A DNA stretch of 47,141 nucleotides, taken from contig CALJOJ010000008.1 of NCBI GenBank assembly GCA_937981665.1, positions 1 to 47,141 of the forward strand, given 5' to 3'. The position numbers and the translations under genes are program-made. Under the pieces are notes generated by a model. It was not told where the DNA came from. It did no database searches and saw only the letters and a program-made list of their open reading frames with translations. This DNA is from an uncultured Rubritalea sp. (GTDB lineage Bacteria; Verrucomicrobiota; Verrucomicrobiia; Verrucomicrobiales; Akkermansiaceae). Positions 1 to 47,141 of the stretch are shown one piece after another; positions within the stretch are counted from its first letter, which is position 1; each line of letters begins with the position of its first letter.

Positions 1-1694
1 ACCTGAAAGGATCTGATGGAGAGATCGCGCTCAGACTCGGAGACAACGAACCTTTTGGCGTTATTAACGTCGGCGATACGAGCACTCTGTGTAAGTTATG
101 CGCAGAGCATGAAGAACTCATCGTCACTGAAAAGGCGTTCTCAAACTCTCTTTTCCACAATATTAATACGAAAAACTCAGGGATCAATATCTTGATTGGT
201 TCTAAGAAGTTCACCGAAGGTTGGAGCAGCTGGCGTGTAAGCACTATGGGCTTAATGAATATTGGTAAGAGTGAAGGCTCACAAATTATACAGCTCTTTG
301 GACGAGGGGTGCGCCTTAAAGGATGGGAACACTCACTTAAGCGACACAGTGCCCTCCGGGAACAAGGTATTACTTATAACCAATATCTCACCCAACTAGA
401 GACACTCAATATCTTTGGTATCCGTGCAGACTATATGGATGCCTTCAAAAAGTATCTGGAAGAGGAAGGAGTGCCAACAGAAGATAGCCAAGAGGAAATT
501 ATCATCCCAGCCATCCACAATCTAGGCACGCAAAAACTCAAAACGGTGCGTCTAAAAGACGGATTAGATTATAAACGGAATGGAGAAAAACCAATCCTCC
601 TACTGAATGAAGAACTTAAGATAGGAAAGGTTACGCTTGATTACTATCCTAGAATCCAGGCTCATATCGCCACTGGAATTCAAGACTCTGCCGGAGCCGC
701 AATGAAGAACTCAGCATGGCTTACTGAAGAGCATCTAGCCTTTATAGACTCAACAAAGCTCTTTATTGACCTTCAAAAGTTCAAAAACGAACGATCTTGG
801 TTTAACCTGAGCATCTCTAAGGGTGAGATCCTAAATATTCTCCAAGACAGTTTATGGTATGAACTTCTCATTCCTGAATCTGAGATGCGCTTTAGTGATT
901 TTGCTAAAGTTCATCGCTGGCAGAAAATCGCCTCACACCTACTCCAGAAGTATGCCGAGCGGTATTACTACGCAAAGAAAGACCAATGGGAGGCTCCACA
1001 CCGAGAATACTACAACCTATCTCTCGATGACCCTAACTTCCTCGCTGAATATAAAGTGCTCATCGATAAATCTCAAACGGTCATCATCAACCAACTAAAG
1101 GCGATTAAAGAAAAGGTAGAAGCAGGAGAGCTACCGCAAGCAGATATGACCTTCGGGCAAGGTAAGGCACTAGTGTTCGATCAGCACCTTTATCAACCAC
1201 TACTCTACTGTGAAGATGGTGAGATTATCATCAAGCCTGTGGTCCTAAACAAGGGTGAAAAAACCTTTATTGAAGACCTCAGAAAGTTCTACCAAGAGAA
1301 TGAGGGGTATTTCGGTGATAAGGAATTCTACGTTCTAAGAAATATGAGCCGAGGCCGAGGCGTTGGCTTCTTCGAGGCTGGAAACTTCTACCCAGACTTC
1401 GTTTTGTGGATCACAGACGGAAGCAACCAGCACGTATGCTTCGTTGACCCTAAAGGAATTCGAAACCTCGATGCTGACGACCCAAAAATCAATTTCTACA
1501 AAACCATTAAAACTATTGAGGCCCAATTAGCTGATCCAAACGTCCACCTTCATTCATTCATCCTCTCTGTGACACCACACCATCAGGTCAAGAAATGGGA
1601 TAGAGGGATGACCATCGAAGACTTTGCCAAAAAGAATGTATTTTTCCAAGAGGAGAAGGGGTATTTGAAGCGATTAGTGGGGAAACTGAACTGA
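1..1694 (+). CDS. Type III restriction-like DEAD/DEAH helicase, C-terminal part
   Basis: The frame is open from base 3, so this is the 3' part of a larger gene that begins before the window; the TTG at 192 is internal. The visible part starts in the second RecA-like helicase lobe. The stretch around 180-340 holds a motif V-like segment (SKKFTEGWSSWR) and a motif VI-like segment (QLFGRGVRLKG). Near the C-terminus, about 1390-1465, FYPDFVLWI followed by CFVDPKG resembles a PD-(D/E)xK nuclease core, with Asp in the D-x-K position. This order of helicase then nuclease is that of type III restriction Res subunits and related defence helicases. The methyltransferase partner would lie upstream, outside the window. 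Restriction or another phage-defence role is inferred, and no specificity can be read. Confidence 0.75.
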   Translation, partial: LKGSDGEIALRLGDNEPFGVINVGDTSTLCKLCAEHEELIVTEKAFSNSLFHNINTKNSGINILIGSKKFTEGWSSWRVSTMGLMNIGKSEGSQIIQLFGRGVRLKGWEHSLKRHSALREQGITYNQYLTQLETLNIFGIRADYMDAFKKYLEEEGVPTEDSQEEIIIPAIHNLGTQKLKTVRLKDGLDYKRNGEKPILLLNEELKIGKVTLDYYPRIQAHIATGIQDSAGAAMKNSAWLTEEHLAFIDSTKLFIDLQKFKNERSWFNLSISKGEILNILQDSLWYELLIPESEMRFSDFAKVHRWQKIASHLLQKYAERYYYAKKDQWEAPHREYYNLSLDDPNFLAEYKVLIDKSQTVIINQLKAIKEKVEAGELPQADMTFGQGKALVFDQHLYQPLLYCEDGEIIIKPVVLNKGEKTFIEDLRKFYQENEGYFGDKEFYVLRNMSRGRGVGFFEAGNFYPDFVLWITDGSNQHVCFVDPKGIRNLDADDPKINFYKTIKTIEAQLADPNVHLHSFILSVTPHHQVKKWDRGMTIEDFAKKNVFFQEEKGYLKRLVGKLN

Positions 1695-1736
1695 GGAAGT
1701 AGAGTTTATGGAATAGAAAAACTAAACCGCGATCTT

Positions 1737-1764
1737 TTTTCACATAACAATCATTATGTGAAAA
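1737..1764. terminator. AT-rich 11-bp hairpin after the helicase gene
   Basis: A perfect 11-bp inverted repeat (arms 1737-1747 and 1754-1764) has a 6-nt loop, CAATCA. It lies 43 bp after the helicase stop. It could be a weak terminator, but the stem is AT-rich and no long T run follows. Confidence 0.4.
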
Positions 1765-1805
1765 TATTTTAAGATTTCAGAGATACTTCCCCATCTTACT
1801 TTGTG

Positions 1806-1836
1806 TGCAAATTTAAAATGAGACTTTAAATTTGCA
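1806..1836. terminator. 12-bp perfect inverted repeat before the DUF4143 ATPase gene
   Basis: The arms TGCAAATTTAAA and TTTAAATTTGCA flank a 7-nt spacer, ATGAGAC, and are followed by ATTTTTATT. This could be a rho-independent terminator for the upstream gene. It lies 39 bp before the ATPase start, so it could instead be an operator. Sequence alone does not separate the two. Confidence 0.45.
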
Positions 1837-1874
1837 TTTTTATTGCAAGTGGGTAATCTGGGTGAAAATAAATT

Positions 1875-3002
1875 ATGATTACACGTAAATCCGCTAAGAA
1901 TCAGGTTCAGCAAGCTCTCGATTGGAGCCGTGCTGTGGCACTCGTGGGGCCTCGTCAATGTGGGAAAACAACTTTGGCTAGAGAATTTGTGGCTTTTGAC
2001 TCTCCAAATTATTTTGATCTTGAGGATGATGCTGACCTTGCTCGCCTGTCCAATCCATCTTTTGCCTTGAGCAAATTAGAAGGACTTGTGGTCATTGATG
2101 AGGTGCAGAGACGACCAGATCTCTTCCCTTCTCTGCGGGTTCAAATTGATCGACCTGATAATAAGGCTCAATTCTTGATATTGGGTAGTGCTTCACCTGA
2201 GTTATTAAGACAGTCATCTGAGACTTTGGCAGGAAGAATTGCTACCATTGAAATGGATGGTTTTTCATTATCAGAATTAGGTGAAAAACACCTAGATCAA
2301 TTATGGACACGAGGGGGATATCCTTTGTCTTTTCTTTCTGATTCAGATGAGCAGAGCTTATTTTGGAGAAAGAACTTCACAAGAGATTTTGTTGAGCGTG
2401 ATTTAGGTCAGCTAGGTTTTCAAATCCCGTCTGAAGCAATGGGTAGGCTGTGGAAAATGGTAGCACACTACCATGGTCAAAATATAAATGCTTCTGAGCT
2501 TTCACGATCCCTAGAAATGAGCAGCCCGACAGTGAAGCGTTATCTCGATATTCTCTCTGGTGCGTTTATGCTGCGACAGCTCCAGCCTTGGTTCGAGAAT
2601 ATTAAAAAGCGTCAGGTCAAGACACCTAAGATTTATTATAGGGATACGGGGCTTCTCCATCATCAGTTGGGGATTAAAACTCATCATGATCTTATGGGGC
2701 ATCCCAAAGTGGGAGCAAGCTGGGAAGGATTTGTGATCGAGCAAGCGATTAAGTTCTATCAACCTGATGAAGTGTATTTTTGGTCAACGCAAAGTGATGC
2801 AGAACTTGATTTACTCATTTTTAAGGACGGAAAACGGATCGGATTAGAGTGCAAGCTCACAGGAGCTCCTAAGGTGACAAAGTCTATGAGAACTGCATGT
2901 GAAATTCTCAAACTCGATGAACTAAAAGTTGTCCATACTGGGAATAAATCGTATTTTCTCGATGAGGGAATAGAAGCTATTAACCTTTCAAGCCTATTAT
3001 GA
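1875..3002 (+). CDS. AAA-family ATP-binding protein with DUF4143
   Basis: This 375-residue protein has a Walker A motif (GPRQCGKT, residues 25-32) and a Walker B motif (LVVIDEVQ, 71-78). A sensor-like ILGSAS follows near 110. The middle part (about 180-240) looks like a winged-helix segment (ELSRSLEMSSPTVKRYLDIL). The C-terminus has a nuclease-like DUF4143 tail with ELDLLI and GLECKLTG. The order and length match the AAA_14/DUF4143 family, which is common in mobile and accessory regions and whose substrate is mostly unknown. Its stop overlaps the ATG of the next gene (ATGA), so the two are probably translated together. It sits between a restriction-like gene and other accessory genes. Confidence 0.85.
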   Translation: MITRKSAKNQVQQALDWSRAVALVGPRQCGKTTLAREFVAFDSPNYFDLEDDADLARLSNPSFALSKLEGLVVIDEVQRRPDLFPSLRVQIDRPDNKAQFLILGSASPELLRQSSETLAGRIATIEMDGFSLSELGEKHLDQLWTRGGYPLSFLSDSDEQSLFWRKNFTRDFVERDLGQLGFQIPSEAMGRLWKMVAHYHGQNINASELSRSLEMSSPTVKRYLDILSGAFMLRQLQPWFENIKKRQVKTPKIYYRDTGLLHHQLGIKTHHDLMGHPKVGASWEGFVIEQAIKFYQPDEVYFWSTQSDAELDLLIFKDGKRIGLECKLTGAPKVTKSMRTACEILKLDELKVVHTGNKSYFLDEGIEAINLSSLL

Positions 3003-3379
3003 ATGAATCATTTGACCCGTTAGACTACGACTTCGTATTGCTTCCCAAGTTACAGCAACAGACTCTGGATTTTTACGAGCTTAAGAGCCATTCAGGAGCT
3101 GAGGGAATGCATGACTTCTCTCGAGTTAATGTCTATCTTTGCAAGGATGGCAACTGGGTGCATATTTGGTATGGAGCAGTAGATTCTATAGGGATGGACA
3201 TATTTTTTGAGAAAAATGGTGTCGATTTTGAACATCATGAAGAACGTCTTTTTAGAGGGTATATCATAACAAAAGACGAGGCGAATGTAATCTTGCCTGC
3301 ACTAGATTACAGGAAACTTCCACCTGTGAAATACTATATTGATGATAAGGGGAAACTGAAGAGTGAAAATCTCCCATGA
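2999..3379 (+). CDS. Hypothetical protein paired with the DUF4143 ATPase
   Basis: This 126-residue soluble protein has no signal peptide or membrane segment. It is rich in aromatic and acidic residues (WVHIWYGAVDS, YRKLPPVKYYIDDKG). I do not recognise the family. Its ATG lies inside the stop of the ATPase gene with a 4-nt overlap, which suggests co-translation and a partner role. Confidence 0.65.
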   Translation: MNESFDPLDYDFVLLPKLQQQTLDFYELKSHSGAEGMHDFSRVNVYLCKDGNWVHIWYGAVDSIGMDIFFEKNGVDFEHHEERLFRGYIITKDEANVILPALDYRKLPPVKYYIDDKGKLKSENLP

Positions 3380-3407
3380 ATTCACATAAGAGTCTGTCGG
3401 ACAGAGA

Positions 3408-3575
3408 TTATTTCTTCGGCCATTTAATCCCTTGTTGCAGGGAGTATTCTTTGATCGCACGGTAGAGAAATTCGTTTTTACCTTTTATTTTACGCTCGAA
3501 AAAATAGCGGTCTATTTCTTCATTGAGTGATTCAGGGAGCTTGGATTCATAATATCTGCATTCGGTAAAATTCAA
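3408..3575 (-). CDS. Small 55-residue ORF, possibly a relic
   Basis: In the gap between two plus-strand genes, the minus strand holds a TTG-started ORF of 55 codons. Its product is MNFTECRYYESKLPE at the start and ends KWPKK. It is charged, with a likely helical centre (SLNEEIDRYFFERKIKGKNE). The composition looks like real protein, but there is no ATG and no clear ribosome binding site. It could be a small antitoxin-like protein, a truncated gene, or the tail of a lost element. The family was not recognised. Confidence 0.35.
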   Translation of the reverse strand: MNFTECRYYESKLPESLNEEIDRYFFERKIKGKNEFLYRAIKEYSLQQGIKWPKK

Positions 3576-3607
3576 TCATTAGCTATAAAACAGATGCAAT
3601 ATGTTCT

Positions 3608-4495
3608 GTGATGTGCTCTCTTATGAGTAGGATGAATATTAAAAAAGCGACATTGAGCGAGATTACGAGAGAGGGGACTTGGATTGGACTAGGGATTGCG
3701 GGGAACCAGGCTGGGCATTTAGGTGAGGCTGGTGAGGCGGATGATTTTAAAAATATAGCTGCGGACGAGAATGCTCCCCAAGGGATGTTTCCGTGGTATA
3801 TTCCGGACCATGAGAGCTTCTTGGGGGCGTGTCCGCTTTCTAATAATGAACTGCGTCATAATGGTGAGGCTTGTTTGCAACCTGAGCCAGAGGTGGGCTT
3901 GGTGGTGGAGTTTGACTACAGTGATGAAGCTGGGAAATTATTAAACTCTATGCGTGTGATTGGTTTCACTGCTGTGAATGACTGCTCACGTAGGCTAGCT
4001 GCGGATAAGATAAGCATGAAGAAGAACTGGGGAGATCGGTCTCAGGGGATGGCTAAGAATGTGTATTTGTTAGACGATTTTGAAAATGCGAAGGGCTCTA
4101 TTTCTGAGTATAGATTAGCTTCTTATCTTAGACGTGACGGGGTGGTGTATAAGTATGGGCAGGACACTGCGGTCGTGGATTACACGTATTTTGATCATAA
4201 GCTGGTGGAGTGGATGGTGTCACAGATTAATGAGCAGAAGGATGAAGGTCCACTGGAGTCATTCACTGAGATACTAGGCGAGACTAGGCATCAGTATGGT
4301 GTGATCGCGATAGGTGCGACAGCTTACGAGGAGTTTGGCAATAGTACGGAGAAGTTTCTACGTGTGGGCGATGAGGTGTTCGTGGCGGTCTATGATAGCT
4401 CTGTGTATAGCTCTGAGAAGGTAAGTGAGATTCTTGCCGATGGAAGTGCAGCTTCGATGCCGAGTGTGATCATGCTTCATCAACATGTGGTTTAA
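3608..4495 (+). CDS. DUF5718-like protein with a fumarylacetoacetase-type fold
   Basis: The N-terminal GTWIGLGIAGNQAGHLGEAGEADDF and the later FPWYIPDHESFLGACPLS fit the DUF5718 family as I remember it. EPEVGLVVEFDY and GFTAVNDCSRR resemble the metal-binding and core motifs of fumarylacetoacetate hydrolase-like proteins. The reaction is unknown. The start is uncertain: GTG 3608, ATG 3611, ATG 3623 and ATG 3632 are all in frame. The conserved part begins after 3632, and the AGTAGG there is too close to be a good ribosome binding site. The AlkB-like gene follows 9 bp downstream. Confidence 0.65.
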   Translation: MMCSLMSRMNIKKATLSEITREGTWIGLGIAGNQAGHLGEAGEADDFKNIAADENAPQGMFPWYIPDHESFLGACPLSNNELRHNGEACLQPEPEVGLVVEFDYSDEAGKLLNSMRVIGFTAVNDCSRRLAADKISMKKNWGDRSQGMAKNVYLLDDFENAKGSISEYRLASYLRRDGVVYKYGQDTAVVDYTYFDHKLVEWMVSQINEQKDEGPLESFTEILGETRHQYGVIAIGATAYEEFGNSTEKFLRVGDEVFVAVYDSSVYSSEKVSEILADGSAASMPSVIMLHQHVV

Positions 4496-4504
4496 GAGCC
4501 GGTA

Positions 4505-5092
4505 ATGAGCTCTCTAATCAATGTTTTACCGCAGGATGGGCAGGTTTATTATCTGCCTAAATTTCTGTCCGCCGATGTGTGGGATGGTTATTTTAGGAGT
4601 CTGTTAGATTTGCCGCATTGGCGTTCTGATGTGGTGAATATGTTTGGTAATGAGATAGTGACAGCTCGGGAGGTGATCTGGTTTGGCGATGCTGAGTGTG
4701 GTTACACTTACTCAGGGAAGCGTAAGGAACCAGAGGCGTGGGATGCTAGCGTATTAGCTCTTAAGGCAATGGTAGAGGAGTGTTCGGGAGTTTCTTATAA
4801 CTCATGTCTGGCTAATCTGTATCATCATGGTGATGAGGGGATGGGCTGGCATGCTGATAATGAAAAAGAGTTAGGTAGTGAGCCTAATATAGCGGTGGTT
4901 TCGCTAGGGGCTGAGCGTAAGTTTAAGCTGAAGCACCGTGAGACGAAAGAGGTCGTAAATATCATGTTAGGGTGTGGGAGTTTATTGATTATGTCTGGTG
5001 AGTCACAGAAGTATTGGTTGCACACATTACCTGTCTCTAAGCGGGTGAAAGAGCCAAGGATTAGTCTTACCTTCAGGAAGATTATAGCGTAA
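4505..5092 (+). CDS. AlkB-like 2-oxoglutarate/Fe(II) dioxygenase
   Basis: This 195-residue protein has the AlkB pattern: the iron ligands H116 and D118 (WHADNE) with H173 (WLHTLP), and the 2-oxoglutarate-binding arginines in VKEPRISLTFR (R185, R191). LYHHGDEGMGWH and LGAERKFKLKHR match the ALKBH2/3-type bacterial branch that repairs alkylated bases in DNA or RNA by oxidative demethylation. It starts at ATG 4505, 9 bp after the previous gene. The repair role is known for the family; the substrate here is inferred. Confidence 0.88.
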   Translation: MSSLINVLPQDGQVYYLPKFLSADVWDGYFRSLLDLPHWRSDVVNMFGNEIVTAREVIWFGDAECGYTYSGKRKEPEAWDASVLALKAMVEECSGVSYNSCLANLYHHGDEGMGWHADNEKELGSEPNIAVVSLGAERKFKLKHRETKEVVNIMLGCGSLLIMSGESQKYWLHTLPVSKRVKEPRISLTFRKIIA

Positions 5093-5274
5093 GAAAGTGG
5101 TTTATTATTTCTGCAGGGTACATAAATTTCTATGTATGAGCATTTCTGCAAGTAAGATTAGGTTCACCATACTTAGTCGGCTTTTCTATGAGATAATACC
5201 GTGTTTTCTCTATATGGAGGGTCTTTCTCGCTTTACAGTTGCTCGAGATTCACTTATTTTTAATCTCTAGCGAG

Positions 5275-5625
5275 ATGATTACTAAACAAGATATAGAAAC
5301 ACTAATTGCAGAGAAGCAGGCAGGCATAAGCCGTATGCTCGAAAGGCAGAAAAGGGTGCATTTGAGAATGGCCAAGCTTGTGGAGGATAGACCTGACTGT
5401 ATCAATGATGCCTTAAATAAGGTGAGAAATAGGCTAGCGAATACTGGTCTTGCGACGAGTGACATTTACGCTAAGTGGAATGAGATTTTACTCAACTGGC
5501 CGGTGTCAAAAATAGTGAGTCTCCTCCGTGATGATAGCCCAGATACTGAGCAGTTACGTGCTTGTGCTCCATTTAGCTTTGGAAAATATGAATCAGTAGA
5601 GAGCGTTTCCTATGCCGGTAGGTAG
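5275..5625 (+). CDS. Hypothetical protein, first gene of a toxin-antitoxin-like pair
   Basis: Starting at ATG 5275, this encodes a 116-residue helical soluble protein. An in-frame TTG at 5239 would add 12 residues but looks less likely. The sequence ends in TEQLRACAPFSFGKYESV, like small proteins that sit next to nucleotidyltransferase-fold genes. It overlaps the next gene by 14 nt, so the pair is translationally coupled. A regulator or antitoxin role is inferred from the arrangement alone. Confidence 0.6.
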   Translation: MITKQDIETLIAEKQAGISRMLERQKRVHLRMAKLVEDRPDCINDALNKVRNRLANTGLATSDIYAKWNEILLNWPVSKIVSLLRDDSPDTEQLRACAPFSFGKYESVESVSYAGR

Positions 5626-6190
5626 AGAGCTTTTTGAACAAGATCTGAATCTGGCTCTTTCTGCAGCAGCTAGTGCTTACAATAGAAAACGATTTGTCAT
5701 TGTAGGTTCAGCGGCTATTTTAGCTACGTATCCTGATGCGCCGAGTTTTCTGAGATTGTCGGCAGATATTGATATGTTTCCGATACGCAAGCTTGAGGTT
5801 ACCGACTTTCAGTCTGGTGACGATAAGGTTGGTCAGGCTTCAGCATTTGAAGTTGAGCATGATTTTTACATTGAGCGACTTGGTGACTGGACAATGCTGT
5901 CTCAGCCGGAAGGTTGGTTTGAGCGCTGTGTGAAGTACAGTACTAAAGGGATAGTTCAGGGTAAGGAAGTGACCATTGATGGTTATGCTCTGAGACCACT
6001 TGATCTCGCTTATAATAAGCTAGAAGCAGGTAGAGATAAGGATTTGAACTTCGTCGGTGGGCTTATTGCTGAAAAGCTTATCAAGCTATCTGATCTTGAA
6101 GAGTTTATTAAGGTAGGTTGTCCGCATAAAGATTTACTGCCAAGTATTTCTGAGAATCTTGATAAGATTAAAGCGACTCTCAAGCAGTAG
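5612..6190 (+). CDS. Nucleotidyltransferase-like protein (DUF6036/AbiEii type)
   Basis: This 192-residue protein has the minimal nucleotidyltransferase pattern: VIVGSAAIL near residue 30 followed by SADIDMFP near 51, giving a D-x-D metal site. Later LRPLDLAYNKLEAGRDKDLNFV fits DUF6036/AbiEii-like proteins, where this region follows the active site. Such proteins are often toxins of two-gene systems or part of abortive-infection modules. The 14-nt overlap with the gene before it supports a paired system. The exact function is not proven. Confidence 0.72.
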   Translation: MPVGRELFEQDLNLALSAAASAYNRKRFVIVGSAAILATYPDAPSFLRLSADIDMFPIRKLEVTDFQSGDDKVGQASAFEVEHDFYIERLGDWTMLSQPEGWFERCVKYSTKGIVQGKEVTIDGYALRPLDLAYNKLEAGRDKDLNFVGGLIAEKLIKLSDLEEFIKVGCPHKDLLPSISENLDKIKATLKQ

Positions 6191-6215
6191 AGATATTTAG
6201 ATTGTATTTAATGCC

Positions 6216-8141
6216 TTACAGAGGCAGGTCGTAGCTTCTGCCGTCTACGCCGTCATACCAGTTGATGTAGGCTGTGTTTACTGTAGCCATTCCACCAGGA
6301 GTAGGGTAGTTACCTGTGAAGTACCAGTCACCAGATGGACCGTCGATAGATTCTTGCAGGTTCTCTATGGTTTGGAAGATGATTTCGATCTCGCCCTGCC
6401 ACTTGAGGTCATCTGGAGTGACCATGCGGCTGATCTCTGCAGAAATTTCAACTGCTGTATATGGTTCATAGATCATCTTGACCTTATTCACTCGCTCTGC
6501 GGATGGTTTATCTAGCTCAGCTTTACAGGCTTCATAGACGTCTTTGAGGAGCTGCTGGTTACCAGCTCTCTTATGTAGAGCGATGGTTGCAGCGAATGCG
6601 CAGAATTTCCCAAGCTCGGACATGTCGATGCCGTAGCAGTCTGGGTAGCGGATCTGTGGGGCAGTGGAGCAAATCGCTATCTTGCGTGGATTTGTGCGTG
6701 AGAGAATCTTAAGTATAGATTCTTTCAGAGTGGTTCCTCTGACAATAGAGTCATCGAGCATGACAAGAACGTCACCTTCCTTTACGATGCCGTAGGTGAT
6801 GTCGTAGACGTGAGACACGAGTTGAGCGCGGCCTTTTTCTTGTGAGATGAAGGTACGCATCTTTACGTCTTTGTGCGCCATCTTTTCACCCTGCGGCCAG
6901 TTCTTGAGGATAATGTTGTCGAGGAATTCCTCATCAAGATTACCGCTCTTGGCTGCTTCTAATAGTTCTTGTCTGACCTCAGTTCTACGGTGTTCACGGA
7001 GTCCTTCCATCAGGCCGTAATAAGCGGTCTCTGCTGTGTTTGGAATAAAGGAGAAGACTGCTTTATCGAAGTCTCCACCCATGGATTCAACGACTTGCTC
7101 AGAGAGCATAGCTCCCATTTTCTTACGTTCCTTGTAGATGGCTGGATCGTTTCCACGAGAGAAATAGATGCGCTCGAATGAACATGGCTTAAATTCTTTC
7201 GATGGTGTAAACTGTGAGGTACTGATTTCTCCGTGGTGATCAACTACCATCATCTCGCCAGGACTGAGTTCTTTAACTTCTGCTTGGTCTGCTTCGAAGA
7301 CAGTCATGAGAGGTACGCGCTCTGAGGCAAATGCGATGACTTCATCGTCCATATAAAAGTGGCATGGTCTGATGCCATGAGGGTCTCTCATCACGAACAT
7401 ATCGCCATTTCCTACAGCGCCAGAGATAGCGTATCCGCCATCCCAGCCTTCAGCTGCTTCAGAGACGATTTTGTGGAGATCCATTTGCTCAGATATCTTT
7501 TTAGGGATCTCTGTGCCAGGGAAGCCAGCGTCTCTAAGTGTGTGGTAGAGATCCGTGTGAGCTTCATCAAGGTGGAAGCCTACTTCTTCTAATACAGTCT
7601 GGGTGTCAGTACCGAATACTGGGTGTTGACCTCGTTCGATGAGAACTTGATTAAGCTCTCCAGCATTAGTCATATTAAAGTTTCCCTGCACCATAAGTGT
7701 GCGGGTAGGCCAGTTAGAACGGCGAAGGTATGGATGGCATGATCCTGCGTCGAAGTCACCAGAGGTTCCGTAGCGGAGATGCCCCATGAGGAGCTCACCA
7801 CCGAACTCGAAACCGTTCTTCACGCTTTCCGCGTTGGTCGCATCGATTTTACCTTTACGAGCCATCTTGTTGAAGGATTTGATCTCCTTGTTAAAGATAG
7901 TCGCTAATGCGTCTTTATTAGAATTTCTACGTCTAAAGATGTAAGGCTGGCCGATAGGCATGTCCATCTTGCAGCAACCGATACCGATGCCGTCTTGTCC
8001 ACGGTTACGCTGCTTCTCCATCATGAGGAATAGCTTATTTAGACCCCATAGCGGAGTGCCGTATTTTTCAATGTAGTAGGCGATTGGTTTACGTAGTCTT
8101 ACTACGGCTATCCCGCACTCGTGTTTGATGGAGTCACTCAT
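6216..8141 (-). CDS. purF: Amidophosphoribosyltransferase
   Basis: This enzyme makes phosphoribosylamine from PRPP and glutamine, the first committed step of purine synthesis. The N-terminal glutaminase nucleophile is Cys9 after a short propeptide (MSDSIKHE then CGIA). Glutaminase landmarks include NRGQDGIGIG and GHLRYGTSG. The PRPP-binding loop is VMLDDSIVRGTTL. At 641 residues it is much longer than the roughly 500-residue E. coli form, and similar to the long forms I associate with Bacteroidetes and PVC bacteria. It lies 37 bp downstream of purM on the same strand, which suggests one operon. Confidence 0.93.
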   Translation of the reverse strand: MSDSIKHECGIAVVRLRKPIAYYIEKYGTPLWGLNKLFLMMEKQRNRGQDGIGIGCCKMDMPIGQPYIFRRRNSNKDALATIFNKEIKSFNKMARKGKIDATNAESVKNGFEFGGELLMGHLRYGTSGDFDAGSCHPYLRRSNWPTRTLMVQGNFNMTNAGELNQVLIERGQHPVFGTDTQTVLEEVGFHLDEAHTDLYHTLRDAGFPGTEIPKKISEQMDLHKIVSEAAEGWDGGYAISGAVGNGDMFVMRDPHGIRPCHFYMDDEVIAFASERVPLMTVFEADQAEVKELSPGEMMVVDHHGEISTSQFTPSKEFKPCSFERIYFSRGNDPAIYKERKKMGAMLSEQVVESMGGDFDKAVFSFIPNTAETAYYGLMEGLREHRRTEVRQELLEAAKSGNLDEEFLDNIILKNWPQGEKMAHKDVKMRTFISQEKGRAQLVSHVYDITYGIVKEGDVLVMLDDSIVRGTTLKESILKILSRTNPRKIAICSTAPQIRYPDCYGIDMSELGKFCAFAATIALHKRAGNQQLLKDVYEACKAELDKPSAERVNKVKMIYEPYTAVEISAEISRMVTPDDLKWQGEIEIIFQTIENLQESIDGPSGDWYFTGNYPTPGGMATVNTAYINWYDGVDGRSYDLPL

Positions 8142-8178
8142 GGTTCGTAATGAAGTTAAGAAGTGTTAGAGAGGAATG

Positions 8179-9210
8179 TTAGGGAGCTGGTTTCTCGATG
8201 ACTCTTACGCCTTCTTGAGTAACGACCTTACCGATGATAGTACCGCCATTACCTGCGTTGAGGATGGTGTCTGCATCTTCTGGAGCGACGATGCATACCC
8301 AACCTATCCCCATGTTGAAGGTGTGGAATTTATCATCCGCATCGATGAATTCGAAGAGCTTACGCATTGGCGCATTATCCCAGTATGGGATTTCAAGATC
8401 AGCACCGAGTCCCTGGAAGAGGCGCTCAAGGTTCTCTGGTAAACCACCGCCAGTGATGTGGGCGTATGCTTTAGGGATGACACCTGCCGCTTTTACGTCA
8501 TTCACCACATCGTGGTAGAGGCGAGTAGGGGCGAGGAGTGATACGATTTCTTCTTTCGTGAAAAGGTCAGGATTTTCAGCAAGCACGCGGCGGATAAGGC
8601 TCCAGCCGTTTGCGTGTGGACCATCAGATCCGTAGCCTACGAGGATGTCGCCTTCCTTCAGAGTAGTAGGATCTATCATCTCTGGCTTCTCAGCACATCC
8701 GATGCAGAAACCTGCAAGCTCGATCACGTCTTCTGGAACGATGCCTGGCATCTCAGCAGTCTCGCCACCAGCGAGAATACAACCACATGATTCTAGGTAA
8801 TCACACATTCCTGAGATGAGTTCCGTGATCATTGGCTTGTCCAGAGTAGCGATGCCGATGTAGTCGAGGAACATCAATGGATCACCACCAGTGGTAATGA
8901 TGTCATTCACACTCATTGCTACGAGGTCCTTACCCGCGCCCGCGTATTCACCGTGCTCTAGTTGAACTTCCAGCTTAGTGCCCACACCATCACATCCAGT
9001 GACGATGACGGGTTGCTTGTATTCACTGAGATCAAAAGCAGCAGCAAACAGGCCAAAGGCACCGTGTAGCTTACGCTGTTGTTGAGTTCTTCTCACGTGT
9101 GTACCAATGTCGCCAACGAGTGCAGCTGCCTCGCGTGTGTCGACTCCAGATTCCTTATAAGTTAGCTTGCCTGACATAGTCTGTGGCTGACTTGTAACAC
9201 TCAGGTGCAA
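8179..9210 (-). CDS. purM: Phosphoribosylformylglycinamidine cyclo-ligase (AIR synthetase)
   Basis: PurM closes the imidazole ring of FGAM in an ATP-dependent step of purine synthesis. The 343-residue length is normal. Landmarks include TGCDGVGTKLEVQ, DLVAMSVNDIITTGGDPLMFLDYI, GGETAEMPG and AHITGGGLPENL, all typical of the family. It is the first gene of a purM-purF transcription unit. The start at 9210 (MHLSVTSQPQTMSGKLTY) may be early, because ATG 9177 (MSGKLTYKESGVD) is closer to the usual N-terminus. Confidence 0.94.
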   Translation of the reverse strand: MHLSVTSQPQTMSGKLTYKESGVDTREAAALVGDIGTHVRRTQQQRKLHGAFGLFAAAFDLSEYKQPVIVTGCDGVGTKLEVQLEHGEYAGAGKDLVAMSVNDIITTGGDPLMFLDYIGIATLDKPMITELISGMCDYLESCGCILAGGETAEMPGIVPEDVIELAGFCIGCAEKPEMIDPTTLKEGDILVGYGSDGPHANGWSLIRRVLAENPDLFTKEEIVSLLAPTRLYHDVVNDVKAAGVIPKAYAHITGGGLPENLERLFQGLGADLEIPYWDNAPMRKLFEFIDADDKFHTFNMGIGWVCIVAPEDADTILNAGNGGTIIGKVVTQEGVRVIEKPAP

Positions 9211-9402
9211 AGTGGCAAGCCCATAGCTGATAAAATGCCGAGATTTGACTAAGCTGTTGCTAGTGAATGGATGAATGGTGAAAGGGAAGGGTGGAGGTCT
9301 TTCCCAAAGGTAAGGATTTGTGAAATAATAATGGGGGCGGGGGGAGGTGAACCGACCCCAGGAGGTAGGTGAGATGTCTTCAGTCGGTTTTAATTTAGAT
9401 TT

Positions 9403-9846
9403 TTACCACTTTTTGTATGGGAGGAATTTACCATTCATGGTCACTACTACACGATCGCCTTTAGGATCTTCTTGTTTTGTTATGTCGCATGTGAAGTCAA
9501 TGGCGCTCATGATGCCGTCACCGAATTGCTCATGAATGCATTCTTTGATGGCTCCACCGTAAACGTATGCAATCTCATAAAAGCGGTAGATAAGTGGATC
9601 TTTAGAAACAAGATCTGTGTCCATCGCTTTCATCGGGCAAGTGGTGAGAGCTGTGATAGTGTCTTCCCCTAGATCAAGATAGGTGCATAGCTTCGTGGCG
9701 TCTTCTTTATTAAGGCTGTTTTGTCCTAAGCAGGCTGAGGAGGTGAAGACATTTGATAGCCCTATCTCGTTACCGATATCTTCCCAAGTAGCGCCTTTTT
9801 TTAATTTAGCTGCGAATATAGTTTCGGTCATTTCTAGTTTAGTCAT
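9403..9846 (-). CDS. cynS: Cyanate hydratase (cyanase)
   Basis: Cyanase converts cyanate and bicarbonate into ammonia and carbon dioxide. The protein is 147 residues, close to the usual 150-156. Catalytic residues R88 and E91 (YRFYEI) and S114 (GIMSAIDF) are each offset by 8 from E. coli R96, E99 and S122. The N-terminal helical domain and the C-terminal FLPYKKW-type end are present. A transporter of the formate/nitrite family lies nearby on the same strand, which suggests uptake or export of a small anion linked to nitrogen supply. Confidence 0.93.
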   Translation of the reverse strand: MTKLEMTETIFAAKLKKGATWEDIGNEIGLSNVFTSSACLGQNSLNKEDATKLCTYLDLGEDTITALTTCPMKAMDTDLVSKDPLIYRFYEIAYVYGGAIKECIHEQFGDGIMSAIDFTCDITKQEDPKGDRVVVTMNGKFLPYKKW

Positions 9847-9911
9847 TTTATTATAGGTTGGTTTGTTGGATTATGAAAGTTTGATTCTGAGTTCAGATCG
9901 GTATATTTTTA

Positions 9912-10133
9912 CTACTTTTTTGATGTTTGTTTGAAGGCTTTTAAAAGGACGTAGATGCACCAAATAACGAAAAAGAAAGCAACTACGAGCTTTAAAGGTA
10001 AGCCTCGTTTCCATGAGAAAAGGGGTGTGGAGGTTAATTTGTTTTTTATCTTCATGATTGCTACGGATACTTGAGGCGTTAGGTGTTGTTCATGTTTCTC
10101 CCAAATCCCACTGTTGTATTTGCTAATAGCCAT
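9912..10133 (-). CDS. Small membrane protein, unknown
   Basis: This 73-residue product has a hydrophilic N-terminal half and one likely membrane helix (LVVAFFFVIWCIYVLL), ending in a basic tail. It lies between cynS and the formate/nitrite-type transporter. No family was recognised and no clear ribosome binding site was seen, so it may not be a real gene. Confidence 0.4.
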   Translation of the reverse strand: MAISKYNSGIWEKHEQHLTPQVSVAIMKIKNKLTSTPLFSWKRGLPLKLVVAFFFVIWCIYVLLKAFKQTSKK

Positions 10134-10248
10134 ATGATATGTAGAGCATCTAATGTGCCGTCTTCACGGACACTTATTCATATGAGTTATTAGCTATATT
10201 AATTGGTATAACTTAGGGTTCATCATTGGATGTCATTTAGTATAAATA

Positions 10249-10279
10249 AAAAGCGACTCAGTAAAACTGAGTCGCTTTT
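10249..10279 (-). terminator. Strong rho-independent terminator of the transporter gene
   Basis: A perfect 13-bp stem (10249-10261 with 10267-10279) has a 5-nt loop, TAAAA, and is preceded on the plus strand by an A-rich run. On the minus strand this reads as a GC-containing hairpin followed by T residues, 35 bp after the transporter stop. It is close to symmetric and could act in both directions. Confidence 0.88.
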
Positions 10280-10313
10280 GCAGGGATTGTTGTTAATTGT
10301 TGTAGATTTCTTC

Positions 10314-11147
10314 TTAAGATTCAGCTTCTGGTTTAGATGACTTGCTCTCTTTATAATAGGTGTAGTAGATAGGAAGACCTACGAAGCCTAGGCCTCCGAT
10401 GATGTTACCAATTACAGTAGGGATTTCATTCCAGATGAAGAACTCAGTGACTGAGAAGTCAGCACCCATTGACATAGCGAATGGGAATAGGAACATATTT
10501 ACTACAGCGTGCTCGAAGATCATGAAGAAGAAGCACATGATAGGTGCCCACATACAGAAGAATTTACCAATGGTGGACTGAGCGTATAGTGCTCCGATGA
10601 CTCCCATGCAGACCATCCAGTTACAGAGAACGCCGCGAACCAAGCATGTGAACCATCCGGCGGTTTCATAATTAGCGAATCCAAGTGTTCTGCCTTCACC
10701 GATTTTTGACATTTGTGCGTGGAAGGCAGGAAGGATCTCTTCGGTAGTTCCTGAGTAGCCATATCTTACACTGAATGATGCGAGGAAGACTACTAATAGT
10801 GCTCCTGCAAAGTTAGAGAAGAAAACGAGTGTCCAGTTACGGAGTACTTTGGCCCATGTGCAGCCTGGGTTTTTGTTGATGACTGGGAGTGGTGCCAGGC
10901 AGAACACACCAGTAATCAGATCAAATTTCATCATGTTCAGCATGATGAAGCCAATGGGGAATAGAATAGCGGCAAAAACTAAGCTTCCGGTCTTTAGTAG
11001 AACAGTTAAAGCGAAGAAGGCTGCGAGGGTGAGGATGGCGCCAGCCCCGATCCCTCTAATGATAGTGTCTTTAGTAGACATGAAAAGTTTTTCTTCACCG
11101 ACTGCTACCATTTTTTTAGCCAGTTCTCGAGGTTGTAGGTAATCCAT
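10314..11147 (-). CDS. Formate/nitrite transporter family protein
   Basis: This 277-residue inner-membrane protein has six likely membrane helices, matching the FocA/NirC pentameric channel family. Landmarks include GIGAGAILTLAAFFAL, FPIGFIMLNMMKFDLITG, NWTLVFFSNFAGALL and a loop FEHAVVNMFLFPFAM with the conserved pore histidine and asparagine. Family members carry formate, nitrite or similar small anions. The substrate is not readable from sequence; the nearby cyanase makes nitrite, cyanate or bicarbonate worth considering. It ends at a strong terminator. Confidence 0.85.
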   Translation of the reverse strand: MDYLQPRELAKKMVAVGEEKLFMSTKDTIIRGIGAGAILTLAAFFALTVLLKTGSLVFAAILFPIGFIMLNMMKFDLITGVFCLAPLPVINKNPGCTWAKVLRNWTLVFFSNFAGALLVVFLASFSVRYGYSGTTEEILPAFHAQMSKIGEGRTLGFANYETAGWFTCLVRGVLCNWMVCMGVIGALYAQSTIGKFFCMWAPIMCFFFMIFEHAVVNMFLFPFAMSMGADFSVTEFFIWNEIPTVIGNIIGGLGFVGLPIYYTYYKESKSSKPEAES

Positions 11148-11499
11148 AATATGTGTTATTGTTTAGGTGTGTGATTTGTTAAGTAGCTGATTAATCTGAT
11201 CAGCTGTTGAAGTCTACTAAAGCAATCGTCGTGCCGTCACCTTGTGATTCACTTTCTGCATTTTATGAATTATGATCATATGAATTTAAAGTAGCCCATT
11301 ATGGAGGCAGGGGCAGGGGGCTATATATTAAGATAGAGGGTTCTATAGCTGGTTTTTCTATCTGCTAGGTTAGTTAGGGGTAGGAGGTTGTTGCTGATGA
11401 ATACGGTGAGTAGACCGACGGCTGTGCCCCAGAAGAAGATGAAAAAGGGTAGATGAGAAAGGTTGCTCTGTGCTTTTTTGTTGGTTTCTGGGAAACAAA
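11148..11499. other. Non-coding gap with a possible hydrophobic minus-strand ORF
   Basis: This stretch lies between the transporter start and the tsf terminator, so it should hold the transporter promoter. On the minus strand a frame ending at TAG 11321-11323 is open back to about 11500 and reads like a membrane segment (PFFIFFWGTAVGLLTVFISN followed by LADRKTSYRTLYLNI). It has no ATG and begins in the terminator. It may be a degraded gene remnant. Confidence 0.3.
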
Positions 11500-11534
11500 A
11501 AACCTTTACCTCTTTTTGAAAGGGGTAAAGGTTT
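11500..11534 (-). terminator. Terminator of rpsB-tsf
   Basis: An inverted repeat of about 14 bp (ACCTTTACCTCTTT with AAAGGGGTAAAGGT, one G-U pair) has a tiny loop. On the minus strand it is followed by a T-rich run. It sits 34 bp after the tsf stop and fits a rho-independent terminator. Confidence 0.88.
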
Positions 11535-11567
11535 GAGAGTTATTTCTTTTAAGCTGCGGGGAGCTTA

Positions 11568-12431
11568 TTAGATGCTGAAGCGCTTGTAGCGTGAGATGGT
11601 GAGGGTGTCACCAAGGTCTTTGCCTTTTGCTGCTAGGAGCTTGCTGATGCTGAGGTCAGGATCCTTAACGAATGCTTGCTCAGTGAGTACTTGCTCGCTG
11701 TAGAACTTGTTGATTTTACCAACGAGGATCTTCTCGATGATGGCTTCTGGCTTACCGTCTGCAAGGAGTTGCTTGCGGTTAACGTCGTTCTCTTCTTCAA
11801 TCACTGTTCCATCGATGTCGTCGCGTGAGAGACCAGCAGGGTTAGCTGCTGCGATGTGGAGTGTGATGTCTTTTAGAAGTGTTGTGAAGTCATCGCTCTT
11901 AGCTGAGTCTGGGTTTCCGCAAGCTACTTCGAGGAGTACGCCTACTTTACCACCCATGTGGATGTATGATGCGACAGCTCCGTCACCAGAAACTTCAAAG
12001 CGTGATAGCTCAGAAATCTTGATTACTTCACCGAGCTCAGCGAACTTAGCGCCGAGTGCGTTTTCTACAGTACCTTCGCCGAATGAGACTGCGAGAGCGT
12101 CTTCTGCGTTAGTCACGTCGCTGTTAGCGACTGCTTCGAGGATCTCTGCAACCCAAGCTTGGAATGCATCGTTCTTAGCAACGAAGTCAGTCTCACAGTT
12201 AATCACTGCAAGGATGCCTGACTTACCACATGAAGCAACGTGAGTGGCAACGATGCCCTCAGATGTCTCACGGTCTGCACGGTCACTACGCTTTGCTTCA
12301 CCTTTTTCGCGGAGAAGTTTAGCAGCAGCTTCGAGGTCGCCGTTAGTCTCTGTTAGAGCTTTCTTGCAAGCCATCATGCCTGCACTTGTTTGTTTACGCA
12401 GTTCTGACACTGCTTTTGCTGAAATAGCCAT
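11568..12431 (-). CDS. tsf: Translation elongation factor Ts
   Basis: EF-Ts exchanges GDP for GTP on EF-Tu. The N-terminal VSELRKQTSAGMMACKKALTETNGDLEAAAKLLREKG is the conserved UBA-like domain, and CETDFVAKNDAF is the signature of the Tu-binding core. The 287-residue length is normal. It lies 30 bp downstream of rpsB, the classic arrangement, and is followed by a strong terminator. Confidence 0.96.
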   Translation of the reverse strand: MAISAKAVSELRKQTSAGMMACKKALTETNGDLEAAAKLLREKGEAKRSDRADRETSEGIVATHVASCGKSGILAVINCETDFVAKNDAFQAWVAEILEAVANSDVTNAEDALAVSFGEGTVENALGAKFAELGEVIKISELSRFEVSGDGAVASYIHMGGKVGVLLEVACGNPDSAKSDDFTTLLKDITLHIAAANPAGLSRDDIDGTVIEEENDVNRKQLLADGKPEAIIEKILVGKINKFYSEQVLTEQAFVKDPDLSISKLLAAKGKDLGDTLTISRYKRFSI

Positions 12432-12461
12432 AGTATTAGTATGAATTAGATCTGGGTGAAA

Positions 12462-13145
12462 TTATCCTTTTTTCGCGACTACGATAGAGTCAACGAGGTT
12501 CTGAAGGATGATACGAATAGAGCGGACAGCGTCGTCGTTTCCTGGGATTGGGTAGTCAACTTTTGCTGGATCAGCATTTGTGTCAACGATAGCGATCACT
12601 GGGATGTTTAGGCGGCGAGCTTCAGCTACTGCGATAGTCTCACGTGCTGAGTCAACGATGACGATAGCGTCAGGGAGCTTCTCCATGTCGCGTACACCGT
12701 CAAGGTTACGGAAGAGCTTCTCACGCTCACGTCCGAGTGCTGCGAGTTCTTTCTTAGACATTGCTTTGAACTCAGCTGACTTTTCGATGTCCTCAAGGTA
12801 TTTGAGGCGCTCTACTGAACGGCGGATGGTAGAGAGGTTAGTGAGTGTGCCACCGAGCCAACGATGATTTACGTAGTACTGACCAGCAGCGCCAGCAGCT
12901 TCTTTAACAGCTTCTTGAGCTTGGCGCTTACATCCTACGAAGAGGATTTTCTTGCCTTTGCTTGTTAGTTCAGTGAGGAATTCACTTGCTTTATCGAGAC
13001 GTTGAACGGTCTGCTCGAGGTCGATGATGTAGATTCCACCTTTGTCCTTCATGAGGAAAGGCTTCATTTTCGGGTTCCATTTGCGCGTTTGGTGTCCGTA
13101 ATGAACGCCTGCGTCAACCATCTCTTTAATTAGTTCGTTAATCAT
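12462..13145 (-). CDS. rpsB: 30S ribosomal protein uS2
   Basis: This 227-residue protein carries the S2 landmarks VHYGHQTRKWNPKMKPFL, VGCKRQAQEAVKEAA, HRWLGGTLTNLSTIRRSV and PVIAIVDTNADPAKVDYPIPGNDDA. It is part of the small ribosomal subunit. It forms an operon with tsf. A stem-loop lies in its 5' leader and could serve in regulation. Confidence 0.97.
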   Translation of the reverse strand: MINELIKEMVDAGVHYGHQTRKWNPKMKPFLMKDKGGIYIIDLEQTVQRLDKASEFLTELTSKGKKILFVGCKRQAQEAVKEAAGAAGQYYVNHRWLGGTLTNLSTIRRSVERLKYLEDIEKSAEFKAMSKKELAALGREREKLFRNLDGVRDMEKLPDAIVIVDSARETIAVAEARRLNIPVIAIVDTNADPAKVDYPIPGNDDAVRSIRIILQNLVDSIVVAKKG

Positions 13146-13159
13146 GTTGTATATGTTTC

Positions 13160-13181
13160 GCTTATCTTGATTCAGATAAGC
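13160..13181 (-). promoter_or_regulatory. Stem-loop in the rpsB leader
   Basis: An 8-bp perfect inverted repeat (GCTTATCT with AGATAAGC) with a 6-nt loop lies 15 bp upstream of the rpsB start. On the plus strand it is followed by seven T residues, but no plus-strand gene ends here. On the minus strand it would sit in the rpsB leader, just upstream of the start, where S2 autoregulation acts in other bacteria. Function is inferred. Confidence 0.4.
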
Positions 13182-13422
13182 ATTTTTTTGTGTGAAAAGC
13201 CCGTCGCATTTAAGTTCCTCGCTTGCCAGTACTTTTCGTTTTTATGCTACGGCTAAAAACAAGCGCGGCTTCCCTTAACCTTTAGGCCATGTTTAGACAA
13301 GTAAATTAAGACAAAGTTGGTGGTTTTTCTTATGTTAGTTAAGTTGTTCAAAGTAAATAGGAGATGTTGCTAGTGTGGTAAATGTGGTTGAGGTGCTTGA
13401 CGTGGAGTGGAGGGGAGATTAT

Positions 13423-14016
13423 GTGTGCAGCATGAATATTTCAGAGACAGCAGCACTGATCGCGCATCGTAGGAGTGTGAAGCCTATTGATATGGATGCG
13501 GATAGGGAGATCACGGATGGGGTATGGCAGACACTTATCGAGTGTGCTAACTGGGCGCCTAGTCATGGTCATACTGAGCCGTGGAAATTTATAATCTACC
13601 GTGGTAGCAGTAGGCAACAGCTGGCTGGAGCACTTCAGGATGCGTATAAGGCAGATACTTCACCGACAGAATTTAAACCTGAGAAGCATGAGAAGATGGG
13701 TAAGAACCCGCTCTATGCTCATGCTGTCATCGCGGTGGTGATGAAGCGTGGTGATAAGCCGAAGGTCCCTGTGCTGGAGGAGATAGAGGCGGTGGCTTGT
13801 GCGGTGCAGAATATGCATTTGGCTGCATCGGCAGCGGGGCTTGGTCTTTTCTGGTCATCACCAGCGGTTACGTATGGGGAAAAATTTGCTGAGTATTTAG
13901 ATCTCGGTGAAGAGGATAAGTGTCTGGGTCTGCTCTATGTGGGCTGGCCGAAGGAGGGCAAGGAGTGGCCGAAGGGTGTGAGGAGACCAGCGATGGATAA
14001 AGTGGTCTGGAAGTAG
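13423..14016 (+). CDS. Nitroreductase family protein
   Basis: This protein of about 197 residues fits the FMN-dependent nitroreductase fold: an early RRSVKP motif, ANWAPSHGHTEPWKFIIYRG for flavin binding, and AVQNMHLAASAAGLGLFWSS for the central helix. The Y-V-G-W-P near the C-terminus is also typical. The GTG at 13423 is preceded at 5 nt by AGGGGAG; ATG 13432 is the other good choice, and an in-frame GTG at 13375 looks too early. The physiological substrate is unknown. uvrC follows 22 bp downstream. Confidence 0.85.
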   Translation: MCSMNISETAALIAHRRSVKPIDMDADREITDGVWQTLIECANWAPSHGHTEPWKFIIYRGSSRQQLAGALQDAYKADTSPTEFKPEKHEKMGKNPLYAHAVIAVVMKRGDKPKVPVLEEIEAVACAVQNMHLAASAAGLGLFWSSPAVTYGEKFAEYLDLGEEDKCLGLLYVGWPKEGKEWPKGVRRPAMDKVVWK

Positions 14017-14038
14017 TGGATTCATCTAGACGATAAGC

Positions 14039-15589
14039 ATGTCAAAGATACCTGAACTACGAGCAAGAATGCATACTGTCCCGCTGAAGCCGGGGGTGTA
14101 TATCATGCGCGATAGACTGGGGCATGTTATCTATGTGGGTAAGGCGAAAATGTTACGGAAGCGGCTCGGCTCGTATTTTATCCCGTCTAAGAAGAAACGT
14201 GCGGATCTGAAAACTCGCGCGCTGTTAGATTCTGTCTGGGACTTCGAGACGCATACGGTGCGGAATGAAGAGGAGGCTCTTATTCTGGAGGAGAAGCTGA
14301 TCAAGCAATACCGTCCGCGTTATAATATAGCGCTCAAGGATGATAAGCGTTACTTCCTGGTGAAGATAGATCTCAGTGCGAAGTATCCTGTTTTTAAGCT
14401 GTGCCGCATCCGCCGGGGTGATGGTTATAAGTACTTTGGACCGTTCGTGCATGGTAGTGCATTGATCGCTACGCTGGACTGGATCAATAAGGAATTTGGG
14501 ATCTGGACGCAGGCTCCGAAGGAGGAGGGAGATCCGGCTTATAAGGAGGTGGGTGAGGTGCTGAATCGCCGATATGGTGAGCAGTATGTGGGCGAGGTCT
14601 CTGAAGATGAGTACCGTGAGCGGGTCAATGATGCGTGTGATCTGCTGAATGGAAAAGGTAGGCGTGGGAACGTGAATAGGCTGAAGGAGGAGATGGATGT
14701 GGCGGCTCAGGAGATGGATTTTGAAAAGGCGGCGGAGCTTCGTGATGTCATCGATAATCTAGAGAAGACTACGATCAAGGCACGTCAGTTCGCCCATGCT
14801 AAGTCTATCCCAACTCAGGTGCTGCCAGCTGAAGATTTAGCGGAGCTGGGAGATTATTTGCGACTTCCTAGAGCGCCTGGGATCATGGAGTGTTTTGATA
14901 TTTCAAATGTTTCATCGACTCATAGTGTGGCGTCTATGGTGCGCTTCCTGAATGGTGCGCCGGATAACTCTAACTACAGGAGATACCGGATAAAGACGGT
15001 GGATGGGCAGGATGATTTCGCATCGATGGCTGAGGTTGTTAGACGTAGGTATGCGCGGATATTACAGGAGAGTATGAAGGCTAATCCTGAGCATGCTGAC
15101 TCACAGGAGGATCTAACAGAACTGCTGTATCGTTTACGTGCTGAGGGGAGTAGTCCTATCGCTCTGCCGGATCTAGTGATCGTGGATGGTGGTAAAGGTC
15201 AGCTTTCTGCCGCTTATGCGGAGTTAAAGAAAATGGGTCTGCATAATGTGCCTATCATTGGCTTGGCGAAGCAGCACGAGGAAATTTTCTTCCCTGGTAA
15301 TAGTACGTCACTACGGATAGCTCATCATCAGGGAGCGCTGAAGCTCATGCAGCGGATCCGTGATGAGGCGCACCGATATGCTAATCTCTATAATGAATTA
15401 TTACTCAAGCAGCGTATGCGCGAGAGCTTGCTGGATGACTGTCCAGGGATGACGGAGCTGCGTAAGAATGCGCTTTTGAAGAAATTTGGATCTATTCCGA
15501 AGCTGAAGAAGGCTACTCAGAAGGAGATAGAGGCGACGCCAGGAATAGGAACTCTGACAGCGGAAAAGATCATTCATTTTTTACATTAG
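14039..15589 (+). CDS. uvrC: UvrC excinuclease subunit, short form
   Basis: UvrC makes both incisions in nucleotide excision repair. Domains in order: GIY-YIG nuclease (PGVYIMRDRLGHVIYVGKAK, about residues 18-37), UVR helix pair (LKEEMDVAAQEMDFEKAAELRD, about 220-241), RNase H-like nuclease (ECFDISN and VIVDGGKGQLSAA) and a C-terminal helix-hairpin-helix (TPGIGTLTAEKI). At 516 residues it is shorter than the usual 600 or so. The CxYxxIxxCxxPC-type cysteine segment that binds an iron-sulfur cluster in E. coli UvrC is not present where expected. Confidence 0.9.
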   Translation: MSKIPELRARMHTVPLKPGVYIMRDRLGHVIYVGKAKMLRKRLGSYFIPSKKKRADLKTRALLDSVWDFETHTVRNEEEALILEEKLIKQYRPRYNIALKDDKRYFLVKIDLSAKYPVFKLCRIRRGDGYKYFGPFVHGSALIATLDWINKEFGIWTQAPKEEGDPAYKEVGEVLNRRYGEQYVGEVSEDEYRERVNDACDLLNGKGRRGNVNRLKEEMDVAAQEMDFEKAAELRDVIDNLEKTTIKARQFAHAKSIPTQVLPAEDLAELGDYLRLPRAPGIMECFDISNVSSTHSVASMVRFLNGAPDNSNYRRYRIKTVDGQDDFASMAEVVRRRYARILQESMKANPEHADSQEDLTELLYRLRAEGSSPIALPDLVIVDGGKGQLSAAYAELKKMGLHNVPIIGLAKQHEEIFFPGNSTSLRIAHHQGALKLMQRIRDEAHRYANLYNELLLKQRMRESLLDDCPGMTELRKNALLKKFGSIPKLKKATQKEIEATPGIGTLTAEKIIHFLH

Positions 15590-15774
15590 GTTTTGGGATG
15601 GTAGGTTCTTGCGCTGTGCTTCCAGCATAGCTGTGCGTTGTGTAAATGTATCTAGGGCTTAAGCGCAAGGCTTTGCAACTGATCTCCTTTCAGGAGATTG
15701 AAGGGGGACTTCTGTAGACTAATGATGATTGATTACTGTTGAAAGATTCAATAACGGGTAATTACAAAAACCGT
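15590..15774. other. Convergent intergenic region with a 7-bp hairpin
   Basis: The uvrC and acyltransferase genes end toward each other here. An inverted repeat ATCTCCT/AGGAGAT (15682-15688 with 15692-15698, loop TTC) is the only clear structure. It lacks a T run, so I do not call it a terminator. Confidence 0.4.
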
Positions 15775-16890
15775 TTAGGTCTGTGGCTTTCGAGTCAGGG
15801 TCTTTCTGAGTTTTTGATCTATCCAGTATGAAACTGTTGCCCAGAGGATGACGAAGAGGATGAATTCTGAGCAGTAATAGAGACTTTTCCACCATAGTGG
15901 GTCATCTTCAGCTCCGTTTAGGGAGGGGCGTCTAAGGTAGCCATTACAGAGGAAGATGTAGATGGATATCTGGCCGATGTAGCGGAGAGTGTTGTCGAAA
16001 ATATTTATTTTGCTGAGCTTACTTGCTGTGATGCGGAGGAGTGGGACGAGTAGGATGGTCATCCAGAATGCGGCGGCTATCCATAGAGTTCCGTGCCAAT
16101 TTCCGGTGACGAACATGAGTGCAGCAAGGACGAATGCCCAGAGAGGGATGGTGAGCTTCTTGAAGTGCGCTCCCAGCATGCCTAGTGCGCAGATGTCAAG
16201 GTGGCCGAGGATGGTGTGATTAAAATGACAGTGAAATGTGTGCCGGAAGCTATCGCCAAAGTAGTACTCTGCTAAAATAGAGCTGAGCGCAATTCCTCCT
16301 AATATGAGTGGGCGCTTGGCGGTGTTCATTAGTGGTATTTTAAACAATAGAGGGGCGATGAGGTAGAACTGTACGATGACGCCGATGAACCACCATGGCC
16401 CGATCGGCTTGTAGATGTTATCTGGAATGAAGTTGGATATGCCAAACATCTGGCGCACTAATTTGGCTCCATCTTCTTCGACGGTCTGGATGAATCCGTA
16501 ATGAGAGCTGTAGTAAATGAACATCCCTATAGCTGCGATGAATATAGCGGGGTATAGGGCTAGCAGTCTACGTTTCACATAGGTCCACCAGCTCGGTGGG
16601 TTCTTGCTGAAATTTAAAACCGCTCCGTAGCCAGAGAGAAAGAAGAAGATCTGGACGCCATAGTGACCGAGGTAGGAGAAAAGGATTCTTACTGAGTCGG
16701 TCGGCGAGTTACAGATGCCATCTACGAATGCGCGGTATTTCTTAGAGGAGTATGAGAACTCATTTTCACCGGGGGTATCCATGACTAGGTGGAGGAAATT
16801 ATGCGCGATGATCATCAGGATGGCCAGTGCGCGAATCTTGTAGCTCTCAGTTAGGCTGATCTCGCGCCATTGATAGGAGGGGATTCTCAT
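15775..16890 (-). CDS. Acyltransferase 3 family membrane protein (OafA/YrhL type)
   Basis: This 371-residue integral membrane protein has about ten hydrophobic segments. The N-terminal RALAILMIIAHNFLH is the conserved first helix of acyltransferase-3 proteins, with the histidine needed for acyl transfer. GYGAVLNFSKNPPSWWTYVKRRLLALYPA matches the second conserved block (SGYxxxxxxxR...R..RLxP). Such enzymes add acetyl or other acyl groups to sugars of surface polysaccharides. The substrate is unknown. It is divergent from pheT across about 130 bp. Confidence 0.82.
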   Translation of the reverse strand: MRIPSYQWREISLTESYKIRALAILMIIAHNFLHLVMDTPGENEFSYSSKKYRAFVDGICNSPTDSVRILFSYLGHYGVQIFFFLSGYGAVLNFSKNPPSWWTYVKRRLLALYPAIFIAAIGMFIYYSSHYGFIQTVEEDGAKLVRQMFGISNFIPDNIYKPIGPWWFIGVIVQFYLIAPLLFKIPLMNTAKRPLILGGIALSSILAEYYFGDSFRHTFHCHFNHTILGHLDICALGMLGAHFKKLTIPLWAFVLAALMFVTGNWHGTLWIAAAFWMTILLVPLLRITASKLSKINIFDNTLRYIGQISIYIFLCNGYLRRPSLNGAEDDPLWWKSLYYCSEFILFVILWATVSYWIDQKLRKTLTRKPQT

Positions 16891-17019
16891 GATAGTGGTA
16901 GGAGAGTTGTTATTAATCCTTCACTTAGCAAGCTCATAGTATCCATACTGGAAGGCTCTTGACTTTTTCGCTGATGCTGGCAATCAAGTGCCTGTAAATT
17001 TTAACACCATATATAAACC

Positions 17020-19425
17020 ATGAACGTCTCACTGAACTGGCTGAACGAGCACTTAGATCTCAGCAATCACTCTATCCAAGAACTTGATGATTTACTCACC
17101 TTTGCAGGTGTGGAGGTAGAAGGAATACAACAGCAAGGTCTCAGTACTGAGCTAGTGGTCGTTGCCCAGATAAAAGAAGCTTATCAGCATCCAGATGCTG
17201 ATAAGCTTAAGGTCTGTAAGGTGGATGCTGGAGAAGGTGCGCTGCGTCAGATCGTCTGCGGTGCTCAGAACTATAAGGTGGGTGACAAGGTGCCATGCGC
17301 GCTTCCTGGTGCTGATCTTGGCGGTGGATTTGTCATTAAAGATGGTAAGCTCCGTGGCGTTGAGTCAAAAGGAATGCTTTGTGGTGGTAGTGAGATAGGC
17401 GTGGCTGATGAGGCTGATGGTCTTCTTATTCTTAGTGATGATGCCGAGATAGGTAAGCCACTGATGCAGATGTATGAGTCTGACACGATCGTAGAAGTAG
17501 AGGTGACTCCTAACCGTCCAGATCTTCTCAGTCATGGAGGGATGGCGCGTGAGCTCTCTGCTCTGACTGGGATAGAGAAAAAGGCTGTAGAAATTCCTAC
17601 AGCTACTGTGAAGGACGATACAGAATTTATTGCACTCACTGCTCCTGAGCGTTGTCCGTTTTATTCTGTAGTAAAGATTTCTAACGTAAAAGTGACTGAT
17701 AGCCCAGTGTGGCTTAAGACGAAGCTGGAAACTATCGGTCTACGCCCGGTGAATAATATCGTGGATATCACCAACTATGTTCTCCATGAGTTAGGTCATC
17801 CGCTGCACGCATTCGATGCGGCTAAGGTGGATGCTAAGCTAGAAGTAAGACTCGCGAAAGAAGGGGAGAAGTTTAAGGCTCTTACTGGAGATGAGTACTC
17901 ATTGACTGAAGACGATCTTGTGATCTCTGATGCTGCTGGATGTGCGCTTGCTCTCGCTGGTGTCATGGGTGGTGAAGATAGCGGAGTGAGTGAGACCACG
18001 ACTGATCTACTTTTAGAAGCAGCGTACTTTACGCCTTCATTCATCCGCCGTACATCACGCCGTACAGCGATAAGCTCAGACTCTTCTTATAGATTCGAAC
18101 GTGGTTCAGATGCTCAGAACGTGCTGAATGCATCAGCGTTTGCAGCTAAGATCATCGTAGAGATCGCTGGTGGAGAGATTTCAAGCGACACTCTAACAGC
18201 TGGTGAAGCACCAGTGCTCGTGCAACCAGTAAAGCTCGATGTGGTGAAGCTAGATCAGCTCATGGGTGGCAGTATTTCACTCGATGCAGCAAAGGGTATC
18301 TTGACCAAGCTCGGTCTAACAGAAGGTGCGGATGATGTCTGGGAGATCCCGCACTTCCGTCTAGATCTTGGTCGTCATATTGATCTCGTTGAGGAGATAG
18401 CTCGTGTGCATGGCTTGGACAACGTAGAGTCTCGCTTCACTGGTGCTTATGTGGCTGAGAGTGATGTTGATAAGGCATACGACTACCAGCTCGGAGTGAA
18501 AGGACAGCTGGCAGCACTCGGTCTCTATGAGACGCAGACTATGAAGCTGATCGCGCATGATGCGACGGATAACATGATTGCGAAAATTTCTGACGCGCTA
18601 CCGCTTAGACCGCTCATCGATGGTGACTTGATCCAGGTGAAGCTTCCGCTCAGTGAAGACCACGCGATCATGCGTCCGAGTCTGGTTCCTGGATTAGTAG
18701 CTACTGCGGCGAGGAATATCCGCCAAGGAGCAAAGTCACTGCGCTTTTTTGAAATAGGTAAGCAGTTCCGCAATGCAGGTGGTGGTAAGGCAAAGGATCT
18801 CGAGGCAGAGTCGCTTTCTCTCCTCATTTCTGGCGATGCTGTGCCGTCTAACTGGACGAACAAGAAGCCAGATATGGCGGACTTATACGATCTTAAGGCG
18901 GTGATTTCTGCACTTCTTCCGAATGTAGCTATCCAGCTGAAGCCACGTGAGCGTGACGGCTTTATTCTATCTGCTGATGTGTTAGCGGATGAGAAGCCAC
19001 TAGGAGTCTTTGCTCAGCTAAGTCCAGCGCGTTGCCGAGAGCTAGACTCTATTGCACCTATCTATGTGGCGGAGCTCGATATCAAGAAAATGCAGCAACT
19101 TAGCACAAGCGTGAGTAAGGTGAGCGAGCTCCCACAGTTTCCTGGCTCTAGCCGAGATGCGGCGATGGAAGCACCTATCACTTTAACAAACGCACAGGTG
19201 GAGCAAGCTGTAAAGAAGCACAATGAGTCACTTCTCGTGAGCTACCATTGCTTCGATGTCTTCACGGATGCTACTGGCGAGAAGCTTGCAGCTGATAAGA
19301 AGTCAGTAGCTTATACGTTCCACTACCGTTCGCCGCAGAAAACGCTGAAGTCTAAGGAGGTAGATCAAGCGCATCAGAGCTTGTTAGATCATCTCGAGAA
19401 ATCACTTAAGGTGAGCTATAGGTAG
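17020..19425 (+). CDS. pheT: Phenylalanine-tRNA ligase beta subunit
   Basis: The 801-residue length is normal for bacterial PheT. Domains in order: the N-terminal helical part, a tRNA-binding OB-fold (VVVAQIKEAYQHPDADKLKVCKVDAG, about residues 45-70), the B3/B4 editing region, the B5 domain (NRPDLLSHGGMARE and later IPHFRLDLGRHIDLVEEIARVHG) and the C-terminal anticodon-binding FDX-ACB domain. It pairs with PheS to charge tRNA-Phe. pheS is not adjacent here, which is unusual because most bacteria keep pheST together. Confidence 0.96.
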   Translation: MNVSLNWLNEHLDLSNHSIQELDDLLTFAGVEVEGIQQQGLSTELVVVAQIKEAYQHPDADKLKVCKVDAGEGALRQIVCGAQNYKVGDKVPCALPGADLGGGFVIKDGKLRGVESKGMLCGGSEIGVADEADGLLILSDDAEIGKPLMQMYESDTIVEVEVTPNRPDLLSHGGMARELSALTGIEKKAVEIPTATVKDDTEFIALTAPERCPFYSVVKISNVKVTDSPVWLKTKLETIGLRPVNNIVDITNYVLHELGHPLHAFDAAKVDAKLEVRLAKEGEKFKALTGDEYSLTEDDLVISDAAGCALALAGVMGGEDSGVSETTTDLLLEAAYFTPSFIRRTSRRTAISSDSSYRFERGSDAQNVLNASAFAAKIIVEIAGGEISSDTLTAGEAPVLVQPVKLDVVKLDQLMGGSISLDAAKGILTKLGLTEGADDVWEIPHFRLDLGRHIDLVEEIARVHGLDNVESRFTGAYVAESDVDKAYDYQLGVKGQLAALGLYETQTMKLIAHDATDNMIAKISDALPLRPLIDGDLIQVKLPLSEDHAIMRPSLVPGLVATAARNIRQGAKSLRFFEIGKQFRNAGGGKAKDLEAESLSLLISGDAVPSNWTNKKPDMADLYDLKAVISALLPNVAIQLKPRERDGFILSADVLADEKPLGVFAQLSPARCRELDSIAPIYVAELDIKKMQQLSTSVSKVSELPQFPGSSRDAAMEAPITLTNAQVEQAVKKHNESLLVSYHCFDVFTDATGEKLAADKKSVAYTFHYRSPQKTLKSKEVDQAHQSLLDHLEKSLKVSYR

Positions 19426-19555
19426 CTGTTTAATAGAGGTGAAATCTCGTCAAAGAGGCACCGCCACGCTGAGTGAGTAATAACTAAGCGATTGACCCGC
19501 TGACTAATGCAGGGTAGTAGTTTTCTAACAAAATCTAAATAGATAGAATATAATT

Positions 19556-20116
19556 ATGGCAATAGTAGCGACAAATTTAAAAAAAGGGCAGTGCATCAAG
19601 CATGACGGAGATACTGGTGTGATTCTTGGCCTGGAGCACAGAACACCTGGTAAAGGTAATGCATTAGTAGCAGCAACGATCCGTTCATTTAGCTCAGGTA
19701 AGACGAAGTCGATCCGATTTGCTTCATCAGATAAGGTAGACGTGATTGACACAGACCGCCAGAAGTTAGAATTTTCATACAATGATCCATCAGGATACCA
19801 CTTCATGGATCTGACGACCTATGAGACAATCACTCTGGAAACTGCGCTGGTGGCTGATTATACTGATTACCTTAAAGAAGGTCTCGGAGTAGAAGTTCTG
19901 TTCATTGAAGGCAATGCAGTGAGCTTGGATCTTCCTGCTACTGTGGAGCTAGAGGTGACTGATGCTGCGGATGGCCTTAAAGGTGACACCGCAAATAATC
20001 CTACTAAGCCAGCTACTTTAGAGACTGGTAAGGTCGTCCAGGTGCCACTCTTCGTGAAGCCAGGTGATGTTCTTAAGGTGAACACTCAAGACGGCTCATA
20101 CTTAGGTCGCGCGTAA
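19556..20116 (+). CDS. efp: Elongation factor P
   Basis: EF-P helps ribosomes pass polyproline stretches. This 186-residue protein has the three beta-barrel domains of the family. The loop lysine is K33 in TPGKGNA, matching the modified lysine of E. coli EF-P in PGKGQ; the presence of modifying enzymes cannot be judged here. The C-terminal LFVKPGDVLKVNTQDGSYLGR is the family signature. It lies between pheT and metX on the same strand. Confidence 0.95.
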   Translation: MAIVATNLKKGQCIKHDGDTGVILGLEHRTPGKGNALVAATIRSFSSGKTKSIRFASSDKVDVIDTDRQKLEFSYNDPSGYHFMDLTTYETITLETALVADYTDYLKEGLGVEVLFIEGNAVSLDLPATVELEVTDAADGLKGDTANNPTKPATLETGKVVQVPLFVKPGDVLKVNTQDGSYLGRA

Positions 20117-20158
20117 TCTTTAGAGCATAGCGTTTTCGTTTTGGCTAATAGTTCCACT

Positions 20159-21310
20159 ATGATAGAAACTCAGTTCTATGAGTTCGGCAGTGCGGAGTCT
20201 CCTGTGAAGCTCCGTGGTGGCGATTCATTGTCTCAGGTGAAGATAGCCTACGAGACATGGGGTGAGCTGAATGCGGACAAGTCTAACGCTATTTTACTCA
20301 ATCATGCGCTTTCGGGATCACACCATGTGCTGGGTTATAATCCAGCCATCCCGGGCGTGGGTAAACTATGGACAGAAGAACTCCAACAAGGCTGGTGGGA
20401 GGAATTCGTGGGGCCAGGAAAGGCAATCGATACGGATAAATTTTTTGTAATCTGTCCTAACTACCTCGGTGGTTGTTACGGTTCTACAGGACCTAGTTCG
20501 GTAAATCCTGATACAGGTAAAGTCTACGGATCAAGCTTCCCACATCTCTATGTGGCGGACCAGGCAGATGTGCAGAATGAGTTAATAAAGCATCTCGGTA
20601 TCACGCAGCTTTCGGCAGTGGTCGGAGCTTCCGTAGGAGGCTTGATCGCGGTGACCTATGCTACACGGTATCCTGAAATGGTGCGTAATGTGGTAGCTCT
20701 CGCGAGCGGTTTTAAGACTACGGTTCTAAACCGATTGATCTTGTTTGAGCAAATTTTAGCCATTGAGAACGACTCAAATTTTAATGGTGGTGACTACTAT
20801 GATGGAGATTATCCTGATTATGGTTTGGCGCTTGCTCGGATGATTTCTCATAAGACGTTCGTTCATCTTGACTCGTTTGAGAAACGTGCCACTACGACAG
20901 TGAATCAAGATCATGAATCACTGAGGTGGTATAAGGTAAAAGATCCATTCCAGAGCTACATGCTCTATCAAGGTAAGAAATTCGTAAAACGCTTTGATGC
21001 TAACACATACTTACGTATTATTGATATGTGGTCACGCTATGATGCAGTGAAGGAGTCTGATGCTGTTGATGAAAGGGATCTTTTCAAGGGGGCGAAGGCG
21101 AACGGTCAGAAATACTTGGTCTTCAGTATTGATTCAGATTTTTGTTTCTATCCGGAAGAGCAAGCGGTGTTAGTCGATGCGCTAGAGCAAGCTGAGGTGG
21201 AGAATATGCATATCACGGTGCACTCAGATAAGGGGCATGATTCCTTCTTGCTGGAGCCAGCTCTCTATGCACCACATATCAGCTTTCTATTGAACCAGGA
21301 AGACGTATAG
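20159..21310 (+). CDS. metX: Homoserine O-acetyltransferase-like protein (MetX)
   Basis: MetX activates homoserine by acyl transfer for methionine synthesis. The alpha/beta-hydrolase triad is visible: nucleophile Ser in VVGASVGGLIAVTYA, Asp in FSIDSDFCFYPEEQ, and His in SDKGHDSFLLEP. SGSHHVLGY and NYLGGCYGSTGPSS are conserved MetX blocks. ATG 20159 gives the usual N-terminus; an in-frame TTG at 20141 would add six residues. Some MetX proteins use succinyl-CoA, and I cannot assign the acyl donor safely. The SenB-like gene follows immediately. Confidence 0.9.
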   Translation: MIETQFYEFGSAESPVKLRGGDSLSQVKIAYETWGELNADKSNAILLNHALSGSHHVLGYNPAIPGVGKLWTEELQQGWWEEFVGPGKAIDTDKFFVICPNYLGGCYGSTGPSSVNPDTGKVYGSSFPHLYVADQADVQNELIKHLGITQLSAVVGASVGGLIAVTYATRYPEMVRNVVALASGFKTTVLNRLILFEQILAIENDSNFNGGDYYDGDYPDYGLALARMISHKTFVHLDSFEKRATTTVNQDHESLRWYKVKDPFQSYMLYQGKKFVKRFDANTYLRIIDMWSRYDAVKESDAVDERDLFKGAKANGQKYLVFSIDSDFCFYPEEQAVLVDALEQAEVENMHITVHSDKGHDSFLLEPALYAPHISFLLNQEDV

Positions 21311-21318
21311 TGGTGCTC

Positions 21319-22272
21319 ATGAGAGTTCTGGTAACCACACCTTATGGGATAGATTCACTGCAGGGAAATACGATCACCGCGAAACGTATTGTTTCTCTGC
21401 TTCAGGAGTCTGACCTGGATGCCAAGGTGGTGAGTGATGGTGATGACTTCAGCGATGCTGATGTCTTGCTTGCTTTACACGCCCGTAAAAGCGCGCATTT
21501 TATAGATGAATTTCTAAGGTTGAACTCTGAAGGTAAGGTGATTCTTTATCTAACAGGTACTGACCTCTACGCGGATATTCCCCGAGGTTGTCCTATTTCT
21601 GCTAGAAGTATGCAGTTAGTAGATGCTCTAGTCGTCTCGCAAGACGCTTCATTGCATTCAGTTCCTGAGCAGTATCGCTCGAAGGCCCTGGCGATCTACA
21701 CGAGTATTCAGCTTCCAGAGTGTGAGTTAAATTCTGCTAATGAAGGAGTCCCTATTTTCAGTTGTATCGGTCATTTACGTGCAGTGAAGCAGCCTTTTAT
21801 GGCGGTCAAGGCGTTGCAGTTGTTAGGTGCTGAGGTTCAGTTAAAATTATTGGGTAATGTGGTGGATGAGGGAATGGATGATGTGGTAAGAGACTGGCAA
21901 GAGAAAGATCACAGGTTCCAATGGTTAGGTGGTGTTTCTCACGAAGAAGCCATCCAGTGGTCTAACCGTTCACTGATCACGCTGAATACTAGCTTGATGG
22001 AGGGAGGGGCGAATTCAATAGGCGAGTCGATCGTGCTCGGGGTGCCAGTGCTAGCGAGTAGAGTAGAGGGAAATATAGGAATGCTGGGTGGTGACTATGC
22101 AGGCTATTTCTCTGTGGATAGTGAACAGGAGTTAGCTGATCTGATGCAGCGTGTGCTTCACGATAAAGTATTTCTTGAGCACTTACGCCAGCAGGTGAAG
22201 GTTCGTTCAGTGATGTTTACCCGAGAAAATGAAAAGCAAGGGTGGCTGGATCTGATAAAAGGTGTAAGGTAG
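21319..22272 (+). CDS. senB: SenB-like glycosyltransferase (TIGR04348, selenosugar synthase family)
   Basis: This GT-B glycosyltransferase of about 317 residues has the features I remember for TIGR04348/SenB: VTTPYGIDSLQGNTITAKRI, LLALHARKSA, LYLTGTDLYADI, and NTSLMEGGANSIGESIVLGVPVLASRVEGNIGMLG. Characterised SenB enzymes join selenophosphate to a UDP-sugar to make a selenosugar in selenoneine synthesis. Not all family members are proven to do this. No senA or selD is present in the window. In-frame GTG starts at 21310 and 21313 touch the metX stop, while ATG 21319 gives the usual N-terminus. It is probably co-transcribed with metX. Confidence 0.68.
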   Translation: MRVLVTTPYGIDSLQGNTITAKRIVSLLQESDLDAKVVSDGDDFSDADVLLALHARKSAHFIDEFLRLNSEGKVILYLTGTDLYADIPRGCPISARSMQLVDALVVSQDASLHSVPEQYRSKALAIYTSIQLPECELNSANEGVPIFSCIGHLRAVKQPFMAVKALQLLGAEVQLKLLGNVVDEGMDDVVRDWQEKDHRFQWLGGVSHEEAIQWSNRSLITLNTSLMEGGANSIGESIVLGVPVLASRVEGNIGMLGGDYAGYFSVDSEQELADLMQRVLHDKVFLEHLRQQVKVRSVMFTRENEKQGWLDLIKGVR

Positions 22273-22281
22273 TAAAACATT

Positions 22282-22596
22282 ATGAGACATTTAGCTCTAA
22301 ACTTCGCTGCCATTATCAGCGTCTTAGGCGTTGTGGTTTCCTTCGTCATGGGGATCATCATCTTGGCGCAAGGTCGGGTCGTTCATGGACTACTGACACT
22401 CTTTGTCGGTATTCCTGTATGTTTAGCTTTAGCTGTCGTGTTCGACTATGTTTCCGATAGGATGCGCCGTGATCTGATAGAAGGTAGAGTCCGTGGTACG
22501 CAAGACGTGGTCGATACCCCCTGGGAAGATGACCCTGATTATAGTCCAGGTAAAAATACAGACTATAAGTCAGGTAAAGCATCACCTTATACATGA
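22282..22596 (+). CDS. Small two-helix membrane protein, unknown
   Basis: This 104-residue protein has two likely membrane helices (FAAIISVLGVVVSFVMGIIIL and LLTLFVGIPVCLALAVVF) and a hydrophilic C-terminal tail rich in Asp, Tyr, Gly and Lys. It starts 9 bp after the SenB-like gene and may be in the same operon. The family was not recognised. Confidence 0.6.
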   Translation: MRHLALNFAAIISVLGVVVSFVMGIIILAQGRVVHGLLTLFVGIPVCLALAVVFDYVSDRMRRDLIEGRVRGTQDVVDTPWEDDPDYSPGKNTDYKSGKASPYT

Positions 22597-22639
22597 GGGT
22601 AGAACTAATCTAATCTCTATAAATCTCTCAAATTATTTG

Positions 22640-22765
22640 GAGTTCCAGATTGAGAGGTGCTTACCTGCGTTGGCTAAGCTGATCAGTTTTGCTAATGAGG
22701 CTTCGCAAGTGATTGTTATAACTCATTCTGCAGAGCTTGCTGTTATGTTAGAGCAAGAGCAGTAG
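22640..22765 (+). pseudogene. C-terminal relic of an AAA/SMC-like ATPase
   Basis: In frame, ERCLPALAKLISFANEASQVIVITHSAELAVMLEQEQ matches the last part of AAA_21/RecF-type ATPases, where the D-loop helix is followed by QVIVxTHSxEL (His of the H-loop). No Walker A, Walker B or start region is found upstream, because the membrane-protein gene occupies that space. This is the stranded 3' end of a lost ATPase gene. Confidence 0.6.
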
Positions 22766-22881
22766 AGAGCTAAGCGACAGGACTTGATTTAGAGGTAGGA
22801 GTAATACGTTTAAAAGAGGATCTAGGTACTCGTAAACTTTGGAGTTTTGAGTAATTCATTGAAAAAATGAACAAAAGAAAA
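22766..22881. other. Intergenic stretch between the ATPase relic and cspA
   Basis: I see no gene here. It holds the convergent boundary with cspA. The A-rich end near 22861-22881 forms the T run of the cspA terminator on the minus strand. Confidence 0.5.
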
Positions 22882-22909
22882 CCCCGTGCCGGTGTGAGCC
22901 GGAACGAGG
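22882..22909 (-). terminator. Terminator of cspA
   Basis: A GC-rich imperfect stem (CCCCGTGCCGG with CCGGAACGAGG, two mismatches) with a 6-nt loop lies 23 bp after the cspA stop. On the minus strand it is followed by TTTTCTTTTG. It fits a rho-independent terminator. Confidence 0.85.
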
Positions 22910-22932
22910 CTTTCGGAAAAACGTTGAGTTGA

Positions 22933-23136
22933 CTAGCAAGCTTTTACGTTAGTAGCGCAAGGACCTTTAGCTCCTTCGCCGATCTCGAATGTGACGTTTT
23001 GTCCTTCATCAAGTGAAGCGTAGCCGTCAGCTTGGATCTCTGAGTGATGTACGAAGAGGTCTTTGCCGCCTTCTGCTGGTGTGATAAATCCATAACCCTT
23101 CTCAGAGTTAAACCATTTTACTGTTCCTGTGTTCAT
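22933..23136 (-). CDS. cspA: Cold-shock domain protein
   Basis: This 67-residue protein is a single cold-shock OB-fold. The RNP1 motif is KGYGFITP and the RNP2 motif is DLFVHHSEI. It binds single-stranded RNA or DNA and can act as an RNA chaperone or antiterminator. The region upstream is long and AT-rich, so a leader that responds to cold is possible. It ends at its own terminator. Confidence 0.95.
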
Positions 23137-23351
23137 ATAATTTTTTGTGTTTCGCGGGGTAAATAATCCTACCTCGCTACCGACTGATAGACTATTAAAT
23201 AGACTTTGTCTCGACTTTTCTTTTGTTTCTTTAAATTATTTTAGTTTTTTGGGGGTGAGTGCGCCCATTCTCTGAGTGATTAGCCGTGTGTGGGCTTGAC
23301 GTAGACACTTATTCGGAGTTATTAGGCTGATAGCAAAAATTTAAAACAATC
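23137..23351. promoter_or_regulatory. Divergent promoter region for cspA and ilvD
   Basis: This 215-bp region separates the divergent cspA and ilvD genes. It is AT-rich on the cspA side and should hold both promoters and the cspA leader. No attenuator-type leader peptide rich in branched-chain residues was seen in front of ilvD. Confidence 0.45.
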
Positions 23352-25070
23352 ATGAGTAACGAGAACGAATATCAGAACAATAATAGACCTTATTCATCCC
23401 AAGTAGTAGATGGAGATGACAGAGCTGCTAGCCGCGCGATGCTTTATGCGGTGGGCTTTGAAAAAGAGGATTTTAAGAAACCTCAGATCGGTATCGCTTC
23501 TACCTGGAGTCAGGTCACGCCGTGTAACATGCACATTGATAAGCTAGCTGTAGAAAGCGCGAAGGGTGCTGATGCTGCTGGTGGTAAGTCGATGATTTTC
23601 GGGACGATCACTATTTCTGATGGTATTAGTATGGGTACAGAGGGGATGAAGTATTCGCTCGTGAGTCGTGAAGTGATTGCAGATAGTATTGAGACTGTAG
23701 TGGGCTGTGAGGGGATGGACGGGCTGGTAGCGATCGGTGGTTGTGATAAGAACATGCCTGGTTGTATGATCTCGATCTCTCGATTAGACCGCCCAGCGGT
23801 ATTTGTATACGGAGGAACTATCCTTCCTGGATGTGCTACACTTAAAGGTAAAGACGAAGATCTCGATGTTGTTTCTGTATTTGAGGCGGTTGGTAAACAT
23901 GCCTCTGGAGAATATAATGACGAGGAACTAGATAAGGTAGAAGGCTGTGCTATCCCAGGTGCTGGCTCATGCGGTGGAATGTATACTGCGAATACGATGG
24001 CGAGTGCTATCGAGGCTCTCGGGATGTCATTACCTAGTAGCTCTGCTCAGGCAGCTGTAGGTGATGATAAGCTGATAGACTGCTTCGACGCTGGTGCAGC
24101 TGTGGTAAATATGATTAACAAGGGCATCAGGCCAAGTGACATCATGACTCGTAAGGCATTCGAGAATGCGATCACGGTAGTCATCGCTCTCGGGGGATCT
24201 ACTAATGCAGTGCTACACCTTCTTGCAATGGCGCATGCGGCTAACGTTGAGCTTAGTATTGATGACTTCACAGAGATCGGTAAGCGCGTGCCAGTGGTGG
24301 CTGATCTTAAGCCAAGTGGTAAGTATGTGATGGCAGATCTTGTAAGGATCGGCGGTACTATTCCGCTGATGCGTCGTTTGTTAGAAGCTGGTCTTCTTCA
24401 TGGTGACTGCCTAACAGTAACTGGTAAGACAATGGCTGAAAATCTCGCTAATTCATCACTAGAATATCCAGAAGACCAGAAGATCATCCTTCCATTAGAA
24501 GCTCCTAAGAAGAAGGATAGTCATCTACGCATTCTATACGGAAACCTAGCTTCTGAAGGTTCAGTGGCTAAAATTTCTGGTAATGAAGGAACAAGCTTCA
24601 CAGGAAGTGCGAAGTGTTTCGACTCTGAGGAACTCTCACTTCAGGCTATTCTTGCTGGAGAAATTTCTGCAGGAGATGTCATCGTAGTGCGTCACGAAGG
24701 ACCAAAGGGTGGGCCGGGAATGCGTGAGATGCTAGGGCCAACTGCTGCTGTAATGGGTAGAGGTCTTGGTGATAGCGTAGCGCTTATTACTGACGGCAGA
24801 TTCTCTGGCGGTAGTCACGGGTTTGTAGTAGGTCATATCACACCTGAGGCTTTTGTTGGCGGTGTTATTGGTCTCTTGAGAGATGGTGATGAGATCACTA
24901 TTGACGCAGAAAATAATCAGATCAATGTGGCTCTCAGCGATGAGGAGATAGCGGAACGTAGAAAGAGCTGGGTCGCTCCTGAGCCTCGCTACCGTCGTGG
25001 TGTCTTGGCTAAATTCGCTAAGCTAACTACCTCAGCATCACTCGGTGCGGTAACTGATTCTGGACTTTAA
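23352..25070 (+). CDS. ilvD: Dihydroxy-acid dehydratase
   Basis: IlvD dehydrates dihydroxyacids in valine, leucine and isoleucine synthesis and carries an iron-sulfur cluster. Cluster cysteines sit in [10 protein letters not shown] and [14 protein letters not shown]. The 572-residue length is normal for the shorter, [2Fe-2S]-type branch; cluster type is inferred. The C-terminal [21 protein letters not shown] is the second signature. The selenoprotein-like lipoprotein gene starts 45 bp downstream and may share its transcript. Confidence 0.95.
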
Positions 25071-25115
25071 TCAAATCGTGTGCTATGGGTACACCGATAA
25101 CTTAAATCAAACTAT

Positions 25116-25742
25116 ATGAAACTAAAACACATATTAAGCATGATTGCTGGTCTAGTAACACTGACTGCAACATCATGTAATGATAAGTCTACAGCAACTA
25201 ATGAAGCTGAAGTTACATCTCCAAGTGCGACTGAAGCACCTGCAGAAGTAGCGGAGTCAACAGAAGTAGCTGAAGAAGCACACGCAGCATACTACGTAGA
25301 GTTCCTTGGAAACGGGGGCTGAGGAGTAGGACGCAAAGCCAGTTCGGCTTTAAAGTCAGTTGAGGGAGTTGATTCAATCATTCTCTCAGGTCTTCGCGCT
25401 ACAGTAAAAATGAAAGACGGCATCGTTCTTTCAGAAGCTAAAGTAGAGGAGGTTCTCAAGGCGAAAGGCCTTTCATTCGTATCTAGATCAGCAGTTGCAG
25501 AGGCTAAGCCAGCAGTGGTGTATGTTCTCAATGTAGCTGGATGTGGCTGAAGTGATACCGAAGAAAAAGCTCGTGTAGCTTTTAACAACTACGATCACGT
25601 GACAAACGTGTACATCGGCGAAAAAACTGAACTCTGGATGGATGCAGACGTGGCTCTTGATCAAGAGGCAGTTGCAGCCACTCTTAAAGAAGTGGGTTTT
25701 GAACTTGAAGGATTATCAAAGGCGGCTGAGTCAATGTACTAA
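25116..25742 (+). CDS. Candidate selenoprotein lipoprotein with two Sec codons and two HMA-like domains
   Basis: Read through two in-frame UGA codons (25320-25322 and 25548-25550), this gene gives 208 residues ending at TAA. Residues 1-20 form a signal peptide and Cys21 is a lipobox cysteine (TATSC). A Thr/Ala/Glu-rich linker follows. Domain 1, about residues 57-122, starts YYVEFLGNGG-Sec69-GVGRKASSALKSVEGV. Domain 2, about 133-205, starts VVYVLNVAGCG-Sec145-SDTEEKARVAF. Both resemble the beta-alpha-beta heavy-metal-associated (HMA) fold, with Sec near the second cysteine of CxxC. Domain 2 adds Cys143, giving C-G-U. TGG codes for Trp in the same gene, so UGA as Trp is unlikely. Each UGA has a SECIS-like hairpin. 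Conventional gene calling would stop at residue 68. Function is unknown; metal or mercury binding, or a redox role, is inferred. Confidence 0.85.
25335..25351 (+). promoter_or_regulatory. Bacterial SECIS-like hairpin for UGA 25320
   Basis: AAAGCC and GGCUUU form a perfect 6-bp stem with the 5-nt loop AGUUC, starting 12 nt after the UGA. Known bacterial SECIS elements have a short stem-loop about 11-20 nt after UGA with a G among the first two loop bases. All of these conditions are met. Confidence 0.78.
25565..25583 (+). promoter_or_regulatory. Bacterial SECIS-like hairpin for UGA 25548
   Basis: AAAAGCU and AGCUUUU form a perfect 7-bp stem with the 5-nt loop CGUGU, starting 14 nt after the UGA. 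The G is the second loop base, as in the first hairpin. Confidence 0.78.
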
Positions 25743-25768
25743 TCTTCCTCAAGTAGGATAAAAATTTC

Positions 25769-25812
25769 AGCCAGTGAGCTACGTGTTGATTACGCGGCTC
25801 GCTGGCTTTTTT
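25769..25812 (+). terminator. Terminator of the selenoprotein gene
   Basis: An 11-bp stem (AGCCAGTGAGC with GCTCGCTGGCT, one G-U pair) with a 17-nt loop is followed by TTTTTT. It lies 26 bp after the TAA at 25742. Its position supports the long reading through both UGA codons, since it follows the far stop rather than the first UGA. Confidence 0.9.
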
Positions 25813-25853
25813 GTGTCTAGATATTGTGATCTCTGAGAGGAGGTTATAAGGGG

Positions 25854-26756
25854 GTGAAACCTGGCTCTATATTTAGTTCAAATGTCCGTGACATCTTAAG
25901 ATCTGTGGCTTACAAAGTGACTATGAGATTTAACCTGCTTCGCGCATTAGCCCCAGTATTTACGGCAGTTTCTTGCACGCTTCTTTCTAGTTGTGGGCTT
26001 GCTGTCATGATGTCATCTGATCCTGCTCCAGTGCTTACGCCTGTTCAGCCAGCTCCATTGGCTAAAAATGTCCAGTACGTGGCACCTACTATAAAGGCTC
26101 CTACTCTAGTGAACCCTTCATCCAGTCTCTCTAGTGACATTTCAGGGAATACTCAGATCTCATGGTCACGTGGTAACCCAAACCAGAAGTACATTGCTCT
26201 CACATTTGACGATGGTCCAGTGACTTCTAACACGACACGCTTGTTAGACATGCTTAAACGCAGAAATATCAAGGCAACATTTTATGTATTAGGTAATCGT
26301 GTACAAAATAACCCATCACTGGTGAAGAGAATGGTGGCTGAAGGACATGAGCTTGGTAACCACACGTGGACACACGGAAAGCTCACTAATATGAGCGATA
26401 CTAAAGTACGCTGGGAGCTAGATAAAAACCGCGATGCCATCGTGGCAGCTACAGGGATAAAGCCTAGAACGATGCGCCCACCTTATGGTGCGCTTTCTAC
26501 TAGACAAAGAAACTGGATTTTCAAGGAGTACGGCTACCCGACTATCCTCTGGGATGTAGATCCTGAGGACTGGAAGAAACCAGGGATATCAGTTGTTAAA
26601 GATAGAATCCTTAGTAAGACGCGTAATGGTTCTATCATCTTGTTACACGACCTTCACAGTGTTTCAGTAGATGCAGTTCCATCTACTGTGGATGCTCTTC
26701 TTAGAAAAGGATACAAGTTCGTGACTGTATCTCAGCTTATTGCTCTTAGTAAATAG
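25854..26756 (+). CDS. Polysaccharide deacetylase, lipoprotein (CE4/NodB family)
   Basis: The NodB domain covers about residues 110-295. It shows TFDDGP, the metal-binding HTWTH, RPPYG, and a C-terminal LLHDLH. Such enzymes remove acetyl groups from chitin-like oligomers, peptidoglycan or xylan. A signal peptide with lipobox LLSSC follows ATG 25923 (MRFNLLRALAPVFTAVSCTLLSSCG), then a Pro-rich linker. The GTG at 25854 has the better ribosome binding site (AGAGGAGG at 10 nt) but adds 23 residues before the signal; either may be used. The substrate is unknown. Confidence 0.85.
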   Translation: MKPGSIFSSNVRDILRSVAYKVTMRFNLLRALAPVFTAVSCTLLSSCGLAVMMSSDPAPVLTPVQPAPLAKNVQYVAPTIKAPTLVNPSSSLSSDISGNTQISWSRGNPNQKYIALTFDDGPVTSNTTRLLDMLKRRNIKATFYVLGNRVQNNPSLVKRMVAEGHELGNHTWTHGKLTNMSDTKVRWELDKNRDAIVAATGIKPRTMRPPYGALSTRQRNWIFKEYGYPTILWDVDPEDWKKPGISVVKDRILSKTRNGSIILLHDLHSVSVDAVPSTVDALLRKGYKFVTVSQLIALSK

Positions 26757-26770
26757 AGGTTCGGATTTTC

Positions 26771-28471
26771 ATGCTAGGAGCGGAATATCTAGACACAAGA
26801 AAAAGGCTAGGATCTATAGTAGGGCAGGTTAGATTACTGTCGGCTAAGATGGATGTGCCTGCTGATGAGTTAGAGGGAGACGAGGTAGATGCATGGCTAC
26901 GTAGTCCAGTACGTCTGCTTATCTGTGGTGAGCCGAACTCGGGGAAGTCTTCATTTATCTCTGCACTAATGGGGGGGGTGATGGCGGACATTGGTCCTCA
27001 AGAAAAAGCGATCAAGCTATATGGTTCATCGGTTCTATCCACTGAGGATGAAGACGGATCATTAGAATATCAACGTATCCCAAAGCTGGGCGAGATAGAG
27101 TGGATCGATACGAGAGGTGTGGGTAAAATGAATGCAGATGAACTAGCGCGGCTAAAGGTGCTGATGCCTAGCTGTGATTATGTCCTCTGGGTGGTTTCGG
27201 TAGAGAATCCATGGGCGTCTAATACGTGGGAGCTGATCACTGAAATGAGTGCTCCACTCGGTGTGAAAAATGCATTGTTGCTTCAGCAAGTAGACTTACG
27301 ACCACCGGAAGATATTCCTATTTTACTCAACCATCTGAACTCGTTAAGTACTCAGCGTGTGGGGCGGGAGTTACAGATTTACTGTATTTCTGCTGAACTA
27401 GCTAAGCAGTCTCAGCAAGGTAAAAAGCGTAATGAGAAACAATGGGAGAGTTCTGGGCTTGCTGCCATTGAGGATAGGTTAGATAAATTTATCACTACCA
27501 GTCAAGCGCGAGACGGCGCGATCAAGTCTGTCTATGATCGGACTAAAATAGTGATCGATCGTCTTGAGGATTATTTCTTTAGACGTGCTAGAGCGCTCCA
27601 GAGTGATAAGCATGTATTACAAGCAGTGGAAGCGGAAGTAGAGCGAGCTCGTGAAGAGGAGGTGCAGAATGCGCGTGAGAAGCTTAATCTTCTAGGAGGT
27701 GTGATCAGTGAGCAGGTGGAGAAGAGTGTCAGTGATGCTCGTCAGAAAAATGGTTTTATAGGAACGTTGGTTTCCTTGTTCACGCGTGGTGACGGGGCAG
27801 TAGTTGTAGAGAAGCGGTTGCAAGAGCTCGTCAGTGAAGGTGCTGCTGAGCGTGGGCATCAGATAGCTCTAAATATGCTAGACCGCTGTCATGATCACTG
27901 GGATATCATGAAGCCTGAGCTTCAGCGTAAGATGGAAGTGGATGTTGTCGACTTCGATGACTCTGGCTTCCGGGCTAAGGCGGAAAAGTTTGCTGAGAAA
28001 ATGGAGCAGGGCACTCGTCACTCGATGATGCTTCTGAAGCTTCGTCGCTTGTTAGATAGAATGATGGTGGCGCGTCAGAGTATTTTGAAGCAGGTTTTGG
28101 TTATTGTGCTAGCTCTGGTCAGTGTGGCTGGCTTCATTGGTTATATGAGTAGTGATGGTCGTCATTGGGCTTCGTTCTTATTGGTGGGGTTAGCTGTTGT
28201 ATTAATCGGCTGGATGTTCTGGTACGGGAAGAAGACGAAGGATACTTTATTAAGTGATTACACAGACACACTTGTGGCTGCACGATGGCACCTAGCTGAT
28301 ATGCTACAGGATGATTATGTAGATGGCGTAAGAGAATTTTACACAGGCTACTCGCCGATGTTTGAGAATATCCGGCGTTATATCGTAAAGGCAGAAGCAG
28401 ATCTAGAACCGCAGCATAATGAGTGGCACGAGCTGTTCTTGATGCTGACGGCTATTGAGCAAGAAATTTAA
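26771..28471 (+). CDS. Dynamin-like GTPase, membrane-associated
   Basis: This 566-residue protein has a G1 motif GEPNSGKS (residues 53-60), a G3 motif DTRGVG near 115, and a G4-like QQVDLR in place of NKxD. A long helical middle (about 250-430) with charged coiled-coil runs is followed by two membrane helices (VLVIVLALVSVAGFIGYM and FLLVGLAVVLIGWMFWYG, about 435-480). This layout resembles bacterial dynamin-like or YfjP/GTPase-HSR1-type proteins that act at membranes. A run of eight G residues (26971-26978) lies just after the G1 motif. Confidence 0.75.
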   Translation: MLGAEYLDTRKRLGSIVGQVRLLSAKMDVPADELEGDEVDAWLRSPVRLLICGEPNSGKSSFISALMGGVMADIGPQEKAIKLYGSSVLSTEDEDGSLEYQRIPKLGEIEWIDTRGVGKMNADELARLKVLMPSCDYVLWVVSVENPWASNTWELITEMSAPLGVKNALLLQQVDLRPPEDIPILLNHLNSLSTQRVGRELQIYCISAELAKQSQQGKKRNEKQWESSGLAAIEDRLDKFITTSQARDGAIKSVYDRTKIVIDRLEDYFFRRARALQSDKHVLQAVEAEVERAREEEVQNAREKLNLLGGVISEQVEKSVSDARQKNGFIGTLVSLFTRGDGAVVVEKRLQELVSEGAAERGHQIALNMLDRCHDHWDIMKPELQRKMEVDVVDFDDSGFRAKAEKFAEKMEQGTRHSMMLLKLRRLLDRMMVARQSILKQVLVIVLALVSVAGFIGYMSSDGRHWASFLLVGLAVVLIGWMFWYGKKTKDTLLSDYTDTLVAARWHLADMLQDDYVDGVREFYTGYSPMFENIRRYIVKAEADLEPQHNEWHELFLMLTAIEQEI

Positions 28472-28498
28472 AACTCCCTTTTAATGGGTTAGGTAAAG

Positions 28499-29608
28499 AT
28501 GAATATTCAAGAGGTAGAACAGCAGTTTAGTAAAAATTTCACAGAACATGGTGAGCTAGGTGCTTCACTGAGTGTCTGGAAGAATGGTGAGCAGATTCTT
28601 CAGTTGTCTCAAGGATGGTGTGATAAAGAGAAGCAAAGAGCTTGGGGTGCAGAGAGCATGGTGCCGGTGTATTCTGCTACTAAAGGGCCCGCTGCTTCTG
28701 TATTGCTGATGTTGTTAGATGAAAATGGTCTTACTCCTGAGTCTCGTGTTTATCAGGTATGGAGTGGCTTTCCTAATAAACAGGCGACATTTGCTGAGCT
28801 GATGTCGCATCAATGTGGGCTAGCTGCACTGGATGAGACAGTGAGTGTTTTTGATTTTGATGGAGTAATCGATGCGATTGAAAAACAGGAGCCGAACTGG
28901 CAACTAGGTGATGGCTATGGTTATCATCCGCGGACGTTTGGATTTCTTCTAGATAAGCCAGTCAGAATGCTCACTGGTAAATCAATCAGTGAGTTGTGGC
29001 GTGAGAGGATCGCTGATCCTTTAGGCATTGATCTATGGATTACATTACCAGAAAGCGAGCACTCTAGAGTAGCTACACTGTATCCGGGTAAGGCTTCTAA
29101 GGAAGAGTTAGAGAGTGGCTTTTATAAGGAGTTTAATCAAAGTGGTACACTTGTTAGAAAAGCTTTTAGTTCACCCAAGGGGCTTCAAGGTGTCCATGAG
29201 ATGAACACGGCGAAGGCTTGGGAGGCTGGGCTACCAGCGATGGGTGGGGTGGCGACGGCTGATGGACTAGCGAAATTTTACCAAGCATGCATCGGTCAGT
29301 TAGAGCTCTTCTCTGATGATGTATTACGCTGGATGTGCGAGAGTCAGGTCATGGGGGATGATAAGATCTTATGCACACCGACGCACTTTAGCTGTGGTTT
29401 CCAAAAAGACCCGATCGATGCATCTGGAAATAAGCTGCGGATGCATTACGGTCCATCAGTGAATGCCTTTGGTCATCCAGGTGCAGGTGGAAGTCATGCC
29501 TTTGGTGACCCAGATTCAGGAGTCTCCTTTGGCTACACGATGAATCAGATGGATCTTGCTGTTCTACCTGGAGCTAAGAGTTTGAGGCTTATTGATAAAT
29601 TATTCTAG
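28499..29608 (+). CDS. Beta-lactamase family serine hydrolase
   Basis: This 369-residue protein has the S-x-x-K motif SATK (S59, K62). A YGYH segment lies near 140 in the place of the Tyr motif, and HPGAGGSHAFGD near the C-terminus stands in for the KTG/HxG motif. No signal peptide is seen, so it is probably cytoplasmic. Class C-like relatives include esterases and EstB-type hydrolases, and the substrate is unknown. Its end overlaps the convergent amidohydrolase gene by 4 bp. Confidence 0.85.
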   Translation: MNIQEVEQQFSKNFTEHGELGASLSVWKNGEQILQLSQGWCDKEKQRAWGAESMVPVYSATKGPAASVLLMLLDENGLTPESRVYQVWSGFPNKQATFAELMSHQCGLAALDETVSVFDFDGVIDAIEKQEPNWQLGDGYGYHPRTFGFLLDKPVRMLTGKSISELWRERIADPLGIDLWITLPESEHSRVATLYPGKASKEELESGFYKEFNQSGTLVRKAFSSPKGLQGVHEMNTAKAWEAGLPAMGGVATADGLAKFYQACIGQLELFSDDVLRWMCESQVMGDDKILCTPTHFSCGFQKDPIDASGNKLRMHYGPSVNAFGHPGAGGSHAFGDPDSGVSFGYTMNQMDLAVLPGAKSLRLIDKLF

Positions 29609-30627
29609 GTTGCTTCTAATCCCGCCTTTTTTAAGAGTTCATCCATTTTAGTGAAAGTCTCATCTTTGAAGCCTATCCCGCGCTTGAGCTGGTAGTCACG
29701 CTCAATGATGTTCGGGATTTTAGCACAGCTGCGGTAGTCTTTCCAAGATAGCTTACCGCTGAGCATAGGACCGAGACCTGAGACAGGGACAGGGTAGTCG
29801 CTACCGTGGATGACACGTTCTTGGACGTCATCAGGTAGGATGTGCTTGAGCGTGCGTGCGCGGTTGATACTGCTGAGTGCGCTGTTGTCCGCGTAGAGAT
29901 TAGGGTGACGGGTGAACATTTCTAACAGATCCTCAGTCCAGTCATCATCAAAGAGTGCGCTACGCCCAGCTGAGTGGGCAGCGATGGCTGTGACGCCACA
30001 GTCTAGCAGAAGCTCTAGTTTGTTAGGATCTCCGAAGCTTGGGTCGTAGACTTTGACTGTCATTTCACCTCCTGTGTGAGTGAGTAGGATCATGTCAGCT
30101 TCAGCCATGCGCTCCCAGAATGGGATGTGTTTTTTATCGGTATAGTCGATATTGAGGCAGTTCGGTAGAAGCTTGAGGACAGGCATTTTAGCCTCGATGC
30201 ATTTTTCTAGTTCATCCATCGCATCTGGTCTTCCAGGATGGATAGAGCAGGCAGGGATGATCTCTGGATGTTTCTCTCCGAGAGCAGCTACGTATGCATT
30301 AGGGACGTAGAACTGAGCCGCATCTGGCATTTTCTCACCACTATCTGAGTAGGGGATGTCTTGAGCTAGCACTACCGCTGCATCGAGTCCGCTGTCTTGG
30401 ATGTTCTTTACTAGATTGTGAGCATAGAGGTCATCAAGCTCGTCTTTTAGTGAGGATACCGGAAGCCCTACACCCTTGATCATCATGCGGCCTAGAAATT
30501 TCTTCCACAGAGTAGGGAGACTAAACCAACAGTCACTCCCTGATGAGCCATCGCCGACAAGGTGAACATGGCAGTCAATTTTTCTAAGCGGTGCGTTGTT
30601 GGCTGAGTCGTGATTCGGGCTGGTCAT
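29605..30627 (-). CDS. Amidohydrolase family protein
   Basis: This 340-residue metal-dependent hydrolase of the amidohydrolase-2 type has HxH in KIDCHVHLVGD, a later TH in LLTHTGG, AAHSAG, and a C-terminal HGSDYPVPV with the metal-binding Asp. This layout fits the ACMSD/dihydroorotase-like superfamily. The substrate is not apparent. It converges with the beta-lactamase-like gene. Confidence 0.85.
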   Translation of the reverse strand: MTSPNHDSANNAPLRKIDCHVHLVGDGSSGSDCWFSLPTLWKKFLGRMMIKGVGLPVSSLKDELDDLYAHNLVKNIQDSGLDAAVVLAQDIPYSDSGEKMPDAAQFYVPNAYVAALGEKHPEIIPACSIHPGRPDAMDELEKCIEAKMPVLKLLPNCLNIDYTDKKHIPFWERMAEADMILLTHTGGEMTVKVYDPSFGDPNKLELLLDCGVTAIAAHSAGRSALFDDDWTEDLLEMFTRHPNLYADNSALSSINRARTLKHILPDDVQERVIHGSDYPVPVSGLGPMLSGKLSWKDYRSCAKIPNIIERDYQLKRGIGFKDETFTKMDELLKKAGLEAT

Positions 30628-30658
30628 CGTGATTGAAATTAAGTTTAGTTAACTAAGC

Positions 30659-31363
30659 ATGAGTGAAGATGTAAATCCATATGAAACTCCGAAGGTGAAT
30701 ACAGAATTAGATTCAGTAGTTCCTAATGTATTTATTACCAATCAATATGAAATGGTAAATACTCGTTTTGTTGCGCTGTTATCAAAAGCATTACTTGGGA
30801 TCTACGCTGTTGTTTTTTCACTTGTAACTGTGTGGAATTTCAAGTTGGCCTACGAATACGATCTATTAGACGAATGGAGTGGCTTAGACTTTCTTTCCTA
30901 TGAAGACATGGCTTATATCGAGGAGACTGGAAATATATTTTTATTTTATGGCTGTGCAATAGTTGTAGCCATTTGGATATCCAAGTCGATGAGGAATGCG
31001 TGGGCGATGAGACGATCAGGCTATCAGCTTACGATTTCTCCCGGGTAGGCAGTTGGTTGGTATTTGATGCCTATTGCTAGCATGTGGAAGCCACTCCAGG
31101 CGATGTTTGAGATAAATAAAAACTCTCTTGCTAGACCTAGCGAATTAACAGTTTGGATAGGGGCTTGGTGGTTTTTGTGGCTATCGGGAGTTATAAGTGC
31201 AGTAGCTCTTAGTGTTTCGGTCGAAAATATGGATGTATTTTATTGTGTAGTAGCTGGGCTTACTTTACTGAGTGATGTTCTTGCAGGATTATGTTTGATG
31301 AAAATCATTACCGAGATCACAAAATCCCAAATGGAGGAATATCGTTCTAGGAATATAATCTAA
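30659..31363 (+). pseudogene. DUF4328 membrane protein interrupted by an amber codon
   Basis: The two ORFs at 30659-31048 and 31064-31363 are in one frame, separated by TAG at 31046-31048 (codon 130). Read through, the protein is 234 codons. The break sits in the family motif SPGWAVGW: the sequence reads SPG-stop-AVGWYLMPIASMWKP, so a TGG to TAG change explains it. There are about four membrane helices, two on each side of the break. It could be a true pseudogene, a sequencing error, or split expression; ATG 31067 is available for the second part. Confidence 0.7.
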
Positions 31364-31642
31364 CTAGCTTTGGTTGATTATAAAGGTGTGGAGAGGTGAT
31401 TTTGTGCCTCGGAGAACTGATTTAAATAGCTCCAAATAAGGTCTAGCTAAGTTTTTAATTAATTTACAAAGAACTTAGACAGAAAAAAATATCAGCTGCG
31501 CTGTTTCTGTGGATAGCTGGTTTAGTTGCATGTAATAACACTTGATGGAATGTTAATAACCATTTGGTGCCCACAAGATACAATGCATCTGAAGCTTGGC
31601 TTAGACATAATAAAAGGATCGCAAAATAAATACTTTCTCTAA
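31364..31642. promoter_or_regulatory. Promoter region of the MoxR operon
   Basis: This 279-bp AT-rich region precedes the long operon that starts at 31643 and should hold its promoter. A 62-codon minus-strand ORF here has no family signs and is not called. I see no strong hairpin. Confidence 0.45.
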
Positions 31643-32638
31643 ATGATAACACAAGAAAACACTCTGATAGAATCAGACTTAGAAGTTACTCAAAATATTC
31701 AAACTAGCTTTACTAGTATTAAGGCTGAACTATCTAAAGTTATTATTGGCTTGGATTACGAAATAGAGCAGATTTTCATTACGCTTTTGTGTGGTGGTCA
31801 CTGTATGCTTGAGGGCGCACCTGGCTTGGCTAAGACGAAGCTTATTTCCTCAATTGCGTGTTTGTTGGATCTAAGCTTTAAAAGAGTCCAGTTTACTCCT
31901 GATCTTATGCCTGGAGATCTTACTGGATCTGAGGTTTTACAGCAAGATATGGAGACTGGAGAACGTTTTTTTCGTTTTCAAGAAGGTCCATTGTTCGGTA
32001 ATCTAGTTTTAGCTGATGAGGTTAATAGAACTCCACCAAAAACTCAAAGTGCTCTGCTAGAGGCCATGGAAGAGCGGCAAGTTACGATTGGGCAAGTCAC
32101 TCATAAGCTGCCTTCTCCTTTCTTCGTTCTAGCGACGCAAAACCCTATTGAGCAGGAGGGGACTTACCCTCTGCCAGAGGCTCAGTTAGACCGGTTCATG
32201 CTGAAAATACTTCTGAATTACCCAAGTGCAGAAGATGAATCTAAGATCGTAGAGAAAGCTTCAAGTGGAGACCGCGTCACTCTATCTCCTGTAATCAAGG
32301 GCGAAGAGCTGGAGGCTATGCAACGCGTGATCCGAAAGGTTCCTATCTCTAAGACATGTGTTGATTATGCATCTACTATCGTAAGACGATCTAGACCTGG
32401 TGGCTCTGAAATACCTGAAGAATTAAAGGATAAGATAGGGTTTGGAGCAGGGCCTAGAGCTAGTATTTTCCTAGCATCTTCGGCGAAGGCAAGGGCTGTG
32501 TTGCATGGCCGTCAGCATGTTACTACGGAGGACATCGCGGCAATGGCGCACCCTATTCTTAGACATCGTATTGCGCTTACATTTAATGCTGAATCTGAGG
32601 GGCTTTCTCCAGATGAAATCATCTCACACATGCTATAG
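31643..32638 (+). CDS. MoxR-type AAA ATPase
   Basis: This 331-residue ATPase has Walker A GAPGLAKT (residues 58-65), Walker B VLADEVNRTPPKTQSALLEAMEERQVTI, and a sensor-like ATQNPIEQEGTYPLPEAQLDRF. It matches the MoxR AAA+ family, which acts as a chaperone or activator for partner VWA proteins. It is the first gene of a nine-gene operon and precedes the DUF58 gene by 4 bp. Confidence 0.92.
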   Translation: MITQENTLIESDLEVTQNIQTSFTSIKAELSKVIIGLDYEIEQIFITLLCGGHCMLEGAPGLAKTKLISSIACLLDLSFKRVQFTPDLMPGDLTGSEVLQQDMETGERFFRFQEGPLFGNLVLADEVNRTPPKTQSALLEAMEERQVTIGQVTHKLPSPFFVLATQNPIEQEGTYPLPEAQLDRFMLKILLNYPSAEDESKIVEKASSGDRVTLSPVIKGEELEAMQRVIRKVPISKTCVDYASTIVRRSRPGGSEIPEELKDKIGFGAGPRASIFLASSAKARAVLHGRQHVTTEDIAAMAHPILRHRIALTFNAESEGLSPDEIISHML

Positions 32639-32642
32639 CTGA

Positions 32643-33584
32643 ATGAACTCTGGAAAATCACCGGCTAATAAAGCTTCAGCCAATCAGTCTTATCTTCTGG
32701 ATGAATGGCTTACTCCTGAAGATATGGTCTATCTGAAAAAGGCGAGCTTTCCTGTTAACCAGCGGGTGAGGGGGATGATGTCAGGCACACACCGTGCTAG
32801 GCTCCGTGGTGGCACAACAGAATTTGCAGAGCACCGTTCTTATTCTCCTGGTGATGAGGTTAGGAAGCTAGACTGGCGTATTGTGGGACGGTCTGATCGT
32901 CTTGAAATTAAATTATATGATGACCCTTCTACTCTTGAAACAGTATTTTTGTTAGATGGAAGTGGTTCGATGTTATTTGCCGATTCTGCCCGTCCAAAGT
33001 ATCATTTCGCCCAAGCTATAGTGGCTTTTCTTTCTAAGGCTATTCTTAAAGAAAGAGACCCTGTAGGATTACTTATAGCAGGTGATGAGGCGCCAGGTCT
33101 ATTGTGGGCAAAGGCATCGAGTTCTCAGTTTAACCATATTTTACAGACTCTTCATATGACCCCTGCGTCAGGAGAGAATCGGCTGGCTGAGAGCCTTCGG
33201 CATCTAGGAAAGGTTCTCCGAAACCCGACCAGAGTTATCATCGTTTCAGATGCATTATTGGATCTTAATGCTCTAGAGCCTGAGCTTGCTTTTCTTACTG
33301 GTCGAAAACATCGCTTTCATTTGATTCAAACTCTAGCCCCTGAAGAAATCACGTTTGATTATAATGCACCTTCACGTTTTGTGAGTCTTGAGTCGGACGA
33401 GACTATGGATGTTAACCCTCGTGAGATAGTGGATTCTTACAGAGAGGCAGTAGAAAATCACATTGAGATGTTACGGAAAATTTGTTTAGCTAATAGTGCT
33501 GGATATGAACCTTTGGTTACTGATCAGCCAGTTGGTCTATCACTGACTAAGTTTATTGAACGTCAGACAACCCTTAAGAAATAA
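32643..33584 (+). CDS. DUF58 protein with a VWA-like MIDAS motif
   Basis: This 313-residue protein has the DUF58 signature EHRSYSPGDEVRKLDWRIVGRSD and the MIDAS-like DGSGSML. DUF58 proteins are the usual partners of MoxR. There is no membrane anchor here, unlike some family members. Its stop overlaps the next ATG (TAATG), so translation is coupled. Confidence 0.9.
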   Translation: MNSGKSPANKASANQSYLLDEWLTPEDMVYLKKASFPVNQRVRGMMSGTHRARLRGGTTEFAEHRSYSPGDEVRKLDWRIVGRSDRLEIKLYDDPSTLETVFLLDGSGSMLFADSARPKYHFAQAIVAFLSKAILKERDPVGLLIAGDEAPGLLWAKASSSQFNHILQTLHMTPASGENRLAESLRHLGKVLRNPTRVIIVSDALLDLNALEPELAFLTGRKHRFHLIQTLAPEEITFDYNAPSRFVSLESDETMDVNPREIVDSYREAVENHIEMLRKICLANSAGYEPLVTDQPVGLSLTKFIERQTTLKK

Positions 33585-35809
33585 TGTTTGCTTCTACATT
33601 CTTTTTATTAGGCCTATTGGCTGTAGCTTTGCCGGTAGGGATACATTTACTGACTCGTCAGAAATCTAAAGTACTGCACTGGGGTGCTATGGATTTTCTT
33701 AAGAAATCTATCAATAGTGCGAGTTCTAAGAGGCAGCGGTTGCGTGACCATTTGTTACTACTACTGCGCGCTCTAGCTATCATTTTTCTGATCTTTACAT
33801 TCGCTCAGCCACTAGTCTCAAAGTTATATGTGAGTAGTTCTGCTGCTGAGACCGTTCTGATTTGGGACGTTTCTATGTCGACTTCTGCAGTAGGTATTGA
33901 CGGGGTTTCACGACAAGAGAATATCCGTGAAATCTTGTTAGATGAACTAGATAATCTACCTGATGATTCAGCAGTAAGAATACTCTTGGTGGGTGCAGAG
34001 ATCCGATGGTTAAGAGATGAGCCACTCTTTCTTTCCACAAATAACCGCCGAACTCTAGAGGAAATCATTGCAGCGCAGAAGGTCGATGCAGGAGGGGCTA
34101 GCCTCTCGAAAGCGATCCTTTTGGCAATGAACTCGGTTTCTGAAGAGAATACTGATAAGCGACGAAGTATCATCGTGGTACATGACCTTCAAGAAAGTGC
34201 ATGGCAACCAGCTGAAAAAGATAGATGGTCTAGCATTGATGAGCGTGTTTCTAATGATCCTAATATCTCACTTCGTCTAGCAGAGTATGAGGATGTCTCT
34301 CTAGTATCTGGTTCACAAGTGGCAGTGGTGTCACTGGAGACTGACCAAGATACTATAGCAACAGGATCAAAGCAGCGTTTTAGAGCGATCTTACAGAACT
34401 ACTCAAATGAACGTATCTACGAAGCAAAAGTTGTCTGGCTGGTTAATGGCAGAGAAGTGGAGCGACTAGATTCTATGGAATTATTACCCGCTAGTAAGCT
34501 TAATCTTGAGCAGTCCATTGTCATCGAAGACGCGGGGAATCAATTAGTGGAATGCCGTCTTGAGGTAGCTGGTGATCCGCTTACTACTGATAATAGCGCG
34601 GTTTTAACATTGTCTTCAACTTCTCAACCTAAAATACTTATCGTCGACGATACAGAGAAAACTGAGAAGGGACAGATACTTCCATCACAGTTTATCATAG
34701 CTTCTCTTGGTGGTAGTCTTTCAGATAAAGGCTCAGTAAAGAGTGATTCAGTGACTAAGAGCCGCTCGGTTTTTAATCCGAAGGTGATTCGAAGTAACGA
34801 ATTAGATGGAGCGATGCTCGGAGATTATCTAGCAGTGATAATAGCAAATGCGGATTCTCTTCCTGAGTCCTCCTATGAACAGATCAAAGATTACGTAAGC
34901 TCTGGTGGTGGAATTTGGCTAATGATGGGGCAGAAGGATGGAGAGCTTTCTTCATGGACTGCTACATTACTTAATCGTTTAGATCTAGGTTCATTAAGCA
35001 AGACGCAGCTTCTAGAAAGCTCAGATAAAGAGAGTTCTATGAGAATAGTGGCGAGTAAGAAAAACGAAGGCTATTCTAATGCCATCGCTGCAGATAATCT
35101 CGATCTGGCTCGTGCCAAGTTAGCAAAAATTCACCAGCTCAGTGAAATGAATTTCCTAAATAGTGAGCGTCTTCTTCAGACCCCTGATGGTGATCCTATC
35201 TTACTTTCTATCCCAGCCTATCCAGGCAGAGTCATTCTTCAAATGTGTGATTTAAGTCGGAGTAATACTAATCTACCTATTCTTCAGACTTTTGTCCCAA
35301 TCATGCGAGAGACTCTTCGCAATTGTGTTGGTGACGGGATGTCATTAAAAAATCTTAATCCTGGTGAACTCATACGAGTCTCGTCTTTAAACCATTCTGC
35401 AGAGGGGGATCCGATTATAGTCACCCGGCCTGATGGATCGACTTCAGAGCTGAAAAAGCTGGGTGGTGTGTACCAAACAGCAAATACATTTCTGCCTGGT
35501 CTCTATCAGGTAGATGGCATTGAAAACGCTTCAGGGAAAAAAACAACTCAGATCTTTAACGTCAAGCGAGCTGGAGGGGAATCAAATATAGCTAGTCTTG
35601 ATAGGGAAAAAGCTATGCAACTTATTAGCGGGGAAGCGTTCGGTTCAGTGTCCTCAGAAGATTATGAGAATAAAGGAAAAGCATCATTGGCTATTTGGTT
35701 TGCTATCATATCAGGGTTATTCTTCATCGCCGAAGCTTTACTTGCTCATCGACTAGCTAAGAGAAGTCAAAAGTCCTCAGGAAGAATTAATCTCAAACCG
35801 GTTTATTAG
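33584..35809 (+). CDS. BatA/VWA membrane protein
   Basis: This 741-residue protein has a BatA-type N-terminal domain: a first membrane helix, LTRQKSKVLHWGAMDFLKKS, then a second helix LLLLRALAIIFLIFTFAQPL. A VWA domain follows with the MIDAS start DVSMS (about residue 103). Later DYVSSGGGIWLMMG resembles a glutamine-amidotransferase-like domain. A C-terminal membrane helix lies near 710. It would sit in the inner membrane with domains outside. Family: Batteroides aerotolerance-like, with unknown target. Confidence 0.85.
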   Translation: MFASTFFLLGLLAVALPVGIHLLTRQKSKVLHWGAMDFLKKSINSASSKRQRLRDHLLLLLRALAIIFLIFTFAQPLVSKLYVSSSAAETVLIWDVSMSTSAVGIDGVSRQENIREILLDELDNLPDDSAVRILLVGAEIRWLRDEPLFLSTNNRRTLEEIIAAQKVDAGGASLSKAILLAMNSVSEENTDKRRSIIVVHDLQESAWQPAEKDRWSSIDERVSNDPNISLRLAEYEDVSLVSGSQVAVVSLETDQDTIATGSKQRFRAILQNYSNERIYEAKVVWLVNGREVERLDSMELLPASKLNLEQSIVIEDAGNQLVECRLEVAGDPLTTDNSAVLTLSSTSQPKILIVDDTEKTEKGQILPSQFIIASLGGSLSDKGSVKSDSVTKSRSVFNPKVIRSNELDGAMLGDYLAVIIANADSLPESSYEQIKDYVSSGGGIWLMMGQKDGELSSWTATLLNRLDLGSLSKTQLLESSDKESSMRIVASKKNEGYSNAIAADNLDLARAKLAKIHQLSEMNFLNSERLLQTPDGDPILLSIPAYPGRVILQMCDLSRSNTNLPILQTFVPIMRETLRNCVGDGMSLKNLNPGELIRVSSLNHSAEGDPIIVTRPDGSTSELKKLGGVYQTANTFLPGLYQVDGIENASGKKTTQIFNVKRAGGESNIASLDREKAMQLISGEAFGSVSSEDYENKGKASLAIWFAIISGLFFIAEALLAHRLAKRSQKSSGRINLKPVY

Positions 35810-35815
35810 AAATAA

Positions 35816-38431
35816 ATGTCAAGTATTGAAACATCACTGCACCCCGTACTTCTTCTCATAGGAGCTGGGGTAACTGTAGCCTTTTTCGTTTATTTACTTC
35901 TTCAGCAAACGAAGAGTCACAATAAGAGGTCACGATGGGCTTTATGTATTCTGCGTTCAGTTTTGAGCCTACTTATGTGGCTTTTGATTGCTCAGCCGCG
36001 TGCTGTAATAACGAGTGAAATACTCTCTCCAGTCACGGCTAATCTTGGAGTTGATGTTTCACAAAGTATGTCTCTCACTGATGCAGCTGGGATAAACACA
36101 GCTGCATGGAAGAATTTCTCAAACCCTCAACCTATTGATGAAGCTCTGACTTTGACTGAAGCAGCTAGAATACGGCTTAACCTTTTAAACCGAAATCTGA
36201 GTGACTCGACAAAGGAGTTTGATTCTGAGATAGAGCGTATTATAGAAATTTTAAACCAAGTGGGATCAAAGTTAGATGTTCTTGGTAGTGATACATCACT
36301 GGCGCGGCTTCTAAAAAAACCGCTTATGACACTAGCTTCATCTACAGCTTTACTTGAGGGTGTGGACTCTGTTGATTTTATCGTTGATCTGCATCGTGCG
36401 TCTAAGCTCATTTCTCAGACAGCTATTAGCTTAAGGCGTATCAATGCTATTCAATATCCAGCTAGTGATGTAATAGCTGCTCAGCCTCGGATTAACCTAG
36501 TTAACCAATGGCTAAAAAAATCAACTAAAGTATTTGAGGATATTTCAGAAAGATATGATTTCGAATTTTCAACATTTTCAAATGAACTATCTAAGCAAGA
36601 ACTTAGTACAGAGCTGAAGGTGGATAAATCTGGAGTAGCTAAGACCCATCTTTATGAAAATTTAAATAACTTAGGTCGTAGTGATTACAGCAAAGGAACA
36701 CAAATTTCACTATTGGTCACGGATGGTTATGACTCGGGTGATATGGAAAAACATTTTTCTGACGATATTTTAAGTCAGCCATTGATCGTCTTTCCAGTAG
36801 GGGATGTATCTAGTGATCCAGACGCTCAGATCGACTCTGTAGTATGCCCGTCACGAATCCGTGAGAAAGACATGCTCGTCGCGTCGGTATTAGTTTCCTC
36901 GAAGAATAGCTCACCAGAATTAGTAACTATTTCATTAAAAGAGGGGGATAAAGTGTTACAAAGTAAGGAAGTTCGCTTGAGAGGAGACGGGACAACTGAG
37001 CAAGTAGATATCGAATGGGAGGCTATAGGCGTAGGTGCGCATAAACTGAAGGTCGAATTGTCTTCTGTCACTGGTGAGACTATATTATCTAACAATAGTA
37101 CGATCGTAGACTGCTCTATCCTTAAAGACAACTATAAGGTTTTAGTCTCTGATGCGTTCCCGCGTTGGGAAACTCGTTACTTACAGAACTTATTTAATCG
37201 AGATGCTTCAATTAAGATGAGTAGTATCGTCTTCGAACCTAAGCATAGCTTCCCTGGTAAAGCAGCTAAAGCCCCGATCGCGCTACCTTTTGATCTGGAG
37301 ACATGGAAGCTTTATGATTTAGTCATTCTGGGTGATGTTACTCCTGAGCAGCTTACGCCAGCTCATCAAAATCTGCTTTTAGATTATATTAATGATGGAG
37401 GTAATCTTATTATTTTAGCGGGAGCTCATAGTATGCCATCGCGTTTCATTGATGGACCACTAGGGGCGATTATACCTATGACTAAGGTCAGAGGATCCAG
37501 GTTAGATGGTACCTTTATTGTACATCCGCCATTAGACGAGCCGATTAACCGAATGGTACGTCTACAAGGTGAAAAAACTCAGCAAGTTTGGCGGTCGATT
37601 TTCGAAGTAGCACCTCAGTATTCACTCACTCCATGGCTGAAAGCTAAGTCATCAGCAAATGTGTTACTGAAAGCAACTGGTAGTGATGGTGCGAACTATG
37701 ATTTCTGTGCCACACAGCGTTATGGTAGTGGACGCGTAGCTTACTTTGCGGCACCTTGTCTCTATCATCTTCGTTTTAGGTATGGAGATAAATACCATGC
37801 TAAACTTTGGGGACAAATCATCCGAGGAATGTGTGTTGATAATTATGGATTCAGCGATAATTTGATATCAACTCGCCTGCAACGAACTATCGTGAAAGCT
37901 GGTGAGGAAATACAAGGCCGCCTCCGGCTCAGAGATGAGAATGGCAAGCCATTTGCGAATGATAATTTCAACGCGATTTTAAGCAAGGATGGTACAGCAA
38001 TAGCGGAGATGAAACCTATCCCTGTAGATAGCCGTCCGGGAGATTTTTATATACGTTTTAGAGACGTTCCTTCAGGGGAATATGAGTTACATTATTCAGG
38101 TGAAGAGATCCAAGGTATTTTGGATTCTGATCAAAAGTTTAATCCTGATAAAGAGCCTATCAAAATTACAGTAAGTGAAGACGCTATTATAAATGAGTTA
38201 CAGATAGCTGATAAAGACTCTACATTCTGGAACCATGTGAATAGTCTACCACTTGCAACAACCATTACACCTGGTACACTTTCACTGATGATCGACGCGC
38301 TCGATTTCAAATCAGAAATTAAACAAACAACTTCAAAACAGCCCCTTTGGAATAGCTGGGCACTACTCATTACTATTCTTGTTATCTCCGCTTTCGAGTG
38401 GATTATACGTCGTCTGACAGGGTTATCTTAA
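35816..38431 (+). CDS. Large VWA/GATase-like membrane protein
   Basis: This 871-residue protein has two N-terminal membrane helices (LLIGAGVTVAFFVYLLL and LRSVLSLLMWLLIAQ), then a MIDAS motif DVSQS near residue 82. A long insertion precedes ISLLVTDGYDSGD, the VWA core. YDLVILGDVTPEQLTPAHQNLLLDYINDGGNLIILAG resembles a class I GATase fold. A C-terminal membrane helix (SWALLITILVISAFEWI) ends it. It is a partner of the BatA protein, starting 6 bp after it. Confidence 0.8.
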   Translation: MSSIETSLHPVLLLIGAGVTVAFFVYLLLQQTKSHNKRSRWALCILRSVLSLLMWLLIAQPRAVITSEILSPVTANLGVDVSQSMSLTDAAGINTAAWKNFSNPQPIDEALTLTEAARIRLNLLNRNLSDSTKEFDSEIERIIEILNQVGSKLDVLGSDTSLARLLKKPLMTLASSTALLEGVDSVDFIVDLHRASKLISQTAISLRRINAIQYPASDVIAAQPRINLVNQWLKKSTKVFEDISERYDFEFSTFSNELSKQELSTELKVDKSGVAKTHLYENLNNLGRSDYSKGTQISLLVTDGYDSGDMEKHFSDDILSQPLIVFPVGDVSSDPDAQIDSVVCPSRIREKDMLVASVLVSSKNSSPELVTISLKEGDKVLQSKEVRLRGDGTTEQVDIEWEAIGVGAHKLKVELSSVTGETILSNNSTIVDCSILKDNYKVLVSDAFPRWETRYLQNLFNRDASIKMSSIVFEPKHSFPGKAAKAPIALPFDLETWKLYDLVILGDVTPEQLTPAHQNLLLDYINDGGNLIILAGAHSMPSRFIDGPLGAIIPMTKVRGSRLDGTFIVHPPLDEPINRMVRLQGEKTQQVWRSIFEVAPQYSLTPWLKAKSSANVLLKATGSDGANYDFCATQRYGSGRVAYFAAPCLYHLRFRYGDKYHAKLWGQIIRGMCVDNYGFSDNLISTRLQRTIVKAGEEIQGRLRLRDENGKPFANDNFNAILSKDGTAIAEMKPIPVDSRPGDFYIRFRDVPSGEYELHYSGEEIQGILDSDQKFNPDKEPIKITVSEDAIINELQIADKDSTFWNHVNSLPLATTITPGTLSLMIDALDFKSEIKQTTSKQPLWNSWALLITILVISAFEWIIRRLTGLS

Positions 38432-38456
38432 GTTAAACCAGTAATTAATAAATATC

Positions 38457-41400
38457 ATGATACCACAAAATAATTTATCTAAAGAGACTCTGGAGACTCT
38501 CACTAAAGAAAAGCGTGAGCGGATTCGGATTCGGATAAGCTATCTTTTCTTAGCCATAGTTAGCGCTGTTATTTTAACAGCTATTATAGCGATGGGAATC
38601 GACTGGGTATTTGGATTAAAGTCTTTAGTAGCGCGCTTGGTACTTACCGTGATCACTGTAGGTGTGTTCATTATTTCTTTTAAATGGCTCTGGGCTAAAA
38701 TGCAGCTTCGGTCCAGTCAAGAAGAGACAGCTGAATGGCTTGAAAAGTTGAATCCTGACCTAGAGGAGCGTTTACTTACCTCATTAGAACTGGAAGGGTC
38801 AGAAAATCATTCTGCTGGGCTACTCGCTGCAGTAGGTGATCAGGTCAATAGCCTAGATATAAAAAGTGGTAGTAGTACGTTACTTAAGAGCCGGACATTT
38901 AAACGAGCTTCATTCGGATTTATAGCTTCAGTTTCTTTATTGGTGATCTTCGCTTTTATAATGGGTTCTATGTTTCCCAAACTAGTGAGTAGACTGGTAA
39001 ATCCATGGAATAATAATAGGCTTACAGTGCTGTCTCAAGATCAGGGTGATATTACTCACCCCCGTGGACAAGATTTCATCATTGAGGCAAGAGTTTCTGG
39101 AAAGATTCCATCTCTAGTCCAAATCCAGGAACGTTCTGTCAGAGGTCTTATTGAAGAACGTCAGGTAGAGCTAGACCAAGATACAGGACTTCTATCTTAC
39201 ACCTTATCTAACAGATCTGCAGATTTTTCATACCGTATCGTAGCAGGTGATGCTAATTCAGATTGGATAAATGTAATGATGCTTGATAAGCCTACTGTCC
39301 TTAGTGCAGAAGTGATAATCACGCCTCCAGCTTATACTAAGCTTAAACCTTGGACTCTTAATGAATTACCGCGTGAAGTTAGAATACCTGAAGGTAGTCA
39401 AGTTGATCTGAATGTTGAATTAGATCAAGAAGTCGTTGAGTTGAGAATGGGTAAGAACTCAAAAGGTATAGCTACTAATGAAGTGCTGACTGTAAATGCA
39501 GCAAATATTTATAGTCATACACTTGATGTATTTGAGACGGTTTATATTGATTTTAAAATGACGCCAAAAATCGGTGATCTTAAATCTCATATAAAGATGA
39601 GTTTGGTTTCTGTAGTTGATAAAGCTCCAAAGGTGAAGCTTTTAAAGAATACGGAAACAGTGGCAATGCTGGCAAACGAGGAGCTTAGAGTGAGATTTCA
39701 AGCTGCTGATGACTACGGCATAGAGTCTGCTCGGCTGATAGCAGAGGTTACAAATAAAGATGGAGTCAAAGAAAAGTTTTATTTCCCAATAGATCTTGCT
39801 GAGAAAAAAGGTTCAAAGCTGATATCTGTCTCTACATTACTTGACCTTAGTGAACTACCAATCACGAAATATTCTAAGCTCACTTACTTAGTAGAAGTAG
39901 AAGACTCAAAAGGCTTAGCTGGATCTCGACTGTCAACGCAGGATCAAGTAGCTGAACTTGAAAAGGAGAAAGAAAGACTTAAAGGTATTTCAAGTCAGAT
40001 GCTAGAGTTAGAAAAGGGACTCCAAAAAGCAAGAGAAGCTAACGCGAAAGCGATGAAGGCTAGCGAGTACTCTAATAATAAAACAAACCAGAAAGAGTTA
40101 ACTCAAAATTCTCAGGAGCATCTCAAGCAGGCTAAGCAGCAAGCGGATGAACTTAGAGGTAGAAATAATGAGGATCTTCAAACGCTGCAGGAAGCGATCC
40201 TTAAAGCTGATCAAAAGCTGGAAGATTCAAAAAATGAAAGCAATTCAAAGAATGATCTAAAATCTAGTCAGTCTGAGATAGATAAAGCTCTTCAATCTCT
40301 GAGTAAGATGCGAGATGATCTACAGAAGCAAATCGAGAAGAAGAGGTCTCAGCAGAAGAATATTGAAAACCAAGAATTAGTAAAAAAAGAAGCTGAAATT
40401 CAACAAAAGATAACTAAAATAAAAGAAGTTAAAAATCAATTATCTAATGCAGCTGCTTCTAATAAAAAGGCGCAGGCTAATTTTTCAGCTGAAGAAACAG
40501 CAAAGACACGTGAACAATTAAACAAAGCTGAAAAAGCTACAGAACCTTTAGATAAAAAATTATATTCTAAGTCTCAGTGGAACGAGGTGAAGGAAGCTAT
40601 CGCTAAAGCGAAACAGAACCTAGGTGGAGAAAACTCTTCCGATATAGCTAAAGAGAACTTGAAGCAAGCTGGGGGTAATATTCAACAAGCTAAAGAAGCT
40701 CTTAATGAAATAGAGCAGGAAGCAAAGAAAGCACTCCAGGAAGCTCAAAGTGAGATTGCTCAAAAAGCTAATTTAGATAAGCTCAGCTCTTCGCTATCTA
40801 AGGCAAAACAAAAGGCGAGTGAATTACGCCAAAAGATTCAAGGTCAGCAGGGTCAGCAGGGTCAGCAGGGTCAGGACTTAAAAGAGCTTTCCGAGCAAGT
40901 CGAGAGTCTCCAAGAGATGGCTGCTAAAATTAAGTCCGAGAATTTAAAAAAGAAGGTAGCTAAAGCTATTACAAAGACTCAGAAATTGATTGAAGATGCT
41001 GCTGTGTCAGCGAATCCAGAGCTTGAGATAGTGCAGGCAGAAGAAGAGATAGATAAGGCTATAGATGCGATTGATAAGGATCTAAATGAACGTCGTGATA
41101 AAGGTGCCGAGCAACCAGCAGATGAAAAAATTGCAAAACGTAAACTAGATTTAAAATCTAAATCTGAATCTAAATCTAAATCTAAATCTAAATCATCCGA
41201 AAGTGAATCTGCAGAGGTGATAGTAGACGAACATCAGAGTTACCTTCTCAAAGGTGATGGGCAAGAGAAGAAGCAGATCGCAATTAAAGCCGTCCTAGAA
41301 GCTATACTTAAAAATGCAGAAGATGGGAGACGTCTTGTATCTGAGATGCACTATGAAGTTATAGATAAAAAAGTAGTTAGAGTAGGCGAGGACTTAAAAA

Positions 41401-41771
41401 ATGTTTACATTAAAGAATCTAAAGAGTTAATGAAGGAGCTAATGAAGGGAGTGCTAAGTGCTGAAAAACTACGGGAAATTAGTGCAGGTACTCCGTATGC
41501 ATTCTTTGGTATACAAGCTAAAGGTATGGTGGAGAATGGCTTTGATCCTGCTATTCTCTCGGTGAAAGAAACCCTTCGTGAACTTGATCAAGATTCGATT
41601 ATACAAAGTCTTGATACTATCGATGAACGGATGCAGTGGGTGCTTGCAGTGATGAAGAAAACGGAATCAGAGTTTGAGGCAATCATCGAGATGGAAGAGA
41701 TTTCTGAGTTGGCTCATAAGTTTAAAAAGATGCATACTTTGACTATTGAAGATCTGCCAGGTAGCACCTGA
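38457..41771 (+). CDS. DUF4175-like membrane protein with long coiled coil
   Basis: This 1104-residue protein has three N-terminal membrane helices (about residues 25-45, 50-72 and 150-172). It then has beta-rich domains to about 500, and a long Lys/Glu/Gln-rich coiled coil from about 500 to 900. The coiled coil holds a GQQ repeat (three 9-bp GGTCAGCAG units, 40842-40868) and a (KS)n stretch from 6-bp AAATCT repeats at about 41154-41195. This architecture fits DUF4175-like proteins. Its role is probably structural or mechanical in the envelope (inferred). It ends in TGA, followed by a second in-frame TGA. Confidence 0.75.
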   Translation: MIPQNNLSKETLETLTKEKRERIRIRISYLFLAIVSAVILTAIIAMGIDWVFGLKSLVARLVLTVITVGVFIISFKWLWAKMQLRSSQEETAEWLEKLNPDLEERLLTSLELEGSENHSAGLLAAVGDQVNSLDIKSGSSTLLKSRTFKRASFGFIASVSLLVIFAFIMGSMFPKLVSRLVNPWNNNRLTVLSQDQGDITHPRGQDFIIEARVSGKIPSLVQIQERSVRGLIEERQVELDQDTGLLSYTLSNRSADFSYRIVAGDANSDWINVMMLDKPTVLSAEVIITPPAYTKLKPWTLNELPREVRIPEGSQVDLNVELDQEVVELRMGKNSKGIATNEVLTVNAANIYSHTLDVFETVYIDFKMTPKIGDLKSHIKMSLVSVVDKAPKVKLLKNTETVAMLANEELRVRFQAADDYGIESARLIAEVTNKDGVKEKFYFPIDLAEKKGSKLISVSTLLDLSELPITKYSKLTYLVEVEDSKGLAGSRLSTQDQVAELEKEKERLKGISSQMLELEKGLQKAREANAKAMKASEYSNNKTNQKELTQNSQEHLKQAKQQADELRGRNNEDLQTLQEAILKADQKLEDSKNESNSKNDLKSSQSEIDKALQSLSKMRDDLQKQIEKKRSQQKNIENQELVKKEAEIQQKITKIKEVKNQLSNAAASNKKAQANFSAEETAKTREQLNKAEKATEPLDKKLYSKSQWNEVKEAIAKAKQNLGGENSSDIAKENLKQAGGNIQQAKEALNEIEQEAKKALQEAQSEIAQKANLDKLSSSLSKAKQKASELRQKIQGQQGQQGQQGQDLKELSEQVESLQEMAAKIKSENLKKKVAKAITKTQKLIEDAAVSANPELEIVQAEEEIDKAIDAIDKDLNERRDKGAEQPADEKIAKRKLDLKSKSESKSKSKSKSSESESAEVIVDEHQSYLLKGDGQEKKQIAIKAVLEAILKNAEDGRRLVSEMHYEVIDKKVVRVGEDLKNVYIKESKELMKELMKGVLSAEKLREISAGTPYAFFGIQAKGMVENGFDPAILSVKETLRELDQDSIIQSLDTIDERMQWVLAVMKKTESEFEAIIEMEEISELAHKFKKMHTLTIEDLPGST

Positions 41772-41813
41772 GGAGGCTGAGCTGGTAGCCCCTACCCGAC
41801 ACTCCGTGCAGAG

Positions 41814-43256
41814 TTGTCAGATCAAAAGATAGAAGATGGTATAGCCGCTATAAAACTTAGAAGAGAAGTTCTCAAGAGGTTAAGCGAATTATTACAGGAT
41901 AGACCAGATTTACGTGCAAAAACGTTCACGAAGATCAACCCGGATGGTGGAGGTATTTTCCGCGAATTACTATCCACTATAAGGAACAGGCAATTGCTTC
42001 TCGCTGAGATGAATAAAAATAAAGATGGGAAAGATGAAACGATTAAGAATTTATCAAATATTCTTAAAAAACGTTTAGTTGATTTTTCTAGTCAGACAAT
42101 GAATGCGATGGGAAATGCCATTATCTGGATACCTAAAGAAGCAAATGCAGAACAGCGTCAGAGACTAACAACAGCGTTTTCTGATTTATCTAATATATCT
42201 GCTGATATAGCGGAGACTCCAATTAAAGATATAGGTGAAGTAGAAAAGCTTCACAAAGAGTTAACCAGAGCCCGTGATATTGCGAAAGATCTCCTTGCTG
42301 ATGCCGGCATTGCTAATCTGGATTTAGAGTATATTGATATAAGGATATCAGACCTTGAGGCGATGAATACCTCGATGATATCTAACTCTTCTTTGGTGAG
42401 TTTACTTGGTAAGAAAGACTATACTGCATATATCAAAAAACTGCAGAAAGAACTCAATGCTGAAACGGTAAATACGGTACTGAAATTATCATCACAGCTA
42501 TCTGAATTAGTCGGGATATCAGACAAAGCAGATGAGGCCATTGAAAAGCTGAGTCAACTGATGGAGAGAGACCTTATTGAAGTGCAAAATAAAACATTAG
42601 AGCATAAGTTAGTTCCTTGGGCAAAAAATGCAGTTCCTTACCAAGAAAAGGCTGCAGAAATAATCAAGGAAGGTGTGGGTATACTAGACTATGCCGTCGT
42701 TGAATTTATCAAAGAGAAGAATAAGATACAACCGGAACTAGCAGAAGGAGCGAAATCAAGAGGTGAGCCTGGCGAGGATACTATATCATTTGCCCTCGAA
42801 GAGCAACTTGCCGCGATGGAAAAAGAAGTGAGACAGCCGACAGAGGCAAAGATGAGCTTTGGAATGAGAGCGGTGATGAATGTAAAGGTTAAAAAAGACT
42901 GGGAGACGGATTCTAAGGAGAAGAAAAAAGAAATAGAAGAGAAACGCCGCGAGATACAGAAGGCTAAAAAAGAGCAGCAAGCGCAAGCTAAGAAAGCTCA
43001 GCGTAATGCGGCTAAGACTCAGATGATGGCTAGCGGTAATCGTGATGCTATATCCGAGCGTCTTTATGAAGATGTAGCTATTCCATGGGCGAATCGTAAT
43101 GCTAAGACATTTGATGGAGATAATACATGGAATAAGCTGTCGAGTGAGTTAAAGGAGAGTTTGAATCAAGATGTTGATTCAGATGTCCCTGATGCATATC
43201 GAGATGCTATCGAGCAATATTTTCGTGAGATAGCAGATGAAAACAAAGAGAGATAG
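41814..43256 (+). CDS. Coiled-coil protein with poor TTG start
   Basis: This 480-residue soluble helical protein is rich in Lys and Glu, with a strongly charged coiled coil (about residues 370-400). No family was recognised. The only plausible start is TTG 41814, with no well-placed ribosome binding site; the GGAGG at 41772-41776 is about 37 nt away. No ATG lies in frame until about residue 65. It shares a frame with the preceding ORF across two UGA codons. The next gene starts 2 bp after its stop. Confidence 0.7.
   Translation: MSDQKIEDGIAAIKLRREVLKRLSELLQDRPDLRAKTFTKINPDGGGIFRELLSTIRNRQLLLAEMNKNKDGKDETIKNLSNILKKRLVDFSSQTMNAMGNAIIWIPKEANAEQRQRLTTAFSDLSNISADIAETPIKDIGEVEKLHKELTRARDIAKDLLADAGIANLDLEYIDIRISDLEAMNTSMISNSSLVSLLGKKDYTAYIKKLQKELNAETVNTVLKLSSQLSELVGISDKADEAIEKLSQLMERDLIEVQNKTLEHKLVPWAKNAVPYQEKAAEIIKEGVGILDYAVVEFIKEKNKIQPELAEGAKSRGEPGEDTISFALEEQLAAMEKEVRQPTEAKMSFGMRAVMNVKVKKDWETDSKEKKKEIEEKRREIQKAKKEQQAQAKKAQRNAAKTQMMASGNRDAISERLYEDVAIPWANRNAKTFDGDNTWNKLSSELKESLNQDVDSDVPDAYRDAIEQYFREIADENKER
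42842..42989 (+). repeat. Lys/Glu-rich coiled-coil segment
   Basis: A run of AAG/GAA/AAA codons encodes KEKKKEIEEKRREIQKAKKEQQAQAKKAQ within the coiled-coil gene. It is low complexity at the DNA level and may cause false open frames on the other strand. Confidence 0.4.
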
Positions 43257-43258
43257 GT

Positions 43259-44434
43259 ATGAAACGGTTCACTTATTTTATTCTATTTGCATTGTTACTG
43301 AAAAGTAGCTTTGGGCGGCCTATTAATACTAATTTGCCTCTCATCGCTCCTAAAGATTTACTTCCAAGAGCTCTGACAGATATAGAAATTCAAAAGTTAA
43401 CCACTAGCGTAGATAAAGCTTTAAAGGCTCTAGCTCCGACTCAGCTAGTAGATGGAAGTTTCCCAAACCCTGAGTATTCTAAAGCAGCGGTGACGTCTAT
43501 GGCTATTATGGCTTTCCTTTCTAGGGGGTATAAGCCAGGCGAAGGAGAGTATGGGGAACTAATTGATAAGGGTGTGAATTACATTCTGTCGATTCAGCAA
43601 AAAAGTGGTTTGTTTGCTCATAAAGAGCTTAACTATAAACTTATTAATATCCGTATTAATGCTCCGAAATTTGAATACCTCTACGATCACGAAGGGGTAG
43701 CTAAATCTTACTGTCACCCTATTAGCATGCTCATGTTGGGAGAGGTTTATGGTCTATCTGACCCTGAGCAGTCATTTCGAATTCGTGAAGCTATAGATAG
43801 GGGGCTAGAGTGTACTTTAGCGTTCTGGAATGTTAGAAAAAAACCTGAACTTGGTGAAGGTGGGTTTAGGTATTTTCGCCCATACCAAGACTATGGCGCG
43901 GATATGTCAGTGACCTCTTGGTTTGCAGCTTCTTTTCGTTCCCTCGGTAATGCTGGATTTGATGTTCCGAAGAGTGCCATGGACAGGATTGCTGCCTATG
44001 TAGTCAGAAATCAACAACCTGACGGAGGTTATAGATACACGCCGAAGTATGATTCTAGTACGATGATTATGACGGCAGCGGGCACTTTATGCGTAGCTCT
44101 TGCAGGGAAGCATGATGACCCGTCCGTTATGAAGTCGAGTCTTTACTTGAGTAAATTTAATGTGAATTCTAAGCTGTCTTTCACAAATCAAAGTAAAAGG
44201 TATTATCCCTATTATACTTGTTACTATATGACACAGGTAAGTGTACAGCTGGGTGGTGCTCTGTGGGAGAAATGCATGAAAGATTGTTATGATTTTTTGA
44301 TGTCCATGCAGATGGAATCTGGTTTTTGGCCGCCACAAGGACATACTGCTAGATTTGGAAATGTTTATTCAACCTCAATGGCTATTCTTGCTCTTACACC
44401 TTCTCTGAAACTATTACCCATCTACCAAAGATAA
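43259..44434 (+). CDS. Secreted alpha-toroid (prenyltransferase/squalene-oxidase repeat) protein 1
   Basis: This 391-residue protein has a signal peptide (about 1-19, MKRFTYFILFALLLKSSFG). It then has repeated toroid motifs of the DGSFP/DGGYRYT type: VDGSFPNP, GGFRYFRPYQ, QPDGGYRYTP. YYPYYTCYYMTQVSVQLGG and the last LTPSLKLLPIYQR resemble planctomycetal toroid proteins. No DxDD or DCTA-type squalene cyclase acid motif is seen, so catalysis as a cyclase is unlikely. It is the first of three tandem paralogues, and the next ATG overlaps its stop (TAATG). Confidence 0.8.
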   Translation: MKRFTYFILFALLLKSSFGRPINTNLPLIAPKDLLPRALTDIEIQKLTTSVDKALKALAPTQLVDGSFPNPEYSKAAVTSMAIMAFLSRGYKPGEGEYGELIDKGVNYILSIQQKSGLFAHKELNYKLINIRINAPKFEYLYDHEGVAKSYCHPISMLMLGEVYGLSDPEQSFRIREAIDRGLECTLAFWNVRKKPELGEGGFRYFRPYQDYGADMSVTSWFAASFRSLGNAGFDVPKSAMDRIAAYVVRNQQPDGGYRYTPKYDSSTMIMTAAGTLCVALAGKHDDPSVMKSSLYLSKFNVNSKLSFTNQSKRYYPYYTCYYMTQVSVQLGGALWEKCMKDCYDFLMSMQMESGFWPPQGHTARFGNVYSTSMAILALTPSLKLLPIYQR

Positions 44435-45678
44435 TGAAGATTCTTAAAATAATCAAAACCCTAGGTGCGAATTTAAATATACCGAGACAATGTCTCACCT
44501 ATATTATTTTCTGTGTAAGTTTAACGAGCATTAGCTTTGGTCAGTCAGAGGAAGTAGATCGGCCTCTGATAGCTCCTTCTGCTGAGCTTGCTCAGGCACT
44601 TACTGATGCTGAAGTGAAGATACTAACTGACGGCGTGGATAGAGGTCTTAAGGCTCTTGCTGCTATTCAGTTACCTGATGGTAGTTTTCCAAATCCTGAA
44701 TATTCTAAATCAGCGGTGACTTCTATGGCTATCATGGCTTTCCTTTCGAGGGGGCATAAACCCGGGCAAGGAGAGTACGGTGAGCTATTAGATAAGGGAG
44801 TGAGCTATATTCTATCTATTCAGAAGAAAAGTGGGCTTTTCGCTGATACAGAAATTAAGCATGAACTAGTCGAGGTAGAGCTGCCTAGAGCTTCCTTGGT
44901 GGAGCTTTATTCTACTGGTGGGGTAGCCAAGTCTTATTGTCATCCTATCTGTATGCTCATGCTAGGAGAGGTCTATGGGCTTTCTGACCCTCAGAAGTCA
45001 TTCCGTATCTTGAGCGCTATCGAGAAGGGGCTGGAGTGTACATTGAGGCTCTGGGATATCAGAAAGAAATCTGTTAAGGATGATGGAGGTTTTCGCTATT
45101 TTCGTCCATACAGTAGACCGTTGAACATACGATGCGATTCTGATTTTTCTGTAACTTCATGGTTTGCGGCTTCATTACGCTCTATAAGTAATGCTGGTTT
45201 TGAAGTGCCAGTTGATGTTACTGATAGATTAGTCGGGTTTGCTGTTAGAAACCAAAATGCTGATGGAGGTTTTGGTTATTTACCCCACACTCATTTTAAG
45301 AGTACCTTCACGATGACTGCTGCAGGTTCTCTGTGTATAGCCTTATCAGGGAAACATGATCATCCAGCTCTTAAGAAATCTAGTTTATTTCTTAAGAAAT
45401 TTGACATAATGAACAAGGCTTGTTTTACAAATCAATACGATAGATACTATCCCTACTATACGTGTTATTACATGACACAAGTGAGTATACAGCTAGGGGG
45501 GGCTCTATGGGAACAGTGCATGAAAGACTGCTATCGTTTCCTTATTCCTCTACAACTTGAATCTGGCTTCTGGAAGCCGCATGGACAGGCTACTCCATTT
45601 GGTGAAACTTACTCTACATCGATGGCGATACTTGCTCTAACTCCACCTCTAAAACTTCTACCAATTTACCAAAGATAA
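44434..45678 (+). CDS. Secreted alpha-toroid protein 2
   Basis: This 414-residue protein is the second paralogue, the closest to protein 1. It has a longer N-terminus with a hydrophobic segment around residues 22-35 (TYIIFCVSLTSISFG). It shares DGSFPNPEYSKSAVTSMAIMAFLSRG, FRYFRP, NQNADGGFGY and YYPYYTCYYMTQVSIQLGG. It ends PPLKLLPIYQR. Conserved cysteines (SYCHPICML, CMKDCY) recur in the paralogues and may form disulfides outside the cytoplasm. Confidence 0.8.
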   Translation: MKILKIIKTLGANLNIPRQCLTYIIFCVSLTSISFGQSEEVDRPLIAPSAELAQALTDAEVKILTDGVDRGLKALAAIQLPDGSFPNPEYSKSAVTSMAIMAFLSRGHKPGQGEYGELLDKGVSYILSIQKKSGLFADTEIKHELVEVELPRASLVELYSTGGVAKSYCHPICMLMLGEVYGLSDPQKSFRILSAIEKGLECTLRLWDIRKKSVKDDGGFRYFRPYSRPLNIRCDSDFSVTSWFAASLRSISNAGFEVPVDVTDRLVGFAVRNQNADGGFGYLPHTHFKSTFTMTAAGSLCIALSGKHDHPALKKSSLFLKKFDIMNKACFTNQYDRYYPYYTCYYMTQVSIQLGGALWEQCMKDCYRFLIPLQLESGFWKPHGQATPFGETYSTSMAILALTPPLKLLPIYQR

Positions 45679-46889
45679 TGACTACTCGAAAAACTATCAT
45701 TATAGGGTTATTAAATATTTCTATGAGACGCTTATTTTATTTGATTTTGTTTATGTGCGCATTAGGGAGTAGTACTGCACAGATCGGGAATAACAAGCTG
45801 CCGCTTATTGACCCAGCTGCACCACTTCCTCAAGCTCTTAGTGATGCTGAGATTAAGAAGTTGACAGCTAGTGTGGATAGGGGGCTAGCAGCTCTAGCTA
45901 AGATGCAATTAGATGACGGTGGATTTCCTGCAGCTGATTACACTAAGCCTGCTATCACTTCTTTCGCTATAATGGCGTTCCTTTCAAGAGGTCATTTACC
46001 AGGTGAGGGGCTGTATGGTAAGCAACTTGATAAAGCCTTGGATTATGTTTTATCTGTGCAGAAAAAAAGTGGGTTATTCGCGTTTAGTGAGATTAATTAT
46101 AAAGAGATTAACGTCATTCCTTCACATGATATCTATAATGGTGGTGGTGCCGCTAAAACATATTGCCATGCAATCTGTATGTTAATGCTAGGGGAAGTAT
46201 ATGGAATCACTGAACACCAGCGGGCTCTTAGAATTAGAGAAAGTATAGAAAAAGGGTTTAAGTGTACTCTTGAAATTTGGGATGTAAGGAAAGGGAAAAA
46301 AGAAGATGACGGAGGTTTTCGCTATATTCGTCCGTGGAGAGATAGGTCTGAAGGTGATGCGTCAATCACTGGCTGGCATGCAGCGTCACTAAGATCTATT
46401 AGTAACGCTGGATTTGATGTTCCGGAGAAGGTAATGGATCGGATTGCTAATTATGTACTGCGAAACCAAGCTGAGGATGGTGGCTTTCGCTATACTTCTA
46501 ATACAGCTAAAAGCTCCATGATTATGACTGCTGCAGGTACTTTGTGTTTAGCGCTCGCAGGAGAACATAAACACCCGGCTCTAGTGAAATCTTCCGTTTA
46601 CATGAGTTCATTTTCAGCAAATGGTAAAGACTCGTTTCTTTCACATTCTAATCGGTATTACCCTTACTATACCTGTTATTACGTAACTCAGGCATCTATC
46701 CAGATGGGTGGGCAACTATGGGTGAAGTGTATGAAAGAAACATACAAGAGCTTGCTCCCTATGCAAGAGGCTACAGGGTTATGGCCATGTGTGGGAAGTG
46801 CGGCGAAATATGGGTCAGCTTACTCTACTTCTCTAGCGATCATCGGTCTTACTCCTTGCATCAAAATTCTGCCAATTTATCAAAGATAA
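45678..46889 (+). CDS. Secreted alpha-toroid protein 3
   Basis: This 403-residue protein is the third and most divergent paralogue. Its signal sequence is MRRLFYLILFMCALGSSTAQ after an in-frame N-terminal extension; ATG 45723 may be the real start. It shares DDGGFPAADYTK, FRYIRPWRD, QAEDGGFRYTS, YYPYYTCYYVTQASIQMGG and the LPIYQR ending. It is the last gene of the operon, and a hairpin follows. Confidence 0.8.
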   Translation: MTTRKTIIIGLLNISMRRLFYLILFMCALGSSTAQIGNNKLPLIDPAAPLPQALSDAEIKKLTASVDRGLAALAKMQLDDGGFPAADYTKPAITSFAIMAFLSRGHLPGEGLYGKQLDKALDYVLSVQKKSGLFAFSEINYKEINVIPSHDIYNGGGAAKTYCHAICMLMLGEVYGITEHQRALRIRESIEKGFKCTLEIWDVRKGKKEDDGGFRYIRPWRDRSEGDASITGWHAASLRSISNAGFDVPEKVMDRIANYVLRNQAEDGGFRYTSNTAKSSMIMTAAGTLCLALAGEHKHPALVKSSVYMSSFSANGKDSFLSHSNRYYPYYTCYYVTQASIQMGGQLWVKCMKETYKSLLPMQEATGLWPCVGSAAKYGSAYSTSLAIIGLTPCIKILPIYQR

Positions 46890-46892
46890 TAT

Positions 46893-46966
46893 AAAAAAGC
46901 CCTGTTAGAAGGTAAGCGTCTTAAAACTGGCCTAATACCATTTCTTAAAATAAAAAGGGCTTTTTT
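46893..46966. terminator. AAAAAAGCCC/GGGCTTTTTT stem after the toroid genes
   Basis: A 10-bp stem (46893-46902 with 46957-46966) brackets a 54-nt loop and is followed by T residues. It may be the operon terminator. It could instead lie in the end of the IS630-like element that begins just after, so the call is open. Confidence 0.5.
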
Positions 46967-46990
46967 TATAGTGTGTGTTAAGCTCAATTC

Positions 46991-47141
46991 ATGGCAAGAA
47001 AACGTGGAAAAATAGACAACCGTAACGAAGTTGATAAAGTGATGCTTCTCTACAAAACTGAAAAAGTAGCATGGAAAAAAGAAAGACTTCTCGCTATAAA
47101 ATTATTGTTAGAAACTGATAAAAGTTATGATGAAGTTGCAG
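46991..47141 (+). mobile_element. IS630-like transposase, N-terminal part
   Basis: The frame from ATG 46991 reads MARKRGKIDNRNEV and then KVMLLYKTEKVAWKKERLLAIKLLLETDKSYDEVA. It runs off the window at 50 codons. The helical, basic start resembles the N-terminal helix-turn-helix of IS630-type transposases. The assignment is a pattern match on a short piece. Confidence 0.5.

Follow-up and report, generated by a model that had tools for sequence, protein, structure and literature searches.

A predicted two-selenocysteine protein of tandem heavy-metal-associated domains in Rubritalea and related Verrucomicrobiales

Contig 8 of a 2.7 Mb assembly, whose host is Rubritalea or a close relative within the Verrucomicrobiales, carries a gene with two in-frame UGA codons, and this raises the question of whether both codons specify selenocysteine (Sec) and, if so, what a protein with two such residues might do. 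The gene was analyzed within a stretch of 47,141 nucleotides, here called the window. Its frame lies on the + strand (25116..25742), extends over 208 codons from an ATG at 25116 to a TAA at 25740-25742, and contains UGA1 as codon 69 (25320..25322, + strand; context GNGG-U-G) and UGA2 as codon 145 (25548..25550, + strand; context GCG-U-S). The coordinates, Sec69 and Sec145, and the spacing of 76 codons proved exact in the preliminary description of this DNA, which had been made from the sequence alone and had proposed a lipoprotein of two domains resembling heavy-metal-associated (HMA) domains. As also described there, a strong terminator follows only the far TAA: an intrinsic terminator is located at 25769..25813 on the + strand, where a fold of -28.2 kcal/mol (z -5.5) precedes a T run, and a pattern scan of 24900-26000 detected no other terminator on this strand. 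The neighboring genes are ilvD and a polysaccharide deacetylase gene, and the gene, which has its own terminator, is taken to form a single-gene transcript. TGG, which had been read as Trp in this gene, is used normally in the larger open reading frames of the window (173 codons). TGA is the stop codon of 3 of the 31 larger frames, and UGA is thus a stop elsewhere in this genome.

Homologs of the predicted protein were found in 28 of 98 relatives, each with exactly two in-frame TGA codons and none with Cys at these sites. A profile search identified full-length homologs in 50 of 387 sampled genomes of the order, all of them again with exactly two TGA codons; the aligned positions were read in 36 of the 50 (the 28 and eight more), and both UGAs occupied the same aligned positions in every case, with Cys in none. 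Both Sec columns of the alignment, including that of UGA1 in 28/28 homologs, are invariant, as are the Gly residues just before them, and UGA is kept at both sites in members with as little as 22% identity to the copy in the window. Named carriers are Rubritalea marina, R. profundi, and Roseibacillus persicicus. A search of the genome contig collection with the window protein alone gave no match, and a profile of eight members retrieved 16 loci from it. In a wider sample of the phylum, full-length matches were restricted to the same family; the matches beyond it were short, weak, and situated in other proteins, mostly in HMA domains of long, ATPase-sized frames. Pairwise dN/dS stayed well below 1 in the segment preceding UGA1, in the one separating the two UGAs, and in the one following UGA2, and it did not exceed 0.27 in the segments past UGA1 and past UGA2 wherever it could be calculated. 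Judged by these comparisons, purifying selection acts on the sequence downstream of each UGA.

Homologs with Cys in place of Sec at residues 69 and 145, which the preliminary description led us to expect, did not emerge. Orthologs of this kind were absent from the 98, 388, and 387 genomes of three overlapping samples, and Cys forms exist only as distant HMA paralogs with CxxC motifs, for example, on contig 2 of the host genome (G000:C2). The latter, L112 (G000:C2:10354-10761), is a Cys-only counterpart with a signal-like N terminus and two HMA domains, both with a CxxC motif (GMTCTKC and GMSCIKC), and is a paralog of the two-Sec protein, not an ortholog. Cys-for-Sec orthologs are usual in known bacterial selenoprotein families, though not essential.

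selA, selB, selC, and selD are all present in the host genome. The gene for tRNA-Sec (UCA) reached 60.4 bits with the Rfam model (cut-off, 47), and the TCA anticodon was seen in its sequence; this locus (L001, G000:C33:420-512), matched by the Rfam model, was not called by ARAGORN with default settings. The selB gene is a 638-residue frame on contig 41 that scored over the model cut-off, and selA is located on contig 58. The selD gene (L079, G000:C4:4148-5074) has an in-frame UGA of its own in the context VSCGGUASKL, SelD itself being a selenoprotein. In comparison across genomes, selA was detected in 27 of the 28 genomes with the two-Sec gene versus 19 of the 70 without it (Fisher p 8e-11, uncorrected for phylogeny), and the sole carrier that lacks selA is an assembly of 83% completeness. 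The preliminary description had named three outcomes that would refute its reading, namely, a genome without sel genes, stops or other residues at these sites in homologs, and a decayed pseudogene. None of them occurred, the last being countered by the dN/dS values.

Each UGA is followed by a hairpin. Hairpin 1 (25335..25351, + strand; AAAGCC-AGUUC-GGCUUU, a 6-bp stem with loop AGUUC) starts 12 nt past UGA1, and hairpin 2 (25565..25583, + strand; AAAAGCU-CGUGU-AGCUUUU, a 7-bp stem with loop CGUGU) starts 14 nt past UGA2, which places the apical loops 18 and 21 nt downstream of the respective UGA. Both stems are perfect, both loops comprise 5 nt with G as the second base, the folding energies are -10.2 and -8.9 kcal/mol, and the published model of bacterial SECIS elements is satisfied in all its constraints (PMC13188914 section 5). 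As single sequences, the hairpins have an unremarkable fold z of approximately -1.2 to -1.3, and one sequence by itself would not convince as evidence for a SECIS element. Across the 28 homologs, a loop nGUnn was found at a fixed distance from the UGA, with G in 28/28 at both sites and U in 27 and 25, respectively. At this fixed offset the mean stem pairing was 5.79 of 6 for hairpin 1 and 5.86 of 6 for hairpin 2, as compared to a median of 2.1 to 2.2 of 6 over all offsets from -60 to +159 nt. The perfect stem-loops reported at 12 to 14 nt, with G as the second loop base, are present as described, and their position, loop, and covarying pairing are kept in the 28 homologs. The peptide encoded over both stems, K-A-[RS]-x-A-L, is nearly identical between the two domains, which raises the possibility that the SECIS constraint has shaped helix 1 of each domain.

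Conservation of this peptide over both stems, along with a single-sequence z of only about -1.2, might be taken to mean that the hairpins are a mere by-product of the protein sequence and not SECIS elements, but third codon positions, which are largely free to change synonymously, stay paired. As a covariation control, we used 505 pairs of third codon positions lying 2 to 8 codons apart across the whole gene in the 28 homologs, and the four third-third pairs of the stems rank as the best paired among them, with 28, 28, 27, and 27 of 28 homologs paired. The first pair of hairpin 2 is T-A in 5, C-G in 18, and G-C in 5 homologs, without an unpaired row, and three or more coupled changes can be placed on the tree. 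Moreover, at site 2 of L038-L041 the peptide is altered (VRGTL, LRADL) and the stem is kept. On the strength of the third-third codon pairs the by-product explanation was rejected as highly improbable, and each UGA has its own covarying SECIS hairpin. It can also be asked whether both UGAs are true stops that leave a functional 68-residue product, or whether the gene is a decayed pseudogene. UGA does serve as a stop for some genes of the host genome; however, homology and purifying selection run past both UGAs in all homologs, UGA is retained at both sites across families where adjacent positions vary, the SECIS stems covary, the strong terminator lies past the TAA, and the fold of domain 1 is complete only beyond UGA1. 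In view of conservation, dN/dS, and covariation, chance or a pseudogene was rejected, and we give this explanation next to no credence. Insertion of Trp, Cys, or Gly at UGA through a suppressor or recoded tRNA might be hinted at by the Gly-rich stretches around both sites, but it is at odds with the complete Sec machinery, with the occurrence of selA in nearly all carriers of the gene, with hairpins that meet every published constraint, and with other genes here that end in UGA. It was rejected on account of these UGA stops and of the complete Sec machinery, and it likewise has virtually nothing left to recommend it. We regard it as nearly certain that the gene encodes a real selenoprotein with two Sec residues, although protein-level evidence of Sec at either UGA is lacking and the actual insertion of both residues is inferred.

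What kind of protein results from reading through both codons? AlphaFold2 models of two different family members, built with Cys substituted for Sec, predicted two betaalphabetabetaalphabeta domains of high pLDDT preceded by a disordered N-terminal stretch. In the window copy, HMA-like domain 1 comprises residues 58-127 (25287..25496, + strand; block pLDDT of about 90 or more) and HMA-like domain 2 residues 134-203 (25515..25724, + strand). The fold of domain 1 is completed only downstream of UGA1. Both domains are homologous to each other, with U aligned on U (hhalign E 1.6e-13). Foldseek matched the models to the tandem HMA domains of ATP7B and CopA and to CopZ (TM 0.77 normalized by target), and the family profile matched Bacillus subtilis CopA in the PDB over two stretches (E 2.6e-9), domain 2 aligning to the HMA domains of copper ATPases. 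PF00403 was matched by 20 of the 28 members at E<=1 (best 1.2e-7), the window copy alone giving no match. Profile and predicted fold together uphold the two HMA-like domains of the preliminary description, with Sec placed at the first metal-site Cys.

In the alignment to copper-ATPase HMA domains, Sec145 coincides with the first Cys of MxCxxC (GMxCxxC), and each Sec occupies the first-Cys place of the HMA CxxC motif, the second Cys having been lost. The MxCxxC motif as such is absent: domain 1 has GxGU-x-x-x and domain 2 Gx[GT]Uxx[TN], with T, N, S, or a similar residue at the position of the second Cys, and 25 of the 28 mature proteins have no Cys at all. Sec does take the expected metal-site position, that of the first ligand, but without the second Cys this is not a like-for-like CxxC metal site. 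In the AlphaFold2 models Sec is situated just before helix 1 of its domain, the helices comprising H71-80 after U69 and H146-156 after U145. A pTM of 0.70 to 0.72, reached with about a fifth to a quarter of the residues disordered, suggests that the two domains may be placed rigidly relative to each other; this rests on pTM, without a Sec-Sec distance.

The assignment as a lipoprotein found only partial support. A signal-peptide-like stretch extends up to Cys21 (25116..25178, + strand), a possible lipid attachment site, but the lipobox of the window copy is weak (TATS-C). The close relatives L020 and L024 have LASC-Cys, no lipobox-type Cys was found in family members outside the Rubritalea branch, and most of the family has signal-like N-terminal stretches of other kinds. 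Lipid anchoring, if it occurs at all, is confined to the Rubritalea branch, and secretion of the protein is inferred from its signal-like N terminus.

Heavy-metal selenoproteins are already known, as are HMA selenoproteins bearing a UxxU motif. The best-matching NCBIfam model is NF041115 (UxxU_metal_bind, a "putative mercuric reductase" selenoprotein), which likewise combines an HMA-type domain with a total of two Sec, located at the metal-site loop, and was matched by 25 of the 28 members at E<=1 (best 4.7e-9). However, this is a one-domain model of 74 positions with both Sec in a single UxxU, whereas each of the two domains of the two-Sec protein has a single Sec and lacks a second ligand. 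Membership was rejected because there is one U per domain and no UxxU and because the cut-off of 95 bits was not reached, the best score in eight members scanned being 26.7 bits. Scores were read for the copy in the window and for eight other members, and in none of these did a model of NCBIfam release 20.0 reach its cut-off. Proteins of PF00403, such as CopZ, MerP, and the N-terminal domains of CopA/ATP7B, have the same betaalphabetabetaalphabeta fold, in tandem in B. subtilis CopA. In contrast to these, the two-Sec protein has Sec for the first Cys, no second Cys, and Gly or a variable residue for Met, and it stands alone with a signal-like N terminus. MbdU, the metal-binding double selenoprotein (NF045648), shares the two Sec and the metal-binding label (PMC13188914 Table 1) but is a 468-position model with a CU motif; membership was rejected, as none of 58 genomes exceeded the 600-bit cut-off and the two-Sec locus gave no match at E<=1. 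The MerT/CopZ fusion-like heavy metal transport selenoprotein (NF045683) likewise has an HMA-like domain, and the putative mercuric transport selenoprotein (MerT, PF02411), for which a single Sec is listed, likewise has Sec in a heavy-metal protein, but by name both are fused to or made of a membrane transporter. Only 2 of the 28 two-Sec members matched NF045683 (best E 0.041).

A second group of HMA selenoproteins in the order, with the motif G[LM]xU-xxG-C, comprises L107 (G011:C47), L108 (G628:C4), L109 (G634:C17), and L110 (G612:C46). It has one domain and one UGA in three genomes and two domains with two UGAs in G011, keeps the second Cys (UxxxC), and shows hairpins with AAGTGC/GCACTT stems downstream of the UGAs. 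The three members scanned with NF041115 all scored below the cut-off of 95 (78.9, 32.5, and 50.9 bits).

No tandem HMA protein in which each domain carries one Sec is among the 119 prokaryotic selenoprotein families of a catalog from May 2026 (PMC13188914 Table 1). In the literature searched, Rubritalea and selenocysteine were named together only in passing, on another subject, and no pairing of Roseibacillus with selenoproteins or of "heavy-metal-associated domain" with SECIS was found. Most unusual are Sec at two sites without exception, the lack of any Cys ortholog among those found, and the absence of the second thiol from a metal-site fold.

For the function of the two-Sec protein, we propose that SelB and tRNA-Sec would read both UGAs on a single-gene transcript, each with the aid of its own SECIS hairpin, to yield a protein that is exported and consists of two HMA domains, each of which would present one selenolate at the N terminus of helix 1, at the first-Cys place of MxCxxC. 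Since the chain holds one isolated selenolate in each of its two domains and nothing else for them to pair with, the two Sec seem to work together, and they would most likely pair at the cell envelope, where they may hold or capture a soft metal ion, e.g., Cu(I) or Hg(II). The position of Sec145 on the first Cys of the metal motif speaks for a metal-like role, as does the UxxxC retained in other HMA selenoproteins of the order. Against it, no classical bidentate metal site is left without the second Cys, and no conserved neighbor ties the gene to metal transport or resistance: none was found across distant genera, synteny being seen only among closer relatives, so a genomic link of this kind is absent. 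A different use of the same two residues is conceivable, in which an envelope peroxidase or reductase would shuttle Sec69 and Sec145 between the selenol state and an internal diselenide (or a selenenic acid), the HMA fold being a mere scaffold. Sec directly ahead of helix 1 is at the usual site of reactive selenols, and since 25 of the 28 mature proteins lack Cys, a Sec could find no partner within the chain other than the second Sec. HMA domains are, to our knowledge, not a usual redox scaffold, and Sec takes the position of a metal ligand here. Domain 2, with U-A/S-x-T/N, resembles the UxxT of cataloged GPX-like and OsmC-like selenoproteins, and most uncharacterized selenoproteins are probably redox proteins (PMC13188914), but the closest cataloged selenoprotein, NF041115 with its UxxU, is filed as metal binding. 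We consider such a redox enzyme possible yet doubtful. The complete proposal, a two-Sec tandem-HMA protein with a soft-metal role through paired selenolates, is favored only slightly, since the metal role, Sec insertion, export, and the cooperation of the two sites are all inferred.

Current computational methods for discovering bacterial selenoproteins rely on Cys homologs to call a UGA as Sec (PMC12013277, PMC13188914), and the lack of a Cys form among the orthologs found probably explains why the two-Sec family is absent from NCBIfam and from the 2026 catalog. Sec at both sites in all 50 genomes, down to 22% identity, indicates that Cys is evidently inadequate there. It is tempting to speculate, with no more than tentative support, that this is a lineage-specific family with two obligate Sec and no Cys form, in which a shared bis-selenolate soft-metal or diselenide site at the envelope has selenium as its only chalcogen ligands. 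The two-Sec family lends itself well to the question of which functions require selenium and are beyond sulfur, and with Sec in place of the metal-site Cys and without a second thiol, natural bis-selenolate metal binding becomes testable.
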